Positions 1 through 64,000 of a stretch of DNA of 64,000 nt are shown piece by piece. Origin of the DNA: Paraniabella ginsengisoli (lineage in GTDB: Bacteria > Bacteroidota > Bacteroidia > Chitinophagales > Chitinophagaceae); assembly GCF_022513635.1 (NCBI RefSeq), contig NZ_JAKWBL010000004.1, forward strand, positions 806,001-870,000, written 5' to 3'. Below the pieces are notes generated by a model. That model did no database searches. It was not told the origin of the DNA and was given only the letters and a program-made list of their open reading frames with translations. Made by a program: the position numbers and the translations under genes. Each line of letters begins with the position of its first letter. Position 1 is the first letter of the stretch.

Positions 1-162
1 AAGCTTACCAACAATGCCAAAGTAATGCATTGTTTGCCCGTTCGCCGCAATGTAGAATTAAGCGATGAGATTTTAGACAGCGAAAATAGTATTGTTACGC
101 AAGAAGCTGGTAATCGAGTTTGGGCGGCACAGGCTGTATTGTCAGAATTATTGAAAGGCTAA
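1..162 (+). CDS. argF': N-acetyl(or succinyl)ornithine carbamoyltransferase, C-terminal fragment
   Basis: Only the last 53 codons are in the window. The reading frame is open from base 1 to the TAA at 160-162. It contains HCLPVRRNVE, the ornithine/acetylornithine carbamoyltransferase motif that binds the amino-acid substrate, followed by the closing helix with NRVWAAQAVLSELL. In Bacteroidota this family transfers a carbamoyl group to N-acetyl- or N-succinylornithine instead of ornithine. The gene is followed after one base by argB and then argE and argH, so it belongs to an arginine operon read to the right. The acyl-ornithine specificity is inferred from lineage and neighbours; the fragment is too short to prove it. 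Confidence 0.85.
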   Translation, partial: KLTNNAKVMHCLPVRRNVELSDEILDSENSIVTQEAGNRVWAAQAVLSELLKG

Positions 163-163
163 T

Positions 164-969
164 ATGGATAATGTATTCGTAATAAAAATTGGTGGCAATG
201 TAATTGACAACGCAGAAGCCTTACAATCTTTTCTTAAAGATTTTGCCGCTATCAACGGGTATAAAATACTGATACATGGTGGGGGAAAATTGCTACTAAA
301 ATCGGGGATCAGTTGGGTGTTCAATCCAAATATATAAATGGCCGAAGAATTACGGATGATGATACCATCGATATTGTAACGATGGTTTATGGTGGATTGG
401 TCAATAAAAAAATTGTAGCTCAGCTACAAGCGCTGCAATGTAATGCCATTGGACTTTCCGGCGCAGATGCGAATATTATTCCTGCTACCAAAAGGCCACT
501 AAAAGAAATAGATGGCGAAAGAATAGACTTCGGCTGGGTAGGCGATATAGACAACGGTAAATTGAACTCGGGGAATTTAAAATTATTGCTTGATGCGGCT
601 TTCACACCTGTGTTTGCTCCACTTACACATGATGGGCGAGGCCATATTTTAAACACCAACGCGGATACAATTGCGTCTACGCTTGCAGTAGGATTGTCTT
701 CATTTTATAAAGTAAGATTGATTTATTGTTTTGAGAAAAAAGGTGTGTTGGAAGATGTAAATAATAACGACTCCGTAATCCTAAATATCAATAAAGAAAA
801 ATATAAACAACTGCTTGATGAGAACCGTTTGTTTGAAGGCATTTTACCAAAAATAGATAATGCGTTTGCTGCAATAGATGCTGGCGTTAATGAAGTGTTG
901 ATAGGCGATGCAAAAGATCTTCTTAAAAACACTACAAACAAAACCGAAGGAACTTTAATAACTGGTTAA
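164..969 (+). CDS. argB: Acetylglutamate kinase (frameshifted)
   Basis: The product would phosphorylate N-acetylglutamate (or its succinyl analogue in this lineage), the second step of arginine synthesis. The start at 164 gives MDNVFVIKIGGNVID, the amino-acid-kinase phosphate loop, and LIHGGGK follows near residue 40. The frame then breaks near 292: the sequence reads ttgct where ttggct restores KLATKIGDQLG and joins the long open frame that ends at 969. Downstream, VYGGLVNKKIV, GLSGADANII and an ATP-site region around residues 150-210 fit the family, and the restored length of about 268 residues is normal. Its stop codon shares one base with the start of the next gene, which suggests translational coupling. 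Confidence 0.9.
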
Positions 970-2041
970 TGATGAGTGAGCAAGAATTATATAATAACGC
1001 AGTTCAATTGTTAAGGCAGTTGATTGAAACTTCAAGCTTCAGCAAAGCGGAAGATAAAACGGCTGCTATTATTAAAGAACATCTGCAAAAACAGGGCATT
1101 CCAGTTGAGCTGATTGGCAATAACGTGATTGCTAAAAATAAATACTTTGATGTTACCAAACCGACTGTCTTACTCAATTCGCATCATGATACAGTAAAGC
1201 CCAATCCTAATTATACCTTAAACCCTTTTGAAGCAATAGAAAAAGATGGTAAGCTTTACGGGCTTGGAAGCAACGATGCTGGCGGATGTTTGGTTGCTCT
1301 GATTGCCTCGTTTATTTATTTTTTAATCAACAAAATCTGAAATACAATGTAATGTTGGTTGCCAGCGCTGAAGAAGAGATTTCTGGCTACAATGGTATTG
1401 AGGCGGTAGTTAAAGAGTTGCCAGCAATAGATTTTGCAATTGTTGGCGAACCAACGCTAATGCAAATGGCGGTTGCCGAACGTGGATTAATGGTACTGGA
1501 CGCTACGGCACATGGCAAGGCCGGACACGCCGCACGTAACGAAGGAGAAAATGCTATCATCAAAGCATTTAACGATATTGAATGGATTCATCAGCATCAG
1601 TTTGAGAAAGTATCGCCATTATTAGGTGCTAATAAAATGACGGTAACGGTTATCGAAACGGAAAATAAAGCGCATAATGTTGTGCCGGCTGTTTGTAAAT
1701 ATGTTATTGATGTTCGAGTAAATGAGCTGTATAGTTTTGAGGAAGTGATTGATGAAATACAAAGAAATATTCAAAGTGAAATAACGCCGCGTTCGACTCG
1801 TTTACGCTCCACTTCTATTTCAACAGACCATCCTGTAATACAGGCCGGCCTTTCAATGAATAAAACGATGTACGGTTCGCCCACTACTTCGGATAAAGCG
1901 TTGATGCCTTTTCCTGCACTTAAAATGGGTCCCGGCGATAGCGCACGCAGCCACACGGCTGATGAATTTATTTATTTAAAGGAAATAGAGCAGGGAATAA
2001 AAGATTATATTGAAATATTAAATATCGTAACTCGTAATTAA
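969..2041 (+). CDS. argE: M20-family acetylornithine deacetylase-like peptidase (frameshifted)
   Basis: This is a zinc-dependent M20 amidohydrolase expected to remove the acyl group from N-acyl-ornithine or N-acyl-citrulline. Family metal ligands are visible: HHDTV near residue 75, NDAGG near residue 100 and the AEEE catalytic/ligand cluster near residue 130. The M20 dimerisation domain follows (GKAGHAARNEGENA), and the C-terminal metal region ends with GPGDSARSHTADEF. The frame is lost in a six-T run at 1319-1324; adding one T joins LIASFIY to FFNQQNLKYNVMLVASAEEE. The ATG at 969 overlaps the argB stop by one base. Acetylcitrulline deacetylase is an alternative specificity consistent with the argF' neighbour. 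Confidence 0.87.
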
Positions 2042-2079
2042 CATTTTTCGTAACTCACAATTCACAATTCATAATTCAA

Positions 2080-3414
2080 ATGAAACTCTGGCAAAAAGAT
2101 ACAACTGCATTAAAAGAAGTAGAAGCATTTACAGTAGGTAAGGACAGAGAAATGGATTTACATCTCGCGCCATTTGATGTGTTGGGTTCTTTGGCGCATA
2201 CACAAATGCTTGAATCTGTTGGGTTGTTGGAGAAAGCAGAACTTACCGAATTGCAAGCCGCTTTAAAAGAAATCTATCAACAAATAGAAAAAGGAGATTT
2301 TACACTTCAGGATAATGTAGAAGATATTCATTCGCAGGTAGAGCTATTGCTTACTGAAAAGCTTGGCGATGCAGGAAAAAAATCCACAGTGCGCGCAGCC
2401 GTAACGACCAGGTGTTGGTGGATTTGAAACTTTTTCTGCGCAGCGAAATTGAAGATCTAGTAAACATTATACTTCCTTTTTCGAATTGCTGCAAACGCAA
2501 AGCGAAAAATATAAAAATGATTTGTTGCCGGGTTATACGCATCTGCAATTAGCCATGCCTTCCTCTTTTGGTTTGTGGTTTGGCGCTTATGCCGAAAGCC
2601 TGGTCGATGATGTCATTACATTAAAAGCTGCTTTCGATGTGGTCAACAAAAATCCTTTGGGTTCTGCTGCTGGTTATGGCTCTTCGTTTCCCATCAACCG
2701 ACAAATGACTACTGACTTGTTAGGGTTTGCAAGTCTTAATTACAATGTGGTGTATGCACAAATGGGTCGCGGAAAAGCTGAAAGAATTGTAGCGCAGGCT
2801 TTGGCCAATATTGCCGACACACTTGCCAAAATGAGTATGGACGCATGTTTATACCTGAATCAGAATTTTGGTTTTATCAGTTTCCCTGCCGAGTTAACAA
2901 CGGGCAGCAGCATTATGCCGCATAAAAAAATCCTGATGTATTTGAATTGATTCGTTCTCATTGCAATCGCATCAAGGCTTTGCCCAATGAAATTTCGATG
3001 ATGACAACTAATCTTCCGTCTGGCTATCACAGGGATTTGCAATTGCTGAAAGAGCATTTGTTTCCGGCATTGAAAACATTAAAAGATTGTATTGAAATGG
3101 CCGGCTTGATGCTTTCGAATATTGAGGTGAAGAAAAATATTTTGACAGATGAAAAATACAAATATCTTTTTACGGTTGATTTGGTGAATCAATTGGTCAT
3201 GGAAGGTGTCCCTTTCAGAGATGCTTATATACAAGTGGGACGCTCAGTTGAAGACGGCACCTATACTCCTCCGCCGCCAGGCGAGGCTGGGATGGGGCAC
3301 GAAGGGTCTATTCAAAATCTTTGTACAGAAGAAATAAAAGCCTTAATGGATAAGGCTGTTAGCGATTTTCAATTTGAAAAAATACATACGGCCATCAATA
3401 AATTAATTAGCTAA
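2080..3414 (+). CDS. argH: Argininosuccinate lyase (three frameshifts)
   Basis: The enzyme splits argininosuccinate into arginine and fumarate, the last step of the pathway. Three single-base losses break the frame: the seven-A run at 2376-2382, the five-T run at 2477-2481 and the seven-A run at 2924-2930. Restoring one base at each gives a continuous protein of about 445 residues. It carries SARSRNDQV (substrate loop), PGYTHLQLAMP (catalytic His region) and the fumarase/ASL signature GSSIMPHKKNPD, the last of which exists only after repair of the third site. All the family landmarks survive in the right order, so a true pseudogene is unlikely. It is the last gene of the arginine run; the next gene begins 15 bases later. 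Confidence 0.92.
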
Positions 3415-3429
3415 ACGATTTTCCAAGCC

Positions 3430-5369
3430 ATGTTACTACCAAAAAAACTGCGTTTCGCTGTAATGTTTCTTTTAACGTTATCAACAGTTCAATCCGTTGC
3501 GTCAGACACATTGCATGTAACTCCTTATAAAGGCGAAACGATTGTTACCGATCCGTCGAAAGGATTTAACTTCTATAAAAAATGGGGCATGTTTCCATCC
3601 GCCAACGTTCCTGTAAGAAAAATTGTTTTGCATGTGAAATTTGAATGTCCCGATAGCATGCGTTGCGCCGATTGGGATTATCTCGATTTTATCAAAATAA
3701 AAAGAATTGGCGGCGTTAATGCCGTTGACAAAGACTTTGAATTTGCAAGAATACTTACGCCTTACGGCGGTGCTTTTAATAAAGACTGGAAGTTTAATTG
3801 GGAGTTGGATGTTACCGATTTTAGTATGTTGCTGCGCGATAGTGTTGAAATAGAATATAACCACACCGGCTACGAACCCAATAAAGATAGGGGTTGGAAG
3901 GTTACGCTCGATTTTGAAATTATAAAAGGAACGCCCGCTGTTATTCCGGTTAGCATTCAAAAAATATACAGCCAATCGTTTGTATATGGCGACAGCGCCG
4001 TTTCCATCGAAGAAAAATTAAAGGCTGTTCATTTTGAAAAAGAACAGGGCGCCGACTTTGCCAAGTTCAGAATATATCAAACCGGACATGGTGCCAATGA
4101 AGGCGATGCCTGCGGCGAATTTTGCAGCAAAAAAGGATGATCTTTTTTAATAATGAACTTATTGATACAAGGCCGATGTGGAGAGAATGTGGCGACAATC
4201 CGCTGTATCCGCAAGCCGGCACATGGATTTATGACAGAGCCAATTGGTGTCCAGGTTATTTGCAAATACCTGATGAATATTATTTTCCATTACAACAAAG
4301 TAATAGCATTGATGTAAATATGGAATCTTATCGGGTCAGTAAAACACAAGCGGCAGAAAATATAACGGCCTATATTATTCAATATAAAAAAGTAGCCGCG
4401 GCCCATGATGTAACTATTACCGACATTAAACGCCCAACAGATAAACTAACACATGGTCGTGAAAATCCAGCGGTTTTCAAGCCATCCGTGGTTATAGAAA
4501 ACAGTGGTTTCAAAAAATTAACATCAGTAAAAATTAAATACGGCACAGCTGGTTTTAAGCAAAAAACCTATCAGTGGAAAGGAGATTTATCTTATGGAAT
4601 GCAGGCTGAGATTGAATTACCGGGCATTATTGATGCAGTAAGCGGAGAAAATTATTTTACGGTTTCGTTAACGCAACCCAACAATAAAAAAGATGCTTAT
4701 GAAATGGACAACACTATGTCATCCAGATTTACAGCGGCGCCTCTGCATTCCCAAGATTTAGTATTTGTCCTTAAAACCAACAACCAGCCTGAGTATAATA
4801 GTTATACGATTACCGACATCAATGACCAAATAATATTTCAACGTGTGTTTGACAGCACCATGAAAAATAAGATTTTTAAAGATACAGTTCTGTTGCCGGG
4901 CGGCGCTTACAACCTTTTAGTAAAAGACAGCGCCAACGACGGACTTGAATTTTGGGCCAACCGAAGAGGGGGTAGCGGATATATGAGAATAGAAGATGCA
5001 AAGGGCAATTTGGTGAAACAATTTACGGCAGATTTTGGCAGTTACATCAATTACAATTTTAATACCGTTGAAGATAGCGCGCAATGGGCGGAACTTAATA
5101 AGGAGGTTGCTGTAAACCTTTATCCTACCAGTACTTCGGGCGAAACTACTTTAGATTATTTTAGTAGCAAAGCCAAAGATGTAACTGTTCAGATCATTAC
5201 AGATGAGGGAGCCATATTAGTAGAAGAACATCATTACAAAAATTTAAAAGAAGGTGTTTTCTCTTACGATATGTCGTACCGATCTGCACAACGCTATTAT
5301 ATAAAGGTGTTTGTTGACGGAAAATTACAGTTTAACAAGCGCTTGCGGGTGGTGGAAGCGAGGAAGTAA
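3430..5369 (+). CDS. Secreted PNGase F-like glycoamidase with T9SS C-terminal domain (frameshifted)
   Basis: The protein resembles peptide-N-glycosidase F, which removes N-linked glycans from glycoproteins. A signal peptide (hydrophobic stretch, residues 8-22, then SVASDTL) is followed by a first jelly-roll domain with MRCADWDYLDF and RILTPYGG; these match the segment around the catalytic Asp of PNGase F. The second domain has paired Cys (CGEFC, ECGDNP, NWCPGY) as in that enzyme. The frame breaks in the six-A run at 4129-4134. The last 80 or so residues (NLYPTSTSGETTL to the end) look like a type A T9SS sorting domain, so the enzyme is probably exported by type IX secretion. It is followed by a GH43 enzyme, which fits glycan foraging. 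Confidence 0.82.
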
Positions 5370-5542
5370 TTGTCTGAACTATGATTTGTGGGATTATTGG
5401 GATTTTGTAGCAATGTTTCACAAAGATTCACAAAGAAAATAAGTAGCTCAAAGGCGTTGCCGAAGGCATACTTTGTGTTCTTTGTTTGCGAAGAATATGA
5501 ATTCCTCTTTGCAAACTTTGTGTGATAAATAATTAATTTTTT

Positions 5543-6865
5543 ATGAACCGTATTTTATTTTTTTCGATTTTAGTGTTGTCTATTTCTTTAAAAGCTTCGG
5601 CGCAAAACCCCATTGTTCCGCCTGGTGTTTATATTGCCGATCCCGAAGCGAAAGTCTTTAGCGACGGGCGTTTGTACATTTATGGCTCACGCGATGAAAG
5701 CGATGATTACTGGTGTTCTTACACGCACCACGTTCTTTCAACCAACGATATGCTTCGTTGGAAAATGGATGAAAATATATTCAGTTCAAAAGGCGAACAT
5801 GATGCAGTAAAAGCTTCAGATGCTTTGCTTTTTGCACCAGATTGTATAGAGCATAACGGCAAATATTATCTTTATTATTGCACGCCACAAAGTACGCATT
5901 CCGAAGGCGTAGCGGTTAGCAACAGTCCGGTTGGGCCTTTTATAAACGGAACACAAATTAAAGGGGCTTACGAAATAGATCCCGCCGCATTTGTTGATAA
6001 AGACGGGCAAGGCTATTTGTATTGGGGGCAAGTCAAACCAAAGGTTGCCAAACTTTCTAAAGATCTTTTATCAATAGATACCGCCACAATTGTGGAGCCA
6101 TTAAAACAAGAAGGCAAAAGAGTTTTTCACGAAGGGTCCTCCATCCGTCGTATTGGCGATTGGTATTATTTAGTATTTGCTGATGAAAGCCGCAACAAAA
6201 GGCCCACTTGTTTGGGTTATGCAATGAGCAAGTCGCCAATGGGACCGTTTATTTATAAAGGGGTTATTATTGATAACATGGGTTGCGACCCGGCTGTTTG
6301 GAACAATCATGGATCGATTCAACAATACAAAGGGCAATGGTATATTTTTTATCATCGGTCAACCAATAACTCCCAAAAATTTCGGAAGGCTTGTGTAGAG
6401 CCGATTACGATTGCAAAGGATGGAACAATTAAAGAAGTTGAAATGACATCGCAAGGCGCAGGCGCGCCGTTAAGCGCTTTTGAGCCAATTGATGCAGCTC
6501 GCGCCTGCCTGATGAATGGTAAGGTACGCATCAGCAAATTAGCAACAACCGACATTCCGAATGAAGGCCTTACCCAAATTAAAAATAACGATTGGGCTGC
6601 TTTTAAATACATCGATTTTAAAAACGGCGCCAGCACTTTTCAGGTAAAAACGATAGGCGCAGGCGCAGGCATTATTGAAATTGTAATTGATAATCCGAAA
6701 GGAACGGTAATCGGCACCTGCAAAATCAGTTCAACAGAAACGCAAGCCGCTTTTAATATGTCGGAAACAAAAGTAAAACCGATTAAAGGCGTGAGTGCCG
6801 TTTATCTGCGTTTTAAAGCAACAGGCGCAATACCTGATGTGGACTGGTTTTCGTTTGGTAAATAA
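5543..6865 (+). CDS. GH43-family glycoside hydrolase with C-terminal CBM6-like domain
   Basis: A signal peptide (ISLKASAQNP) leads into a five-bladed propeller of GH43 type. The three acidic residues expected of the family can be placed: the Asp of YIADPEA near residue 33 (base), the Asp of YEIDPAAFVD near residue 148, and the Glu of FHEGSSIRR near residue 198 (acid). The C-terminal 130 residues (YIDFKNGASTFQVK through VDWFSFGK) look like a CBM6 carbohydrate-binding module. GH43 enzymes are mostly alpha-L-arabinofuranosidases or beta-xylosidases; the exact substrate cannot be told from sequence. The start at 5543 gives a good signal peptide. The 173 bases upstream hold no gene, only A/T-rich DNA with TTTGTG-like repeats. 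Confidence 0.86.
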   Translation: MNRILFFSILVLSISLKASAQNPIVPPGVYIADPEAKVFSDGRLYIYGSRDESDDYWCSYTHHVLSTNDMLRWKMDENIFSSKGEHDAVKASDALLFAPDCIEHNGKYYLYYCTPQSTHSEGVAVSNSPVGPFINGTQIKGAYEIDPAAFVDKDGQGYLYWGQVKPKVAKLSKDLLSIDTATIVEPLKQEGKRVFHEGSSIRRIGDWYYLVFADESRNKRPTCLGYAMSKSPMGPFIYKGVIIDNMGCDPAVWNNHGSIQQYKGQWYIFYHRSTNNSQKFRKACVEPITIAKDGTIKEVEMTSQGAGAPLSAFEPIDAARACLMNGKVRISKLATTDIPNEGLTQIKNNDWAAFKYIDFKNGASTFQVKTIGAGAGIIEIVIDNPKGTVIGTCKISSTETQAAFNMSETKVKPIKGVSAVYLRFKATGAIPDVDWFSFGK

Positions 6866-6931
6866 GTTGACAGATGACGGATGATAGTTGTCAGCATTTT
6901 CTGTCATCTGTCAACAGACAACTGTCATCTA
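6866..6931. repeat. Intergenic hairpin, GTTGACAGATGAC family (copy 1)
   Basis: The arm GTTGACAGATGAC (6866-6878) is repeated as its exact reverse complement at 6903-6915, and further partial copies (AGTTGTC, GACAACTGTCATC) lie around it. The element starts directly after the GH43 stop codon and separates convergent genes. Related elements occur at 47961, 48942 and 63581. Confidence 0.85.
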
Positions 6932-6951
6932 ACTCCCCACCGCCGCTTCAT

Positions 6952-7644
6952 CTAACATCCAAATAACATTTCCTTTTTCAGATTCACATCCTGAACCGGA
7001 TAAATAGCTTTTGCATTTTTAGAAAAAATATGTTTTATAACAGGAGCTTTCGCTGCTCCTGCAACTAAAAACATTACTTCCTTGCTATTATTGATTAACC
7101 TGTAAGTAGAACTTAACCTGAAAGTTTGTTTACTTTCTACCCAAACTTCTTTTATAAATTTTTTCTGTTCCTGCAAAACATCTGTTCCCGGAAATAAAGA
7201 AGAAGTATGCCCGTCATCACCCAATCCTAAAAATGTTAAATCAATTTGCATTTTTTTGCCCAGCACTTCTTCCATCATATTTTCATATTGATTAGCACAG
7301 GCACTTGCATCGCCTTTTGTGGGCATGGCAAATACATTTTTACGTGGAATTTTTACATGATCCAACAATGCTTCTTTCACCATTCTGTAATTGCTGTCTT
7401 CGTGTGTGTGAGGAACAAAGCGTTCATCGCCCCAAAATAATTGCACTTTTTTCCAATCGATATTTCTCGAAAAGGCGGGCGTAGCAAGCAATTGGTACAA
7501 TCGCTTCGGTGTGCTGCCGCCAGATAATGATACTGTAAAATTTCCTTTATCAGCAATGCTGTTATTACATCTTTCCACAAAATAATGTGCCGCTGCAATG
7601 CTTAAAGCTTCTGCATTTTCCCAAATCAATTTTATCTGTTGCAT
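6952..7644 (-). CDS. pgl: 6-phosphogluconolactonase
   Basis: The 230-residue protein hydrolyses 6-phosphogluconolactone in the oxidative pentose phosphate pathway. It belongs to the DevB/SOL family of the glucosamine-6-phosphate isomerase fold. Visible signatures are VSLSGGSTPKRLYQLL near residue 40, FWGDERFVPHTHEDSNYRM near residues 70-88 and FLGLGDDGHTSSLFPGT near residue 140, the last carrying the proposed catalytic His. It is intact and sits 50 bases downstream of zwf on the same strand, completing gnd-zwf-pgl in one transcription unit. The 3' end faces the GH43 gene with the hairpin element in between. Confidence 0.95.
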   Translation of the reverse strand: MQQIKLIWENAEALSIAAAHYFVERCNNSIADKGNFTVSLSGGSTPKRLYQLLATPAFSRNIDWKKVQLFWGDERFVPHTHEDSNYRMVKEALLDHVKIPRKNVFAMPTKGDASACANQYENMMEEVLGKKMQIDLTFLGLGDDGHTSSLFPGTDVLQEQKKFIKEVWVESKQTFRLSSTYRLINNSKEVMFLVAGAAKAPVIKHIFSKNAKAIYPVQDVNLKKEMLFGC

Positions 7645-7694
7645 TTATCTCTTTTTTGCTTTTACTGTTTTTGAATTTTGATATTCCGAAAGCA

Positions 7695-9161
7695 TTAACC
7701 ACTCCGCTGCTCCTTCTGTAATAAGCGTTTCAGCTTCCTTCGGACCCCAGCTGCCTGCTTTATATTTTTCAAACCTTTCGGGTTCTTTGCCCAATCTGTC
7801 AAAATCGGCATTACAATTTTCCATGCAGTTTCTACCTGATCGGCGCGTATAAACAAAGTCGCGTCTCCTTCAAGTGCATCCAGCAATAGCGCTTCGTAAG
7901 CTTCGGGTGCATCTTCTTCGAAAGAATCTTGATAGGTAAAATCCATTTCCAATGGTTTCAGCTCCATTTTTAAGCCCGGCACTTTACCTTCAAACAACAA
8001 ACTAATTTCCCGTTCGGGCTGAATGCTTATAATTAAACGATTGGGTTCTTTATCATCTTTAAAAATTTTATGCGGTCCATCTTTGAATTGTATCATAATT
8101 TCAGATGATTGTTTTGCCATGCACTTACCGGTACGCAAATAAAACGGAACATCTTTCCAGCGGCCATTGTCTATAAAAAGTTTTAACGCCACATAAGTTT
8201 CGGTGTGCGAATTTTTAACAACGTCTTTTTCGTCAGTATAAGCGACTTGTGGCTTGTCGTCAATGTTTCCGGCTATGTACTGCGCCCGTACTACATTTTG
8301 CGCCACAGATACGGTATTAAACGGGCGCACTTTTTTAAGAACTTTTACTTTCGCTTTTCTTATATCTTCAGCATCATAATCCATCGGGCAGTCCATTGCT
8401 ATTAATGATAAAAGTTGAAGCAAATGGTTTTGTACCATATCTCTCAACGCGCCGCTTTTGTCGTAATAGCCGCCGCGTGTGCCCACACTTACCGATTCTG
8501 CAACTGTTATTTGTACATGATCGATAAACTTACGACTCCACAGCGGTTCGAAAATGTGATTAGCAAACCTAAACGCGAGAATATTTTGAACTACTTCTTT
8601 ACCCAGATAATGATCGATACGATAGATCTGATCTTCATAAAAATGATTATCTAATAAAGTGTTCAGTTTTTGTGCAGACTCAAGATCAATTCCAAATGGT
8701 TTTTCTACAATGATCCTGTCTTTTTTTCTGTTATCTGCAATAGAATGGCTCGAAATTTTTTGAGAAATGACTTCTATAAAACGCGGAGCTACGGAATAAT
8801 AAAACAGCCTTGTACCGTGGGTTTTCAGGTTTTTATCACTCTCGTCCAAAGTTTCTTTCAGGAGCAGATATAAATCATCAGCCGTAAAATCGCCTTGTAA
8901 GAATCTTAAATGATTTGCAAATTTTTTCCATTCATCAGCTTTAGCTTTTCCGCTTCTAGAAAATTTATTGATTCCTTCCAGTATATGTTTTTTGTAAGCC
9001 GCTTCCGACAGGCTTTGAAAGTCGATGCTAAAAATAGTAAACTGATCGGGCAAATATCCGCTTATAAAAAGATTATAAAACGCAGGAATTAGCTTGCGCC
9101 ACGATAAATCTCCACCACCGCCGAAAATTACAATGTTTGCAGGAGTTTGTTTAAAGTTCAT
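7695..9161 (-). CDS. zwf: Glucose-6-phosphate 1-dehydrogenase
   Basis: The 488-residue enzyme oxidises glucose-6-phosphate with NAD(P)+. The N-terminal nucleotide-binding motif is [15 protein letters not shown]; most homologues have GASGDLAxRKL, so the extra Gly and the Trp are a mild variation. The substrate site [13 protein letters not shown] with the catalytic His region lies near residue 180, and [22 protein letters not shown] follows as in the family. The length is normal and the frame intact. It lies between gnd and pgl, all on the minus strand, so the three likely share a promoter upstream of gnd near 10640-10700. The 66 bases between zwf and gnd hold short direct repeats of ATGGTGAATA type. 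Confidence 0.96.
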
Positions 9162-9227
9162 AATGTGAATGATGAGTAGTAATGGTGAATAATGAATGGT
9201 GAATAGATGTTAAGCGATCACTGTTGC

Positions 9228-10638
9228 CTATTCACCGCTTTCCCCGTTCCAATCTGTATGAAAATTTCCTTCTTTATCAATCCGCTCATAAGTGTGAGCA
9301 CCAAAGAAATCGCGTTGTGCCTGAATAAGATTGGCCGGCAGCCGGGCTTGTGTATATGCATCAAAATAACTTAGTGTAGTGGAAAAGGTTAACGCCGGTA
9401 CACCCGCATCCATAGCGGCTTTCAGAACGTTTACCAATCCATTTCTTTTTCTTTCAATACAGGAATAAAAACAGCAGAACCAATGATGTTCTTCAAACCT
9501 GGTTCGTTGCTAAAGGCATCATATAAATCATTCAAAAGAAGCGAACGAATGATGCAGCCTGCACGCCAAACTTTTATAACGGTTGGAATGGGGATATTAT
9601 ATTTATAAACTTCTGAAGCTTTTTCCAATAACTCAAGTCCTTGCGCATAAGCCATCATAAAACCAAAATGAAGTGCATCGCGGCAATCTTTTTGAGCGCT
9701 TCAACATCGGCACCCGATTTTTTATTTTGATGCGTGTAAAATTCTGATAAACGAACACGCTCTTCTTTTAAAGATGATAAATAACGCATGCTGACAGAAC
9801 TATCAATAGTGGGAATGGGAACATTTAGTTCAAGCGCGCTTTGCGATGTCCACAGGCCAGTTCCCTTTTGTTTGGCCTTGTCAAGAATCAAATCAATTAA
9901 GTCTTTTCCTGTTTCCTGATCTTTGGTCTTAAAAATATCAGCCGTAATCTCTACTAAAAATGATTGAAGTTCATTTTCATTCCATGTTTTGAATAATTCA
10001 TGAAGTTCAGCATTTGTAAGTCCTTCATTCTTAAGCAAGCCGTACACTTCACTTATCATCTGCATAACGGCATATTCAATACCATTATGTACCATTTTTA
10101 CATAATGGCCAGCGGCACTGTTGCCCATATATGCAACGCATGGCTCGTCATCTGCTTTTGCTGCAATGGCCTCAAAAATATCCTGTACCAGCTTATAACT
10201 TTCTTCGTTGCCGCCGGGCATCATACTGGGGCCAAAACGCGCTCCATCTTCACCGCCCGATACACCCATACCTATGAAATGAACGCCGGAGTTCTGCAGT
10301 GAAACGTAGCGCCTGTCAGTATCAACAAAATGAGAATTGCCGCCGTCTATCAAAATATCTCCTTTTTCCAGATTAGGTAACAGCTCTTCAATAACCGTAT
10401 CTACAATTTTTCCTGCCGGAACTAAAAACATAATAATGCGCGGTGTTCTAAGGCTCTTGATCAGATCTAAAGATGAAGAAACAGTTGTTACGGATTTGCC
10501 TGCCGATTCTTCCTGCATACGTTTGCGCTGATCTTCGCTGCGGTCATATCCGCATACTTTAAAACCATGGTCTGCAATGTTTAAAACAAGATTTCTTCCC
10601 ATTGTTCCTAGTCCGATCATTCCAAAATGTGCATCCAT
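9228..10638 (-). CDS. gnd: 6-phosphogluconate dehydrogenase, decarboxylating (two frameshifts)
   Basis: The protein converts 6-phosphogluconate to ribulose-5-phosphate with NADP+ (or NAD+). The dinucleotide motif [17 protein letters not shown] is at the N-terminus; [32 protein letters not shown] and the catalytic segment [17 protein letters not shown] follow. The frame breaks twice: in the T run at 9689-9693 (plus strand), where a restored base gives [13 protein letters not shown], and near 9436, where MDW should continue into [22 protein letters not shown]. The restored length of about 470 residues is normal. It is the first gene of the gnd-zwf-pgl unit and is divergent from the amidase at 10810. 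Confidence 0.93.
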
Positions 10639-10809
10639 ATAAATTTTTTTAAAGATAGGGTAGCATTAATAAAATCTTAAAATATTCTCAATCCTTCACA
10701 CAATTTTAAACAGTTGTGGGTGTTTTACGATGAATTTCGTTACTTTCACATTACGAACGGATATATATAAAGATCATTTTTAGTAAAGAAAAAAGACCCT
10801 GTATTTGCA

Positions 10810-11881
10810 ATGTTTATAAAAAAGCATTCCCCGCTTTGGCTTTGTTTGCGCTATGCGCTTGCGGTGATAATTTACCAAAAAAACAAATGTATTAAACAGG
10901 AATCCTCCTCCGAAAGCTCCCGCGACAAATCAAACTCAGGCAAATTCACAGCAAAATCAGACCGTTTTTAAAAGGCCGGAACAAATTACCCGAAGGGAAG
11001 ACGAGAATCCTGAACCTGCTAATACGAGGCCTGAACGACCTAAAGAAGTATATAAACCACCGGTAAACAATGCGTCTAATTCAGGTCAGTTGACATATCG
11101 TTCTGCTGAATATTACAAGCATATTACAGATAGTATTCAGTATTATGCAAAACCTACTTACGAAAAAACCGTTGATGAAATAATTAACCAGATATCGAAA
11201 AATCCTTCTCAAAAGAAGAACCCCGCAGTAAATGCACAATGGAATGCTTCAGTTAACTTTAATATAAGAAAGCCCAACTTCGTGGTATTGCATCATACGG
11301 CACAGAATTCTGCTGAGCAAACCTTATTCACATTTTCCATTTCCAGAACGCAAACCAGCGCTCATTATGTGGTTGGCAGAGACGGAGTTGTTCATCAAAT
11401 GTTGAACGATTTTGTGAGAGCATGGCATGCAGGCAACAGCAAATGGGGTAATGTGACGGATATGAATTCTTGTAGCCTGGGTATTGAAATTGATAATAAT
11501 GGATCAGAACCATTTTCTGATGCGCAGATAAAGGCACTTATTAAGTTGCTTGATTATCTTAAAGACGAGTACGGTATTCCACAAGCTAATTTCATAGCAC
11601 ACTCAGACGTTGCACCTTCAAGAAAAAGCGACCCAAGTAAATATTTCCCCTGGAAACGCCTGGCTGATGCGGGTTTTGGATATTGGTATGATACCTACAA
11701 TTTGCAAACGCCTCCATCAGATTTTAATGCGCTACTCGCTTTGCGTGTAATTGGTTATGATATTAGCAGCCAGTCTTCGGCTATCAAAGCGTTTAAGTTG
11801 CATTATATTCAAAATGAAGTTTCGGGCACGCTTACCGATTACGATAAAAAAGTTTTATACAGTCTTTATCGCAAATTCTAA
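10810..11881 (+). CDS. Lipoprotein N-acetylmuramoyl-L-alanine amidase (two frameshifts at the N-terminus)
   Basis: The C-terminal domain (FVVLHHTAQNSAEQT, SAHYVVGRDGVVHQM, WHAGNSKWG, SLGIEIDNNG, FIAHSDVAP) is an amidase_2/PGRP zinc amidase that cuts the peptide from N-acetylmuramic acid; the zinc ligands are the His of LHHT, the His of IAHSDVAPSRKSDP and the downstream acidic residue. The open frame alone would begin at a TTG at 11090. Upstream, however, the ATG at 10810 plus one A in each of two runs (10818-10823 and 10877-10883) gives a lipoprotein signal, AFPALALFALCACGDN, and a Pro/Asn/Gln-rich linker leading in frame into the enzyme. I therefore place the start at 10810. It is divergent from gnd and probably acts in the periplasm. 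Confidence 0.85.
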
Positions 11882-11978
11882 TTATAGATAATCATTACGA
11901 TTGCAAATTCACTGCTAATATCGTGCGATAGCGGATGTTTATTTTCGTGTTTTTTCTACACAAAACTGAAGCAATCGA

Positions 11979-11986
11979 TATATTTG
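11979..11986 (+). promoter_or_regulatory. Candidate Bacteroidota -7 element for the GH63 gene
   Basis: TATATTTG matches the TAnnTTTG -7 consensus of Bacteroidota housekeeping promoters and lies 93 bases before the start codon. The -33 element is not clear; a T-rich stretch (GTGTTTTTTC) lies about 20 bases upstream. Confidence 0.4.
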
Positions 11987-11999
11987 TAACTACTCAAAC

Positions 12000-12038
12000 A
12001 GGCTTTGGTTGCAATTTATTATTACCAGAACCAAGCCT
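12000..12038. repeat. Inverted repeat in the leader of the GH63 gene
   Basis: AGGCTTTGGTT (12000-12010) pairs with AACCAAGCCT (12029-12038) with one bulged T, around an 18-base loop. It ends 40 bases before the start codon, so it would fold in the mRNA leader. No T tract follows, so it is not a classical terminator. Confidence 0.45.
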
Positions 12039-12078
12039 GGCGCAATAACTGCTGCGCTTATTCGCTAAATAAAAATAA

Positions 12079-14700
12079 ATGACAGAAGAACATAAACGAC
12101 TTAAAGAAAATTCGAAAAAGCCAATTCCACTTGAAAAATGGGGACCTTATGTAAGTGAGCGTCAATGGGGTACAGTGCGTGAAGATTACAGCGAATACGG
12201 AGATAGCTGGGGATATTTTCCTTTTGACCAGGCACATTGCCGCTCCTATTTCTGGGGAGAAGATGGTTTGGCAGGTATTTCAGACTATTTTCAAAACTTA
12301 TGCTTTGCCATCGCATTATGGAATGGTAAAGATCCAATATTAAAAGAACGTCTTTTTGGGTTAGGGAATTATGAAGGTAATCATGGCGAAGATGTGAAGG
12401 AACTTTATTACTATCTTGATAATGTACCTACGCATTACTACATGGAATATTTGTATAAGTATCCGCAGGAAGCGTTTCCTTATGAACAATTAAAGGTTGA
12501 GAACAGGAACCGGTCTAAGCATGACCCGGAATATGAAATACTAGATACTGATGCATTTAAAGACAACAGATATTTTGACGTGCATATTACTTATGCAAAA
12601 ACGAATAGCACTGATATTGGTATTAAGATAAGCATCACCAACAGGTATAAAAAAGCAGCGCCCATTACTGTATTACCAACACTTTGGTTTTATAACCGTT
12701 GGACCAAACATGGTAGTTTAAAAACAAAACCTAATCTCTCACCCGCTTCCGAAAACGCAGTATTTGCCGAACACCCGAGGCTTGGCAACTATTATTTTTA
12801 TTATCAGGCTGCAGACGACGCATTATACACAGATAATGAGACAAATACTGAAATAGTAACTGGCCAACCTAATGAAAGTATTTTTACCAAAGACGCTTTT
12901 CATCAAGCCATTATACATAAGGAACACATAAATGAATTACGTGAAAGGAAGTCAGGCACTAAGTTTTCACCAGTTTATAACTATACCGTAAAGCCAGGCG
13001 AAACGATCAACATTTATTGCCGTCTTGTGGAAGAACAGTTGAAAGAACCGTTTGACAGTGATTTCGAAAAAATATTTGATAAAAGGAAAAAAGAAGCCGA
13101 TGCTTTCTATTCAGAAATTTTTCCGAAAGGCGTTGCCCATAACCTGGCTAAAGTTCAAAGGCAGGCGCTTGCAGGTTTATTATGGAGCAAACAATATTAT
13201 CATTACGATATAGAAAAATGGCTTTCCAAATCTGACGGGATAACGCCTATTACTGAGCGCCGAACTCACGGAAGAAACAGCGAATGGAAGCATCTTAAAA
13301 ACCAGGATATTATTTCGATGCCCGACAAATGGGAGTATCCGTGGTATGCCGCATGGGACCAAAGTTTTCAGTGTATTTCTATGGCTGTTGTAGATCCGGT
13401 GTTTGCTAAAAATCAATTGTTACTATTGATGCGCGAATGGTATATGAAGCCCGATGGTCAGTTACCATCCTACGAATGGAATTTCAGCGATGTGAACCCA
13501 CCCGTACAGGCATGGGCCGCAATGGAAATTTTTGAAATTGAAAGAAAAACATCTGGCAAGGGAGATATTGATTTTCTAAAGAAGATCTTCCATAAACTGC
13601 TTATTAACTTTACCTGGTGGATCAACAGAAAAGATCTTAAAGGAGATAATATTTTTGAAGGAGGCTTTTTAGGATTAGATAATATTGGTGTGTTTAATCG
13701 AAGCTTTCACGACAAAGGCGAAATTCAATTAGAGCAGGCTGATGGCACGAGTTGGATGGGTGTATATGCATTGAGCATGATGGATATGGCGCTGGAAATA
13801 GCTTTGGTTGATAACAGTTTTGAGGATACCGCTACAAAATTTTTCGAACATTTTATTTTAATTGCGGAAGCGCTGAACGAACATGTGCTTTGGAATGAAG
13901 AAGATCAGTTCTTTTATGATGTACTTTGTATGCGTGATGCGCCACCGCAACCTTTACGTATACAGTCAATAGTTGGGCTAACGTCTTTATATGCTGTAGC
14001 AACAATCCGCAAAGAAGTTTTTGAAAAACTACCGGATTTTGCAAAACGTTTTGAATGGTATAAAAACTACAGGCTTAAGAATAACCGCTTCTGGCCTAAG
14101 GAAGAACATAGCGATGGCGAAGAACTTTTATTCTCGTTGGTACAAACAGATAAGCTAAAAGCTATGTTGAAAAGGCTATTGGATGAAAATGAATTTTTAT
14201 CTGATGGAGGCATACGTGCATTATCGAAATACCATGAAAAGCATCCTTACTCCGTAACCATCAACGGAGAGGTGCATACGATCCAATACGATCCAGGAGA
14301 TTCGACTTCAGATATGTTTGGTGGAAATTCTAACTGGCGCGGTCCCGTTTGGATACCAATTAATTTTATTATAATTCAATCTATAAGAAGGCTTGGAAAA
14401 TTTTATCATGACAGTTTGATGGTTGAATATCCAACTGGTTCGGGCAACCAAATGAATTTATTCAATGCTTCTGCTGAATTGGCGAAGAGAGTAATAAGCT
14501 TGTTTGATCGCGATAAAGATGGCAACCGCCCAATTTACGGGCCTTACAACTGGTTTTATAAGCAACCCGAAAATGAAGAATTGATTTTATTTTTTGAGTA
14601 TTTTCATGGCGATACGGGTCGAGGTTTAGGTGCCAATCATCAGACAGGCTGGAGTGCGCTGGTGGCGGAACTTATAAGTGAGCTGGCTGATAAAGAATAA
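12079..14700 (+). CDS. GH63-like glucosidase (MGH1-type, cytosolic)
   Basis: The 873-residue protein belongs to the GH63-related glucosidases with an (alpha/alpha)6 barrel. Typical blocks are YFWGEDGLAGISDYFQN near residues 60-76, the acid-bearing segment PWYAAWDQSF near residue 427, the LPSYEWNFSDVNPPVQAWA block near residue 465, NSNWRGPVWIPINF near residue 753 and HQTGWSALVAELI at the end. No signal peptide or membrane segment is seen, so it should act in the cytoplasm on imported or internal alpha-glucosides. The family is inverting and removes terminal glucose; the natural substrate is unknown. The frame is intact. The next gene is a sugar transporter, which suggests a sugar-use unit. Confidence 0.85.
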   Translation: MTEEHKRLKENSKKPIPLEKWGPYVSERQWGTVREDYSEYGDSWGYFPFDQAHCRSYFWGEDGLAGISDYFQNLCFAIALWNGKDPILKERLFGLGNYEGNHGEDVKELYYYLDNVPTHYYMEYLYKYPQEAFPYEQLKVENRNRSKHDPEYEILDTDAFKDNRYFDVHITYAKTNSTDIGIKISITNRYKKAAPITVLPTLWFYNRWTKHGSLKTKPNLSPASENAVFAEHPRLGNYYFYYQAADDALYTDNETNTEIVTGQPNESIFTKDAFHQAIIHKEHINELRERKSGTKFSPVYNYTVKPGETINIYCRLVEEQLKEPFDSDFEKIFDKRKKEADAFYSEIFPKGVAHNLAKVQRQALAGLLWSKQYYHYDIEKWLSKSDGITPITERRTHGRNSEWKHLKNQDIISMPDKWEYPWYAAWDQSFQCISMAVVDPVFAKNQLLLLMREWYMKPDGQLPSYEWNFSDVNPPVQAWAAMEIFEIERKTSGKGDIDFLKKIFHKLLINFTWWINRKDLKGDNIFEGGFLGLDNIGVFNRSFHDKGEIQLEQADGTSWMGVYALSMMDMALEIALVDNSFEDTATKFFEHFILIAEALNEHVLWNEEDQFFYDVLCMRDAPPQPLRIQSIVGLTSLYAVATIRKEVFEKLPDFAKRFEWYKNYRLKNNRFWPKEEHSDGEELLFSLVQTDKLKAMLKRLLDENEFLSDGGIRALSKYHEKHPYSVTINGEVHTIQYDPGDSTSDMFGGNSNWRGPVWIPINFIIIQSIRRLGKFYHDSLMVEYPTGSGNQMNLFNASAELAKRVISLFDRDKDGNRPIYGPYNWFYKQPENEELILFFEYFHGDTGRGLGANHQTGWSALVAELISELADKE

Positions 14701-14773
14701 TATCTTTAATAATTGTTGGTAGCAAGAACACATATGCACGTGCTATTAATTATTTTTTTTGCTAAAATAAAGT

Positions 14774-14787
14774 GCGCAACCGTTTGC
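14774..14787. promoter_or_regulatory. LacI-family-type operator upstream of the sugar transporter
   Basis: GCGCAACCGTTTGC contains GCAA-n-CG-n-TTGC, the near-palindromic core with central CG that LacI-family regulators typically bind. It lies 70 bases before the transporter start and 30 bases upstream of TATATTTA (14818-14825), a plausible -7 element. No LacI gene is in the window. Confidence 0.5.
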
Positions 14788-14856
14788 TTAATTGATGGCA
14801 GCATTAATAAGTTGCCCTATATTTATTGCTTAATTATAAATAATCAATAGTCTATT

Positions 14857-16212
14857 ATGGATGCAACTATGCAACCCGCTGCGCGAAGAAGTTATCTGGT
14901 ACCACTCATTACTATCTGCGCATTGTTTTTTATTTTTGGATTTATTACCTGGGCTAATGGAACACTTATCCCGTTCTTTAAAATGTCTTTTAGTTTAAGT
15001 GATGCGCAGGCATTTTTGGTAGCAACTGCTTCATACATGGCTTATTTCTTTCTGGCTATTCCTTCATCATGGATATTAAAACAAACGGGTTTCAAAAATG
15101 GAATTATAATTGGCCTTGTAATACTGGCACTTGGTGGGTTAATATTTATTCCCGCTGCAAAGTCGCATTCTTTTGGTCTTTTTCTAACCGGAATTTTTAT
15201 ACAAGGTGCGGCATTAGCATTATTACAAACCGCCGTTAACCCTTACTTGTCTATTATCGGCCCTATGGAAAGCGCGGCCAAGCGTATAAGCATGGCAGGG
15301 ATATGTAATAAATTTGCAGGTATGATCGTTCCGTTCATTATGGGCGCATTATTTCTGAAAAATGCTGGTGAAGTAGAAGCTAAGATCAATGCAGCCGGTG
15401 GCGATGAAAAAATACAATTATTGAATGAAGTGTTGGGGCAGGTGAACATGCCTTATATAGTATTAGCAATCATCTTTATCATATTTGCTGTTTTTATCAG
15501 GTTTCTCAATCTGCCCGAAATTCAGCCCGAAGAAGATTTAGTGGATGAGTCGAAGGGAGAAGTGATTCATCGTAAAAGCATTTTTCAGTTTCCACATTTA
15601 TTTCTGGGTGCCCTTTGCATCTTTGTATATGTTGCTGCTGAAGTGATGGCGGGCGATATCATTGGCGTTTATGGAAAGGCATTGGGTATAAATCCTGACA
15701 TCAGTAAATACTTTACTTCATTAACATTAACGGGAATGCTAATCGGATATATCGTTGGTATTTTCACAATCCCGAAAATAATGTCTCAGCAAGCTGCGCT
15801 AAAAATTTGCGCCATATTAGGTATTATATTTACCGTATTGGCATACACAATTAAAGGAAAATTTTATGTTGATCTTGACTGGAACCTTTTTGGCGCTAAC
15901 ATAGTAAATGCGCACGGCGACATTTATTATTCTGTAATTTTTATAGCGCTATTAGGCTTGGCTAATTCACTAATGTGGCCAGCTATCTTTCCGCTGGGCA
16001 TTAGCCATTTAGGAAAATTTATAAAAATAGGTTCAGCTATTATGATCATGGGCATTGCTGGCGGTGCAATATGGCCGCTTATTTATGCTTTTCTAAAAGA
16101 TACAGTAGGTCTGGATTTTCAATTGGCATACTTTGTTGCGGTGTTGCCTTGCTATGTGTATATTTTATACTTTGCTATTTCGGGCCATAAAGTTGGCCTG
16201 AAGGGCAAGTAG
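14857..16212 (+). CDS. gluP: FucP/GluP-type sugar:H+ symporter (MFS)
   Basis: The 451-residue protein is a 12-helix major facilitator of the fucose/glucose-galactose permease branch. The first helix region FIFGFITWANGTLIPFFK is the family's recognisable N-terminal block, GAALALLQTAVNPYLSIIGP lies near residues 117-136, and the second half has TGMLIGYIVG, LGLANSLMWPAIFPLGI and GGAIWPLIYAF. Members import L-fucose, glucose, galactose or N-acetylglucosamine with protons across the inner membrane; glucose/galactose is likely here but not proven. It follows the GH63 glucosidase after 156 bases and has its own LacI-type operator. The 3' end is convergent with an AraC gene and is terminated inside it. 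Confidence 0.88.
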   Translation: MDATMQPAARRSYLVPLITICALFFIFGFITWANGTLIPFFKMSFSLSDAQAFLVATASYMAYFFLAIPSSWILKQTGFKNGIIIGLVILALGGLIFIPAAKSHSFGLFLTGIFIQGAALALLQTAVNPYLSIIGPMESAAKRISMAGICNKFAGMIVPFIMGALFLKNAGEVEAKINAAGGDEKIQLLNEVLGQVNMPYIVLAIIFIIFAVFIRFLNLPEIQPEEDLVDESKGEVIHRKSIFQFPHLFLGALCIFVYVAAEVMAGDIIGVYGKALGINPDISKYFTSLTLTGMLIGYIVGIFTIPKIMSQQAALKICAILGIIFTVLAYTIKGKFYVDLDWNLFGANIVNAHGDIYYSVIFIALLGLANSLMWPAIFPLGISHLGKFIKIGSAIMIMGIAGGAIWPLIYAFLKDTVGLDFQLAYFVAVLPCYVYILYFAISGHKVGLKGK

Positions 16213-16230
16213 AAAATGATAACATAACTA

Positions 16231-17155
16231 TTACCTCAACAGTAACTCACAGGGCTTTAGCCCTGTTTGTTTTTTAAAGGCAGTGCTGAAATGAGAAATG
16301 GAAGAGTAACCCAACATCATGGAAACATCAGTAACATTAAGGCCTTTCTCATATAAAAGGTACTTAGCGTGTTCCATACGCTGGTTCTGGTAAAAATCAA
16401 AAATAGTAGTACCAAACATTTCCTTAAATCCTTTTTTAAGGTAACATTCATTCATTGCTACTTTGCGGCTCAGTTCTTTGATAGTGATGGGCTGCCCGAT
16501 GCTTTGGATAAGAATATCCCTGGCCAAGGCTATTTTTTCCCGATCAATATCGCTGTTTAAAAAACGGCAGGATAAAATTTCTTCTTTATCCGAAATCCAA
16601 TCCATGCTATATAGTAATAGCATTTGTAATTGGGCATTTACATAAATATTTTCCAGGCTTCCTGTATATTTATGATTAACCAGGGATTCAATCACTCCGC
16701 GTGTTTTGCAGCAGAGCGGTATATTTTTTGAAAAGAATCTTTTTGTTGAAACGCAGCAAAAGGTCTGTACCTGAAGTAGAAGTTTTCCCATTGATGAAAT
16801 GAGAAAGTTGCGGAGCCGAATAATCAACAGATACTACATCATAACTAGGTACACTTTGCGCGCAACTTCTTGCATTACCAATTGTACATTTCTGGCAGCT
16901 TTCAGCCGGGCAATACATATTTCCGGCCACGCAAAATCTTAATTTTACGCTGTTTTGATCGTTGCTTCGCCCTTTATAATCGTAATTCACCATGCCCACA
17001 TCTTCAGCAGCACTCTCTTCGTCACGCATAAAACGCTTGATGGAATAATTTACCGCACCAGGAATAAGCTGTTCCTTACAACTAATAGGTTGTAACCCTT
17101 TTAGTGCATGCATCCATTTCTCCGTAACCGCTTCTATCTCTTGTTGCTTGTTCAT
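16231..17155 (-). CDS. AraC-family transcriptional regulator with Cys-rich sensor region (two frameshifts)
   Basis: The C-terminal 100 residues are a double helix-turn-helix AraC domain (ITIKELSRKVAMNECYLKKG, VTDVSMMLGYSSISHFSTAF, TGLKPCELL). Two single-base losses, in the T run at 16740-16744 and near 16697 (plus strand), split the middle. Restored, it reads FNKKDSFQKIYRSAAKH then AGVIESLVNHKYTGSLENIY, for about 308 residues. The N-terminal region is not a cupin I recognise; it holds five cysteines as C-x6-C-x4-C-x2-C-x7-C at residues 75-98, suggesting a metal or redox site. I chose the start MNKQQEIEAV at 17155 over an upstream ATG at 17188. It is divergent from lpxA and convergent with the sugar transporter. 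Confidence 0.82.
16249..16275 (+). terminator. Rho-independent terminator of the sugar transporter, inside the AraC coding end
   Basis: ACAGGGC-TTTA-GCCCTGT (16249-16266) is a perfect 7-bp stem followed by TTGTTTTTT. It lies 37 bases after the transporter stop codon and within the last codons of the convergent AraC gene, where it encodes the KKQTGLKPCE segment on the other strand. Confidence 0.75.
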
Positions 17156-17269
17156 TAAAATATGTGCAAAAATAATATTATTATGCAATTAATCAACTAA
17201 CAGTTATTAGTTATAAATTTGAAGGCTATATCCAGTTTAAAAAAGATGCCCCGAATATTATCAAATATT

Positions 17270-17277
17270 TAAATTTG
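17270..17277 (+). promoter_or_regulatory. Candidate -7 element for lpxA
   Basis: TAAATTTG fits TAnnTTTG and lies 72 bases before the lpxA start. I see no clear -33 element at the expected distance, so this is a weak call. Confidence 0.35.
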
Positions 17278-17348
17278 CACGCCGCCTTACTTATATATCT
17301 TCGTAAATTGATGGTTTAGCGGGCTTTCGAAAATCTATAAAGCTATTA

Positions 17349-18158
17349 ATGATACATTTCAATTCATACATCCATCCAGATGCCAAGGTTGCTACCAATG
17401 TGAAAATAGACCCTTTTACTGTTATTCATCCTAATGTGGAAATTGGGGAGGGTACCTGGATTGGATCGAATGTAACTATACAAGAAGGCACAAAAATTGG
17501 TAAGAACTGTAAAATTTTTCCGGGTACAGTAATCGGTTCTGAGCCGCAGGATAAAAAATATGCCGGAGAAAAAACAACAGTAGAAATAGGTGACAATTGT
17601 GTTATCCGTGAGTTTGTTACCATTCACAGAGGTACTGCCGACAGGTGGAAAACTGTGGTTGGTAGCGGTTGCTGGGTGCTGGCTTACAGCCATATAGGGC
17701 ATGATTGTATCATTGGCAATAACTGTACTTTAAGCAACAGCACGCAAATCGCAGGGCATGTGGTGCTGGGAGATTATGTGGGGTTTGGAGGTGTTGTAGC
17801 TGTTCATCAGTTTGTAAGAATCGGATCTCACTCCTTTATAAGCGGTGGCTCGCTGGTAAGCAAAGATGTGCCTCCTTTTATTAAAGCAGCCAGGCAGCCA
17901 TTAAGTTATGCTGGTGTAAATTCTGTTGGTTTAAAAAGAAGGGGATACAGCATTGAAAAAATAAATCACATCCTTGATATTTATCGGGTACTTTATAACA
18001 AAGGCCTTAATGTGACGCAGGCGGTACAAATATTGGAAGAAGAGTTTGCCGTTACTGAAGAGCGCGACGAAATACTCACTTTTATACAAGAAAGTACACG
18101 CGGCATTATTAAGCGCTACAGCAAAGGAGGAAACGGCGATGACGATTCAATTGCATAA
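17349..18158 (+). CDS. lpxA: Acyl-ACP--UDP-N-acetylglucosamine O-acyltransferase
   Basis: The enzyme adds a 3-hydroxyacyl chain to UDP-GlcNAc, the first step of lipid A synthesis in the cytoplasm. About two thirds of the 269 residues are left-handed hexapeptide repeats, starting with IHPDAKVATNVKIDPFTVI. The catalytic His region AYSHIGHDC is near residue 118, HQFVRIG near residue 153 and the family's C-terminal helical part follows from about residue 190. The frame is intact. Its 3' end overlaps the start of an ABC ATPase by 20 bases. The lpxD and lpxC-fabZ genes that often precede lpxA in this phylum are absent; upstream is a divergent AraC gene. Confidence 0.95.
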   Translation: MIHFNSYIHPDAKVATNVKIDPFTVIHPNVEIGEGTWIGSNVTIQEGTKIGKNCKIFPGTVIGSEPQDKKYAGEKTTVEIGDNCVIREFVTIHRGTADRWKTVVGSGCWVLAYSHIGHDCIIGNNCTLSNSTQIAGHVVLGDYVGFGGVVAVHQFVRIGSHSFISGGSLVSKDVPPFIKAARQPLSYAGVNSVGLKRRGYSIEKINHILDIYRVLYNKGLNVTQAVQILEEEFAVTEERDEILTFIQESTRGIIKRYSKGGNGDDDSIA

Positions 18159-18756
18159 CGCCGGAAAACGCTATAACAGGGATTGGATTTTTCGCGGTCT
18201 TACTTATGACTTTCATACAGGTAGCCATTATGCTATTACTGGCCCCAATGGTAGTGGCAAAAGCACATTGCTTCAAATATTGAGTGGCGCCGTCACAATA
18301 AATGAAGGAACTTGCACTTTTGCGCTAAACAACCAAATAATTGCACCCGAAAAAATTTACAATAACATTTCTTACTGCGCCCCATATTTAGAACTGGTAG
18401 AAGAATTCACACTAACTGAGCTTCTAAATTTCCACCAATCTTTTAAACCTTTTCTTAACAAGCTAAGTACTGATTTTATTGCCAATGAAGTGCAGCTGGA
18501 ACATGCTCAAAATAAAAAGATAAGCGAATATAGCAGCGGCATGAAGCAACGCGCGAAGCTTGCGCAATGCATTTTTTCTGATACGCCGTTGGTTTTGTTA
18601 GACGAACCCTGCACCAATCTTGATGCAGCGGGCATTGATTTATATAATTATTTAGTTCACAAATATTGTGCAAACCGTTTGGTTATTGTTAGCAGCAATG
18701 ATAAACAGGAATACGGATTTTGTAACGAAGTGATGGATATAACGGCGTATAAATAA
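18139..18756 (+). CDS. ABC transporter ATP-binding protein, overlapping lpxA
   Basis: A 205-residue ATPase with Walker A GPNGSGKSTLLQIL near residue 36, signature SSGMKQRAKLAQ near residue 131 and Walker B PLVLLDEPCTNLD near residue 150. I chose the ATG at 18139, giving MTIQLHNAGKRYN, because the longer open frame from 18046 reads through lpxA and because GGAGG (18126-18130) lies eight bases upstream, an unusually good Shine-Dalgarno for this phylum. The overlap with lpxA suggests coupled translation. No permease is next to it, so the transported substrate is unknown; an envelope or lipid role is inferred only from the lpxA pairing. Confidence 0.88.
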   Translation: MTIQLHNAGKRYNRDWIFRGLTYDFHTGSHYAITGPNGSGKSTLLQILSGAVTINEGTCTFALNNQIIAPEKIYNNISYCAPYLELVEEFTLTELLNFHQSFKPFLNKLSTDFIANEVQLEHAQNKKISEYSSGMKQRAKLAQCIFSDTPLVLLDEPCTNLDAAGIDLYNYLVHKYCANRLVIVSSNDKQEYGFCNEVMDITAYK

Positions 18757-18786
18757 CAACTTTTTTATTTGATCAGCAGTAAACAG

Positions 18787-18851
18787 ATAGCATCTTCGTT
18801 GCCACGCTCGCTTGTACAGCAAAATATAGCTGACCCTACATAAACGACTAC
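18787..18851 (+). repeat. 65-nt intergenic element, subtype 1 (copy A)
   Basis: Contains the core TTGCCACGCTCGCTTGTACA followed by an AT-rich half ending in CTACATAAACGA. It lies between convergent genes. Six related copies occur at 25753, 37622, 42322, 50416, 54655 (reverse) and 59462 (reverse). Confidence 0.8.
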
Positions 18852-18933
18852 GAGCAATCCCTACCCGATTTCCTATCACATGTTTATGGTCTCTTCCGGA
18901 CTTCCTAACTTTCCCGTCTTCCCGTCTCTTCTC

Positions 18934-19538
18934 TTATATCTCCGGCAACATCAGCCTTTTCCTTTTAGAATAAATTCTTATAGCAACAACAAGCAGTACG
19001 CAAATAGTCAGGTCAATATTTTTGGTAGTGCCAAGGTATTTATTGATGAGAATGAAAAAATTCCACCCGCAGCACAAGCAGTTGCATACAACTCTCCCTT
19101 GCGTAAAAGTAAAGGAGGGTAGCCACAAAAAATATCAGCAATCAATCCGCCGAAAGTAGCTGTAATTACGCCCATTACCAATCCATAGATTTCGTTAGTG
19201 CCGTTGCGTAAAGCTATCTCGATTCCCGCGGCTGTAAATAATCCTAACCCAATCGCATCGGTAAAGAAAATAGTTCGTCTGAAATTGTTTACTTTATCTT
19301 TTACCAAAAAAGTCACCGCTGTTCCGGCAAAGACCAATGCAAAAGCAAGGTTGTCGTTGATCCAGTTTACAGGTTTTACGCCTAATAATAAATCCCTCAA
19401 CGTGCCGCCGCCATAAGCTGAAACAAAAGCTACCACCAGGCCTCCAAATACATCGAGCTTTGCTCCGCGGGCTTTAAAAGCGCCGGCAAGTGCAAAAACG
19501 AAAATACCGAGATAGGTAATAATTTTTAGAAATGTCAC
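18934..19538 (-). CDS. TRIC-family (UPF0126) cation channel-like membrane protein (frameshifted)
   Basis: The protein is a small multi-helix membrane protein of the trimeric intracellular cation channel family, formerly UPF0126/YicG. It shows the duplicated pattern FALAGAFKARGAKLDVFGGL, VSAYGGGTLRDLLLG and, in the second half, DAIGLGLFTAAG and ATFGGLIADIFCG. The frame is lost in a six-A run at 19055-19060 (plus strand). Adding one base continues GGIFFILINKYLGTTKN and a last hydrophobic helix (LTICVLLVVAIRIY) up to a stop at 18934, giving the usual length of about 200 residues. Function in bacteria is not settled; potassium permeation has been proposed for the family. It is divergent from the crotonase. 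Confidence 0.88.
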
Positions 19539-19600
19539 GATGCAAAATTATAGCTACAAGCCTTATGAAATTCTTTTATATTTAAACTAAAAATATCCCA

Positions 19601-20380
19601 ATGGATTTCAATACGATACTTTTTGATGTAAACGACAACATCGCGGTAATAACAATAAACCGTCCGGACAAATTAAATGCCTTAAACAACGCAGTATTTG
19701 ATGAGTTGGATCAGGCTATTGATGAGATCATTAGCCGACCAGAAATAAAGTCTGCAATTATCACCGGTAGTGGCGATAAGGCTTTTGTTGCAGGCGCAGA
19801 TATTTCTGAGCTTAGGAACCTAGATGCGAAAAACGGTGAAATATTAGCGCAACGCGGGCAAAAGGTTTTTGATAATATTGAAAGCAGCCCTAAGATAATA
19901 ATTGCGGCTATCAACGGGTTTGCATTAGGTGGTGGATGCGAGCTTGCAATGGCTTGCCATTTTAGAGTAGCGAGCGATAATGCCAAATTTGGCCAACCTG
20001 AAGTAAACCTTGGTTTGTTACCAGGCTACGGTGGCACGCAACGTCTTACACAATTGGTTGGCAAAGGAAGATCAATTGAACTTTTAGCAACAGGTGATAT
20101 GATAGATGCCATTACTGCATTTAATTACGGACTGGTAAATCATGTGGTAACAAGAAATGAATTATTACCTAAGGCTAAGTCCATATTAGCTGTTATTAAT
20201 ACAAAAGCGCCTCTTGCTGTGGCCGCATGCATCAATGCTTCTCAATATGCTTATACTAATGATGGTACCGGGTTTGCAATGGAAGCTGCTTCATTTGGAA
20301 AACTTTTAGAAACGAACGATTCGAAAGAAGGAATCGAGGCATTCTTAGAAAAACGCAAGCCCATCTTCAGAAATAACTAA
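19601..20380 (+). CDS. Enoyl-CoA hydratase/isomerase (crotonase family)
   Basis: The 259-residue protein has the crotonase fold. The oxyanion-hole segments AFVAGADISEL near residue 64 and GFALGGGCELAMACHFRVAS near residues 106-125 are present, and both glutamates needed for water addition can be seen, in GGGCELAM and in FGQPEVNLGLLPGYGGTQRL. This favours a true hydratase acting in fatty-acid beta-oxidation over an isomerase. The start at 19601 gives MDFNTILFDVNDNIAVITIN, standard for the family. It stands alone and intact, with no other beta-oxidation gene beside it; the acyl-CoA dehydrogenase at 55370 is far away. Confidence 0.92.
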   Translation: MDFNTILFDVNDNIAVITINRPDKLNALNNAVFDELDQAIDEIISRPEIKSAIITGSGDKAFVAGADISELRNLDAKNGEILAQRGQKVFDNIESSPKIIIAAINGFALGGGCELAMACHFRVASDNAKFGQPEVNLGLLPGYGGTQRLTQLVGKGRSIELLATGDMIDAITAFNYGLVNHVVTRNELLPKAKSILAVINTKAPLAVAACINASQYAYTNDGTGFAMEAASFGKLLETNDSKEGIEAFLEKRKPIFRNN

Positions 20381-20389
20381 AAAGCTTAT

Positions 20390-20408
20390 CTGGCAACCTC
20401 ATTGCCAG
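20390..20408 (+). repeat. Small perfect hairpin after the crotonase gene
   Basis: CTGGCAA-CCTCA-TTGCCAG forms a 7-bp perfect stem, nine bases after the stop codon. There is no T tract, so terminator function is uncertain. Confidence 0.5.
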
Positions 20409-20486
20409 TACTGAATTTCAGAAAGATATAAGTTTCCTAAAAACTGGAACAGGATTTGTGTAGTTAATAAAAACCGTGACAGCAAG

Positions 20487-21097
20487 ATGATGACTATACG
20501 CGAAAATGGATGTTATTGCTTTACATTGGAGACTATTGATACTGTAGATATATTCAATAAACCTATGTATAAGCAGATCATCGTGCATAGTCTCAATCAT
20601 TTTATAGACAGTAAGAGTTTAATTGTGTACGGTTGGAGTCTCATGTCTAATAAACTATATATTATTTGTCAGTCACATGAGGGGCTGCTTACAAATTTGA
20701 GAGATAGTTTTTTGGTATTTACCTGTGAAAAAATTATTGAAGCCATGAAGGATGAACCCGCCGAAAGGAGAGACTGGCTTTTAACCCATTTTCAAAAATC
20801 CAACCCTCAATCGAAGGTATTGCCGGGCAATCTTGTTGGGGAGATGTAAAAACCACAGCACAGATAGATATGCGTCTTTCGCAAAGCATGGCAGAACAAC
20901 TTGAATTTATACACAGTTTGCCTGTAAAAGAAAGAGTAGTTCAATATTCCTCTGATTATATATATAGCTCCGCCCGGGATTATGCCGGAATGCCAGGACT
21001 GGTGAAAATAAGCAAACCAGCAAGGGTTGAGCATGAATTATACGAAATAGAAAGTCGTAAAAACGGATTCCGAACTAATTATAATCAGCAATCCTGA
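20487..21097 (+). CDS. REP-associated (Y1/IS200-like) transposase relative, catalytically degenerate, frameshifted
   Basis: The layout matches Bacteroidota REP-type tyrosine transposases: an N-terminal F-L-E/V strand, a central VYGWSLMSNKLYIICQS block, a helix RDSFLVFTCEKIIEAM, RRDWLLTHFQKSN and a C-terminal EFIHSLPVKERVV with DYIYSSARDYAG. One lost G near 20845 (gggagatgta) splits it; restored, the second open frame joins to give about 203 residues. The usual HUH motif (N-H-x-H) reads N-K-L-Y here and the helix position normally holding Tyr has Phe, so it should not cleave DNA. It may be a remnant or a domesticated binding protein. No flanking terminal repeats or target duplications are visible. 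Confidence 0.72.
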
Positions 21098-21187
21098 CTT
21101 TTATAACCTGTTAAATTTGACCAGAGACAGGACATACTTTTTAGCAAGTGATATCTTTGCAAAAAGTAAAATATCTGTATCGTCTGA

Positions 21188-21953
21188 ATGCCTCGTAAAA
21201 AGAGATATAATTATAATAATCTGAAACTTATTGCTTCTGCGCTTTTGATTGGCGTTCTGATACTCTTGTTATTGCAATGGGTAAATTCACGAAAGGTAAA
21301 ATTTGTTCATTACGATGCATTTGGAATAGATATGCCTATAGCGTATTCAATTCATGGCATTGATGTTTCCCGTTATCAAAAAAGATTGCCTGGCAAGGAG
21401 TTAAAGAAATGAATGTAGAAAACATTCAATTGAATTTTGCATTTATGAAGGCTACGGAAGGATTAGGTCTTACAGACAAAAATTTTAAATACAATTGGCG
21501 CAATGCTAAAAAGCAAGGCATAGCACGCGGTGCCTATCATTTTTTTATTGCCAGTCAGGATCCTGCTAAGCAGGCGCAACATTTTATTTCTAAGGTCAAG
21601 TTATCGCCGGGAGATCTGCCACCGGTGCTGGATGCAGAGCAGGCCAGCATTTTGCCAGTAAATGCATTTCGCCAAAAAATAAGAACATGGCTGACCATTG
21701 TCGAAACTCATTATAAGGTAAAACCCATTATTTATACCAATGCCGACTTTTATAAAAAATATTTGGGACCAGAGTTTAATACATATCCGCTATGGGTTGC
21801 TCATTACTACGAAAAAGAAAACCCCGCATCAACCGGGAATGGACCTTTTGGCAACACAATGACAGAGGCAATGTAAACGGAATAGACGCCAAAGTTGACT
21901 TTAATGTTTTCAATGGCGATATTATTGCATTTAACGAACTGCTGGTCAAATAA
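21188..21953 (+). CDS. Membrane-anchored GH25 lysozyme-like muramidase (two frameshifts)
   Basis: A single N-terminal membrane helix (residues 14-31, LIASALLIGVLILLLLQW) is followed by a GH25 barrel: HGIDVSRYQK with the first catalytic-site Asp, FMKATEGLGLTD, ARGAYHFFIASQDP, PPVLDAEQ with the catalytic Asp/Glu pair, PIIYTNADFYKKY and YPLWVAHYYE. Two runs are one base short: six A at 21378-21383 (restores YQKKIAWQGVKEM) and four T at 21846-21849 (restores WQHNDRGNVNGIDAKVDFNVF). The repaired protein is about 255 residues, ending at 21953. It would cleave the glycan strand of peptidoglycan outside the inner membrane. The start at 21188 is the only ATG giving the anchor. Confidence 0.86.
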
Positions 21954-22859
21954 TTATTTTTTACGCATAGGATAAACTGACACTCCTACCGACAACAAAA
22001 AATTCCTTGATTGTACATTATAAGTATCGACATCTGGCGTTGGGTTATCATCGTTCCCGTTTGACTTTGTAGTAAAAGGATCTGCGGCGAAATTGAAGCC
22101 AAGGTCCAGCTTCAACCAATCATTATTTTTGAATCCAGTCTGTAAAAGTATGGAAGGCTCAAATAACCCGAATGTGTTATTGCGCGCTTCATTATAACCT
22201 AAAATTGCTTCTTCTTCAGCAGTATAGCTAGTTCTGATGTTATTGAGTTTTAATAATGAAAACCGGGGCGCAACCGACATTCTGAGATAATCGTTAAAGA
22301 AAAAATTAAAAGAAGGATGCAAAAAATATTTCAAAGTATTAGCCTCATACCTGCGGCTTCTCGCTGCATCAGCTGGATCGACATTGTCGGTAGACGACAT
22401 CTTACCAAAACCTACGCCTGCAACGCCGTTAAAATATCCTTTACTTTGTCCCATGCGTGTATAAAAGCCAGCTCCTATGTCAAACATGTGGCGATTGTAT
22501 CCCACATCTGTTCTTCTATCTACACCCGAAAGGTCATCATCTTTATATCTATCCTTTTCACTGCGATACATGCCACTTGCGGTTAACATAAAATGATTGG
22601 TGATAGCAATAGCGGCCTGTCCGTCAAATCCGGCTGAATGATCGAGAGATTCATCGTCATCCGAAATGCTTGAAAAAATCTTAGCTGGGTTACCTGCTCC
22701 GGCAACAGAAAATTTAAAATCGCCTTGTTCTCTTAAAAAAGCTGCGTTATGTACAGAAGGAGAATTGATATAACGCGGGTTAGCGCAAGCAACCAAAAAT
22801 ATAACGACCCCAATAAGGTAGTTACAAGGTTTTGTTAGGTTAAGGGCATGACTTTTCAT
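21954..22859 (-). CDS. Lipoprotein with beta-barrel-like C-terminal part, unknown function
   Basis: I do not recognise a named family. The N-terminus has a lipoprotein signal (NYLIGVVIFLVACANPRY; Cys is the lipidation site) followed by YINSPSVHNAAFLREQGDF, a pattern common in Bacteroidota surface lipoproteins that precede an outer-membrane barrel. The rest alternates short beta-strands with Tyr/Phe and Gly (AGFDGQAAIAITNHFMLTAS, FNGVAGVGFGKM, LHPSFNFFFNDYLRMSVAP, FEPSILLQTGFKNNDWLK), consistent with an 8-strand barrel. I prefer the ATG at 22859 (MKSHALNLTK) over the one at 22880, since the extra seven residues are polar. It ends one base after the lysozyme gene on the opposite strand. Confidence 0.7.
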   Translation of the reverse strand: MKSHALNLTKPCNYLIGVVIFLVACANPRYINSPSVHNAAFLREQGDFKFSVAGAGNPAKIFSSISDDDESLDHSAGFDGQAAIAITNHFMLTASGMYRSEKDRYKDDDLSGVDRRTDVGYNRHMFDIGAGFYTRMGQSKGYFNGVAGVGFGKMSSTDNVDPADAARSRRYEANTLKYFLHPSFNFFFNDYLRMSVAPRFSLLKLNNIRTSYTAEEEAILGYNEARNNTFGLFEPSILLQTGFKNNDWLKLDLGFNFAADPFTTKSNGNDDNPTPDVDTYNVQSRNFLLSVGVSVYPMRKK

Positions 22860-22925
22860 ACAACAGGTTTTTGATGGCAAATGGTAATTCTTACGTAAAT
22901 AAAATTAGTGACTTCAAGTCATAAT

Positions 22926-24241
22926 TTACTTATTATTACCATTCTCATTTTTTCTTTGTGCATTTTGCTGTTGTGGCCTGTTGCCGCCATTACGCTGCGC
23001 CTGCGGCCTGTTTCCGCTTTTATGTTGTCCGTGGTTTCCTCCCTGTCGCCCAGACTGGCCTTGTTGAGATACACCTTGATTAGTGTCCGCTTTTGTTTGC
23101 TGCTGCGGTGGTCCACTCCGTCTCTGCTGTTTGCGCTTTTTATCTGCTCTTTCTAAAGCCCTAAGCGATGTTTGTCCAACTACATCCACAAATTCAGGTT
23201 CTACCTCTTTTGGTTTTGTAGAAACAACTTCCACTGCTTCCAGTTCTTCAGGAGTAATATTTTGTCTGTTAAGCGATCTTATTTTTCTAACACGTTCTAT
23301 TGTAAGTGGATATTGTTTATTGCTGTCGGGTAAGGAATACCACATCAGATTTTTAAAGATATCTTTCTTAATCAAATAGGCCCGGCCTTTAGCTACTTCA
23401 AGCTGGTCGCAATCGTTTGGAAAGCCTTGCAACGCATCCAGATAAGTATCAAGTTCATAATTCAAACAACATTTCAAACGGCCACACTGACCGCTTAACT
23501 TGGTTTGATTGATCGATAAATTCTGATATCTGGCTATAGATGTATTAACTGATTTAAATTCTGTTAGCCATGTAGCACAACAAAGTTCCCTTCCACAACT
23601 TCCAATACCGCCTACCTTCCCAGCTTCCTGGCGAGCGCCAATTTGCCGCATTTCTACTTTCACCTTAAACTCGGTAGCATATATTTTAATAAGCTCCCTA
23701 AAGTCTACGCGGCCATCAGCAATATAAAAAAGGTAGCTTTTCTGCCATCTGCCTGCATTTCCACCTGGCTTATTTTCATATCCAGTTTAAGCTGACGTGC
23801 AATAGCACGGCTTCTTATTACAGCTTCGGGTTCACGTTGTTTGTTGGTATTTCTTTGGTCGAGATCACGATCCGTAGCAATCCTCAACACTTTTTTCATG
23901 TCAGGATTTGCTTCCTTAACGCCATACTTTTTCATTTGTAACCTAACGATCTCGCCTGTTAATGAAATTTCACCAACATCAAATCCGCTTATTCCTTCTA
24001 CTGTAACCAAATCGCCCTTTTCAAAAAAGTGAACGGTTGTATTTCTGAAAAAATCTTTACGCGTCCCTTTATTAAAGCTAACTTCTACCACATTGCAATA
24101 ACTGTCCATATCCGCAATTGGTAAATTGCGCAACCAGTCATATGTGTTCATACGATTGCAGCCACCCGTACTACAGCCGCCGTTGCTTTTGCAACCGCCT
24201 GGTTTGCTACCATTAGCAGTACCACAACTTGTACAACCCAT
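22926..24241 (-). CDS. ricT: RicT/YaaT PSP1-domain protein (frameshifted)
   Basis: The protein has a PSP1 C-terminal-type core like RicT (YaaT), the Fe-S-containing regulatory subunit known from Bacillus. The N-terminus is Cys-rich (MGCTSCG, GGCKSNGGCSTGGCNR), and the core carries GSCGRELCCATWL and GQCGRLKCCLNYE, the conserved cysteine pairs of the family. The frame is lost in a six-A run at 23726-23731 (plus strand); one base restores ATFFYIADGRVDFRELIKIY. The C-terminal 80 residues are a Gln/Gly/Arg/Asn-rich tail without predicted fold, possibly RNA-binding. Its stop is 65 bases from the lipoprotein start region. The function in Bacteroidota is not established; holB lies just upstream, as in many genomes. 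Confidence 0.88.
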
Positions 24242-24329
24242 TGTTTGTAATATTCTTTAATGCAGAAAAGCGCAGGTGGAAATATGGCGTATAAAAATAG
24301 CAGCAGTAAAAGCGCTGCTGTATCAATAA

Positions 24330-24353
24330 ATATAAAAAACTGAAATTCAGTTT
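24330..24353 (-). terminator. Probable rho-independent terminator after holB
   Basis: On the minus strand AAACTGAA-T-TTCAGTTT is followed directly by TTTAT. The 8-bp inverted repeat (24337-24344 with 24346-24353) lies between the holB stop and the ricT start. The one-base centre means the actual loop must open one or more pairs. Confidence 0.5.
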
Positions 24354-24464
24354 ATTATGAAATATCCTTCTAACAATGAAGGATCAGAATTATTCGCTAT
24401 TTCCCTGTCAACACTATTCGCTTTCCCGCTAAAATTTAATCTTCTCCACTAAAAATCAAACACC

Positions 24465-25667
24465 TCAATCATTCAAAAATACAACATTGTCCTGAATGAT
24501 ATGATAAATTTTAATGGTAAGTGCCATGAAGAGCATCTTGCCATTTGCGTTCCTTTCAATATAATATGCTGCTTTGTCAAGCTCTTCAATTATTGCCTGC
24601 TGCTTCTCTATGCTTGTAATGCGATTCAACTTTGAAGCAAAATCACGCTCCTTATCAGGATAATTTTCTGCCATTTGTGGCATTACATGTATGCGTAGTG
24701 CCAATTGCAATAAATGATTAAAGTATCGCAAAAATTGCTTCTGTCCTTCACGGCCCAGCTGTCCTATTTCATCTACCCATTTGGATTGCGCCACCGGCCC
24801 GGTTTTCATAATGCTGTTGAGCCAGTCGCGTAGCAGATTTTGCCAATCCTCGTCAGAATGTTGCATAATCTGCAAAGCTTCCCGATAGTTGCCTTCGCTG
24901 ATGGCTGCCACTCGTGTTGCTGTTTGTTCTTCAGATTTATTGCGGCTGATTAAAGCTTCTTTGATTTCGTTATCATGAGGCTGCGGCACTTTAATAAGCT
25001 GACAGCGGCTCAAAATGGTCTGTAATATTTGCCCTTCATTTTCCGCAACCAGTAAAAATACGGTGCGCTCCGGCGGTTCTTCAATTAATTTCAACAACTT
25101 GTTGCCTTCGTTGCCCAAATATTCTGGCAGCCACATTATTAAAACCTTGTAGCCGCCTTCAAAGCTTTTGAGATTCAATTTTTTGATAATCTCATTGCAT
25201 TCGTTGGCGGTTATATTTCCTTGTTTATTTTCAGCGCCAATAAATTGCAGCCAGTCATACACATTTCCATACGGATAGCTTTTAATAAACTCGCGCCATT
25301 CGGTAATATAATCGGTACTAATTGGTGGTGTACCTGCTTTTTTGTAACAACAGGATAACTAAAATGTATATCAGGGTGCGCAAAGGCTGCCGCTTTTTGA
25401 CAGGAGGAGCAAATGCCACAAGGCTCAGCAATAGCCACTCGGAGAAATAGAAACAGGTTCATCACCAAATAATGATGGGCCTGCGTTTTGTGCAGGGCCA
25501 TTTACTTTTTCGCAGATAATATATTGCGCAAAAGCTAATGCAAGTGGAAGAGCACCGCTTCCCTCTTTACCCAAAAATAGTAACGCATGTGCAAGCCGGT
25601 TTTCCTGCATCAACTCTGTAAGCTCTTGCTTTAAATGTAATTGACCAATAACATCTGTAAACTGCAT
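24465..25667 (-). CDS. holB: DNA polymerase III subunit delta' (frameshifted)
   Basis: A clamp-loader AAA+ subunit. From the start MQFTDVIGQLHLKQ (25667) come NRLAHALLFLGKEGSGALPLALAFAQYI (a Walker A without the usual Lys, as expected of a non-ATPase delta' subunit), a zinc-binding CGICSSC, HPDIHFSYPVVTKK, KVLIMWLPEYLGNEGNKLLK and EEPPERTVFLLVAENE. The frame is broken in the six-T run at 25338-25343 (plus strand), where one base restores KKAGTPPISTDYITEWREF, and again near 25440, where the shift is +1 and could be two lost bases. The restored length of about 400 residues is normal. An ATG at 25709 exists but precedes the family start. It is divergent from the MBL gene. Confidence 0.88.
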
Positions 25668-25752
25668 GGATGCAAATGTAACAAGAGATAAGGTTAGAAA
25701 AGTAAACACCTAAAAGCAGTTGCATAACATTTTTTAAGTCATCAGTTAATAT

Positions 25753-25818
25753 ATGGCATCGGTCTTGCGTCGCTCCGTTCAACAGCAGTACATATATGAT
25801 CCTGCATAAACGATGCGA
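25753..25818 (+). repeat. 65-nt intergenic element, subtype 2 (copy B)
   Basis: Core CTTGCGTCGCTCCGTTCAAC; ends GGCATCG and CGATGC are exact complements (GCATCG/CGATGC). It sits between divergent holB and the MBL gene. Confidence 0.75.
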
Positions 25819-25857
25819 TCTCAACAATTTTGTTGACTTTTATGTTTATCTTGAAAT

Positions 25858-27263
25858 ATGAAAATCGAACAGATTTACACCGGATGCCTGGCACAGGGAG
25901 CCTATTATATTACTTCTGGAAATGAAGCCGCGATTATCGATCCGCTGCGGGAGATTGAACCATATATTAACAGGGCAAAGAAGGACGGTGTATCTATTAA
26001 ATATATTTTTGAAACGCATTTTCATGCTGATTTTGTAAGTGGCCATGTCGACCTTGCCGCTAAAACAGCTGCTAGTATTGTATTTGGGCCCACTAATGCG
26101 CATATTGGTTATGATGCTTTAATAGCTACAGACGGACAAGTTTTTGAAATTGGCGACATTAAAATAAAGCTGATCCATACACCGGGGCATACGCTCGAAA
26201 GCAGTTGCTATCTTTTATATGATGAGCAAGGAAAAGAGCAAGCACTTTTTACAGGAGATACTTTATTTATCGGCGATGTGGGGCGGCCAGATCTGGCCCA
26301 AAAAGTTGCTGATGATTTAACAAAGGAAAAACTAGCGGGAATTTTATTTGAATCTCTTCGAAATAAAATCCTTCCATTGCCTGATGATATTATTGTTTAC
26401 CCGGCACATGGTGCAGGCAGCGCTTGTGGCAAAAACATGAGTAAGGAAACCAGCGACACATTGGGCAATCAAAAGAAAACAAATTATGCTTTAAATATGG
26501 CTTTAAGCCAGCAGGATTTTATTGAACAGGTGACAGACGGGTTGATGCCCCCGCCGCAATACTTTCCTCAAAATGTGCAAATGAATATTGAAGGTTATGA
26601 TGATATCAACAAAGTGCTGCAACGAGGTACACAGGCGCTTGACCCAGAGGCTTTCGAAGTTGCAGCAAACCATACCGGAGCAGTGATTTTAGATACACGA
26701 ACCGCGGAAGATTTTTCACAATCATTTATACCTAATTCTATTAATATTGGTATTGACGGCAGTTTTGCTGTTTGGGTAGGCACATTGATTCCAGATGTAA
26801 AACAAGAAATATTGATTGTGGCTGAAGAAGGACGGGAAGAAGAAGTAGTAACGCGCCTTGCACGAGTTGGTTATGATTTTTGTATTGGTTATCTCAAAGG
26901 CGGTGTTGCAGCCTGGAAGGCTGTTGGTAAAGAATTAGATGAGATCAAAAATATTGATGCAGAAAACTTATCAAAAAAGAAAATGCATCTATTATCGATG
27001 TAAGGAAGGAAACAGAATTTGAAGAGGCGCATATTGCCGGAGCGCAAAATTTTCCGTTAGATTATATAAACGATCATCTTACTGAAATAGATAAAAATGC
27101 TACACAATATGTTCATTGTGCTGCGGGTTACCGTTCAATGGCCTTTGCTTCTATTTTAAAAGCAAGAGGTTTTGAAAATGTAGTGAATATAAGAGGAGGC
27201 TTTAAATCAATTAAGGAAAGTAATCAATTCGATATTATAACAGGCATTGATAAAAAAGATTAG
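25858..27263 (+). CDS. Metallo-beta-lactamase-fold sulfur dioxygenase-like protein with two rhodanese domains (frameshifted)
   Basis: Residues 1-240 are an MBL domain of the persulfide dioxygenase/ETHE1-like group: ETHFHADFVSGH, LIHTPGHTLESSCY, FTGDTLFIGDVGRPDL and VYPAHGAGSACG hold the metal ligands. Two rhodanese domains follow. The first (ILDTRTAEDFSQSFIPNSIN, then LIVAEEGREEE) has no active Cys. The second continues only after one A is restored in the six-A run near 26974, giving ASIIDVRKETEFEEAHIAGA and VHCAAGYRSMAF with the catalytic Cys. The repaired length is about 468 residues. A role in persulfide or thiosulfate metabolism is inferred from the family. It overlaps the converging AIG2-like gene by four bases at the stop. 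Confidence 0.87.
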
Positions 27264-27691
27264 TTTTCTTGTTTACCTGCTAAATAGTCCATCATATTAT
27301 CCGACTCAACAATCGGCTTCCCTTCTACATCTTTATTATACCAATATATCCATGCTATAATATTTTCTCCACTTTCTAAGTTTGTTTCTACTAAGTCTCT
27401 TTTATAATAAATGTCTTCTCCATCATCAGGATATAAGCCTTCATAATCGTCAAGCTGCGCCAGTATAAAAGAAAGTTCTTTTGGATTTTTTATCTCGTAC
27501 AATTCACCTTTTATGAAACGCCCTGTATCAACAGGTGTGCCTACAGGAAAAGTACCCATATCGTAAATAGTACCTTTTACGAGGGCTTCGCCTTTTAGCT
27601 TAAAGTATTTTGAAATATATTCGTAAGCAGGACTTTTAAAGCCGCTTAACAGAGATCCGTAAACAAAAAGAAAATGGCTATGTGTTTGCAT
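27260..27691 (-). CDS. AIG2/gamma-glutamylcyclotransferase-like protein
   Basis: The 143-residue protein has the GGCT-like fold: FVYGSLLSGF near residue 10 is the substrate-binding YGSL motif, VKGTIYDMGTFPVG follows, and LDDYEGLYPDDGEDIYYKR near residue 80 carries the Glu that serves as general acid/base in gamma-glutamylcyclotransferases. Related proteins release 5-oxoproline from gamma-glutamyl amines or amino acids; the specific substrate cannot be assigned. The start at 27691 is 20 bases downstream of the LUD gene stop on the same strand, so it is probably co-transcribed with rsfS-ftsH-LUD. Confidence 0.82.
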   Translation of the reverse strand: MQTHSHFLFVYGSLLSGFKSPAYEYISKYFKLKGEALVKGTIYDMGTFPVGTPVDTGRFIKGELYEIKNPKELSFILAQLDDYEGLYPDDGEDIYYKRDLVETNLESGENIIAWIYWYNKDVEGKPIVESDNMMDYLAGKQEN

Positions 27692-27711
27692 AAACTAACT
27701 AATAAACGAAG

Positions 27712-28347
27712 TTAACCCTTATCATCTACCAAAAATACGTACACCTCTTTTGGACCATGCACACCAACAACTAAAGTTTTTTCTATATCTGCAGTGCGGC
27801 TGGGTCCCGTGGCAAAAGTAATTAGCGACGGCAGTTGTGAACCATATTTTTCCTTCGTGGCCTCCAACGCATCTTTAATATCATAAACAAGCTGGTTGGT
27901 GTACGCAATACAAACGTGTACGGGTGCGTAAACACTAGTGTTCCGGCCGCTTTTTTCTGCGGCACTCATTACAATACTGCCTGTTCTGGCTACCAGGTAT
28001 TCGCAACCTGTGATGGCTACATCACAACCCGCCAGGTTTTCAAAGTCATTCAAAAATCCGAGGCCTCCTTTTAAGAGTTCACTGATATTATGATCGATAC
28101 AGTAAATGGCTTTCCAGCCCTGTGATACGGCTAATTCATTAAATTGTTTTACGAGATGTTTTTCATCAAAACAAAAAGCAAACCTGCCTTGTAAAGCTGT
28201 AAATCTTTCAGCGAATTCTACTTCAATTTCCTGATTTAATGGTTCGAAAACTGAAGATTGCCCTTCGCTTTTTGGAAATGGAATAGGCGTGGGTTGCGTT
28301 AATGCCTCCCGTATCTTTTTCAAAATATTTCCTTTCCCCGATTGCAC
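27712..28347 (-). CDS. LUD-domain protein (LutC/YkgG-like)
   Basis: The 211-residue protein is a single LUD domain. Recognisable parts are GCDVAITGCEYLVARTGSIV near residue 110 and the C-terminal block FATGPSRTADIEKTLVVGVHGPKEV. In Bacillus LutC belongs to a lactate-oxidation iron-sulfur complex with LutA and LutB, but neither is present here, so a lactate role should not be assumed. The start lies only five bases after the repaired ftsH stop, so translation is probably coupled to ftsH. The frame is intact. Confidence 0.85.
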   Translation of the reverse strand: MQSGKGNILKKIREALTQPTPIPFPKSEGQSSVFEPLNQEIEVEFAERFTALQGRFAFCFDEKHLVKQFNELAVSQGWKAIYCIDHNISELLKGGLGFLNDFENLAGCDVAITGCEYLVARTGSIVMSAAEKSGRNTSVYAPVHVCIAYTNQLVYDIKDALEATKEKYGSQLPSLITFATGPSRTADIEKTLVVGVHGPKEVYVFLVDDKG

Positions 28348-28352
28348 TTTAT

Positions 28353-30412
28353 TTATCCTTCGTTTGTTGCTTGTGGCGCGTCTGTATTATTAATGGGAAG
28401 AATTGCATTTGGATCCACATCACCACTTGTTGTGGGAAGCACTACTTCAGGAAGCGCCTTTTTTCTTCAAAAGGTCTTTTACCAATCAGGCGTTCAAGAT
28501 CATCTTTAAACAACACTTCTTTTTGTAATAATTCTTCTGCAATTATTTTTACCTGTTCTTTCTTTTCTTCTATCAAAGCTTTGGCTCTTGCATAGGCTTT
28601 ATCCGAAAGTTTTTTCACCTCTTCATCAATCATTTTTCCGGTTTCGTCACTATAAGGTTTGTGAAAACCATTGTCATTTTGAGGATCATAAAAAGATATA
28701 TTACCAATACGTTCGTTCATTCCATATACACTTACCATTGCATAAGCGGTGCGCGTTATTTGTTGCAAATCGCTTAATGCGCCTGTAGATATTTTTCCGA
28801 AGAAAACTTCTTCACTTGCTCGTCCGCCAAGCGTCATGCACATATCATCTTCCAGTTCTTCAGTAAGTGTCAGGTATTTTTCTTTTGGTAAATATTGCGC
28901 AAAACCTAATGCAGCCGTACCTCTTGGTACTATGGTTACTTTTAGTAAAGGATGCGCATGTTCTAAATACCATCCTGTAACAGCATGTCCCGCTTCGTGA
29001 TAAGCAATGACGCGCTTTTCATCAGGTAAAATGATCTTGTTTTTCTTTTCCAGTCCACCAATGATACGGTCGATAGCATCATTAAAATCCTGCATTTCTA
29101 CATCAGCCTTGCCTTTCCGGGCAGCTATTAAAGCTGCTTCGTTACAAACATTTGCAATATCAGCTCCTGCAAAGCCAGGAGTTTGAGCCGCTATTTTATG
29201 TACATCTAAGTTTTGAGAAGTTTTAATTTCTTTTAAATGTACTTTGAAGATAGCTTCGCGTCCTGCAAGGTCTGGCTTATCAATAGAAATTTGTCTGTCA
29301 AACCTTCCCGGTCTTAACAACGCAGTGTCTAACACATCGGGCCTGTTGGTTGCCGCCAGTATAATGATACCCGAATCAGTTCCAAACCCATCCATTTCTA
29401 CCAGCATTTGATTCAGCGTACTTTCACGCTCATCGTTGCTCATCATCGCATTTTTTCCACGTGCGCGGCCTATTGCATCAATCTCATCTATAAAAATTAC
29501 GCAAGGCGCTTTTTCACGAGCTTGTTTAAATAAGTCGCGAACACGGCTGGCTCCCACACCTACAAACATTTCCACAAAGTCAGATCCGCTAAGGCTAAAG
29601 AAAGGAACCTGCGCTTCTCCTGCCATTGCTTTTGCTAACAAAGTTTTACCAGTTCCGGGAGGGCCAACTAATAATGCACCTTTAGGTATTTTACCACCAA
29701 GACTGGTGTATTTTTTAGGATTTTTTAAGAAGTCAACTATTTCCATCACTTCGCCTTTAGCTTCATCCAAACCTGCTACGTCTGCAAAAGTGATGTTTAC
29801 TTTAGTTCCTTTGTCGAACAAGGTAGCTTTCGATTTACCAATGCTGAAAATACCGCCAGGCCCACCAGCGCCGCCTGCACCGCCGCTCATTTTGCGCATT
29901 AATAAAATCCACACGCCAAGCAGTAAAATAAAAGGCAACAGATAACCGATAGCTTTTCCGAAAAAATCACTTTCGGGTTCTACATCCCAATTTACCCTTT
30001 GCAATTCAGGATGAGCCTTGTAAAAATCTTCCATTTGTGCTGGAAAAGTTTTAGGGTCGGTAACCTTAAAATAAAATTGGGCAGCTTCATCGCCAGATTT
30101 TAGAACAGATTTATCGGTATTCGGATTTTTTGCTAAAGAATCTTTTTTAACCCAAACATCTACTCTGTTTCTATTGTCTACAATAATATATTTCTCCAGC
30201 TTTCCCTGGAGGATCATTGTTTTGAAATCATTCTCGGATATCTTGTTTGATGCCGATCCTAATGGATTCAAAAACTGAAAGGCCAGCATAATGGCCAGAA
30301 TGATTATAAACGCCCAGTAGCTGCCAAATTTCGGACCTTTTTTAGGTTCTCCCGGGGTGGTATTTTTATTATTTGTAGAAAACGGATTATTTCTCTTTTC
30401 CTGCTTCGCCAT
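28353..30412 (-). CDS. ftsH: ATP-dependent zinc metalloprotease FtsH (frameshift near the C-terminus)
   Basis: A membrane AAA+ protease of about 686 residues. It has an N-terminal helix (residues 30-48), a second helix near residue 158-176 ([15 protein letters not shown]), a Gly-rich stretch [11 protein letters not shown], Walker [14 protein letters not shown], Walker [13 protein letters not shown], the SRH arginines in [20 protein letters not shown] and the zinc site YHEAGHA. The track of the frame ends early at 28442 because the six-T run at 28459-28464 (plus strand) is one base short. Restored, the tail is [18 protein letters not shown] and ends at 28353. It follows rsfS by 61 bases and is read into the LUD gene. 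Confidence 0.96.
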
Positions 30413-30473
30413 TTTTTCTGTTTGTTGTATAAGGTAAAACCCTTGTGAATTGTTTATTAAGTTATTTTAAAAT

Positions 30474-30875
30474 TCAACCGTGCTCCGCAACAGCCGCATC
30501 ACTCCACATTTCTTCGAGATTATAAAATTTCCGGCTTTCAGGATGCATTACATGTATCACAACATTTACATAATCGATCAATACCCACTGAAGTCCTTGA
30601 AAACCTTCTTTATGAAAGACGTTCTCTCCGCAATTTTCCTTTACGCTTGCTTCAATATTATCTGCAATAGCTTTAACCTGCGGTTGGCTGGGCGCCTCGC
30701 ACACGATAAAAAAGTCTGCAACTGCCTCAGGTATTTTACGCAGATCAAGCGACACTATCTTCTCGCCTTTCTTTTCCTGTATAGCGGCAATGATAGTTTT
30801 AAATAATTTGGAGTTCTTAGTAAGTTTTACAGATCCGGAGTTTCTGCGTTTTGCCAGCGAAGCCAATGGTTCCAA
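30474..30875 (-). CDS. rsfS: Ribosomal silencing factor RsfS
   Basis: The 133-residue protein carries the RsfS/Iojap core: IVSLDLRKIPEAVADFFIVCEA near residues 40-61, QVKAIADNIEASVKE, EGFQGLQWVLIDYVNVVIHVMHPESRKFYNLEEMW. RsfS binds ribosomal protein L14 and keeps subunits apart under starvation. The start is a TTG at 30875; no in-frame ATG gives a full family N-terminus. It is the first gene of an rsfS-ftsH-LUD-AIG2 row and is divergent from birA, a pairing common in this phylum. Confidence 0.93.
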   Translation of the reverse strand: MEPLASLAKRRNSGSVKLTKNSKLFKTIIAAIQEKKGEKIVSLDLRKIPEAVADFFIVCEAPSQPQVKAIADNIEASVKENCGENVFHKEGFQGLQWVLIDYVNVVIHVMHPESRKFYNLEEMWSDAAVAEHG

Positions 30876-31013
30876 TAGAAGATGTGATTTTAATTATAAG
30901 AAGACATTTATACATAAAATAAGAAACTTAAGACGTGATGACAGGTGTAGTAATGTTCACTTTATTCTCAAAGTTTCCTATTCCTTATTTAATTTGCTCA
31001 AAAATAACGAATA

Positions 31014-31802
31014 TTGGCTCAACAACCTTCACATAATTGCCCTTTTCCGACTATGATTGAACTTTCGTCAATCGATAGCACCAATAATTATGCCCTAAGC
31101 CTGTTAAAGGGGCCTAACCTGACGGAGCGGCAGGAAAACGTAGGACACGGATCAGCGGTTTTTGCTCATGAACAGTTTGCCGGTAAGGGGCAGCGCGGTA
31201 AAACCTGGCTTTCGCATAGCGGTGAAAATGTGCATTTAAGCGTTATTATCAACCCCGAAAAAATAGGGCTGCAACGGCAATTCTTGTTAATAGCAATCAT
31301 TGCATTAGCTGTAAGAGATTTTTTTGATCATTATGCACAAAGTGATATATCTATAAAATGGCCCAACGATATTTATTTTAAAGAAAGAAAGGCCGGTGGT
31401 ATTTTAATTGAAAACGTAATTAGTGGTAAAGAATGGAAATGGGCGGTTGCTGGTATAGGACTTAATATAAATCAAATTGATTTTCAAAAAGTAAAAGAAC
31501 GCATTCCTGTATCACTCAAACAAATAACGGGTAAAAGTTTTGATTGTTTTGAACTGGCTAAAGAACTGAGAAATGAGATAATGAACCGATATGAATATGT
31601 GATGATGAGCCAAAGTGTTGATGCGATAATTGAAGAATACAATCACTATCTATTTAAGAAAAATGAAAAAGTTTATTTTGAAAAAGAGGGAAAAACATTT
31701 GAAGCTCTAGTTAAAGAAGTGTTGCCAACCGGGCAGTTGATTGTACAAACAGATGTTGAAATGAATTTTGATTTTGGTGAAGTGAAATGGTTGAAGCGTT
31801 AA
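31014..31802 (+). CDS. birA: Biotin--[acetyl-CoA-carboxylase] ligase
   Basis: The protein attaches biotin to carrier proteins. It has the BirA catalytic blocks IELSSIDSTNNYAL, HEQFAGKGQRGKTWLS (the biotinyl-AMP loop, GKGQRG in place of GRGRRG), IKWPNDIYFKERKAGGILIE with the adenylate-site Lys, and AGIGLNIN, plus a C-terminal SH3-like part. There is no N-terminal helix-turn-helix, so it cannot repress a biotin operon as in E. coli. The start is either TTG 31014, which matches usual N-terminal spacing, or ATG 31053. It is divergent from rsfS with about 138 bases between them. The 415 bases after it hold no gene. Confidence 0.9.
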   Translation: MAQQPSHNCPFPTMIELSSIDSTNNYALSLLKGPNLTERQENVGHGSAVFAHEQFAGKGQRGKTWLSHSGENVHLSVIINPEKIGLQRQFLLIAIIALAVRDFFDHYAQSDISIKWPNDIYFKERKAGGILIENVISGKEWKWAVAGIGLNINQIDFQKVKERIPVSLKQITGKSFDCFELAKELRNEIMNRYEYVMMSQSVDAIIEEYNHYLFKKNEKVYFEKEGKTFEALVKEVLPTGQLIVQTDVEMNFDFGEVKWLKR

Positions 31803-32217
31803 GAAGTTATCATTCTTGTAAAAATTTACTAAGGGCGCTATGCCATACCCACTGCTAGTTTCAGGAGGTTTACCCGTTTTTAGTTTTAATAATTTTAATC
31901 ATCATTAAGTATAATGATATCGCTGTTATCTATTTTTAAATAGTAAACAGAAGTATGGAGCTGCCTTGAAAAAGGATTTTTCTTTTTGGGATGGTTTGAA
32001 AAGTAATCCTATATTAGCTGCTCGAATTGTTTGCCTAAATCAAATGCTAACCTGATAATTAACCATTGCGTTGGTTGTATTTACGCCTTACAATTTGTTC
32101 TGTAGTTATTCTAGCAGTTGATATTCCCTATACATATGAAAGATTGCTGGTTCGAAATAACTCTAAGCCCTGATAAATAGTGTATTTTTTAATTCCTAAC
32201 ATAAACCAAGCTTAGTT
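31803..32217. other. Gene-free leader region before susC
   Basis: No open frame with coding character and no RNA gene are seen in these 415 bases. It is AT-rich with short weak dyads (for example CTATTTTTAAATAG near 31939). A promoter for susC is expected here, but I cannot place a clear -33/-7 pair. Confidence 0.6.
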
Positions 32218-35200
32218 ATGACAAATCCGATTCAATGCAACCGGAAAATGGTGTTATCCTTATTGGCAGGTGCTGCCAACCACCGTTTTTTAATGATTTT
32301 TTTATTATGATTTGCGCTTTGTCGCACCAACATGTTTTGGCACAAAATGTTTCTGTAACCGGCGTGGTAACTGACGATGGGGGCAAGAGCCTTGTCAGTG
32401 TTAACATAACCGAGAAGGGCAAAACTAATGGAACCACATCCGGAGAAAATGGGTCCTATCGTATTTTGGTAAGCGACTCTTCCGCTGTGCTTGTATTTTC
32501 GATGATTGGTTATCTTCCTTTTGAAAAAAAGTTGGTACGCAATCTGAAATTAATGTCTCATTAACGCAAGAGGCTACAAGTCTGCAGGATGTAGTAGTTG
32601 TAGGTTATGGTACTCAAAAGAAAAGCCAAACAACTGGAGCTATTTCGCAGGTAAGCGCTAAACAAATTCAGGAAATGCCTATTACTAATTTAGGCCAGGC
32701 TTTACAAGGCCGCGCTGCGGGCGTGGATGTTTCTCAATCAGGTAGCAAACCCGGTACATCACCCAAGATTTTAATTCGTGGAAGACGGTCGTTTAATGCA
32801 GGTAATGACCCGCTTTATGTTGTTGATGGAATTCCGATACAGGGTGGATATGAAGATTTTAACCCAAATGATGTACAATCGATGGAAGTATTAAAAGATG
32901 CAACTGCTACAGCCATTTACGGAGCGAGAGGAGCCAACGGAGTTGTTTTGATCAGCACGAAAAGAGGCTCTAAAAGCGGAAAAACAGTAGTAACGCTTGA
33001 TTCGTATGTTGGCTATAGTAAGGCGTTGGATAAAATTCAACTGTTCAGCGGCCCAGAGTTCGCAGAATATGTACGTGAAGCTTATCGTGCCACAGGAATT
33101 TATACTGATGCCAATGGAAATATTGTCCCAACCGGCCAATCCGATCCGGAAGCAGATAAAAAAATTGCTGTGTTGGGAGGAGATCCTGCAGTAGCCAAAG
33201 GGATTGCTGAAAATAGAAGTACAGATTATCAATCTCTGTTGTTGAGAAAAGGGCTGATCCAAAATCATACAATTGGTGTGCAAGGAGGAAATGACCGTAC
33301 ACAATTTTATTTCGCAGGTGGATTTTTTAAAGATATTGGCGTTGTGAAAGGCCTAGATTTTACCCGATCATCTCTTCGTATTAATATCGACCATAATATT
33401 AATAAATGGCTAAAAGCCGGCATTTCTTCTTACCTGATGAGTAGTGTGAGGAACGGCGAAGGCCTTAATTCTTATAGTTTTACTATTTCTCAAAATCCTT
33501 TAGGCTCGCCTTATGATGAAAATGGCGAATTAATTTTTTCGCCAACCAACGACGCGCTTTTGACCAATCCATTATTTGAAATTATGCCCGGCAACCAGGT
33601 GGACGAAATCAAAAGGTACAGAATATTTAACAGCATTTATGCCCAGGCCACCATTACCGAAGGCCTTACTTATCGGATCAATTTCGGCCCAGACATTAAC
33701 GCTGGCCGGCGTGGAAGGTATGTGGGTTCTATGACAAATGCAAGAAAGGGAGGTGAAGCCCAGGCTTATACAGATACCTATTTTGGTTTTAACTGGACGT
33801 TGGAAAACGTGGTGAATTACAAAAAACATTTGCAGACAAGCACAATTTTAATGCGACACTGGTTCATTCTATTCAAAGAGATAAAACTGAATTATATAAT
33901 AACCAGGTGCAGGGAGTTCCGTCGGAAACACAGCAATTTTATAATCTGGGCGATGCTAATTCCATTTTGGCAATTGGCAGCAATTATTCACAATGGACTA
34001 TTAATTCATATTTAGGAAGGATCAATTATGATTTCAATAATAAATATTTGCTTACACTTACGTTAAGAAGGGATGGTTCAAGCCGGTTCGGGGTAAATTC
34101 TAAATATGGTAATTTTCCTGGCGTAGCTGCTGGTTGGAATTTAAGCAATGAACCATTTCTTAGTAATATACGGTGGATAGACCAATTAAAACTACGGGCA
34201 GGATGGGGAAAGGTAGGAAACCAGGGCGTTGCACCGTATCAAACACAGGGAATTTTAGCCAGAACTTCATATGCCTTTGGCGATGCATCTGCTTTTGGAT
34301 ACAGGCCAACTGCCATCGGTAATCCTGATTTGCGATGGGAGTCTTCTGCAACAGCTAACATTGGATTAGACTTCAGCTTTTGGAAAGGCCGTTTACAAGG
34401 CTCTCTGGAGTTGTATGAAACCAATACAACTAATCTTTTATTATCAGATCAGTTGCCGGGCTCCATCGGGTTTAGCGCTGTTACCCGAAATGTTGGGCAT
34501 ACCAGAAACAGAGGTATTGAACTGGGCTTTACTACTGTGAATATTAATGCAGCCTCAAGTTTTAGATGGACAACTGACGTACAGTTTACAAAGAATAAAG
34601 AAGCCATTGTAAGTTTATATAACGGAGCTGTAGATGATATAGGAAACAGGTGGTTTATAGGGCAACCATTGAATAGTTTTTACGATTATAAAAAGGATGG
34701 CATATGGCAGCTGGGAGAAGAAGAAGCTGCACAATCTTATAACTCCAGAGTTGGGCAGATTAAAGTACACGATAAGAATGGGGATGGAGTGATAACAGGA
34801 GATGACAGAGTATTGATCGGGTCTGATGTTCCGGACTTCAGCGCAGGGTTAACAAACAGGATCAGCTTTAAAAATATTGACTTATCCTTCTTCTTCTTTG
34901 GTCGTTTTGGACATACCATTGTTTCCGGTTTTCATCAGGATAATAATGCGCTGGCTGGCCGTTATCAGCAGATCAAAGTAGATTATTGGACACCACAAAA
35001 TCCGACCAATGAATTTCCACAGCCAAAAAGCACACAGGAGTTTCCGGTGTATAATACGACGCTTATCTATTACGACGGAACTTTCATAAAACTTAGAAAT
35101 GTCAATTTAGGCTATACGCTGAAATCGGGATGGGCTGATAAATTAGGAATGGAATCTTTACGCATTTATGCCAGCGTGCAGCAACCAAAAATCTGGTCAG

Positions 35201-35313
35201 AATACCGCACCAAGTATAATGGCGTTGATCCTGAGACTTCGGGAACCGAGGTAGATTCTGGTATCACTCCGGCCACAACAGTGTTCACTTTTGGTATCAA
35301 TGCAAAATTCTGA
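32218..35313 (+). CDS. susC: SusC/RagA-family TonB-dependent outer-membrane transporter (three frameshifts)
   Basis: A protein of about 1032 residues. The ATG at 32218 plus one T in the seven-T run at 32297-32303 gives a signal peptide ending ALSHQHVLAQ. A carboxypeptidase-regulatory domain follows (VTGVVTDDGGKSLVSVNITE), then the TonB box and plug (DVVVVGYGTQKKSQTTGAI, QALQGRAAGVDVSQ, RGRRSFNAGNDPLYVVDGIP, ATAIYGARGANGVVLISTK). Two further runs are one A short, at 32524-32530 and 33831-33836. The C-terminus ends in Phe (FGINAKF), as in outer-membrane barrels. With SusD it would bind and import a glycan or peptide. No enzyme or regulator adjoins it, so the substrate is unknown. Confidence 0.93.
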
Positions 35314-35421
35314 TCAACAGTAAAAATTTAAGACAATGAACGCGTGTGTAAAATATTGACAAATAGAGGGAGCAATTAATAGCGTTACATGTGTCCACTA
35401 ACATAAATAAAAAATATTCAG

Positions 35422-37080
35422 ATGAATACAAAAAATATATTTAAGCCATTACTCGTTTTAGGGATGGTCTTACTTTTTGCCGGGCCATCATGCAAAAACC
35501 TGCTCGAAGAAGAGTTGGTTTCGCAAATTGGTAATGATTACATCAATACACCTAAAGGATTTGAAGACGCTGTGAACGCTGCATATTCCAGCCTGAGAAT
35601 TTTTTATGGAAGTGAAGCCGGACTTACATTTACCGAATACGGTACAGATATCTACTCGGTGGGAGCAGACGGTAGTTATAAAGGATTTCATTTTTATGAC
35701 GCGCAATTAAATCCTAATGTAGATGCTCTCGCCACAGTTTGGGATGAGTTGTATCGCGGCATCAACACCTGCAATGCTGTTATAGAACGCGGGCCTGAAG
35801 CACAGGGTGTTTCAGAAGAAATAAAAGCGCAGCGAATCGGCGAAGCCAAATTTTTAAGAGGATTATATTATTTCATTTTAATGCAGCAATATGGTCCCGT
35901 AGAATTAAGACTTCAGGAAACCATCCTGCCTACAAAAGCAACATCAAAAGCGACTACAGGCGAGATTTACAATTCTATCATTAAAGACCTTGACGAAGCT
36001 ATCCCCGTCCTTGAAAACAAAGCCCGGTCTGCAAATTATGGTAGAGCTACACGCCCTGCAGCCGAAACCCTTTTGGCCAAAGTATATTTAACAAAGGCTT
36101 ATTCTGCTGATAAAGCTTCAGATGATTTTAGTAAAGCATCCGCCCTGTGCGAAAATGTAATAAACAATTATGGTTTTACATTATTAGATGATTTTGCAAG
36201 TGTATTTGATGAAAATAACCAGGAAAATGATGAGATCGTTTTTGCAGTACAATACACTTCAAATCCGCTGGATAATGGTACCGGCAACCGTTTGCATCTT
36301 TATTTTGGAATGCAATATGACGTACAGGCAGGCATGAAACGCGATATTGCTAACGGAAGACCCTTTAAAAGATTGAAGCCGACAAACTATTGTTTAACAG
36401 ACGTATTTGGCGAACGTGTTAATGACTCGCGCTACAAAAAAACCTTTAAAGATACTTGGTTAAGCAATAAGCCAGGCACTTACAACACGGCTTTTGACGA
36501 TTCCAAAAGTCAGGTAACTTTTGCTGCAGGGGATACATGCATTTTTATTCCGGGTTACGAAATGAGCAAAGAAGAGCGTGCAAAAAGGCCTTATCAGGTA
36601 TTAGTGCCAAGTAAATATTCTGAAGCACTTTTTCCAACCAATCAAAAGTTTTTTGACACAAAAAGGCCTGACTTAACTTATGAACCCGGAAGCAGGGATT
36701 ATTTTGTATTTCGCCTGGCCGAAGTGTATTTAATGCTTGCCGAAGCATATTTGCAACAGCCTGGAAATATTCAAAAAGCCACAGATGCTATTAATGAAGT
36801 GCGTTACAGAGCTGGCTGGCCAGGTAAAAAAGATGCCATGTTGATTACATCGGCCGAAATGAATTTCGACATGCTGATGGAAGAACGTGCACGAGAATTG
36901 GCGGGCGAGCAAACCAGATGGCTGGATTTAAAACGTTGGGGAAACCTTTTGGCAAGGGTAAAAGAATATAATCCGCAAGCCGCTGGTAATATTGCTACCA
37001 GACATTTACTTAGGCCGATTCCCCAAACTCAAATAGATAGATCTGATCCCGGAGCCTTTCCTCAAAATGATGGATATTAA
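35422..37080 (+). CDS. susD: SusD/RagB-family nutrient-binding outer-membrane lipoprotein
   Basis: A 552-residue intact lipoprotein. The signal peptide ends in LLFAGPSCKN, with Cys as the lipid attachment site. The SusD fold is shown by the N-terminal helix region (FEDAVNAAYSSLRIFYG), LYRGINTCNAVIERGPEA, AEAKFLRGLYYFILMQQYGPV-type TPR helices, AAETLLAKVYLTKAYSA and the C-terminal FRLAEVYLMLAEAYLQ and ERARELAGEQTRWLDLKRWG, followed by RPIPQTQIDRSDPGAFPQNDGY. It lies 108 bases after susC and would cap that transporter on the cell surface. A strong terminator follows 65 bases after the stop, so the unit ends here. Confidence 0.96.
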   Translation: MNTKNIFKPLLVLGMVLLFAGPSCKNLLEEELVSQIGNDYINTPKGFEDAVNAAYSSLRIFYGSEAGLTFTEYGTDIYSVGADGSYKGFHFYDAQLNPNVDALATVWDELYRGINTCNAVIERGPEAQGVSEEIKAQRIGEAKFLRGLYYFILMQQYGPVELRLQETILPTKATSKATTGEIYNSIIKDLDEAIPVLENKARSANYGRATRPAAETLLAKVYLTKAYSADKASDDFSKASALCENVINNYGFTLLDDFASVFDENNQENDEIVFAVQYTSNPLDNGTGNRLHLYFGMQYDVQAGMKRDIANGRPFKRLKPTNYCLTDVFGERVNDSRYKKTFKDTWLSNKPGTYNTAFDDSKSQVTFAAGDTCIFIPGYEMSKEERAKRPYQVLVPSKYSEALFPTNQKFFDTKRPDLTYEPGSRDYFVFRLAEVYLMLAEAYLQQPGNIQKATDAINEVRYRAGWPGKKDAMLITSAEMNFDMLMEERARELAGEQTRWLDLKRWGNLLARVKEYNPQAAGNIATRHLLRPIPQTQIDRSDPGAFPQNDGY

Positions 37081-37144
37081 TAGGATTCCGATTTAAGGAA
37101 AAAAGCGAAAGATTTATCTAAGAATTAGTAGTGACGCATGTTTT

Positions 37145-37184
37145 AAAGAGTTTACAGAAACTAATTTCTGTAAACTCTTTTTTA
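37145..37184 (+). terminator. Strong rho-independent terminator of susC-susD
   Basis: AAAGAGTTTACAGAAA (37145-37160), loop CTAA, and the exact reverse complement (37165-37180) form a perfect 16-bp stem followed by TTTAT. The A tract before it also makes it usable in the other direction for the minus-strand gene ending at 37249. Confidence 0.9.
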
Positions 37185-37248
37185 TGAGAAAAGGACTATG
37201 AAATCGGTGAATTTGCGAAAATTCCATTAATTTAAAATTAAGATATCA

Positions 37249-37623
37249 TCACATAGAACTCCCGGTAGTAGCCGCATTACTCGCCTGTACTGATGCGGCT
37301 TCCGCGCCTGCAACAGCCTGGTCATTACCTGTCATGCTTACAAAGGAATAGCCCCAACCTTTCAGTTCGTTCTTCCATATCAATGATCCATCCTTGGCGT
37401 TTAAGCAAACGATAACACCAGAAACGCTTACATACAATTTTGAATCTTCAAGTACGATTTGCCCCACCGCATAGCTGGTGGTTGTTTTTACATATTCCTT
37501 CAGCTTTATTTCCCAAACAATGTCGCCGGTCTTTTTATCGATCGCCGCAACACGGCCATTACTTAAGATAAAAAATTTATTGTCTATTCTCATAAGATTT
37601 ATTTTTGTATCAGCAACAAACAT
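37249..37623 (-). CDS. Short PQQ-repeat (beta-propeller) protein
   Basis: The 124-residue product holds two to three PQQ-type propeller repeats: GRVAAIDKKTGDIVWEIKL near residue 23 and GVIVCLNAKDGSLIWKNELKG near residue 69 have the typical A-x-D/N-x-x-T/D-G-x-x-x-W pattern. A complete propeller needs seven or eight such blades, so this is a fragment or a small stand-alone unit. There is no signal peptide. A downstream ATG (MRIDNKFF) 30 bases in is an alternative start. Function unknown. A copy of the 65-nt element ends just upstream of the start codon and may have replaced or displaced the original 5' part. Confidence 0.65.
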   Translation of the reverse strand: MFVADTKINLMRIDNKFFILSNGRVAAIDKKTGDIVWEIKLKEYVKTTTSYAVGQIVLEDSKLYVSVSGVIVCLNAKDGSLIWKNELKGWGYSFVSMTGNDQAVAGAEAASVQASNAATTGSSM

Positions 37624-37690
37624 ATGTCATCGGTCTTGCTACGCTCAGTTCAACTATTGGATATATAGCATCCTACATATCCGAAACAAG
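37622..37690 (+). repeat. 65-nt intergenic element, subtype 2 (copy C)
   Basis: Core CTTGCTACGCTCAGTTCAAC, then ATATATAGCATCCTACATATCCGA; end segments TCGG and CCGA are complementary. It lies between two minus-strand genes, touching the start of the PQQ-repeat gene. Confidence 0.75.
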
Positions 37691-37692
37691 AC

Positions 37693-38481
37693 TTACTTAG
37701 AAAGCTTTTTCAGCAACAATTCAGGCTCATTGGTTGTAATAAAATCAATGCCTTCAGCTAAAAACTCATCCATTATTTTTTCATCATTTACTGTCCAGGC
37801 ATTGGTTTTAACACCAAGCTGCTTAGCATTTTTAATCCAGTTATTATCTTTTTGAAAAACGCTGTAATGATAATCGGCATCCAAAAGATCAGCTTTTAAT
37901 TTTTCTGCAGAAACGTCGCCATTTAAGTATTGAACGGGCGCTTTAGGTTGTAACGATCTTACTTTTTTACAAACATCATAATCAAAAGCAATATAAACTA
38001 CCTGCGACTGGCCGTGTAGCTTCTTAACCATATCCACCACTTTTTGTGTCAATTTTAAAGAACGTTCTTTGCTGATCTTTGAAGTTTTTATTTCTGCAAC
38101 CAGCTTTGTCCTTTTCTGATTTAATCCGGTTTTCAAATAATTTTCCAACGTTGGTATCGTTTCCCCATTTTCAAGCTTCTTATCCAGCAGCTGCTTATAA
38201 GTGCTTGTTTCGATAGGTGTTCCTAAGAAATCTGCATTATGATTAACAACCAATACTTCATCGCTTGTCATGTGAATATCAAACTCTGTTCCACCGCAAC
38301 CCATATCTATCGCCGCTTTCAGCGATGCAATCGAATTCTCGGGAGCTCCCGTATTTTTCCAGGCGCCACGATGAGCAATTACTTTGTTGTCAAATCTCAT
38401 AGATGTGCTTGTTGATTTTTTTGCAACAGAGCAACTGGCCAATAAGATAGGAAGGGCAAGGAGAATCATTATTTTTTTCAC
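37693..38481 (-). CDS. Glycerophosphodiester phosphodiesterase, lipoprotein
   Basis: A GDPD-family enzyme that hydrolyses glycerophosphodiesters to glycerol-3-phosphate and an alcohol. VIAHRGAWKNTGAPENSI near residue 33 gives the first catalytic His and the metal Glu, EFDIHMTSDEVLVVNHN the other metal residues and second His, and LVAEIKT and GIDFITTNEPELLL complete the barrel. The GTG at 38481 gives MKKIMILLALPILLASCSV, a clean lipoprotein signal; the longer open frame to 38562 adds an unlikely leader and an ATG at 38469 shortens the signal. It is probably periplasmic or outer-membrane attached. Confidence 0.9.
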   Translation of the reverse strand: MKKIMILLALPILLASCSVAKKSTSTSMRFDNKVIAHRGAWKNTGAPENSIASLKAAIDMGCGGTEFDIHMTSDEVLVVNHNADFLGTPIETSTYKQLLDKKLENGETIPTLENYLKTGLNQKRTKLVAEIKTSKISKERSLKLTQKVVDMVKKLHGQSQVVYIAFDYDVCKKVRSLQPKAPVQYLNGDVSAEKLKADLLDADYHYSVFQKDNNWIKNAKQLGVKTNAWTVNDEKIMDEFLAEGIDFITTNEPELLLKKLSK

Positions 38482-38586
38482 TGTATATATATTTAAATTT
38501 AGAAATGTATCAAATGCGAATTTAGAGTACAAGGGCTTTGAAAATGATACACCATAGAACAATTGATAATTTTATAACACGCTGAT

Positions 38587-38910
38587 TCATTTTTTGAGTT
38601 GAAATAGATCAATGATTTGCTTATCATTTTCAGCTTCTCTTGCTTCACACTCTAATCTACAACGGTAATATCCGACACGCATCGTTTGCCAAATATATCT
38701 AAAAATAAATCCTAAAAATCCTAAACGATGATATTGTTCAACATGCTTTAGTTCATGCCGAAGCCATTTCTGGTTAGATAAGAATTTTTCTTTTGAAACT
38801 CCATAAAGATGAATACGATTTCCAAAAACAATGGCAACATTTCTGCTGCGCAACTTTCTTGCGGCAACTTTTGCGATGAAGGAGTTTTCTTTGATTGAGA
38901 AATATTTCAT
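38587..38910 (-). CDS. Small HExxH-motif protein, unknown function
   Basis: The 107-residue product has WLRHELKHVEQYHRLG near residue 49, an HExxH zinc-binding motif, followed about 30 residues later by RLECEAREAEND with a possible third acidic ligand. The spacing resembles minimal metallopeptidases of the DUF4157/gluzincin type, and the middle has an aromatic-rich helix (LGFIFRYIWQTMRVGYY). No signal peptide is seen. It is upstream of the GDPD gene on the same strand with 105 bases between. Peptidase activity is inference only. Confidence 0.65.
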   Translation of the reverse strand: MKYFSIKENSFIAKVAARKLRSRNVAIVFGNRIHLYGVSKEKFLSNQKWLRHELKHVEQYHRLGFLGFIFRYIWQTMRVGYYRCRLECEAREAENDKQIIDLFQLKK

Positions 38911-39001
38911 TAACCTGATGTTATGTCAATGATATTTTTTAATATAATGTTGTCTCCTAGCCGGATAGTGAGTTCTTTAAAATGACCAGGGTTACCTGCA
39001 T

Positions 39002-39088
39002 CGTCATCCCGAGCGGAGTGAAACGTAGTCGAGGGATCTTCCTGTGTGTAGCAGATTCACGGCTTTCATCCGCTAGGTCGGAATGACG
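39002..39088. repeat. Intergenic inverted-repeat element, GTCATCCCGAGC type
   Basis: CGTCATCCCGA (39002-39012) matches the reverse complement of TCGGAATGACG (39078-39088) at 10 of 11 positions. The internal text GCGGAGTGAAACGTAGTCGA resembles a repeat I recall as widespread between genes in Bacteroidota. One copy is in the window. Confidence 0.7.
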
Positions 39089-39111
39089 TTATATTTTGAA
39101 ATCGCGTCAAC

Positions 39112-42100
39112 CTATTTTATCAGCGCTTCTATAATCCTCATGCTTGCGTCCTTTTCATCTTCAGGGATGCTTTCCAGTTTATCGCCATTGAAAACCGCTT
39201 TACACCACGTTAAAATCTTTTTCTGATCACTATGTTGGTTTATCTGTGCATCAAGCCATTCTATTGCTTTTTCTTTTCCTTCTGTTTTTTCAATGGCCCA
39301 TGCGCTAATCAAAGCGTTGGATGTTACAAAGTTCCGAACGGTGTTGTCAACCTTTGGTGTAAAAATCTTAATCCTTGTCAACAATTGTTCCTGCTTTTTA
39401 TTACCAGCCAAATATTCCATCCAGTCTTCCAGGCGGGCATCAATATCTGCTTCATAAGGTTTGCCTACACCCAACGTTTCCGGCCATAATCTTGCTTCAG
39501 CAATTAGCTTTTTTGATTTATCAGCATTGCCACTATTAAGGGAAGCGACTGCCTGCATTAACTTCGCTTCGCGATATAAAGCGCGTCCTTCTGTTGCTCC
39601 TTCAAAAGGAATAATATTAAGTGTTGATAATATTTTATCAGCCTGTTCATATTTTTGGTTAAGCAACAATGTCTTTGCATATAACATGCCCATAATATAG
39701 CGTTCCGGATGAGCTTTATAAAAAGGCTCTGCAATAGTCAATGCTTTTGAAGGCTGTTTATGACGAATATAATATTCAGCCAGCAACTTATGATAACGCC
39801 ATTGCTTTTTATCCAATGCTAACGCCCTCTGTAAGTCAGGCAGCTCCGTGGTTTCATCTTTGAAAATCTCCGCACGCTCTACATAAAACGGTGCAAATGC
39901 GGGTTCGTTGTCGCAGTCTTTCAACAGTTGTTTACATTCCTGCAAGCGATTTCTGTCTTTATAAATTAAAGCCAGTTGATATTTCAATAACCAATCAGAT
40001 TGCTGTTTCAGTAATTGTTCCAATACAGCAGCTGTTTCTGATCGGAAAGGGAAAGCCAGTTCGGGATTGATCTTCTCGCAATCAACTTTCTTATTATTCA
40101 AGAAAGCCAGCCAGTAGCTGGTTTCAGCCGAAGCAGGACTCATTTTGAAAATCATTTCCGCTTCGGTCGTAAGGCCATTGTTATAATACCAGGTTGCTAA
40201 TTCGGTATGAGTTTCATGCGGCAATTCATTTTTGATAAGATCTGAAAATGCCGACTTTGTCGTTTCATTTGGCTGCGCCAGATATTTTTCAAACCGTGCA
40301 AAATGATTTAGCGGATCATAAGAAAGAATTGTATTTAGCGTCTCATTAAATGTAATATTATTATTCATTTGCCGAAGCGCCGCTGCCTGTAGCATCAATG
40401 CTTCCATATTATATCGGTTATAGTCGATTGCTTTTTGGCAGTAATCAATAGTTGCAGTATAATTTTTTTCTTTGATGTATAATTTTGCCAGGCCGGTAAA
40501 AGCGGCGCTTCTATATTCCTGCGTAAGCGCAGCAAGACTAAAGCCATCTTTTGCATCAGCAATCTTTCCAAGTTGCGCGTTAATAAGTCCGTAGTAATAA
40601 TTGGCATCGCCAGCGTGTGTATCAATTTGCAACGCGCGCATAATTGTTTTTAATGCATCGCTATACAACATGTTTCTATATTGCAACGCTGCCATTTTTA
40701 CAAGTGCCGGTAAAAAGTTAGGGTCTTTTTTTAACGATTCGGTTAATTTGAGTTCTGCTTCGGGATACATTTTCTGATCCATGAATTCCTCACCCTGCAG
40801 GTACAAACCATAAGCGCTGTTCCAATCAAAATCAACAGGAGTTGTTACTGGCCTGTTCAGTATTTCTTCATCAGGAGCGGAATGATACTTCAGTTTGTTT
40901 GCGCCCAGCGTAACATTCAATTCATTTTCTTTAATATCTGTTTTCAATGAGTCGCTGAAAATCTGCAACGGATCTAACTGTAATTTTTTAGTATAAATAG
41001 TTTTATCATTCCATTTAACTAATAAAGAGTCGTTGATATGTTGAGCCGCGGAAAAATAAATTTTCAGCCAACCGTTTTCATATTTAACATTCAATGCACC
41101 ATTTGCATTTGCATCCACCATTCCTTTTGTTTGAGAAACAGGATACCAATATTCTGTCCAGGTATCTGTAGCATAAGGCGCAAAGCTGATGTGCTTAAAT
41201 GGCGTGAAGGTGCTTTTAACAGCGTTTTGGTTAAACATTCTGCCCGATTGAATTTCCACATATTGCCCATCTGTGTCCGTAAGCATTTTTTCCCAAATCA
41301 TTCCCTGTCGGGATAAACCCCATATCCATATTTTCCTTCCTGCTTTATCATCATATGTTCCATACCGCACCATTCCATTATCATCTTCATGATAATAAGT
41401 TCCAAAGAAATGGGCAGGCTTTCCGAAAACATGATACGATTTATATCCACCAAAATTATTCTCTTCGTAAAAATTTATTTTCTTGCCATTGTCTTTGTTT
41501 ACCGGCCAATCAGAAGCTTCGCCATCGTGACCAATATATTTTGTACCCGGAAATATAAATTCCAGATTACCTTTTGCTTTTACGCCAAGGTTCATCCAGT
41601 GATAATAAGGCTGTGCTTCAGGTGTGCTGTTGTACCAGAAAGAGCGGGTTGTAAAATAGGCTTTGTCTTTAGGCAAATTAATTTCCACACGCCAGTTGCT
41701 GCGGGTAAGTAAATCGAGCACTCCAATAAAACAACTTACGCTACCATCCGGATTATTGCGTGTTGTATAATCCACCGGCGTTGCGCAGTTTGGTGTATGG
41801 CCGATAATCCCGTAATTAGCTTCCAGTCCGCCGCTCGTCCAGGGGCCGCGCATGGCCACATCTCGAAATTTTACACTGTGGTTATAATAAATAAAAGACT
41901 TATCAGTTTTCTTTTCAATAGCAGCCCAAATTTTACCGCCAATTTCTGGAAGTATTATCATTTTGATATAATCATTTTGCAGCTCAACTACTTTCCACTG
42001 CTTGCTTACAGGTTTATCGGTAAAACCATCATACCTGAAATAAGGATATACAGGCGATAAGAGTGCGATAGGATTAGGATCTGAAAAAGGATAAGTTGGG

Positions 42101-42195
42101 AAAGCTTGCTGGTATTCCTTTACAGAAGCGGGTTGCTGTGCAGATAACGATATCGTTATAACAAATAAGCAAGTGGACAAAATAAATTTCCTCAT
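39112..42195 (-). CDS. DUF5107-TPR secreted protein
   Basis: A 1027-residue intact protein with signal peptide (ITISLSAQQP). Residues 60-400 look like a DUF5107 domain, a large beta-sandwich related to galactose-mutarotase-like folds: LPEIGGKIWAAIEKKTDKSF, MRGPWTSGGLEANYGIIGHTP and QSGRMFNQNAVKSTFTPFKH are typical. From about residue 470 to 1000 there are many TPR-like helix pairs (YGLYLQGEEFMDQKMYPEAE, YYYGLINAQLGKIADAKDGF, LAEYYIRHKQPSKALTIAEP). Similar proteins are often linked to polysaccharide use loci, and it follows susC-susD at some distance on the other strand. No catalytic assignment can be made from sequence alone. Confidence 0.8.
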   Translation of the reverse strand: MRKFILSTCLFVITISLSAQQPASVKEYQQAFPTYPFSDPNPIALLSPVYPYFRYDGFTDKPVSKQWKVVELQNDYIKMIILPEIGGKIWAAIEKKTDKSFIYYNHSVKFRDVAMRGPWTSGGLEANYGIIGHTPNCATPVDYTTRNNPDGSVSCFIGVLDLLTRSNWRVEINLPKDKAYFTTRSFWYNSTPEAQPYYHWMNLGVKAKGNLEFIFPGTKYIGHDGEASDWPVNKDNGKKINFYEENNFGGYKSYHVFGKPAHFFGTYYHEDDNGMVRYGTYDDKAGRKIWIWGLSRQGMIWEKMLTDTDGQYVEIQSGRMFNQNAVKSTFTPFKHISFAPYATDTWTEYWYPVSQTKGMVDANANGALNVKYENGWLKIYFSAAQHINDSLLVKWNDKTIYTKKLQLDPLQIFSDSLKTDIKENELNVTLGANKLKYHSAPDEEILNRPVTTPVDFDWNSAYGLYLQGEEFMDQKMYPEAELKLTESLKKDPNFLPALVKMAALQYRNMLYSDALKTIMRALQIDTHAGDANYYYGLINAQLGKIADAKDGFSLAALTQEYRSAAFTGLAKLYIKEKNYTATIDYCQKAIDYNRYNMEALMLQAAALRQMNNNITFNETLNTILSYDPLNHFARFEKYLAQPNETTKSAFSDLIKNELPHETHTELATWYYNNGLTTEAEMIFKMSPASAETSYWLAFLNNKKVDCEKINPELAFPFRSETAAVLEQLLKQQSDWLLKYQLALIYKDRNRLQECKQLLKDCDNEPAFAPFYVERAEIFKDETTELPDLQRALALDKKQWRYHKLLAEYYIRHKQPSKALTIAEPFYKAHPERYIMGMLYAKTLLLNQKYEQADKILSTLNIIPFEGATEGRALYREAKLMQAVASLNSGNADKSKKLIAEARLWPETLGVGKPYEADIDARLEDWMEYLAGNKKQEQLLTRIKIFTPKVDNTVRNFVTSNALISAWAIEKTEGKEKAIEWLDAQINQHSDQKKILTWCKAVFNGDKLESIPEDEKDASMRIIEALIK

Positions 42196-42321
42196 AATAT
42201 ATGCAAAGCTCTAAGTGTTTAGCTGAAAATAAGTTCAGAAGTTCTTGTCCGAAGGTAAGTCAAAACCGCATATGCAAACACCTTAGAAAAAAGAGGATTT
42301 TTATTATGTCATCTATATATT

Positions 42322-42389
42322 GGTGGCATCGGTTTTGCGTCGCACAGTTCAACTGTAGAATATATGGCATCCTATATAACCGATAAAGA
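42322..42389 (+). repeat. 65-nt intergenic element, subtype 2 (copy D)
   Basis: Core TTTTGCGTCGCACAGTTCAAC with the inner palindrome ACAGTT-C-AACTGT; end segments ATCGGTT and AACCGAT are perfect complements. It fills much of the 309-base gap between the YceI and DUF5107 genes. Confidence 0.8.
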
Positions 42390-42450
42390 TCGGATCTTCA
42401 GCAACACTTAATGAGAAAGAAGTATGGTCAGACCGAAACTTACATACACT

Positions 42451-42482
42451 AAAAAACGGCCTTCAAAAATGAAGACCGTTTT
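42451..42482 (-). terminator. Rho-independent terminator of the YceI gene
   Basis: On the minus strand AAAACGGTCTTCA, loop TTTT, TGAAGGCCGTTTT forms a long stem with one T-G/C mismatch and is followed by a T tract (TTTTTTAG). It lies 23 bases past the YceI stop codon. Confidence 0.75.
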
Positions 42483-42504
42483 ACTTATAGTTTACTCTTA
42501 TTTT

Positions 42505-43029
42505 TTATGCTTCTTTTACCAACTCTACATTGGCTACTAATTTCACATCATCACCCACTACAATGCCGCCAGCTTCAGTAACTGCGCTCCAATTAAGGCC
42601 AAACTCTTTCCGATTAATTTTACCTGTTACTTCAAAGCCTGCTACTGTTTGGCCATACATATTTGGTCCAATTCCACCGTGCTCTACATTTAGTGTAACG
42701 GGCTTCGTAACTCCTTTTAATGTAAGATCTCCGGTAACCTTGTAATCGTCTCCGTTCTTTACAATATTGGTTGATTGAAATGTTAGTTTAGGATATTTTT
42801 CTGCTTCAAAAAAGTCAGCACCTTTTAAGTGTCCGTCCCTATCTGTTACACCTGTATCAATGCTATCGATATCTGCACTGAAAGAAATTTTCGCGTCAGA
42901 GAAATCTTCGTTCTCTGCTTCTATTGTGCCTTCAAATGTTTTGAATTTGCCTGAAACCGTTGATATAACCAGGTGTTTCACTTTAAATCCGACTTCGGAA
43001 TGCATTGCATCTATTTTCCAAGTTGCCAT
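42505..43029 (-). CDS. YceI-family lipid-binding protein
   Basis: The protein has the YceI eight-strand barrel that binds isoprenoid-like lipids: WKIDAMHSEVGFKVKHLVIS at the start, SGKFKTFEGTIEAE, IDTGVTDRDGHLKGADFFEAEKYP, YKVTGDLTLKGVTKPVTL and NRKEFGLNWSAVTEAGG near the end. I chose the start MATWKID at 43029, since the longer frame from 43062 adds an uncharged, non-signal stretch. No signal peptide is present with either start, so it should be cytosolic, unlike the periplasmic E. coli YceI. Intact, with its own terminator. Confidence 0.92.
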   Translation of the reverse strand: MATWKIDAMHSEVGFKVKHLVISTVSGKFKTFEGTIEAENEDFSDAKISFSADIDSIDTGVTDRDGHLKGADFFEAEKYPKLTFQSTNIVKNGDDYKVTGDLTLKGVTKPVTLNVEHGGIGPNMYGQTVAGFEVTGKINRKEFGLNWSAVTEAGGIVVGDDVKLVANVELVKEA

Positions 43030-43204
43030 AAATTTTTTATTTTTTTGTGATTGATAACACAAAACTAATAATCATTGTTGCAACACCAATTAATGTAGGT
43101 TAAGTTTGAAAAATTTTCTCACAGAAAGACGGAAGTACACGGAAATATTTTTAGATAGATTGTAAAAAATATCTGCGATATTCTGTGTTTTTTGCGAGAA
43201 CTCC

Positions 43205-43870
43205 TTATTCCAAAGCCCTGTTCAAAAAACCATTTAAGGGTTGCAACGTTTCAAAAGCATTATATACCGTGGTTACAAGTGTTTTATTAGTCAGGTCACT
43301 ATCTGCAATGTTCATAGTCGCAATAAAACTTTTGTGTTTTAGATATTCGGCTGCCGGGTTATCGGATTCATAACCTTTGGGTACGCGCATCAGTACTTGC
43401 CCGTCTTCAATAGTAAGGCTGCCGTAAGTGGCTTTGAATTTTTTGGAACTAATAATTTTTTCAAAATCTTTTAAGCCGTAATCAATTTCCTGGCGCACTT
43501 TAGCCAGCATATCGGCCGGAGGTTGCCACATACCGCCGCCGGTAAAGCTGGCGCCGGGTTCCAAATGAAAATAATAACCCGCCGTCATCGATTTTTTTCC
43601 TTCGCTATTAATAGAAGCTCCGAAATTTGTTTTATAAGGTGTTTTATCCTTTGAAAAACGGATGTCCCGGTTAATGCGAAACATACAATCCTTTGCTTTC
43701 AAATGCGCAATGGACGGGTCTTTCTTCGCGAAAGTTTGAATTACCTGATCAATAAAATCAGCAAAATCCTGACGAGCCGCTTCGTAAGCTTTACGGTTTT
43801 CATCGAACCAGGGTTTATTGTTATTTAGTTTAAGGGCTTTGAGAAACTTTATAGTAGATAGTTGTAGCAT
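43205..43870 (-). CDS. DUF2461-family protein
   Basis: The product of about 221 residues matches DUF2461 (TIGR02453): KFLKALKLNNNKPWFDENRKAYE at the start, CMFRINRDIRFSKDKTPYKTNFGA in the middle, then YFHLEPGASFTGGGMWQPPADML and LKHKSFIATMNI. The function is unknown. The open frame extends to 43996, but the family begins at MLQLSTIKFL (ATG 43870) or at the ATG at 43885. Both ATGs lie in the arms of a perfect inverted repeat. It is the last gene of the minus-strand ABC/GntR cluster and its open frame overlaps the preceding coding end only if the longer start is used. Confidence 0.88.
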   Translation of the reverse strand: MLQLSTIKFLKALKLNNNKPWFDENRKAYEAARQDFADFIDQVIQTFAKKDPSIAHLKAKDCMFRINRDIRFSKDKTPYKTNFGASINSEGKKSMTAGYYFHLEPGASFTGGGMWQPPADMLAKVRQEIDYGLKDFEKIISSKKFKATYGSLTIEDGQVLMRVPKGYESDNPAAEYLKHKSFIATMNIADSDLTNKTLVTTVYNAFETLQPLNGFLNRALE

Positions 43871-43889
43871 GAAAAATTGTTTCATGCTA
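43865..43889. repeat. Perfect inverted repeat over the DUF2461 start codon
   Basis: TAGCATGAAA (43865-43874) and its exact reverse complement TTTCATGCTA (43880-43889) flank a 5-base centre. Each arm contains one of the two candidate ATG starts, so the mRNA could hide its own start in a hairpin, or the DNA could bind a dimeric regulator. Confidence 0.6.
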
Positions 43890-43919
43890 AGGTAATACTG
43901 AAATAAAAATTCACCCTTC

Positions 43920-44699
43920 TTATTGTAGATTTTTAACAAACTTGTACGGCGCATTAATAATCGTTTCGGGCGATAGGCTGCCAAACAAAGAGTCAATAAT
44001 TACGTTTTGATTGATTGTAACCTGAGAGTTATTACTGGCATCGATTTTTAAATTGGTTATTCGAGCATGCGCAGTAATCATCACTTTTGATTCAGTGCTT
44101 TTGATATTATAATTTGATAATAAAACTCTGTTTTGTTCCGAAAGAGAATCACTCAACTCCGGACGCCTATCAAGACTGCTCATTATCTCTAGCTCAGCTT
44201 TTTTCGACATATCTATCATTATATTTTTGGGACTGTCATCCTTAATTGTATTGATAACAACCTTTGCTCCTTCTGCAATAACAGGTACACCTTCGGGGAT
44301 GATTAAATCCAGTTCTACTCCGTTATAATAATTTTCGGCTTTGTACGCTTCATCGGTTTTCACTTTATACATGATGACTAAAGTATCTTTAATAAAATGT
44401 ATGCTGCAACTATCCGAACGCCCATCTTCATACTGATTTGAATTATAATTAACAAATTTGTATGCATATTCTTTTCCATTTTTAATATTGCATCTTAGTT
44501 GGTTGATTACCGGACCTCCGTATAGCTTCACCACTTTAAAAGGCTTAAGACTTTTAAATGCAATATCCTCTACTCCAAACCTATTCTTCACTACATATCT
44601 ATTCTCCTTTATAGCGGTTTTAAAACCCATTACCATTATAAGCGGAATGGAAAATACCAACACTATTAAAAGAATAAGCAATTTATTACTGTTCTTCAT
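43920..44699 (-). CDS. Membrane-anchored protein of unknown function
   Basis: A 259-residue product with one N-terminal helix (residues 8-26, LILLIVLVFSIPLIMVMGF) and a beta-rich exterior part. I do not recognise a named family with certainty. The pattern of short strands such as VELDLIIPEGVPVIAEGAKV, ELEIMSSLDRR and NLKIDASNNSQVTINQNVII resembles DUF2807-type right-handed repeats in which polar residues follow hydrophobic ones. It starts 21 bases after the GntR gene stop, so it is in the same transcription unit as the GntR regulator and the ABC pair, where anchored accessory proteins of this kind are common. Confidence 0.7.
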   Translation of the reverse strand: MKNSNKLLILLIVLVFSIPLIMVMGFKTAIKENRYVVKNRFGVEDIAFKSLKPFKVVKLYGGPVINQLRCNIKNGKEYAYKFVNYNSNQYEDGRSDSCSIHFIKDTLVIMYKVKTDEAYKAENYYNGVELDLIIPEGVPVIAEGAKVVINTIKDDSPKNIMIDMSKKAELEIMSSLDRRPELSDSLSEQNRVLLSNYNIKSTESKVMITAHARITNLKIDASNNSQVTINQNVIIDSLFGSLSPETIINAPYKFVKNLQ

Positions 44700-44720
44700 T
44701 TTTGTCTTTTTAAATAATGA

Positions 44721-45092
44721 TTAGGAGTATTGTTTTTTGAATTTTTCGTATTTAGTTTTCAGGTCTTCGGGCTCAATACCTAGTAAATACATATTCCTAA
44801 AAAATAAAGGCATCTCCTTTTCCAAAAATTCTAGTTTACGATAAGCGGCTGCATTTTTATTTCCATCTGCTGTTATAAAATAGCCAATGCCTCTTTTGTC
44901 GTAAATAATTTCTTGCTGTTTTAAAAATTCGTAGGCACGCGCCACAGTGTTGGGATTAACCTCCATTTGCATAGCAAGCTCACGCACGCTCGGTATCTTC
45001 TCGTCTGGCGGCCACTCTTTCAGCAGTATTTTTTCGCACACATAATCTGCTATCTGTATGTAAATAGCCTGTGCATTATTATTGAATTGCAT
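44721..45092 (-). CDS. GntR-family (YtrA-type) transcriptional regulator
   Basis: The 123-residue protein has the GntR winged helix: IYIQIADYVCEKILLKEWPP, KIPSVRELAMQMEVNPNTVARAYEFLKQQEII and DKRGIGYFIT. The short C-terminal helix pair after residue 80 with no ligand-binding domain is typical of the YtrA subfamily, whose members usually repress an adjacent ABC transporter operon. It lies downstream of the ABC ATPase and permease genes on the same strand. The palindrome TGTATTAATACA in the operon promoter (46813-46824) is its likely binding site. Confidence 0.9.
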   Translation of the reverse strand: MQFNNNAQAIYIQIADYVCEKILLKEWPPDEKIPSVRELAMQMEVNPNTVARAYEFLKQQEIIYDKRGIGYFITADGNKNAAAYRKLEFLEKEMPLFFRNMYLLGIEPEDLKTKYEKFKKQYS

Positions 45093-45114
45093 AAATATTT
45101 TCTTTAAAATTTTA

Positions 45115-45147
45115 CTCCCTCTCTTTTGGAGAGGGTTGGGGTGAGGT
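45115..45147. repeat. Intergenic GGAGAGGG-type hairpin element (copy 1)
   Basis: CCCTCTC-TTTTG-GAGAGGG followed by TTGGGGTGAGG. A second, inverted copy lies at 46917-46952. It fills the gap between the GntR gene and the repaired end of the permease. Confidence 0.8.
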
Positions 45148-45940
45148 CTAAATTTGTTTCTCTTTCAATTTGAACCATGTTATCAGCCATAGAAATGGAG
45201 CTATTAAATATTTCGTGAAAAAGAGGACACTGTTTTTTAGAACAGGTGAAATAACATATTCTTTATAGGAAGTGCCATCATTTGTATAAGTGTGCAAAGA
45301 AAAAGATCGAAGGAATAGCCCGAAAGATTGTTTCTGTATAACTTCCCTATATAAAAAGCAAACACGAAGATTAATGCCGCTATAACAATCAACGTCAAAA
45401 TGAAAGAAAATCTTTTAAAAGAAGCGGACCCTAGCATAAAAGCCGCCTGCACCGCAAAGAACGCGCTCGCACAAAACGCTAATGCCTCGTTAGTATTTGG
45501 CCGGTCTGTCCTTTTATAAGAATAAGAACTAGGCTCACTTTGTATCAAAAAATTGATATACGCTTCTACTAATGTTTTCAATAAAAAAAGCAACAGACAT
45601 AAACCAGCGTAAAAACAATTACATTAAAAAACAAATTGGCCAAAAGTTTTTCAGCATGGCTCGCAGGGAAACTGATCCAATAAATCCCTTTATCCTTTGA
45701 ACCCAACATGCTAAATGTAGTACTGGCAAAAACGGCTCCGGTAATAAATAGACCGAACATGCCAGTGATTAATAGGCTGTCTTCATCGTAACGGCGTCCG
45801 TTCGTAGCTACCCAAATTAAAAAGACAATACCCAACAAGCCCAGCAAGGCCAATGTCGACATCAAATAAAGTCTCCTGTTTTCTACCCATTGTTTCACAA
45901 TGAGTTTTCCAAGCCTGCTAAAGCTGAAATTTGCAGTCAT
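45148..45940 (-). CDS. ABC transporter permease subunit (two frameshifts)
   Basis: The restored protein has about 264 residues and six likely membrane helices: LMSTLALLGLLGIVFLIWVA, LLITGMFGLFITGAVFAST, LANLFFNVIVFTLVYVCCFF, FFAVQAAFMLGSASF, FILTLIVIAALIFVFAFYI and a last one that appears only after repair. The seven-A run at 45583-45589 (plus strand) is one base short, and a second loss in the A run near 45309 hides the true tail, SLHTYTNDGTSYKEYVISPV followed by a hydrophobic helix, ending at 45148. Start 45940 is 12 bases after the ATPase stop. Substrate unknown; the YtrA-linked architecture suggests export or stress response. Confidence 0.82.
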
Positions 45941-45952
45941 AAAAAATAAGGT

Positions 45953-46790
45953 TTAAGGTTGGTTTTTAAATACAGTATTCACATCGTCGCCATTAGTTAC
46001 AATGGCTTTATATAATAGCTCAAGGTCTATTTTTGAATCTTCACCAGTATCGTTTTTACCAACAATTACATTGCCCTTCAATGCCTCTTCTTTATAAAAA
46101 GCAGCTTTGGTTTCTTCATCGTCAAAGGATACTTTAAAAGATAATTTTGAACTGATGGTTTCAATGGTCTGATCAAACAAAATCTTTCCTTCATCAATTA
46201 TCGTAATCCGATCTATCAGGCTTTCCAGATCCTTTACCTGGTGTGTACTAATAATGATGCATTTGTTTTCATCAATGGCGCCCGCAATCACTTTCCTAAA
46301 TTGGCTTTTGCTCATAATGTCTAACCCGTTTGAGGGTTCGTCCATTAACAAAATGGCCGTATTGCAAGCAAGCGCAAAGCTTATCAACACTTTCTTTTTT
46401 GTCCGTAACTCATTTGCTGCAAACTATTGTCTGCCGGAATATCAAACTCCTGCAAATAGCGGTTAAATTGTTCCGCATTAAACTTCGGGTAAAAAAGTGC
46501 GTTGCTAGCAATGAATTTTTGAATAGAAACATCGGGCAGATAAAACTCTTCGGGTACAATAAAAGCATCCTGTAGGAAAGCTGGTTGCCTTTTACCAGGA
46601 TTGTAACCCAACGCTTCTATATTTCCCTGTGTCGGAAAAAGCGACCCTACAATATTCTTTAGCAGTGTAGATTTACCGGTTCCGTTTTTACCTAAAAGAC
46701 CGTAAATATGGCCCGGCGAGAAGGAAAGAGAGAGACCGTTAAATACTTTCTTTTTTTGTAAGAAAAATGCAGGTTTTGAATCGTTATCAT
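45953..46790 (-). CDS. ABC transporter ATP-binding subunit (two frameshifts)
   Basis: Restored from the ATG at 46790 (MITIQNLHFSYKKKK). Walker A GLLGKNGTGKSTLLKNI lies near residue 33, signature MSYGQKKKVLISFALA near residue 133, Walker B AILLMDEPSNGLD near residue 153 and the H-loop IIISTHQVKDLE near residue 188. Two T runs on the plus strand are one base short, 46751-46757 and 46395-46400; the second restores the signature helix. The repaired length of about 279 residues is normal for this class. It is the first gene of the operon, directly behind a good promoter with an operator over the start of transcription. Confidence 0.9.
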
Positions 46791-46812
46791 AATTAGTGAT
46801 TTGGTGTACTAT

Positions 46813-46824
46813 TGTATTAATACA
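46813..46824. promoter_or_regulatory. Palindromic operator, likely for the GntR regulator
   Basis: TGTATTAATACA is a perfect 12-base palindrome, 22 bases before the ATPase start and directly downstream of the -7 element, so a bound repressor would cover the transcription start. Confidence 0.65.
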
Positions 46825-46827
46825 CTA

Positions 46828-46858
46828 TAAAGATAACGCTGTTCTTTAATTCACCAAA
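46828..46858 (-). promoter_or_regulatory. Bacteroidota-type promoter of the ABC/GntR operon
   Basis: On the minus strand a -33 TTTG (46858-46855) is followed by 19 bases and TATCTTTA (46835-46828), close to TAnnTTTG. The expected start of transcription is near 46821, within the operator. Confidence 0.65.
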
Positions 46859-46916
46859 TATTTTTTTGAAAAAGAAAATGTCACGAATGCACGAATAATT
46901 TTGTTTTCCTGTCAAA

Positions 46917-46952
46917 CCTCACCTCCAGCCCCTCTCCAAGTGGAGAGGGGAG
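46917..46952. repeat. Intergenic GGAGAGGG-type hairpin element (copy 2, inverted)
   Basis: CCCCTCTCCA-AG-TGGAGAGGGG is a perfect 10-bp stem, preceded by CCTCACCTCCAG. It is the reverse orientation of the element at 45115. The rest of the 330-base gap between the ABC operon and cysE holds no gene. Confidence 0.85.
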
Positions 46953-47120
46953 TAGACTACGACGATGGAAAATTATTTTGTATCACTAAATAGTGTATTT
47001 CTAAACTATTTTCTAAACCAATTATCATTATCTGTGCATTCTTGGCATTATTCTATTGCCCCGATTTTAAACTTTCCTATTTATCAGTTATTTTTGTCTA
47101 CTGTGTTAATAGGATAAATA

Positions 47121-47954
47121 ATGAGCGAAGATTTTATAAAATCCCTGTTTGAAAGAAATTCCAGGTGCTTTTCCGGCTTTCCTGATAAAGGTGCTGTGGA
47201 AAGTTTTATCGATGAGCTGTACACGGTTCTGTTTTTACCCAACGATATTGATCATAAATGTGAGGCGCAATTGAGAGAACAATTTGTATCATTAAAAGAT
47301 AAGTTCTCAACACTTTTGCGAGACGTTATACAGGAGGAAGAGCGTATCAAAAATATCAGCGAGCATTACTTTGAAGCCCTGCCTGGTATTTATCACATGC
47401 TACTTAAAGATGCGGAGGCATTATTACAATCCGATCCGGCGGCAAAATCGCTGGAAGAAGTAATGGCTGCTTATCCCGGCTTTTATGCAACGGCGGTATA
47501 TCGGTTGTCTCATTTAATTCACCGTTATAATATTCCTGTATTAGCGAGGCTCTTCAGCGAGTATGCACATAGTAAAACAGGTATTGATATTCATCCGGGC
47601 GCAACCATTGGACATTCTTTCAGTATCGATCATGGAACGGGTGTGGTAATCGGCGAAACCTCACTTATTGGTAACCATGTAAAAATCTATCAGGGTGTAA
47701 CACTGGGCGCATTAAGCGTGGTAAAAGAATTAGCCACAACCAAACGTCATCCAACGATAGAAGATAATGTTGTTATATATTCTGGTGCAACCATTCTTGG
47801 TGGAAATACTGTAATTGGTAAGGACAGTATTATTGGCGGTAATGTGTGGCTTACCAACAGCGTTCCACATAATTCAGTTGTATATCATAAAAGCGAAATA
47901 AGTGTAAAAGATCTTTTACCGCCGGACGATTCTATATTAAATTTTGTTATATAA
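47121..47954 (+). CDS. cysE: Serine O-acetyltransferase
   Basis: The enzyme makes O-acetylserine from serine and acetyl-CoA for cysteine synthesis. The 277-residue protein has an N-terminal helical part and, from about residue 150, the left-handed helix KTGIDIHPGATIGHSFSIDHGTGVVIGETSLIGNHVKIYQGVTLGA with the catalytic His of DHGTG. The long N-terminal domain is typical of the EpsC/SAT group in this phylum. The C-terminus (DSILNFVI) ends in Ile, as in the tail that inserts into the partner cysteine synthase. It is followed by cysK after one hairpin element. Intact. Confidence 0.93.
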   Translation: MSEDFIKSLFERNSRCFSGFPDKGAVESFIDELYTVLFLPNDIDHKCEAQLREQFVSLKDKFSTLLRDVIQEEERIKNISEHYFEALPGIYHMLLKDAEALLQSDPAAKSLEEVMAAYPGFYATAVYRLSHLIHRYNIPVLARLFSEYAHSKTGIDIHPGATIGHSFSIDHGTGVVIGETSLIGNHVKIYQGVTLGALSVVKELATTKRHPTIEDNVVIYSGATILGGNTVIGKDSIIGGNVWLTNSVPHNSVVYHKSEISVKDLLPPDDSILNFVI

Positions 47955-47960
47955 AAAATA

Positions 47961-48022
47961 AGATGACAGTTGAAAGATGGCAGATGAAGAAATCTGTCAA
48001 CAGTCAACTATCATCTGTCAAC
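47961..48022. repeat. Intergenic hairpin, GTTGACAGATGAC family (copy 2)
   Basis: AGATGACAGTTGA at the left pairs with TCAACTATCATCT at the right with one mismatch, and inner CAGATGA/CTGTCAAC segments repeat the theme. It fills the space between cysE and cysK. Confidence 0.75.
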
Positions 48023-48029
48023 TTAAAAA

Positions 48030-48941
48030 ATGAAAGCTGAAAACATTTTGCAAACAATTGGTAATACACCTCATGTAAAAATCAATCGCCTCTTCGGGTC
48101 TACACACAATGTTTGGATAAAACTGGAGAAAGCTAATCCGGGCGGTAGTATTAAAGACAGGATTGCACTATCGATGATAGAAGATGCGGAACAAAAAGGA
48201 TTGCTGAATAAAGATTCAGTTATTATAGAACCTACCAGCGGTAATACTGGTATTGGTCTGGCTTTAGTAGCAGCAGTAAAAGGATACAAATTGATATTGG
48301 TAATGCCCGAAAGCATGAGCGTAGAGCGCAGGAAACTAATGAGTGTTTACGGTGCTGAATTTGTTTTAACGCCGCGTGAAAGAGGCATGACAGGAGCTAT
48401 CGAAAAAGCAAAAGAACTGGCAGCGGAAACTCCCAATGCCTGGATACCTCAGCAGTTTAACAACGAAGCCAATACCGAGATACACCGTAAAACAACTGCA
48501 GCGGAAATACTAAATGATTTTCCGGAAGGCATTGATTACTTAATTACCGGTGTTGGTACAGGCGGTCATATTACCGGTGTTGCTGAAATATTAAAAGAAA
48601 AATTCCCTAACCTGAAAGTGTTTGCTGTAGAACCTGAACAGTCGCCAGTTATAAGTGGTGGCGCGCCTGGGCCACATCCATTGCAAGGTTTGGGTGCCGG
48701 ATTTATTCCCGGCATACTCAACACAGCAACTTTAGATGGAGCGCTCACTGTTGGTAAAGATGAGTCGTTTGAATATGCAAAAAGGTTAGCAAAAGAAGAA
48801 GGCATTTTTGCCGGCATTTCAACTGGTTCAGCCCTTGCCGCTGTTGCAAAAAAATTACCTGAAATTGCGGAAGGTGCTACGGTGCTTACTTTTAATTACG
48901 ATACTGGCGAAAGATATTTAAGTATTGATGGGCTTTATTAA
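48030..48941 (+). CDS. cysK: Cysteine synthase (O-acetylserine sulfhydrylase)
   Basis: A PLP enzyme that makes cysteine from O-acetylserine and sulfide. [21 protein letters not shown] near residue 34 holds the PLP Lys, [20 protein letters not shown] the substrate loop, [15 protein letters not shown] the phosphate-binding glycines, and [15 protein letters not shown] and [10 protein letters not shown] the rest of the active site. The 303-residue length is normal and the frame is intact. It partners cysE just upstream. Its start codon lies seven bases after the hairpin element; no Shine-Dalgarno is seen. Confidence 0.95.
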
Positions 48942-49010
48942 AGATGACAGCTGATAGTTGACAGGGTTTAAATTTTATGTACATCATCTGTCAACCGTCA
49001 ACTGTCATCT
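48942..49010. repeat. Intergenic hairpin, GTTGACAGATGAC family (copy 3)
   Basis: The left arm from AGATGACAG to GTTGACAG (48942-48964) matches the reverse complement of the right arm (48988-49010) at 20 of 23 positions. It begins at the cysK stop codon and contains the ATG at 48977. Confidence 0.85.
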
Positions 49011-49027
49011 TACTAAAAAAAACTATC

Positions 49028-50376
49028 TTGCTTTCAAAACCTTTGAAAGCAAAACTACTTTACTTATGGGATAAGCTGCAATCCAGCTTCTGGTTTGTTC
49101 CTGTGTGCATTATTACTGCAGGCATTGTTGGTAGCATATTGGTTGTTTATGCAGACAGTAAAATATCCTATACACCTAAAGGACTTATAAGTTATGTCTT
49201 TCCCGGCAGCGCAGATTCCGCCAGAAGTGTTTTATCTACTATAGCCGGCGCCATGATCGGTGTGGCAGGAACCATCTTCTCAATAACGCTGGTTGTACTT
49301 ACTTTAGCATCGTCTCAATTTGGATCACGCTTGTTAAGAAACTTTATGTACGACCGGCTTAACCAGGTTGTGCTTGGCTCGTACATTTCTACATTCATTT
49401 ATTGTTTATTAGTATTAAACGCAGTAGAAGATAATAACCACCAAATTTTTTACCAATAATATCAGTATTGGTTGCTATTGTTTTGGTGATCATCAATATG
49501 TTTTTATTAATTGTGTTTATACATCATGTTGCCATAAGCATACAATCTGACAAAATTGTATATAATATAACGTCAACACTTACCATACATATAAAAGACA
49601 AATTCAGGAAAAATAAAAAGGAAGACAATGTAAATACGATGCCTGCTTCATTAAGTTTTAAAGATTATGAAAGCACTTATAATTTTACAAATTCTGTAAG
49701 AAGTAAAAAAAGCGGCTACTTGCAGAGCATTGACATAGACTCTTTACTACGCTACGCAAAAGAGGAAAACTTATTTTTAAAAATTCACTATAAACCAGGC
49801 GACTTCGCGGTTGAACATTTGAATATGATTGAGATCTATTCTTTCGAGCCATGTTCCGAAAAAATAAAAGCCCGTATTTCTGAAAGCATTATTATTGGCG
49901 GTGTAAGAACACCGTTTCAAGATTCTAAATACGCTATTCATCAAATGGTTGAAATTGCGTCCCGGGCGCTTTCGCCAGGCGTTAATGACCCTTATACAGC
50001 CATCGCTTGCATAGATAATTTAACTGCTGTTTTGTGTTATTTAGCTGAAGCAGATTTCCCTTCAAAGTATCTTTTTGACGACACGGAAACCTTGCGTATC
50101 ATTAACAACCCCGTTACTTTTAGCGGAATTATAGATACCGCGTTTAACCAGATCAGACAGTTTGCTGCAGGAAGCCCATCCGTTTTAATCAGGCTGATGG
50201 ATGCCTTCCAACTTATAAGCACGTTCACAAAAGGCACCGACAATAACATCTTTGTAGTTAAACATGCTGAAATGGTGATGCGTTCAGCTGAAAATAATTT
50301 TGAGGAAGCCAATGATGTAGCCGATATGAAAAAACGCTTTAATGCATTAGTAAATCAGTCGGAACAACAAAAGTAG
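49028..50376 (+). CDS. DUF2254-family membrane protein (frameshifted)
   Basis: A predicted inner-membrane protein of DUF2254. Helices lie at FWFVPVCIITAGIVGSILVVY, at SVLSTIAGAMIGVAGTIFSITLVVLTLASSQ, at VVLGSYISTFIYCLLVLNAV and at VAIVLVIINMFLLIVFIHHVAIS. The soluble C-terminus has ALSPGVNDPYTAIACIDNL, the family's best-known block. The six-T run at 49446-49451 is one base short; a restored T joins HQIFLPIISVLVAIV. The open frame reaches the ATG at 48977, but this lies inside the repeat element and encodes an unlikely leader, so I prefer the TTG at 49028. Function unknown. Confidence 0.8.
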
Positions 50377-50415
50377 CTGACAGAAATTAGTGATTTTTAT
50401 TAGGTCAGCATTAGA

Positions 50416-50487
50416 TACAAATCATCTTTCTTGCCACGCTCGCTTGTACAGTAGGAATATGCATCAACCTATATATTCGATTGTATG
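50416..50487 (+). repeat. 65-nt intergenic element, subtype 1 (copy E)
   Basis: Core CTTGCCACGCTCGCTTGTACA is identical to copy A over 19 bases; the tail is GGAATATGCATCAACCTATATATTCGA. It lies between convergent genes. Confidence 0.8.
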
Positions 50488-50519
50488 CCACAATCCCAAA
50501 CTTGTAATCTGAACTAAAA

Positions 50520-51597
50520 TCACAACTTCCCTTTTACGTTCAGCGCATCCCTTAAGCCATTGCCTAAAAGATTAAAGGCTAAAACCAAAATCATAATGGC
50601 AAAGCCCGGAGCCAGCGCCAGCATTGGATTCTGGGTGATGATAAAATTATAATTCTCTTTTATCATTAATCCCCAGCTTGGCATTGGTGGTTGAACGCCT
50701 ACACCCAGAAAGCTTAAGCCGGCTTCAATTACAATAGCCGATGCAAAGTTAGCAGCAGCAATGACCAATACGGGACCAACAATATTGGGCCATATATGAA
50801 CAATGATTATACGGATATTTTTATAGCCCAAAGCCCGCCCCGCCTCAATATACTCCAACTCACGCACGGCCAAAACCTGTCCGCGCACCAGCCTCGCTAC
50901 ATTAACCCACATGGTTAAACCCACGGCAATGAACACCTGCCAAAAACCCTTGCCCAACGCAAGTGTAATCGCAAATACCAACAATAAAGTGGGGATACTC
51001 CATATCACGTTAATGAACCACATAATTATATCATCGGTTTTACCCCGGTAAAAACCTGCCAACGATCCAAGTATCAATCCAATGCTAATGGAGATAATAA
51101 CAGTAATCAGCCCAACACTAAGACTGACACGGGTTCCAACAATCAGTCTGCTTAAAATATCACGCCCATAACTATCCGTGCCAAGCAAATACTTATTTGT
51201 TACAATTGGCTTATCTGCCAACTGATCTTTAGCAAAGCTGATGCGCTCGCTTACCTCTTCATCAATGTACTTATCAGCAATAACACTATCCTGAGTTATT
51301 TTATAATTATTGATTGGTACATAATTGTAGACATCTGGATTCCCGTTTATAAGCCGGGCAAAAAGGTTACCGCTTGGGCTTTTCGTTCTTTTTTACCAGT
51401 AAAAACTGTTTTTGAAAGCCAGGTTTTCCGCCGCCTGTTTCCAATATAATCCTGTTGGAATATGGAGATGTATCAGGCGCAATAAAATAACAAAAGATGG
51501 CGACAAAAATAGCAATAATAATAACCAGCAATCCGGCCATTGCGCCTTTATTCTTTTTTAGTCTTAGCCATGCGGGGTTATTGAAAATGTTACTCAT
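50520..51597 (-). CDS. OppC/DppC-type ABC permease (frameshifted)
   Basis: The N-terminus AGLLVIIIAIFVAIFCYFIAPD is one helix, followed by a Bacteroidota-type periplasmic insert. After a frame change near 51370 (NLFARLINGNPDVYNYVPINNYK follows) come KYLLGTDSYGRDILSRLIVGTRVSLSVG, the EAGRALGYKN EAA-loop that contacts the ATPase, and EAGLSFLGVGVQPPMPSWG. The shift is +1, so two bases may be lost or one gained. Peptide/nickel permeases work as OppBCDF sets; none of the partners is in the window. The ATG at 51597 is two bases from the stop of the DUF1016 gene. Confidence 0.87.
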
Positions 51598-51599
51598 TC

Positions 51600-52702
51600 T
51601 TATAAACTGCTTAACTCGTCTTCTATTTCTTTAATAGTAGGAAAATTGCTTTTTAAAGTTTCGGGAAGGTTTTCAGTAATTATGAACTCGCTCACGCCCA
51701 CGGGCTTGTTTATGTTACGTAAAGCAAATTCAACTTCAATATTATTTTTTCTCTGCAAAGCATAATGCCTATTGTTGGCTTATCATCATTCTGTTTGATC
51801 AATTCATCAACAGCAGATAAGTAAAAGTTTAATTTACCAGCATATTCCGGAATAAATTTTTTATTTTTTAGCTCTATTACCACATAGCATTTTAGTTTCG
51901 TATGATAAAATAATAAATCCAGATAATAATCATTTCCCGCAACTTCGATATGTTGTTGCCTTCCGATAAATGCAAATCCTTTTCCTAATTCCAATAAAAA
52001 TCTGACGATATGATCTGTTAGCTGGTTTTCAATATCTCGCTCTTTAGCGCTTTGAGAAAACGTCATAAAGTCGAATACATACGGATCCTTTAGTGTTTGT
52101 TGCGCCAAGTCGGATTGAGGCTGGGGCAATGTTCTATCGAAGTTTGTTATTGCTTTCCCACTTCGTTCATACAAATTTGTTTTTATTTGAAGCGCAAGCG
52201 TGTCTCTGCTCCAATTATTGCTGATGGTTTGCCGGATATAGAATGATGCTTCAGTTACATCTTTCGATTTGGAAAAAATAATGATATTATGCCCCCAGGG
52301 GACTTTTGCAACAAGCTGCTGCAAAAATTGTCCAACAGGTTGTTGGATTATTTCAGATGTTGACTTTTTGGCTTTTTTCAGGCTTTCAGAATCCTTCTCA
52401 AATTGTCCAACAACTTGTTGGACAGCATTGTCATTGTAAAAGGAATAGAATTGCCTGCAATAAAAAAGATTACTCCGGGATAACCCTTTCATGCTCGGAA
52501 ACTCTTTCTTTAAATCCTTTGCAACCTGCTCAATAAGCTTGTTGCCCCAGATATGTTCTTTTTCCGATATCATTTTACCCAGCTCCCAGTAAAACTCTAT
52601 CAATGCAGTATTTACAGCAATCGACGCTTTAATTTGCGCAGAGCGGATTTTATGCTTCAGATCGTACAGCCACTCTTTATATTGAACGTTTTCAATATTC
52701 AT
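51600..52702 (-). CDS. DUF1016/YhcG-like PDDEXK nuclease family protein (frameshifted)
   Basis: The N-terminal half (LIEFYWELGKMISEKE, FPSMKGLSRSNLFYCRQFYSFY, KVPWGHNIIIFSK) is the DUF1016 helical domain and the C-terminal half has the nuclease block DYYLDLLFYHTKLKCYVVIELK, which supplies D-x(n)-E-x-K of a PDDEXK fold. The six-T run at 51745-51750 (plus strand) is one base short; repair restores NNIEVEFALRNINKPVGVSE and the usual end ELSSL at 51600. A VQQVVGQF/IIQQPVGQF duplication separates the two halves and is encoded by palindromic DNA. Such proteins are linked to restriction or phage-related DNA processing; the role here is unknown. Confidence 0.85.
52331..52424. repeat. Two in-frame palindromes within the DUF1016 gene
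   Basis: TCCAACA-GGT-TGTTGGA (52331-52347) and TGTCCAACAA-C-TTGTTGGACA (52404-52424) are near-perfect palindromes of one theme, 56 bases apart. They encode the IIQQPVGQF and VQQVVGQF repeats between the two protein domains. Confidence 0.8.
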
Positions 52703-52761
52703 AATTATTCTGAAAACTTTGTAAGATAAATCAATGCCATATTATATAGAACGTCGGACAA

Positions 52762-53168
52762 TCAGATGCGCCGGACTTTCATTTTAGAATGCTCGCTGAT
52801 CAGATCAAAATCAGCATCATTATAAACCAAAGCAACGGAATGCTTGATAGCGTAATAAGCAATAAGGCAGTCATTGCTTTTGCGAATTGTAATTCTCTTT
52901 TTCTTAACATACGATATAAGTCTGCAGCACCTGTTGCCGCTTCAACCTGCGGTAACTCAAGCACCGTAAAGTAAGCAAGGGTTTCCTTAATTTTTTTATA
53001 CACCGCATCTTCTTTTATGCCCTGCAAAATTTCCTGAAGAATGGTGGGAGTTAGCAATACTTCCCCGTCATCAAGAATATACTCCTCAAGCAATGCCGCG
53101 CCATTTGTATTTTTATTATTGAGAAATGCTATCCACACAGAAGTGTCAAAAATCAATGGTTCCATCAT
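52762..53168 (-). CDS. vapC: PIN-domain toxin, VapC-like (frameshifted)
   Basis: A PIN-domain ribonuclease of about 135 residues. The acidic residues are visible: Asp in LIFDTSVWIAFL, Glu in ILQEILQGI and, after repair, Asp in IRKSNDCLIAYYAIKH and YNDADFDLI. The A run in agaaaaagag near 52893 (plus strand TTTTT) is one base short; as read, the protein loses the third and fourth acidic residues. The ATG at 53168 overlaps the antitoxin stop by four bases (ATGA), typical of vapBC. It would cleave tRNA or rRNA when freed from its antitoxin. Confidence 0.88.
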
Positions 53169-53356
53169 AAACTTCGCATTTGCTTCAGATTGCCCTGCCA
53201 GGTATTTTTACCGCGAATCAGTAACAATTCCTTTCGCTTAAGCGAAGCCACATATTGTTTTAAAGCTTCATGCACCACATCTTTCTTAGTTCTGAATGCA
53301 CTCATCTGAAGTGCCTGCTTCACCAAAATATCATCTAACTCAATATTTGTGCGCAT
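53165..53356 (-). CDS. vapB: VapB-type antitoxin
   Basis: A 63-residue protein starting MRTNIELDDILVKQAL, the ribbon-helix-helix N-terminus of the VapB family that binds the operator DNA. The rest (KDVVHEALKQYVASLKRKELLLIRGKNTWQGNLKQMRSL) is the region that wraps the toxin. The open frame extends to an ATG at 53389, but the family start is at 53356. The stop overlaps the toxin start by four bases, so translation is coupled. Confidence 0.88.
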   Translation of the reverse strand: MRTNIELDDILVKQALQMSAFRTKKDVVHEALKQYVASLKRKELLLIRGKNTWQGNLKQMRSL

Positions 53357-53405
53357 ATGTGATATTTTTATTTGGTGTAAAAATACCAAAATTTATACAC
53401 ATAAG

Positions 53406-54535
53406 TTACTTCACTTTTCTTCCCTTCCATTCATATTTTCCAAAGCTGCCTAAAAACCCGGAAACAATTGTATAAACAATATGTAACGGTTGGAAAAAGA
53501 AAAAATATTTTATAAGATTTTGCTTTGAAAAAAACGACTAACGCCTAAAACAAAAGGCACTTCAATAATCGTTTTAAGTACAACAAATATTATTAATCCA
53601 AAGAAATAAACTATTTCGAAAAAGGAAGCAACAGCCAATACCAAAAAGGAGACATTAAACAGATATACTAACAGTAACACCACAAAGATTCTTTTGTCAT
53701 CATAACTTGTGGCCTTGCTGGCCCACCTTATACGTTGGTTAAAAAAAGCTTTCCAGATAGGTGCGGCCTCCGTTTCAATAATCGCTTCTTTAGATTTGAT
53801 ATACGCTATCCTGTCTGGATAACGCTTCCAAATTTTATGCATTAACAACATATCGTCTCCCGATGCTATCTTGTCAATACCTTTAAATCCATCCACTTCA
53901 TAAAAGACTTCGCGCTTGTAGGCGAGGTTGGCGCCATTACACATGTTATGCCTTCGTTTATAAACAGAAGCGCCCGTGATACCTTGTAATGTTAAAAAAT
54001 CGAGCGCCTGAAAAATATAAAGAATGCTATTTTTCTTTTTAAAAGGAATGAGAGATACCGGCGCTGCAACAAACACAGGTTCATGGTCTGTAATAAAAGA
54101 CGAAAAAGCTAAAAGCCAGTCTGGTGGCGCAATGCAATCAGCATCGGTGCAAACAATCCATTCGTGTTGTGCTTCGGCAATGGCTTTCTCAATAGCTTTC
54201 TTTTTATAGGAATTAATACCATCTTCTTTCAACTGCAATAGCTTAACATCGTTATATTGCCTTACAATATTTGCAGTCGCGTCGGTTGAGTGGTCATCTA
54301 CAACTATTATTTCAAATAATTCCCGGGAATAGCTTTGCGCCTGCAAGCTGTCTAGCAACCGGCCAATATTTTGTTCTTCATTTCTTGCAGGAATAATTAC
54401 AGAAAATTTAATCCCTGGTATCAGCATATTCTTTGGCTGGTAATCAGGAATCGCGCGCCAGCTATTACGGTAATAAGCAATTATTATTGCATAAAACACT
54501 AATAATAATAATACCGCAATAAATAAAAATGCCAT
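53406..54535 (-). CDS. GT2-family glycosyltransferase with C-terminal membrane helices (frameshifted near the end)
   Basis: An N-terminal helix (FLFIAVLLLLVFYAIIIAYY) is followed by a GT-A domain: FSVIIPARNEEQNIGRLLDSL, the nucleotide site EIIVVDDHSTDATAN, the metal motif CTDADCIAPPDWL and the acceptor helices RHNMCNGANLAYKREVF and QRIRWASKATSYDDKR. Two C-terminal helices follow. The frame ends early at 53510; one base restored in the ttataaaat stretch near 53510 gives KYFFFFQPLHIVYTIVSGFL and the usual tail GKYEWKGRKVK, ending at 53406. It would add sugars to a lipid or surface polymer at the inner membrane; the substrate is unknown. Confidence 0.87.
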
Positions 54536-54654
54536 GTGGCAAAAGTAATGAGTCTGAACCTGAACGTTGATTTATTATAATTAAGATTTTGTTGATCACT
54601 CTTAACTGGAAACATTACTTGTTGCTTTCAGGTTCACAAAGTCAGCGTTATACA

Positions 54655-54722
54655 TTTTCGTCGTTTATATAGGATGAGTTATATTCTACAGTACAAGCGA
54701 GCGTGGCAAAACCGACGCCCTC
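54655..54722 (-). repeat. 65-nt intergenic element, subtype 1, reverse (copy F)
   Basis: Reads TTTGCCACGCTCGCTTGTAC on the minus strand, with TAGAATATAACTCATCCTATATAAACGACG after it. It lies in the 337-base gap between the divergent GT2 and MarR genes, which otherwise holds only the MarR promoter. Confidence 0.8.
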
Positions 54723-54820
54723 TATTCTTCAGCCGGCCCATAAATATTTCCTCATAATCCGCCTCTTCAAAAAAACAGGGTGCAGATATTCTTAAGCCAG
54801 ATCAATAAATAAGCGTTAAG

Positions 54821-54851
54821 TTTTTGTAATTGAAAAATCTTCATAACTTTA
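54821..54851 (+). promoter_or_regulatory. Bacteroidota-type promoter of the MarR gene
   Basis: A -33 element TTTTTG (54821-54826), 17 bases, then TAACTTTA (54844-54851). The expected start of transcription falls near 54858, inside the operator. Confidence 0.65.
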
Positions 54852-54889
54852 ATTGGTTGTCAAAACAACTATATGCCAAACAACCAATT
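54851..54889. promoter_or_regulatory. MarR auto-operator: nested inverted repeats
   Basis: AATTGGTTGT (54851-54860) and its exact reverse complement ACAACCAATT (54880-54889) are 19 bases apart. A third half-site ACAAC (54865-54869) forms GTTGT-CAAA-ACAAC with the first. The region covers the transcription start and the ATG of the MarR gene. Confidence 0.7.
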
Positions 54890-55312
54890 TAAAAAAGCGA
54901 ACTCTATAGTTTCATAACCGGGATTGCAAGTACGGCCATAGCAAGACGTTTGCAAAAGAAGTTCAATACGGCCGATCTGAATCTTACAATTGAGCAATGG
55001 AGCGTATTGTACCATTTGTGGAAGGAAGATGGCATTAGCCAACAAGATCTTTGTCAGGCTACGTTTAGAGATAAACCCAGCATGACGAGGTTGGTCGACA
55101 ACCTTGAGAAAGCCGGCTTGGTAAAAAGAAGTGCATCAAAAACAGACCGGCGTAAAAACCTGATTACGCTTACAGAAAAAGCTAAAGCGATACAGGATAC
55201 CTGCCATGGTTTTGCTTCGGAAACCGTTGATGAAGCATTGGCTGGCGTTAGAGATGCCGATATTGAAGTATGTAAAGTAGTGCTAAAGCAGGTTTACGAA
55301 AATTTAAAATAA
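54873..55312 (+). CDS. MarR-family transcriptional regulator (frameshifted near the start)
   Basis: The winged-helix core is clear: NLTIEQWSVLYHLWKEDGIS, QDLCQATFRDKPSMTRLVDNLEKAGLV and RSASKTDRRKNLITLTEKAK. The open frame alone would start at a TTG at 54950 and lack the first dimerisation helix. With the ATG at 54873 and one T restored at 54910-54912, the N-terminus becomes MPNNQFKKANSIVFITGIAS and continues into AIARRLQKKF, giving about 147 residues. The operator of inverted repeats over its own start suggests autorepression. The acyl-CoA dehydrogenase follows 57 bases later, so it may sense a fatty-acid compound. Confidence 0.87.
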
Positions 55313-55369
55313 TCGATTGTCTATGGTCCATTGTCCATGGATTTTTAATAAAAACTAAACTTTAAAACA

Positions 55370-57162
55370 ATGAACACCGCTGCCGAAACAAATAAAACAA
55401 TAAAAGGAGCCGAATGGCTTATTAAAGAATCTCAATCATCCGAAACCTTTACCAGTGAAGGGTTTGGAGAAGAAGAATTGATGATTCGTGATATGTGTAC
55501 GCAATTTGTAAATGCCGAAGTATGGCCAAAGCTCGATCGTATCGACAGTCTTGAAGAAGGTTTGATGAAATCGCTGGTTCAAAAAGCAGGCGAGCAGGGT
55601 TTGCTGGCCGCCGCTTTTCCGGAAGAATATGGCGGACTGGGCAAAGATTTTATTACATCAACCATCATCAATGAATACCTGGGTGGTGCACACTCGTTTT
55701 CCGTCGCCGTGGCTGCGCATACAGGTATTGGAACTTTACCTATTTTATATTTTGGAACGGAAGCGCAAAAGCAAAAATATATTCCCAAATTAGTTAGCGG
55801 CGAATGGGCTGGTGCTTACGGCCTTACCGAACCTAATGCCGGTAGCGATGCGCTAAGCGCTAAAACAACTGCCAAATTAAGTGAAGACGGAAAGCATTAC
55901 ATTTTGAATGGCCAGAAATGCTGGATCACCAACGGGGATTTGCACAGGTGTACACGGTATTTGCAAAAGTTGACGGCGATAAGTTTACAGGCTTTATTGT
56001 TGAGCGGGGAATGGAAGGGTTTACCAACGGACCTGAAGAACAGAAAATGGGGATTAAAGGATCATCAACTGTTCAGCTATATTTTCAGGATGCGAAAATC
56101 CCGGTTGAAAATGTGTTGGGCGAAATTGGCAAGGGACATAAGATTGCTTTCAATATATTAAATATTGGAAGGTTAAAACTATGCGCAGCAGCTTTAGGTG
56201 GCGCTAAAATGGCTTTTAACACTAGTGTTGAATATGCAAAGACGCGTGAACAGTTTAAACAACCTATTGCGAACTTTGGCGCTATCAAACATAAAATAGC
56301 AGAAATGGCGATCCGCATCTTTGCTACCGAGTCTGCTTTATATCGTACGGCAAAATGGATCGATGATTTGGAAAAACAACTTATCGCCGAAGACAAACCT
56401 TTTAATGAAGCATTGTTGGGTGCTGCAGAAGAATATGCTATTGAATGCGCCATCCTGAAAGTATATGGAAGTGAACTTTTGGATTTTGTAGTTGATGAAG
56501 GCGTTCAAATTCACGGTGGTAACGGGTTTAGCGCAGAGTATAATATTTCGCGCGCTTATCGCGACAGTCGTATCAATAGAATATACGAGGGTACTAACGA
56601 AATCAATCGCCTGCTTACTTTAGATATGACACTTAAACGCGCCATGCAGGGGAGGCTTAATTTAATGGGCCCGGCCATGGAAGTGCAAAAGGAGTTAATG
56701 AGCATTCCCGATTTTGGAAGCGATGATGAAACACCTTTTGCAAGCGAACAGAAATTGATCGGGAATTTTAAAAAAGCTATTTTAATGGTTTCCGGTGCCG
56801 CTGTTCAGAAATTAATGATGCAGATAGAAAGCGAACAGGAAGTGCTAATGAATATTGCTGATATGGCCATCGAAGCTTTTCACGCAGAAAGCACGCTGCT
56901 TCGTGTTATGAAAATTGCCCAAGAAAAAGGAGCAGAAAAATCATCATTACACATTGATTTGATGCGGACTTACTTATATGATGCCGCAGATAAAATAAAT
57001 AAAAGTGGTAAAGATGCCATTAACGCATTTGCCGAAGGCGATGAACAACGAATGATTTTAATGGGTTTGAAACGCTTTACCAAAGCGGATGCTTTTAACT
57101 CAAAAGAAGCGCGTCGAAGAATTGCAGATAATGTATTGAATTCAGGAAAGTATAATTTGTGA
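55370..57162 (+). CDS. Acyl-CoA dehydrogenase, long form (frameshifted)
   Basis: An FAD enzyme of about 597 residues, which is the very-long-chain type with an extra C-terminal domain. Blocks include LLAAAFPEEYGGLGKDF, GAYGLTEPNAGSDALSAKT, NGQKCWITNGGFAQVYTVFAK, GIKGSSTVQLYFQDAKIPVENVLGE, the FAD site QIHGGNGFSAEY and the catalytic-Glu region YRDSRINRIYEGTNEINRLL. The four-G run at 55934-55937 is one base short. It oxidises acyl-CoA to enoyl-CoA in beta-oxidation. It lies behind a MarR gene and its operator, so it is likely under that regulator; the other beta-oxidation enzymes are not adjacent. Confidence 0.92.
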
Positions 57163-57417
57163 GCTATTATCTTATAAAACAAAAAATATTTTTTCATTAT
57201 TATTTAGTTTTTGATCATATACTATTTTAGTCTTTTTATAGAGCTAACTATGTTTCAAACAAATATGCTTTATAAGTATAATGAATATGATATATTTATA
57301 GCTTAAAGTATTATGCGATTTGTGCGAGATGCAGAGCTAAAATATTTTGTAATGTAAAAAATTTAACAGGTTTTTTTATATTGCATTGTATTTGATATAG
57401 CAACTAACTGAAAACTT

Positions 57418-59435
57418 ATGACGAATAAAATCTGCATGGCAGTGCTAACCGCATGCTGTTTGATTGCCAACCTGTCTTTCGCCCAAAATAAAAGCGCCAT
57501 TAAATTTGGGAAAATTACAAGCTCCGATTTCAAAGTAACATCGCCGGCTGTTGATTCGGCGAGTAATGCCGTTATACTAGCTGACATTGGGAGCTCCACG
57601 ATGGACGGAAACAATAATGGTTTTTTTTCAATAAAGTATACACATTTGCGCCGTATAAAAATTCTTAATAAGAATGGTATAGACGCAGCAGATGTTTCGA
57701 TTTTGTTACATGTATCAGGTAGCACAGAGGAAAAGTTCGAGGACTGTAAGGCTATTACTTATAACCTTGAAAACGGAGAAGTAAAACAAACCAAGCTTGA
57801 AAATAGTAATATTTTTAAGGAAAAAGCTAGCAAATATGCCACGGTAAGGAAATTTACTTTTCCGAATGTAAAGGAGGGTTCAATATTAGAATACACTTAT
57901 ACAATTGTTTCTCCATTCTATGATTATCTACGCTCCTGGGAATTTCAGGGAACTTCATTACCTCGTGTTTATTCGGAATATACGGTTAAAATACCCGAGT
58001 ATTTTAATTTCGTTTTTTTTTCTCAAGGTTATGTACAGTTAAAAAACGAAGCGAACAGCAAAATACAATCATATAGTGTTACAGAAAGCAATGGTACCGG
58101 TGCTTCTGACCGCTATGCACTGACCGGTTATGAAAACACCAACCGATGGATAGCAACTGATATACCCGCACTTCGCGAAGAAACGTATACTTCTACAATC
58201 GAAAACCATTTGTCGAAAATAGATTTTCAATTGAAGCAGGTACAATTCCCGCAACAATCTCCCCGAGAGCATATTGGTAGTTGGGCAAAGGCAGCAGAAA
58301 ATCTGCTTAAAAGAGAAGATTTTGGCTATGAAATAACCCGTCCAAATAATTGGCTTACTGATGATGTTAAAAAGATTGTGAACGGCACTTCTTCGGATGA
58401 TGAAAAGAAATCGAAGATTTATGATTTTGTAAGGGACAACTTTACCGCAACATACCATGCGGGAATGTATATCAACGATAATACAACGCTAAAAGATATT
58501 TTCAGAAAAAGAAGTGGAAACGTAGCTGAGATCAATTTATTGCTAATTGCCATGCTTCGTCAAGTTGGTCTAACTGCAGATCCTGTTATCATCAGCACTA
58601 AAGACAATGGTTGGGCGCATGCATTCTATCCGCTCATGAATAAATACAATTATGTTTTATGTCAAACAATAATGAATGGCAAGCTCGTATATCTTGATGC
58701 ATCACAACCAAAAATGGGATTTGGGAAGCTTTCTCCATTATGCTATAACGGTACGGGGTTTGTTGTGAAGCCGCAGCCAGCAAACATCGTATTAGAATCT
58801 GATTCAGTTAGTGAAAGCAAATTCACGATGATATTTCTTACACAGGATGATAAAAATGGACTGAAGGGATTCTTTAAAACAACGCCTGGTTATTATGAGT
58901 CTACTGAGTTGAGAAAAAATTAGTAAAAGAAAGTTTGGAAGACCTGATAAAGGAAACTAAGAAACGCTATTCATTTCCGATCAATATTAAAAATGAATTT
59001 TTAGACTCTTTAAATAAGTTGGAAAACCCTGTGTCAATAGGATATGATATTGCTTTTGACTTTGATGATCAGGATATTGTCTACCTCAATCCAATGTTCG
59101 CCGAAGCAACAACAAAGAATCCCTTTAGTGCGGCTGAAAGGCGGTATCCTGTTGAGATGCCGTTTAAAATAAGCGAGAACTATGTTCTTAACATGGATAT
59201 ACCAAAAGGATACAAGGTAGATGAATTGCCAAAATCAGCAAGGGTACGATTGAACGAAAGCGATGGTATGTTTGAATACCTGATATCTGCTGATGATAAG
59301 AAAATAATGCTTAATTGTAAAATCAATCTCAACAAAGCCACTTTCCCGGCAGAGGATTATCAGTCGCTACGTGAATTTTTTGGGTATGTTATCAAAAAGC
59401 AAAGCGAACAAATTGTATTAAAAAAGATAAAGTAA
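57418..59435 (+). CDS. DUF3857/transglutaminase-fold protein lacking the catalytic Cys (frameshifted)
   Basis: A secreted protein of about 672 residues with signal peptide (CLIANLSFAQ). The N-terminal part is DUF3857 (VTSPAVDSASNAVILADIG, EEKFEDCKAITYNLENGEV), the middle a transglutaminase-like fold, and the C-terminus beta-rich (DUF3858-like). Where the paralogue downstream has YGDCKALSNYM, this one has RSGNVAEINLLL, and the His position reads NYVLC, so two triad residues are gone, although LVYLDAS keeps the Asp. The six-A run at 58914-58919 is one base short; repair joins ELRKKLVKESLEDL. Probably a non-enzymatic binding or assembly protein of the periplasm. The 255 bases upstream hold no gene. 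Confidence 0.83.
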
Positions 59436-59461
59436 GGCATGCCATAACGTAAGTGTTTGCG

Positions 59462-59518
59462 TTGTTTATGGAAGATGATAAATGCACAGATGTACAAGCG
59501 AGCGTGGCAATTTCGATG
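59462..59518 (-). repeat. 65-nt intergenic element, subtype 1, reverse (copy G)
   Basis: Reads TTGCCACGCTCGCTTGTACA on the minus strand; the outer parts (CATCGAAA and TTTATCATCTT) are more diverged. It lies between the two DUF3857 genes. Confidence 0.72.
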
Positions 59519-59628
59519 AGATATGTTCTACTGCCGGGTCAATAAAAAGTCTTCATTAATATTCTTTATTAAGTAGGCAAGCCCGGCCAAAAACTTCGAA
59601 GAGAGGCTGCAAACAAAAAAATTATACG

Positions 59629-61529
59629 ATGAAAAAAATATCGCTTTTAATGATGCTGATGATCTTGCTGCACAACAGTTACGCGCAGTATGCTGTTAAA
59701 GACATTCCGGAAACTTTACTTAAAAATGCAAACCTTGTAAAAAGGCTGGACGATTTAAGAGTCGATATTAAAAACCCAGGTAAGGCTTATTATTACAGAC
59801 ACTATGTATATACTATCCTGAACGAAGAGGCAGACAAATATGCTTTCTTTTATGATCATTACGACAAGTTTCAGGACATTATAAGTATATCCGGTACCTT
59901 GTACGATGCATCGGGCAATAAAATCAAAAATGTAAAAAAGAAAGATATTTTAGACGAAAGCGGTACCAGTGGCAATACTTTAGCTGACGATGCGCGATAT
60001 AAAACACACAACTTTTATCACAAAAATTATCCCTACACAATAGAATACGAAGTGGAAGTGGAGATGAAGGGCATTTTTTATTTGCCTGAATGGCAGCCTG
60101 TTCCCGCTCCCGAAGTTGCAGTGGAAAAATCATCACTAACCGTATATACGCCGAAGGATTATGCCCTTCGTTATAAAGAACTGAGATATAAAGGAGCGCC
60201 ACTTATAAAAGAAGAAAAATCAATAAAGGCTTACCAGTGGCAGGTAACCCATCAAACTGCAACGCCTACAGAAATATTTTCACCAGACTGGGATGATATT
60301 TCCACGCGTGTATTAATTGCGCCATCTGTATTTGAGTTTGGCGGATATAAAGGTGATATGAGTAACTGGCAGGGATTTGGGAAGTTTATGCAAGCTTTAT
60401 ACAATGGCCGTGATGTTTTACCTGCAGATGTCAAATCTAAAGTGCATGAAATTACAGATAACCTTAAGACCAATAAGGAAAAAATAAATGCGTTGTATAA
60501 ATTTATGCAGGACAATACACATTACATCAGTATTCAATTGGGAATAGGAGGCTGGCAACCGTTAGATGCTACGTATGTTGCTGAAAAAAATATGGAGATT
60601 GTAAGGCATTGTCTAATTACATGATTGCGCTACTTAAAGAGGCTGGTATAAAAGCGAACAATGTACTTATCAAAGCTGGCGATGATGCAACTGCAATTCT
60701 AAACGATTTTCCATCCCAGCAATTTAATCATGTCATTGTTTGTGTGCCTGGCGGAAAGGATACTACATGGCTTGAATGTACCAGCCAGACAGTATCTCCT
60801 GGTTATATGGGTTCTTTTACTGGCAATCGTCAGGCGCTGCTTGTAGACGATCTTACAAGCACTGTTGTTCGCACTCCGAAATATACAAAAGAGCAAAACC
60901 TTCAAACGCGTCATATCACAGCTACAATAGATGAAGAGGGAAAATTATCGGCGAAAGTTGTTACTAAAAGTACCGGTTTACAGCAGGATGATCTTCATTC
61001 TTTGATTAATGAAACGTCAAGGGAAGAGCAAAAAAAACGGCTGCAACGAATTTTCTCTATACCTAATTATGATGTGCCAGCTTTCACATACTTTGAAGAT
61101 AAAAATCAGACTGTGCCAGCCATAAATGAAACATTGCAGATCGAATCCAATGATTATGCTAACATTACGGGAAAGCGGCTTTTTATACGTCCGAATATAC
61201 TGGCCACCTATACCTCTAAATTGAGTGAATCCGAAACCCGCGAGAACGACATCTTATATTCTTACCCATTTATTGATAAGGATTCGGTAATGATTGCTAT
61301 TCCTGAAGGATATACTGTAGAAGCGGCACCTAAGCCAATGAAGATCACCAACAAGTTTGGCAACTATTCAATGGACTATAAAATAGATGGCAATAACATT
61401 TTACTACAAAGAGTTTACGAAAGGAATAGCGGCTTATTTCCAGCAAGTGATTATAAAGGTTTTGTAGATTTTTATAACCAGATATATAAAGCAGATCAGG
61501 CGAAGATGGTGTTTGTGAAGAAGGAATAA
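59629..61529 (+). CDS. DUF3857/transglutaminase-fold protein with intact catalytic Cys (frameshifted)
   Basis: A paralogue of the preceding gene, about 633 residues, with signal peptide (LLHNSYAQY). DUF3857 is followed by LYKFMQDNTHYISIQLGIGG and then, after one A is restored in the seven-A run at 60584-60590, by VAEKKYGDCKALSNYMIALL with the transglutaminase Cys (60600-60602). FNHVIVCVP supplies the His, and WLECTSQT has Glu where Asp is usual. It is exported and probably acts in the periplasm or on the surface. The two genes are read in the same direction, separated by 193 bases that carry a repeat element. Confidence 0.87.
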
Positions 61530-61551
61530 AAGAAAATTTATAGTTTTATTC
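61524..61551. terminator. Possible shared terminator between convergent genes
   Basis: GAATAAAA (61524-61531) and TTTTATTC (61544-61551) form an 8-bp A/T-rich stem over the two stop codons of the DUF3857 and ABM genes. It is weak, with flanking A and T runs on both sides. Confidence 0.35.
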
Positions 61552-61965
61552 TTCAAGCTTACGAAAAATTGACGGCATCGTTTTGGTATCCATTGCTTCT
61601 ATATCTATAAGCCGTAATGCTTTCACCATGTCGAGTGTTGTTGTTTTGTATTTCTGAAAATGGGGTGTTTTTAAATGAGATTCATATGCATTCTTGTTAG
61701 CATAAATTTCTAAAATTCTAATTTGAGCTGGATTCTCCTTTTGTTGCATTGGGTAAATTGAAATAACTCCTGGTTCCAATCTTATTGATGCCTCAGCTTC
61801 CTCTTTCAGTATTTTTTTATACTCATCAAGATAGTTAGAATCAACTTCTATTTCGGCTATTCGAATCATCATGCTATTTAATTCGTCAGCTTTTGCATCA
61901 TGAGAATTATTGCAAGAACAAACAATGAGCGGTGTCAAAAATGCCATTAGAGCTATTCTTATCAT
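61546..61965 (-). CDS. Antibiotic biosynthesis monooxygenase (ABM)-domain lipoprotein
   Basis: A 139-residue protein with lipoprotein signal (ALMAFLTPLIVCSCNN, lipidated Cys). Residues 32-125 form an ABM ferredoxin-like domain: MIRIAEIEVDSNYLDEYKKI, EPGVISIYPMQQKENPAQIR, ILEIYANKNAYESHLKTPHFQKY. Such domains act as quinol monooxygenases or heme-degrading enzymes; the export signal makes quinone or heme binding outside the cytoplasm the more likely role. Activity is inferred only from the fold. It is convergent with the DUF3857 gene and followed upstream by the cytochrome gene on the same strand. Confidence 0.82.
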   Translation of the reverse strand: MIRIALMAFLTPLIVCSCNNSHDAKADELNSMMIRIAEIEVDSNYLDEYKKILKEEAEASIRLEPGVISIYPMQQKENPAQIRILEIYANKNAYESHLKTPHFQKYKTTTLDMVKALRLIDIEAMDTKTMPSIFRKLEE

Positions 61966-62049
61966 TCTTATATTTTAATACTTTTTAAGTAATTTTTATT
62001 TTGATAAGCTTGGTTTTCGATTGGGAATGCAATCATAAAGTCATTGCTA

Positions 62050-62457
62050 CTATTCTTCGGGATACGCATTCCCTTTATGACAAGTGTTGCAACTTATTCT
62101 AGTTAAGTATGCAGGATGAATTTTGGTATCGTAATTAAAATAATTTTTGTTCAGATCAATTGTCAGGCGCATCATCCTACGGCCTTCTTCTTTAACAGGG
62201 TTATCATCCGAAGCAAAATTCAATGTGGTATCGCCGTTTTTAATTTCCTGAGTGTGGCAAAAATCGCAGGTTACACCCAACCCTTTGTTGTAAGTTTCCA
62301 TCAGGCTGTCCAGCTTTTCGTCACTTATATTGGCAGGCAGTACTTTTAAATTTCGTTGTTTAGCAGGATTTGTATTTATAAATCCAACCAGTAGCAAACA
62401 GGCGATCAACACCATAACAAAGGGCAATTTTTTCGAAGCATATAGCAATTTACACAA
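62050..62457 (-). CDS. Diheme c-type cytochrome (reaction-centre cytochrome-like)
   Basis: The 135-residue protein has one membrane segment (FVMVLIACLLLVGFIN) and two heme attachment motifs, CDFCH near residue 64 and CNTCH near residue 123. The spacing with NLKVLPANISDEKLDSLM and EEGRRMMRLTIDLNKNYFN resembles half of the tetraheme photosynthetic reaction-centre cytochrome family, which occurs in many non-photosynthetic Bacteroidota. It probably shuttles electrons in the periplasm. It is divergent from korB by 77 bases. The link to KorB is location only. Confidence 0.85.
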   Translation of the reverse strand: MCKLLYASKKLPFVMVLIACLLLVGFINTNPAKQRNLKVLPANISDEKLDSLMETYNKGLGVTCDFCHTQEIKNGDTTLNFASDDNPVKEEGRRMMRLTIDLNKNYFNYDTKIHPAYLTRISCNTCHKGNAYPEE

Positions 62458-62506
62458 AAACAGTCATGCAATTGTCATTCGCAATTACAATACCCCGCTA
62501 AAATCT

Positions 62507-62514
62507 TACCTTTG
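62507..62514 (+). promoter_or_regulatory. -7 element of korB
   Basis: TACCTTTG matches TAnnTTTG exactly and lies 20 bases before the korB start. A clear -33 partner is not seen at 17-19 bases. Confidence 0.55.
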
Positions 62515-62534
62515 CACTCGATTTTAATTTAAAG

Positions 62535-63560
62535 ATGTCAGAAGTTTTAACGCCCACATTAACAGCAAAAGATTTCGCTACAGACCAGGAAGTACGTTGG
62601 TGCCCCGGCTGCGGTGACTATTCTATATTGGCCCAGGTGCAAAGAATTATGCCCGGCCTTGGTATACCAAAAGAAAACATTGTATTCATTTCCGGTATTG
62701 GTTGTAGTAGCCGTTTCCCGTATTACATGAATACTTACGGCATGCACTCCATTCATGGGCGTGCTACTGCCATTGCCAGCGGTTTGAAAGCGGCAAGGCC
62801 AGAGCTAAGTGTTTGGATCGTAAGCGGTGACGGCGACAGTTTGAGTATAGGAGGCAATCATACCATACATTTGTTGAGGCGTAATTTGGATGTTAATCTA
62901 TTAGTATTTAATAATCAAATCTACGGGCTTACCAAAGGTCAATATTCTCCTACTTCAGAAGAAAATAAAATAACCAAGTCTACGCCATTTGGCAGTATCG
63001 ATCATCCTTTCAACCCGGCAGCTTTGGCATTAGGCGCTGATGCTACTTTTGTAGCAAGAACGATGGATCGCGACCCTAAACATATGCAGGCGATGTTGTT
63101 AAGAACAAATGCGCATAAGGGAGCCTCTTTCCTTGAAATATACCAGAACTGTAATATATTCAATGATGGTGCTTTCGAAGTTTTTACGGAAAAATCTTCA
63201 AAGCCAAATGAAACCTTGTTTTTAGAACAGGGTAAGCCATTGATATTTGGAGCAGAAAATAACAAAGGATTGAGGCTTGATGGGTTTAAACCACAGGTTG
63301 TAACTATTGGCGAAGGTTATAGCGTTGATGATCTTTGGGTGCACGACGAACGTGATATATACAAAGCGCAGATTCTTACGCGCATTTTTGATGACCCATC
63401 AATAGAAGGGCATTTACCAAGGCCGTTCGGTGTGTTTTATGAAACGGATCGTCCTTGTTACGAGGAAATGATGAAGCTGCAACTGGAAGATGCTATAGCA
63501 CGTAAAGCTCCTGATCTGAACGCTTTGTTGAGAGGTAAAGAAACCTGGACGGTACAGTAA
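62535..63560 (+). CDS. korB: 2-oxoacid:ferredoxin oxidoreductase, beta subunit
   Basis: The 341-residue subunit binds thiamine diphosphate and one 4Fe-4S cluster. The cluster cysteines are visible in VRWCPGCGDYS, SGIGCSSR and YQNCNIFND. The TPP motif is SGDGDSLSIGGNHTIHLLRR near residue 97. The closing part (ARKAPDLNALLRGKETWTV) matches KorB-type 2-oxoglutarate enzymes of this phylum. It oxidises a 2-oxoacid, likely 2-oxoglutarate, and reduces ferredoxin. The alpha subunit gene is not next to it: upstream is the divergent cytochrome, downstream the Sua5 gene. Intact. Confidence 0.92.
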   Translation: MSEVLTPTLTAKDFATDQEVRWCPGCGDYSILAQVQRIMPGLGIPKENIVFISGIGCSSRFPYYMNTYGMHSIHGRATAIASGLKAARPELSVWIVSGDGDSLSIGGNHTIHLLRRNLDVNLLVFNNQIYGLTKGQYSPTSEENKITKSTPFGSIDHPFNPAALALGADATFVARTMDRDPKHMQAMLLRTNAHKGASFLEIYQNCNIFNDGAFEVFTEKSSKPNETLFLEQGKPLIFGAENNKGLRLDGFKPQVVTIGEGYSVDDLWVHDERDIYKAQILTRIFDDPSIEGHLPRPFGVFYETDRPCYEEMMKLQLEDAIARKAPDLNALLRGKETWTVQ

Positions 63561-63580
63561 AGGATAGTTGATAAGTTAAG

Positions 63581-63647
63581 AGGTTGACAAGTTGACAATG
63601 GATTAACTAATCCTTTTTAACTTATAAACTTTTCAACTTGTCAACCT
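63581..63647. repeat. Intergenic hairpin, GTTGACA type (copy 4)
   Basis: AGGTTGACAAGTTGA (63581-63595) and its exact reverse complement TCAACTTGTCAACCT (63633-63647) form a 15-bp stem around 37 bases that contain further TTAACTTATAA dyads. It lies between korB and the Sua5 gene. Confidence 0.85.
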
Positions 63648-63657
63648 GCAAAGTTTT

Positions 63658-63665
63658 TAACTTTG
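63658..63665 (+). promoter_or_regulatory. -7 element of the Sua5/YrdC gene
   Basis: TAACTTTG fits TAnnTTTG and ends six bases before the ATG at 63672, so the mRNA would have almost no leader. The hairpin element lies just upstream, where -33 would be. Confidence 0.5.
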
Positions 63666-63671
63666 CATTGT

Positions 63672-64000
63672 ATGCTTCTTCAAATCCATCCCAAAGATCC
63701 ACAAGATCGTTTAATAAAACAGGTTGCTGAAACATTAAGGAATGGAGGCATCATTGTTTATCCAACAGATACTATTTATGGATTTGGTTGTGATATTTAT
63801 CAAACCAAAGCTGTAGAGCAAATTTGCCGCATCAAACAAATAGATCCGAAAAAGGCGCAGCTATCTTTCGTTTGCTGCGATTTAAGCCATCTAAGCGACT
63901 TTGCACGGCAAATATCGAACACTACTTACAGGGTTTTAAAAGATCATCTCCCTGGGCCCTACACTTTTATTTTACCCGCCAGTAAACAAGTACCAAAGAT
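63672..64000 (+). CDS. tsaC: L-threonylcarbamoyladenylate synthase, Sua5/YrdC type (5' part)
   Basis: The frame is open from the ATG at 63672 to the window end, 109 codons. It shows GGIIVYPTDTIYGFGCDIYQ, the nucleotide-binding N-terminus of Sua5/YrdC, then RIKQIDPKKAQLSFVCCDLS and LPGPYTFILPASKQVPK, matching the family's K-R-P-x-x-x-P and P-G-P-x-T-x-I-L patterns (KKAQLSF stands for the first). The enzyme makes threonylcarbamoyl-AMP for the t6A37 tRNA modification. The 3' part is outside the window. Confidence 0.88.
   Translation, partial: MLLQIHPKDPQDRLIKQVAETLRNGGIIVYPTDTIYGFGCDIYQTKAVEQICRIKQIDPKKAQLSFVCCDLSHLSDFARQISNTTYRVLKDHLPGPYTFILPASKQVPK

Follow-up and report, generated by a model that had tools for sequence, protein, structure and literature searches.

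A TnpA_REP (RAYT) lineage without its catalytic residues, kept at a single locus in Niabella, probably as a host nucleic-acid-binding protein

We examined a window of 64,000 nucleotides of Paraniabella ginsengisoli DNA (the whole stretch that was analysed), which is part of a 4.5 Mb genome in five contigs from a Niabella-like member of the Chitinophagaceae. At positions 20487-21097 of the forward strand, one protein is encoded jointly by two reading frames. The first piece encodes the stretch MSNKLYII, while the second frame, listed as an ORF from 20870 and open from 20756, encodes QLEFIHSLPVKER. The features of the locus, with the basis of each call in brackets, are the following:

19601-20380, forward strand: enoyl-CoA hydratase gene, the upstream neighbour, occupying the place of pcrA in other Niabella (neighbourhood comparison)
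20445-20459, forward strand: cis-element YGGAAYRNNNTTTGY with the geometry GG-N10-G(C/T), which lies 42 bp ahead of the start (shared upstream regions)
20487-20849, forward strand: first frame piece of the inactive REP-transposase-like gene, with the former HUH strand inside (ORF and orthologue alignment)
20649-20660, forward strand: N-K-L-Y at the N-H-u-H site, without either metal-binding His (alignment with relatives)
about 20796-20827, forward strand: stretch holding the frame slip between the two pieces (two open orthologues aligned across it in two frames)
20813-21097, forward strand: second piece, with the Trp motif, the former nucleophile helix, the SSA.DY motif and the C-terminal helix (alignment; helices from the orthologue model)
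20906-20908, forward strand: Phe codon at the catalytic Tyr position, where the second piece reads L-E-F-I-H-S-L-P (alignment with canonical relatives)
20918-20920, forward strand: Leu codon where the third metal ligand, the Asn of the Y---NP motif, would stand (alignment with canonical relatives)
21188-21950, forward strand: GH25 glycosyl hydrolase gene, the downstream neighbour, with a hydrophobic N-terminus by eye and in three frames here (alignment; orthologues intact)

The preliminary description had read this gene as a relative of REP-type transposases in which the HUH motif had become NKLY and the nucleophile Tyr had become Phe, and the alignments with relatives confirmed both substitutions. 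To these two losses we add a third, from Asn to Leu at a position described as a metal ligand of TnpA_REP (PMC6006769). Similar substitutions recurred in all 15 congeneric orthologues, and for this reason the motif losses go beyond chance. All four known catalytic residues are affected: the two His and the Asn are lost genus-wide, and the Tyr is lost in all orthologues but one.

The search of the window pieces against Pfam gave no match. Against NCBIfam, both pieces weakly matched REP_Tyr_transpos (NF047646; E 5.6e-7 and 0.017, below the cut-off), and two full Niabella orthologues scored 46.3 and 55.6 bits (E 3.8e-12 and 5.2e-15), again under the equivalog cut-off of 80 bits. The same model gave 77.7 bits for a locus-clade relative with intact residues and 98.7 and 82.5 bits for two canonical relatives, while transpos_IS200 of NCBIfam did not match either of the two Niabella proteins scanned. 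A sequence search of solved structures with an orthologue also found no match up to E 10. The AlphaFold2 model of the L121 orthologue, built from a 64-sequence alignment (mean pLDDT 88), had as its best PDB match 4er8, the E. coli TnpA_REP with a REP hairpin (Foldseek E 1.4e-5; Z 14.8, rmsd 2.2, 137 residues aligned), and the earlier statement that the fold-level blocks are kept was thus borne out at the level of a predicted structure. Based on two orthologues and one model, the protein shares with TnpA_REP/RAYT the homology of the core domain and the HUH-endonuclease fold; the HuH motif, the catalytic Tyr (outside G008), the Asn ligand and a score above the 80-bit cut-off are lacking.

The congeners belong to Niabella and comprise N. 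defluvii, N. hibiscisoli, N. aurantiaca, N. pedocola, N. drilacis and several MAGs. Open orthologues of 202–209 aa, 56–75% identical to the first piece, were present in 15 of the 16 congeneric genomes. HUH and Asn were absent from all 15, and Tyr from 14, being kept in G008 and replaced elsewhere by Phe or Leu. The replacing residues were themselves conserved: the first-His position was Lys in 14 orthologues and Arg in one (K56 nearly fixed), the second-His position was Tyr in 14 and His in one (Y58 nearly fixed), and all 15 carried Glu at a Thr conserved in canonical relatives. The supposition that the pattern is common to relatives therefore held. The one congener without the gene, G006, has its pcrA and GH25 matches about 60 bp apart; this is a clean absence, a natural knockout, and it indicates that the gene is dispensable.

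The gene evolves under purifying selection, a check that the preliminary description had proposed for NKLY-type homologues. The NG86 dN/dS of the orthologues ranged from 0.011 to 0.066, with a median of 0.034 (9 of 105 pairs with dS below 1.5), next to 0.027 for PcrA (13 pairs), 0.053 for GH25 (6 pairs) and 0.071 for the LpxA/LpxD cluster (17 pairs). Between the window gene and five orthologues, pN was 0.15–0.21 and pS 0.65–0.82 in the first piece, and 0.09–0.17 and 0.72–0.91, respectively, in the second. A copy of a decaying transposase, with the motif losses and the frame break both due to random decay, would fit a split gene from which all four catalytic residues are absent. However, all 15 congeneric orthologues are open and carry the same pattern (Lys or Arg at the first His; Phe, Leu or once Tyr at the Tyr position), and an absence of conserved HUH-less homologues was what the preliminary description would have taken as the mark of decay. 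None of the 15 is disrupted and dN/dS is about 0.03 in the nine usable pairs, unlike a pseudogene; constraint is seen in each half of the window gene, and other genes of the window are split alike. On these grounds we set decay aside as very improbable.

The frame slip itself is most likely an assembly error, because both halves look constrained. The G001 orthologue exits frame 3 at 20795 and re-enters in frame 2 at 20813, while the G003 orthologue exits at 20804 and re-enters at 20828. Among 17 ORFs of G003 compared with the window, 16 matched, and 6 of these 16 are frame-split in the window. They include the REP-like gene and the GH25 gene, the latter broken into three frames, besides four more. 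This fits assembly error and the earlier notion of a global error pattern, under which the gene may be intact in life. Conserved genes of the window found to be frame-split relative to their orthologues, besides the gene under study, lie at 16246-17155, 18937-19538, 21188-21950, 57418-59432 and 59629-61526, as indel errors would produce.

We then considered the neighbourhood. The pcrA gene was within the retrieved stretch in 37 out of 55 homologue loci and directly upstream in 15, and the GH25 gene was within it in 28 loci; in 23, all 15 Niabella among them, it came directly downstream. The window's subclade has the enoyl-CoA hydratase gene instead of pcrA. Pairwise distances of the gene tracked those of PcrA (r 0.75, 36 loci) and GH25 (r 0.63, 26 loci), and 0 of 999 permutations reached r in either case. 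A point against so strong a constraint is that, family-wide, the gene product diverged 4.24 times as much as PcrA and 1.42 times as much as GH25 (median distance ratios). A correlation with the LpxA cluster was dropped, as this cluster mixes LpxA-type genes with others that we take to be LpxD. The proximity of pcrA could also speak for a protein-protein role, for instance as a partner of PcrA or in replication, with no binding of nucleic acid. We regard this as unlikely, since the window's subclade keeps the gene without pcrA in the retrieved locus and the neighbourhood may reflect mere vertical inheritance.

The gap between the gene and GH25 was 13–114 bp in all 15 Niabella, which suggested an operon with GH25. 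We do not claim one, given that the gap sequences, judged by eye, contain stretches resembling promoters, and those of several species also hairpins resembling terminators. In several Niabella (L071-L080) a strong hairpin followed by a T run was seen by eye just before the called GH25 start, and it could be the terminator of the inactive gene or a GH25 leader.

In the wider family, an earlier genome scan with the window piece as query had no confirmed locus; the alignment-based scan confirmed 209 loci, of which 80 were kept. Within this set, counted without a tree, all four residues were intact in 12 out of 34 loci with pcrA or GH25 in the flank, versus 42 out of the 43 assessable loci with neither (three rows without readable catalytic columns, L150, L163 and L190, were left out of the 43; the rows are related and the counts not independent). 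The lone residue-loser counted as not linked, L146, comes from a contig of 3.2 kb, on which linkage is not visible. A quick tree of 83 rows, combining 54 of the 55 loci of one set (L115, truncated, was omitted) with 29 of the 80 of the other, showed the full set of four residues in 27 of the 28 canonical rows versus 21 of the 55 other rows, again related rows. On this tree, in which 25 of 80 inner branches are weakly supported, there were at least 3 changes at HUH, at least 11 at Tyr and at least 4 at Asn. The 29 rows had been hand-picked after the motif table was seen, hence the count of the full set without a tree. The single loser in the canonical clade, L117, sits on a long branch and is near pcrA (its copy is L167). 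Catalytic residues are often lost in relatives near pcrA or GH25 and rarely in relatives near neither. At five of the loci (L103, L104, L111, L112 and L114, in G428, G050, G304, G261 and G366, respectively) two REP-transposase-like genes stand in tandem, the second copy being 26–27% identical to the query.

The preliminary description had proposed, should relatives share the pattern, a domesticated DNA-binding protein, with the intergenic hairpins frequent here as its possible target. Its first part agrees with the pattern common to relatives, the strong purifying selection and the kept fold; the proposed target is not supported. The dispersed repeat in question is about 95 bp long with a core like GCG(TG/AC)GCAACGAAGATGCCATATATT, and the copies listed in the window are at about 18781, 25747 and 50423, all on the reverse strand. 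A genus-wide count of the repeat pattern, which is our main test, allowed up to 3 mismatches. It gave at least 46 copies here, compared with 0 to 5 per genome in the 16 other Niabella, and the reversed control pattern matched in none of the 17 genomes. Fifteen of the 16 repeat-poor Niabella carry the gene, and the gene-less G006 has 2 copies of the repeat. In samples of 180–200 kb from G003, G007, G008 and G015, no 15-mer recurred at as many as four places. The test is weak for samples of this size, as an equal sample of this genome gave only one such 15-mer (464 kb gave 24). Atypical structures of the kind described for subclass 2.6 (PMC6006769) could be missed by this search for high-copy repeats around the gene in the four sampled genomes.

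A non-cleaving protein dedicated to these dispersed repeats would suit the predicted fold, which matches the REP-hairpin-bound enzyme, and the abundance of the repeat here. It is nevertheless improbable: the conserved gene does not track the repeat across the genus, and of the listed copies the closest is some 1.7 kb away. Out of 43 columns conserved in canonical relatives, 25 were kept in at least 14 of the 15 Niabella and 12 were all but gone, among the latter S70, R74 and D75 on the third helix (alpha-3). This helix is described as contacting REP DNA in E. coli TnpA_REP (PMC8266576), and because the three residues have changed, the old-style recognition of hairpins may be altered, possibly lost. 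A further point against a nucleic-acid-binding role is the median pI, only 7.7 in the Niabella proteins (7.8 in canonical ones).

Upstream of the gene we found the co-inherited element, located 40–115 bp before it across the family. We put its pattern together by eye from the regions ahead of the gene in Niabella and relaxed it for variants of other genera, and the clade counts are thus descriptive: it was present in all 15 Niabella, in 14 of the 18 other rows that belong to the GH25/pcrA part and in 7 of the 19 rows of the remaining part. Its test lies in the canonical and control counts: none of the 40 canonical genes and none of the 763 control ORFs was preceded by it. These promoter counts omit rows with less than 150 bp upstream and nine rows that were locus-linked or truncated. 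In the window the pattern matched only at 20445-20459, against a chance mean of 0.30 matches anywhere. The element also precedes relatives with intact catalytic residues, and it thus predates the loss of catalysis.

The spacing GG-N10-GC is that of sigma-54 promoters, and the element could be either an operator or a promoter of an alternative sigma factor. If it were a sigma-54-type promoter, the protein would be the effector of an activator-controlled response and not an autoregulator. This is possible: most sites have the GG-N10-GC spacing, and the genome encodes RpoN (frame-split) and three strong sigma-54 activators. Against it, a near version of the motif was not enriched over the 17 Niabella genomes (33 matches, compared with 41 of the reversed control). 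Of the 12 sites that the broader sigma-54 pattern has in G008, 10 fell inside ORFs, unlike a regulon. We inspected 30 of the 33 matches: 10 preceded the gene, 14 fell within ORFs and 1 preceded a superoxide-dismutase-like gene; the remaining 5 were intergenic, with no ORF starting in the same direction within 250 bp. With pattern counts near or below the control, we do not adopt a sigma-54 regulon as the explanation and retain it as a rival. The match in G003 is 114 bp upstream of what is presumably a superoxide-dismutase-like gene (L293).

Sequence comparison establishes the homology to TnpA_REP, the loss of catalytic residues, the purifying selection and the vertical inheritance. We consider it probable that the gene is a vertically inherited, single-locus and catalytically inactive descendant of a Bacteroidota TnpA_REP (RAYT) that was exapted as a host nucleic-acid-binding protein. 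An ancestral TnpA_REP would have lost both His, the Asn and the Tyr, which should leave a protein unable to nick or join DNA. With its HUH fold kept, the protein would still be able to bind a single strand in folded form or else a short operator, and it would presumably act through binding, without cutting. The most likely specific step, held less firmly, is binding to its own promoter element or close by, which would make the protein an autoregulated regulator; autoregulation is our hypothesis. We tentatively picture a REP transposase turned into a host regulator, which keeps the HUH fold without cleaving and recognises as its operator the element inherited along with it, YGGAAYRNNNTTTGY. Binding would have sufficed in the still-cutting ancestor, and catalysis would then have been lost repeatedly while the gene was kept.

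To our knowledge, the reason why bacteria retain single-copy REP transposases for long periods is still a question. A lineage without catalysis but under selection separates the host function from transposition and opens it to direct testing, for which G006 offers a natural gene-less control. Our searches of open-licence PMC papers brought up no report of this lineage. According to its description of the data set, the survey of Quentin et al. (2018) retained 722 of its 924 sequences, and it took the lack of core motifs to indicate non-functional proteins (PMC6006769); the present case indicates that sequences without HUH or Tyr, set aside there as probably non-functional, can be conserved genes.

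The closest known system is TnpA_REP/RAYT subclass 2.6 of Quentin et al. 2018 (Bertels group 5), the Bacteroidetes group described by the motifs NH[LIV]H, WQ and YIH[QN]NP (PMC6006769). The Niabella proteins share with it the core homology, the Trp and SS motifs and the phylum. They differ in lacking HUH, Tyr and Asn, in their length (202–209 aa versus about 180 aa for canonical members), in the conserved host neighbourhood of the gene and in the absence of a visible repeat family in the four sampled genomes, a weak test. E. coli TnpA_REP (4er8), the best solved match, has a similar fold to that predicted for the orthologue; it is described as cleaving REP hairpins (PMC8266576) with a site of HUH, Tyr and Asn (PMC6006769), whereas the Niabella protein lacks catalytic residues and its orthologues are without HUH and Asn. 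IS200/IS605 TnpA belongs to the same HUH-fold superfamily and gave the next-best structural matches of the orthologue model; it differs in that the Niabella protein has lost the catalytic residues, and transpos_IS200 was unmatched in the two proteins scanned. TldR, of nuclease-dead origin and related to TnpB, is a parallel only in how it is described to work, as a transposon-type enzyme kept as a non-cutting regulator. It is of an unrelated protein family and is RNA-guided. A search of the window against Rfam gave nothing at gathering thresholds.

Finally, the genome of the window holds two further REP-like transposase genes, at G000:C1:407885-408343 (L003) and C1:559274-559696 (L004). Their translations show NHIH or NHFH motifs, and that of L003 also YIHNNP.
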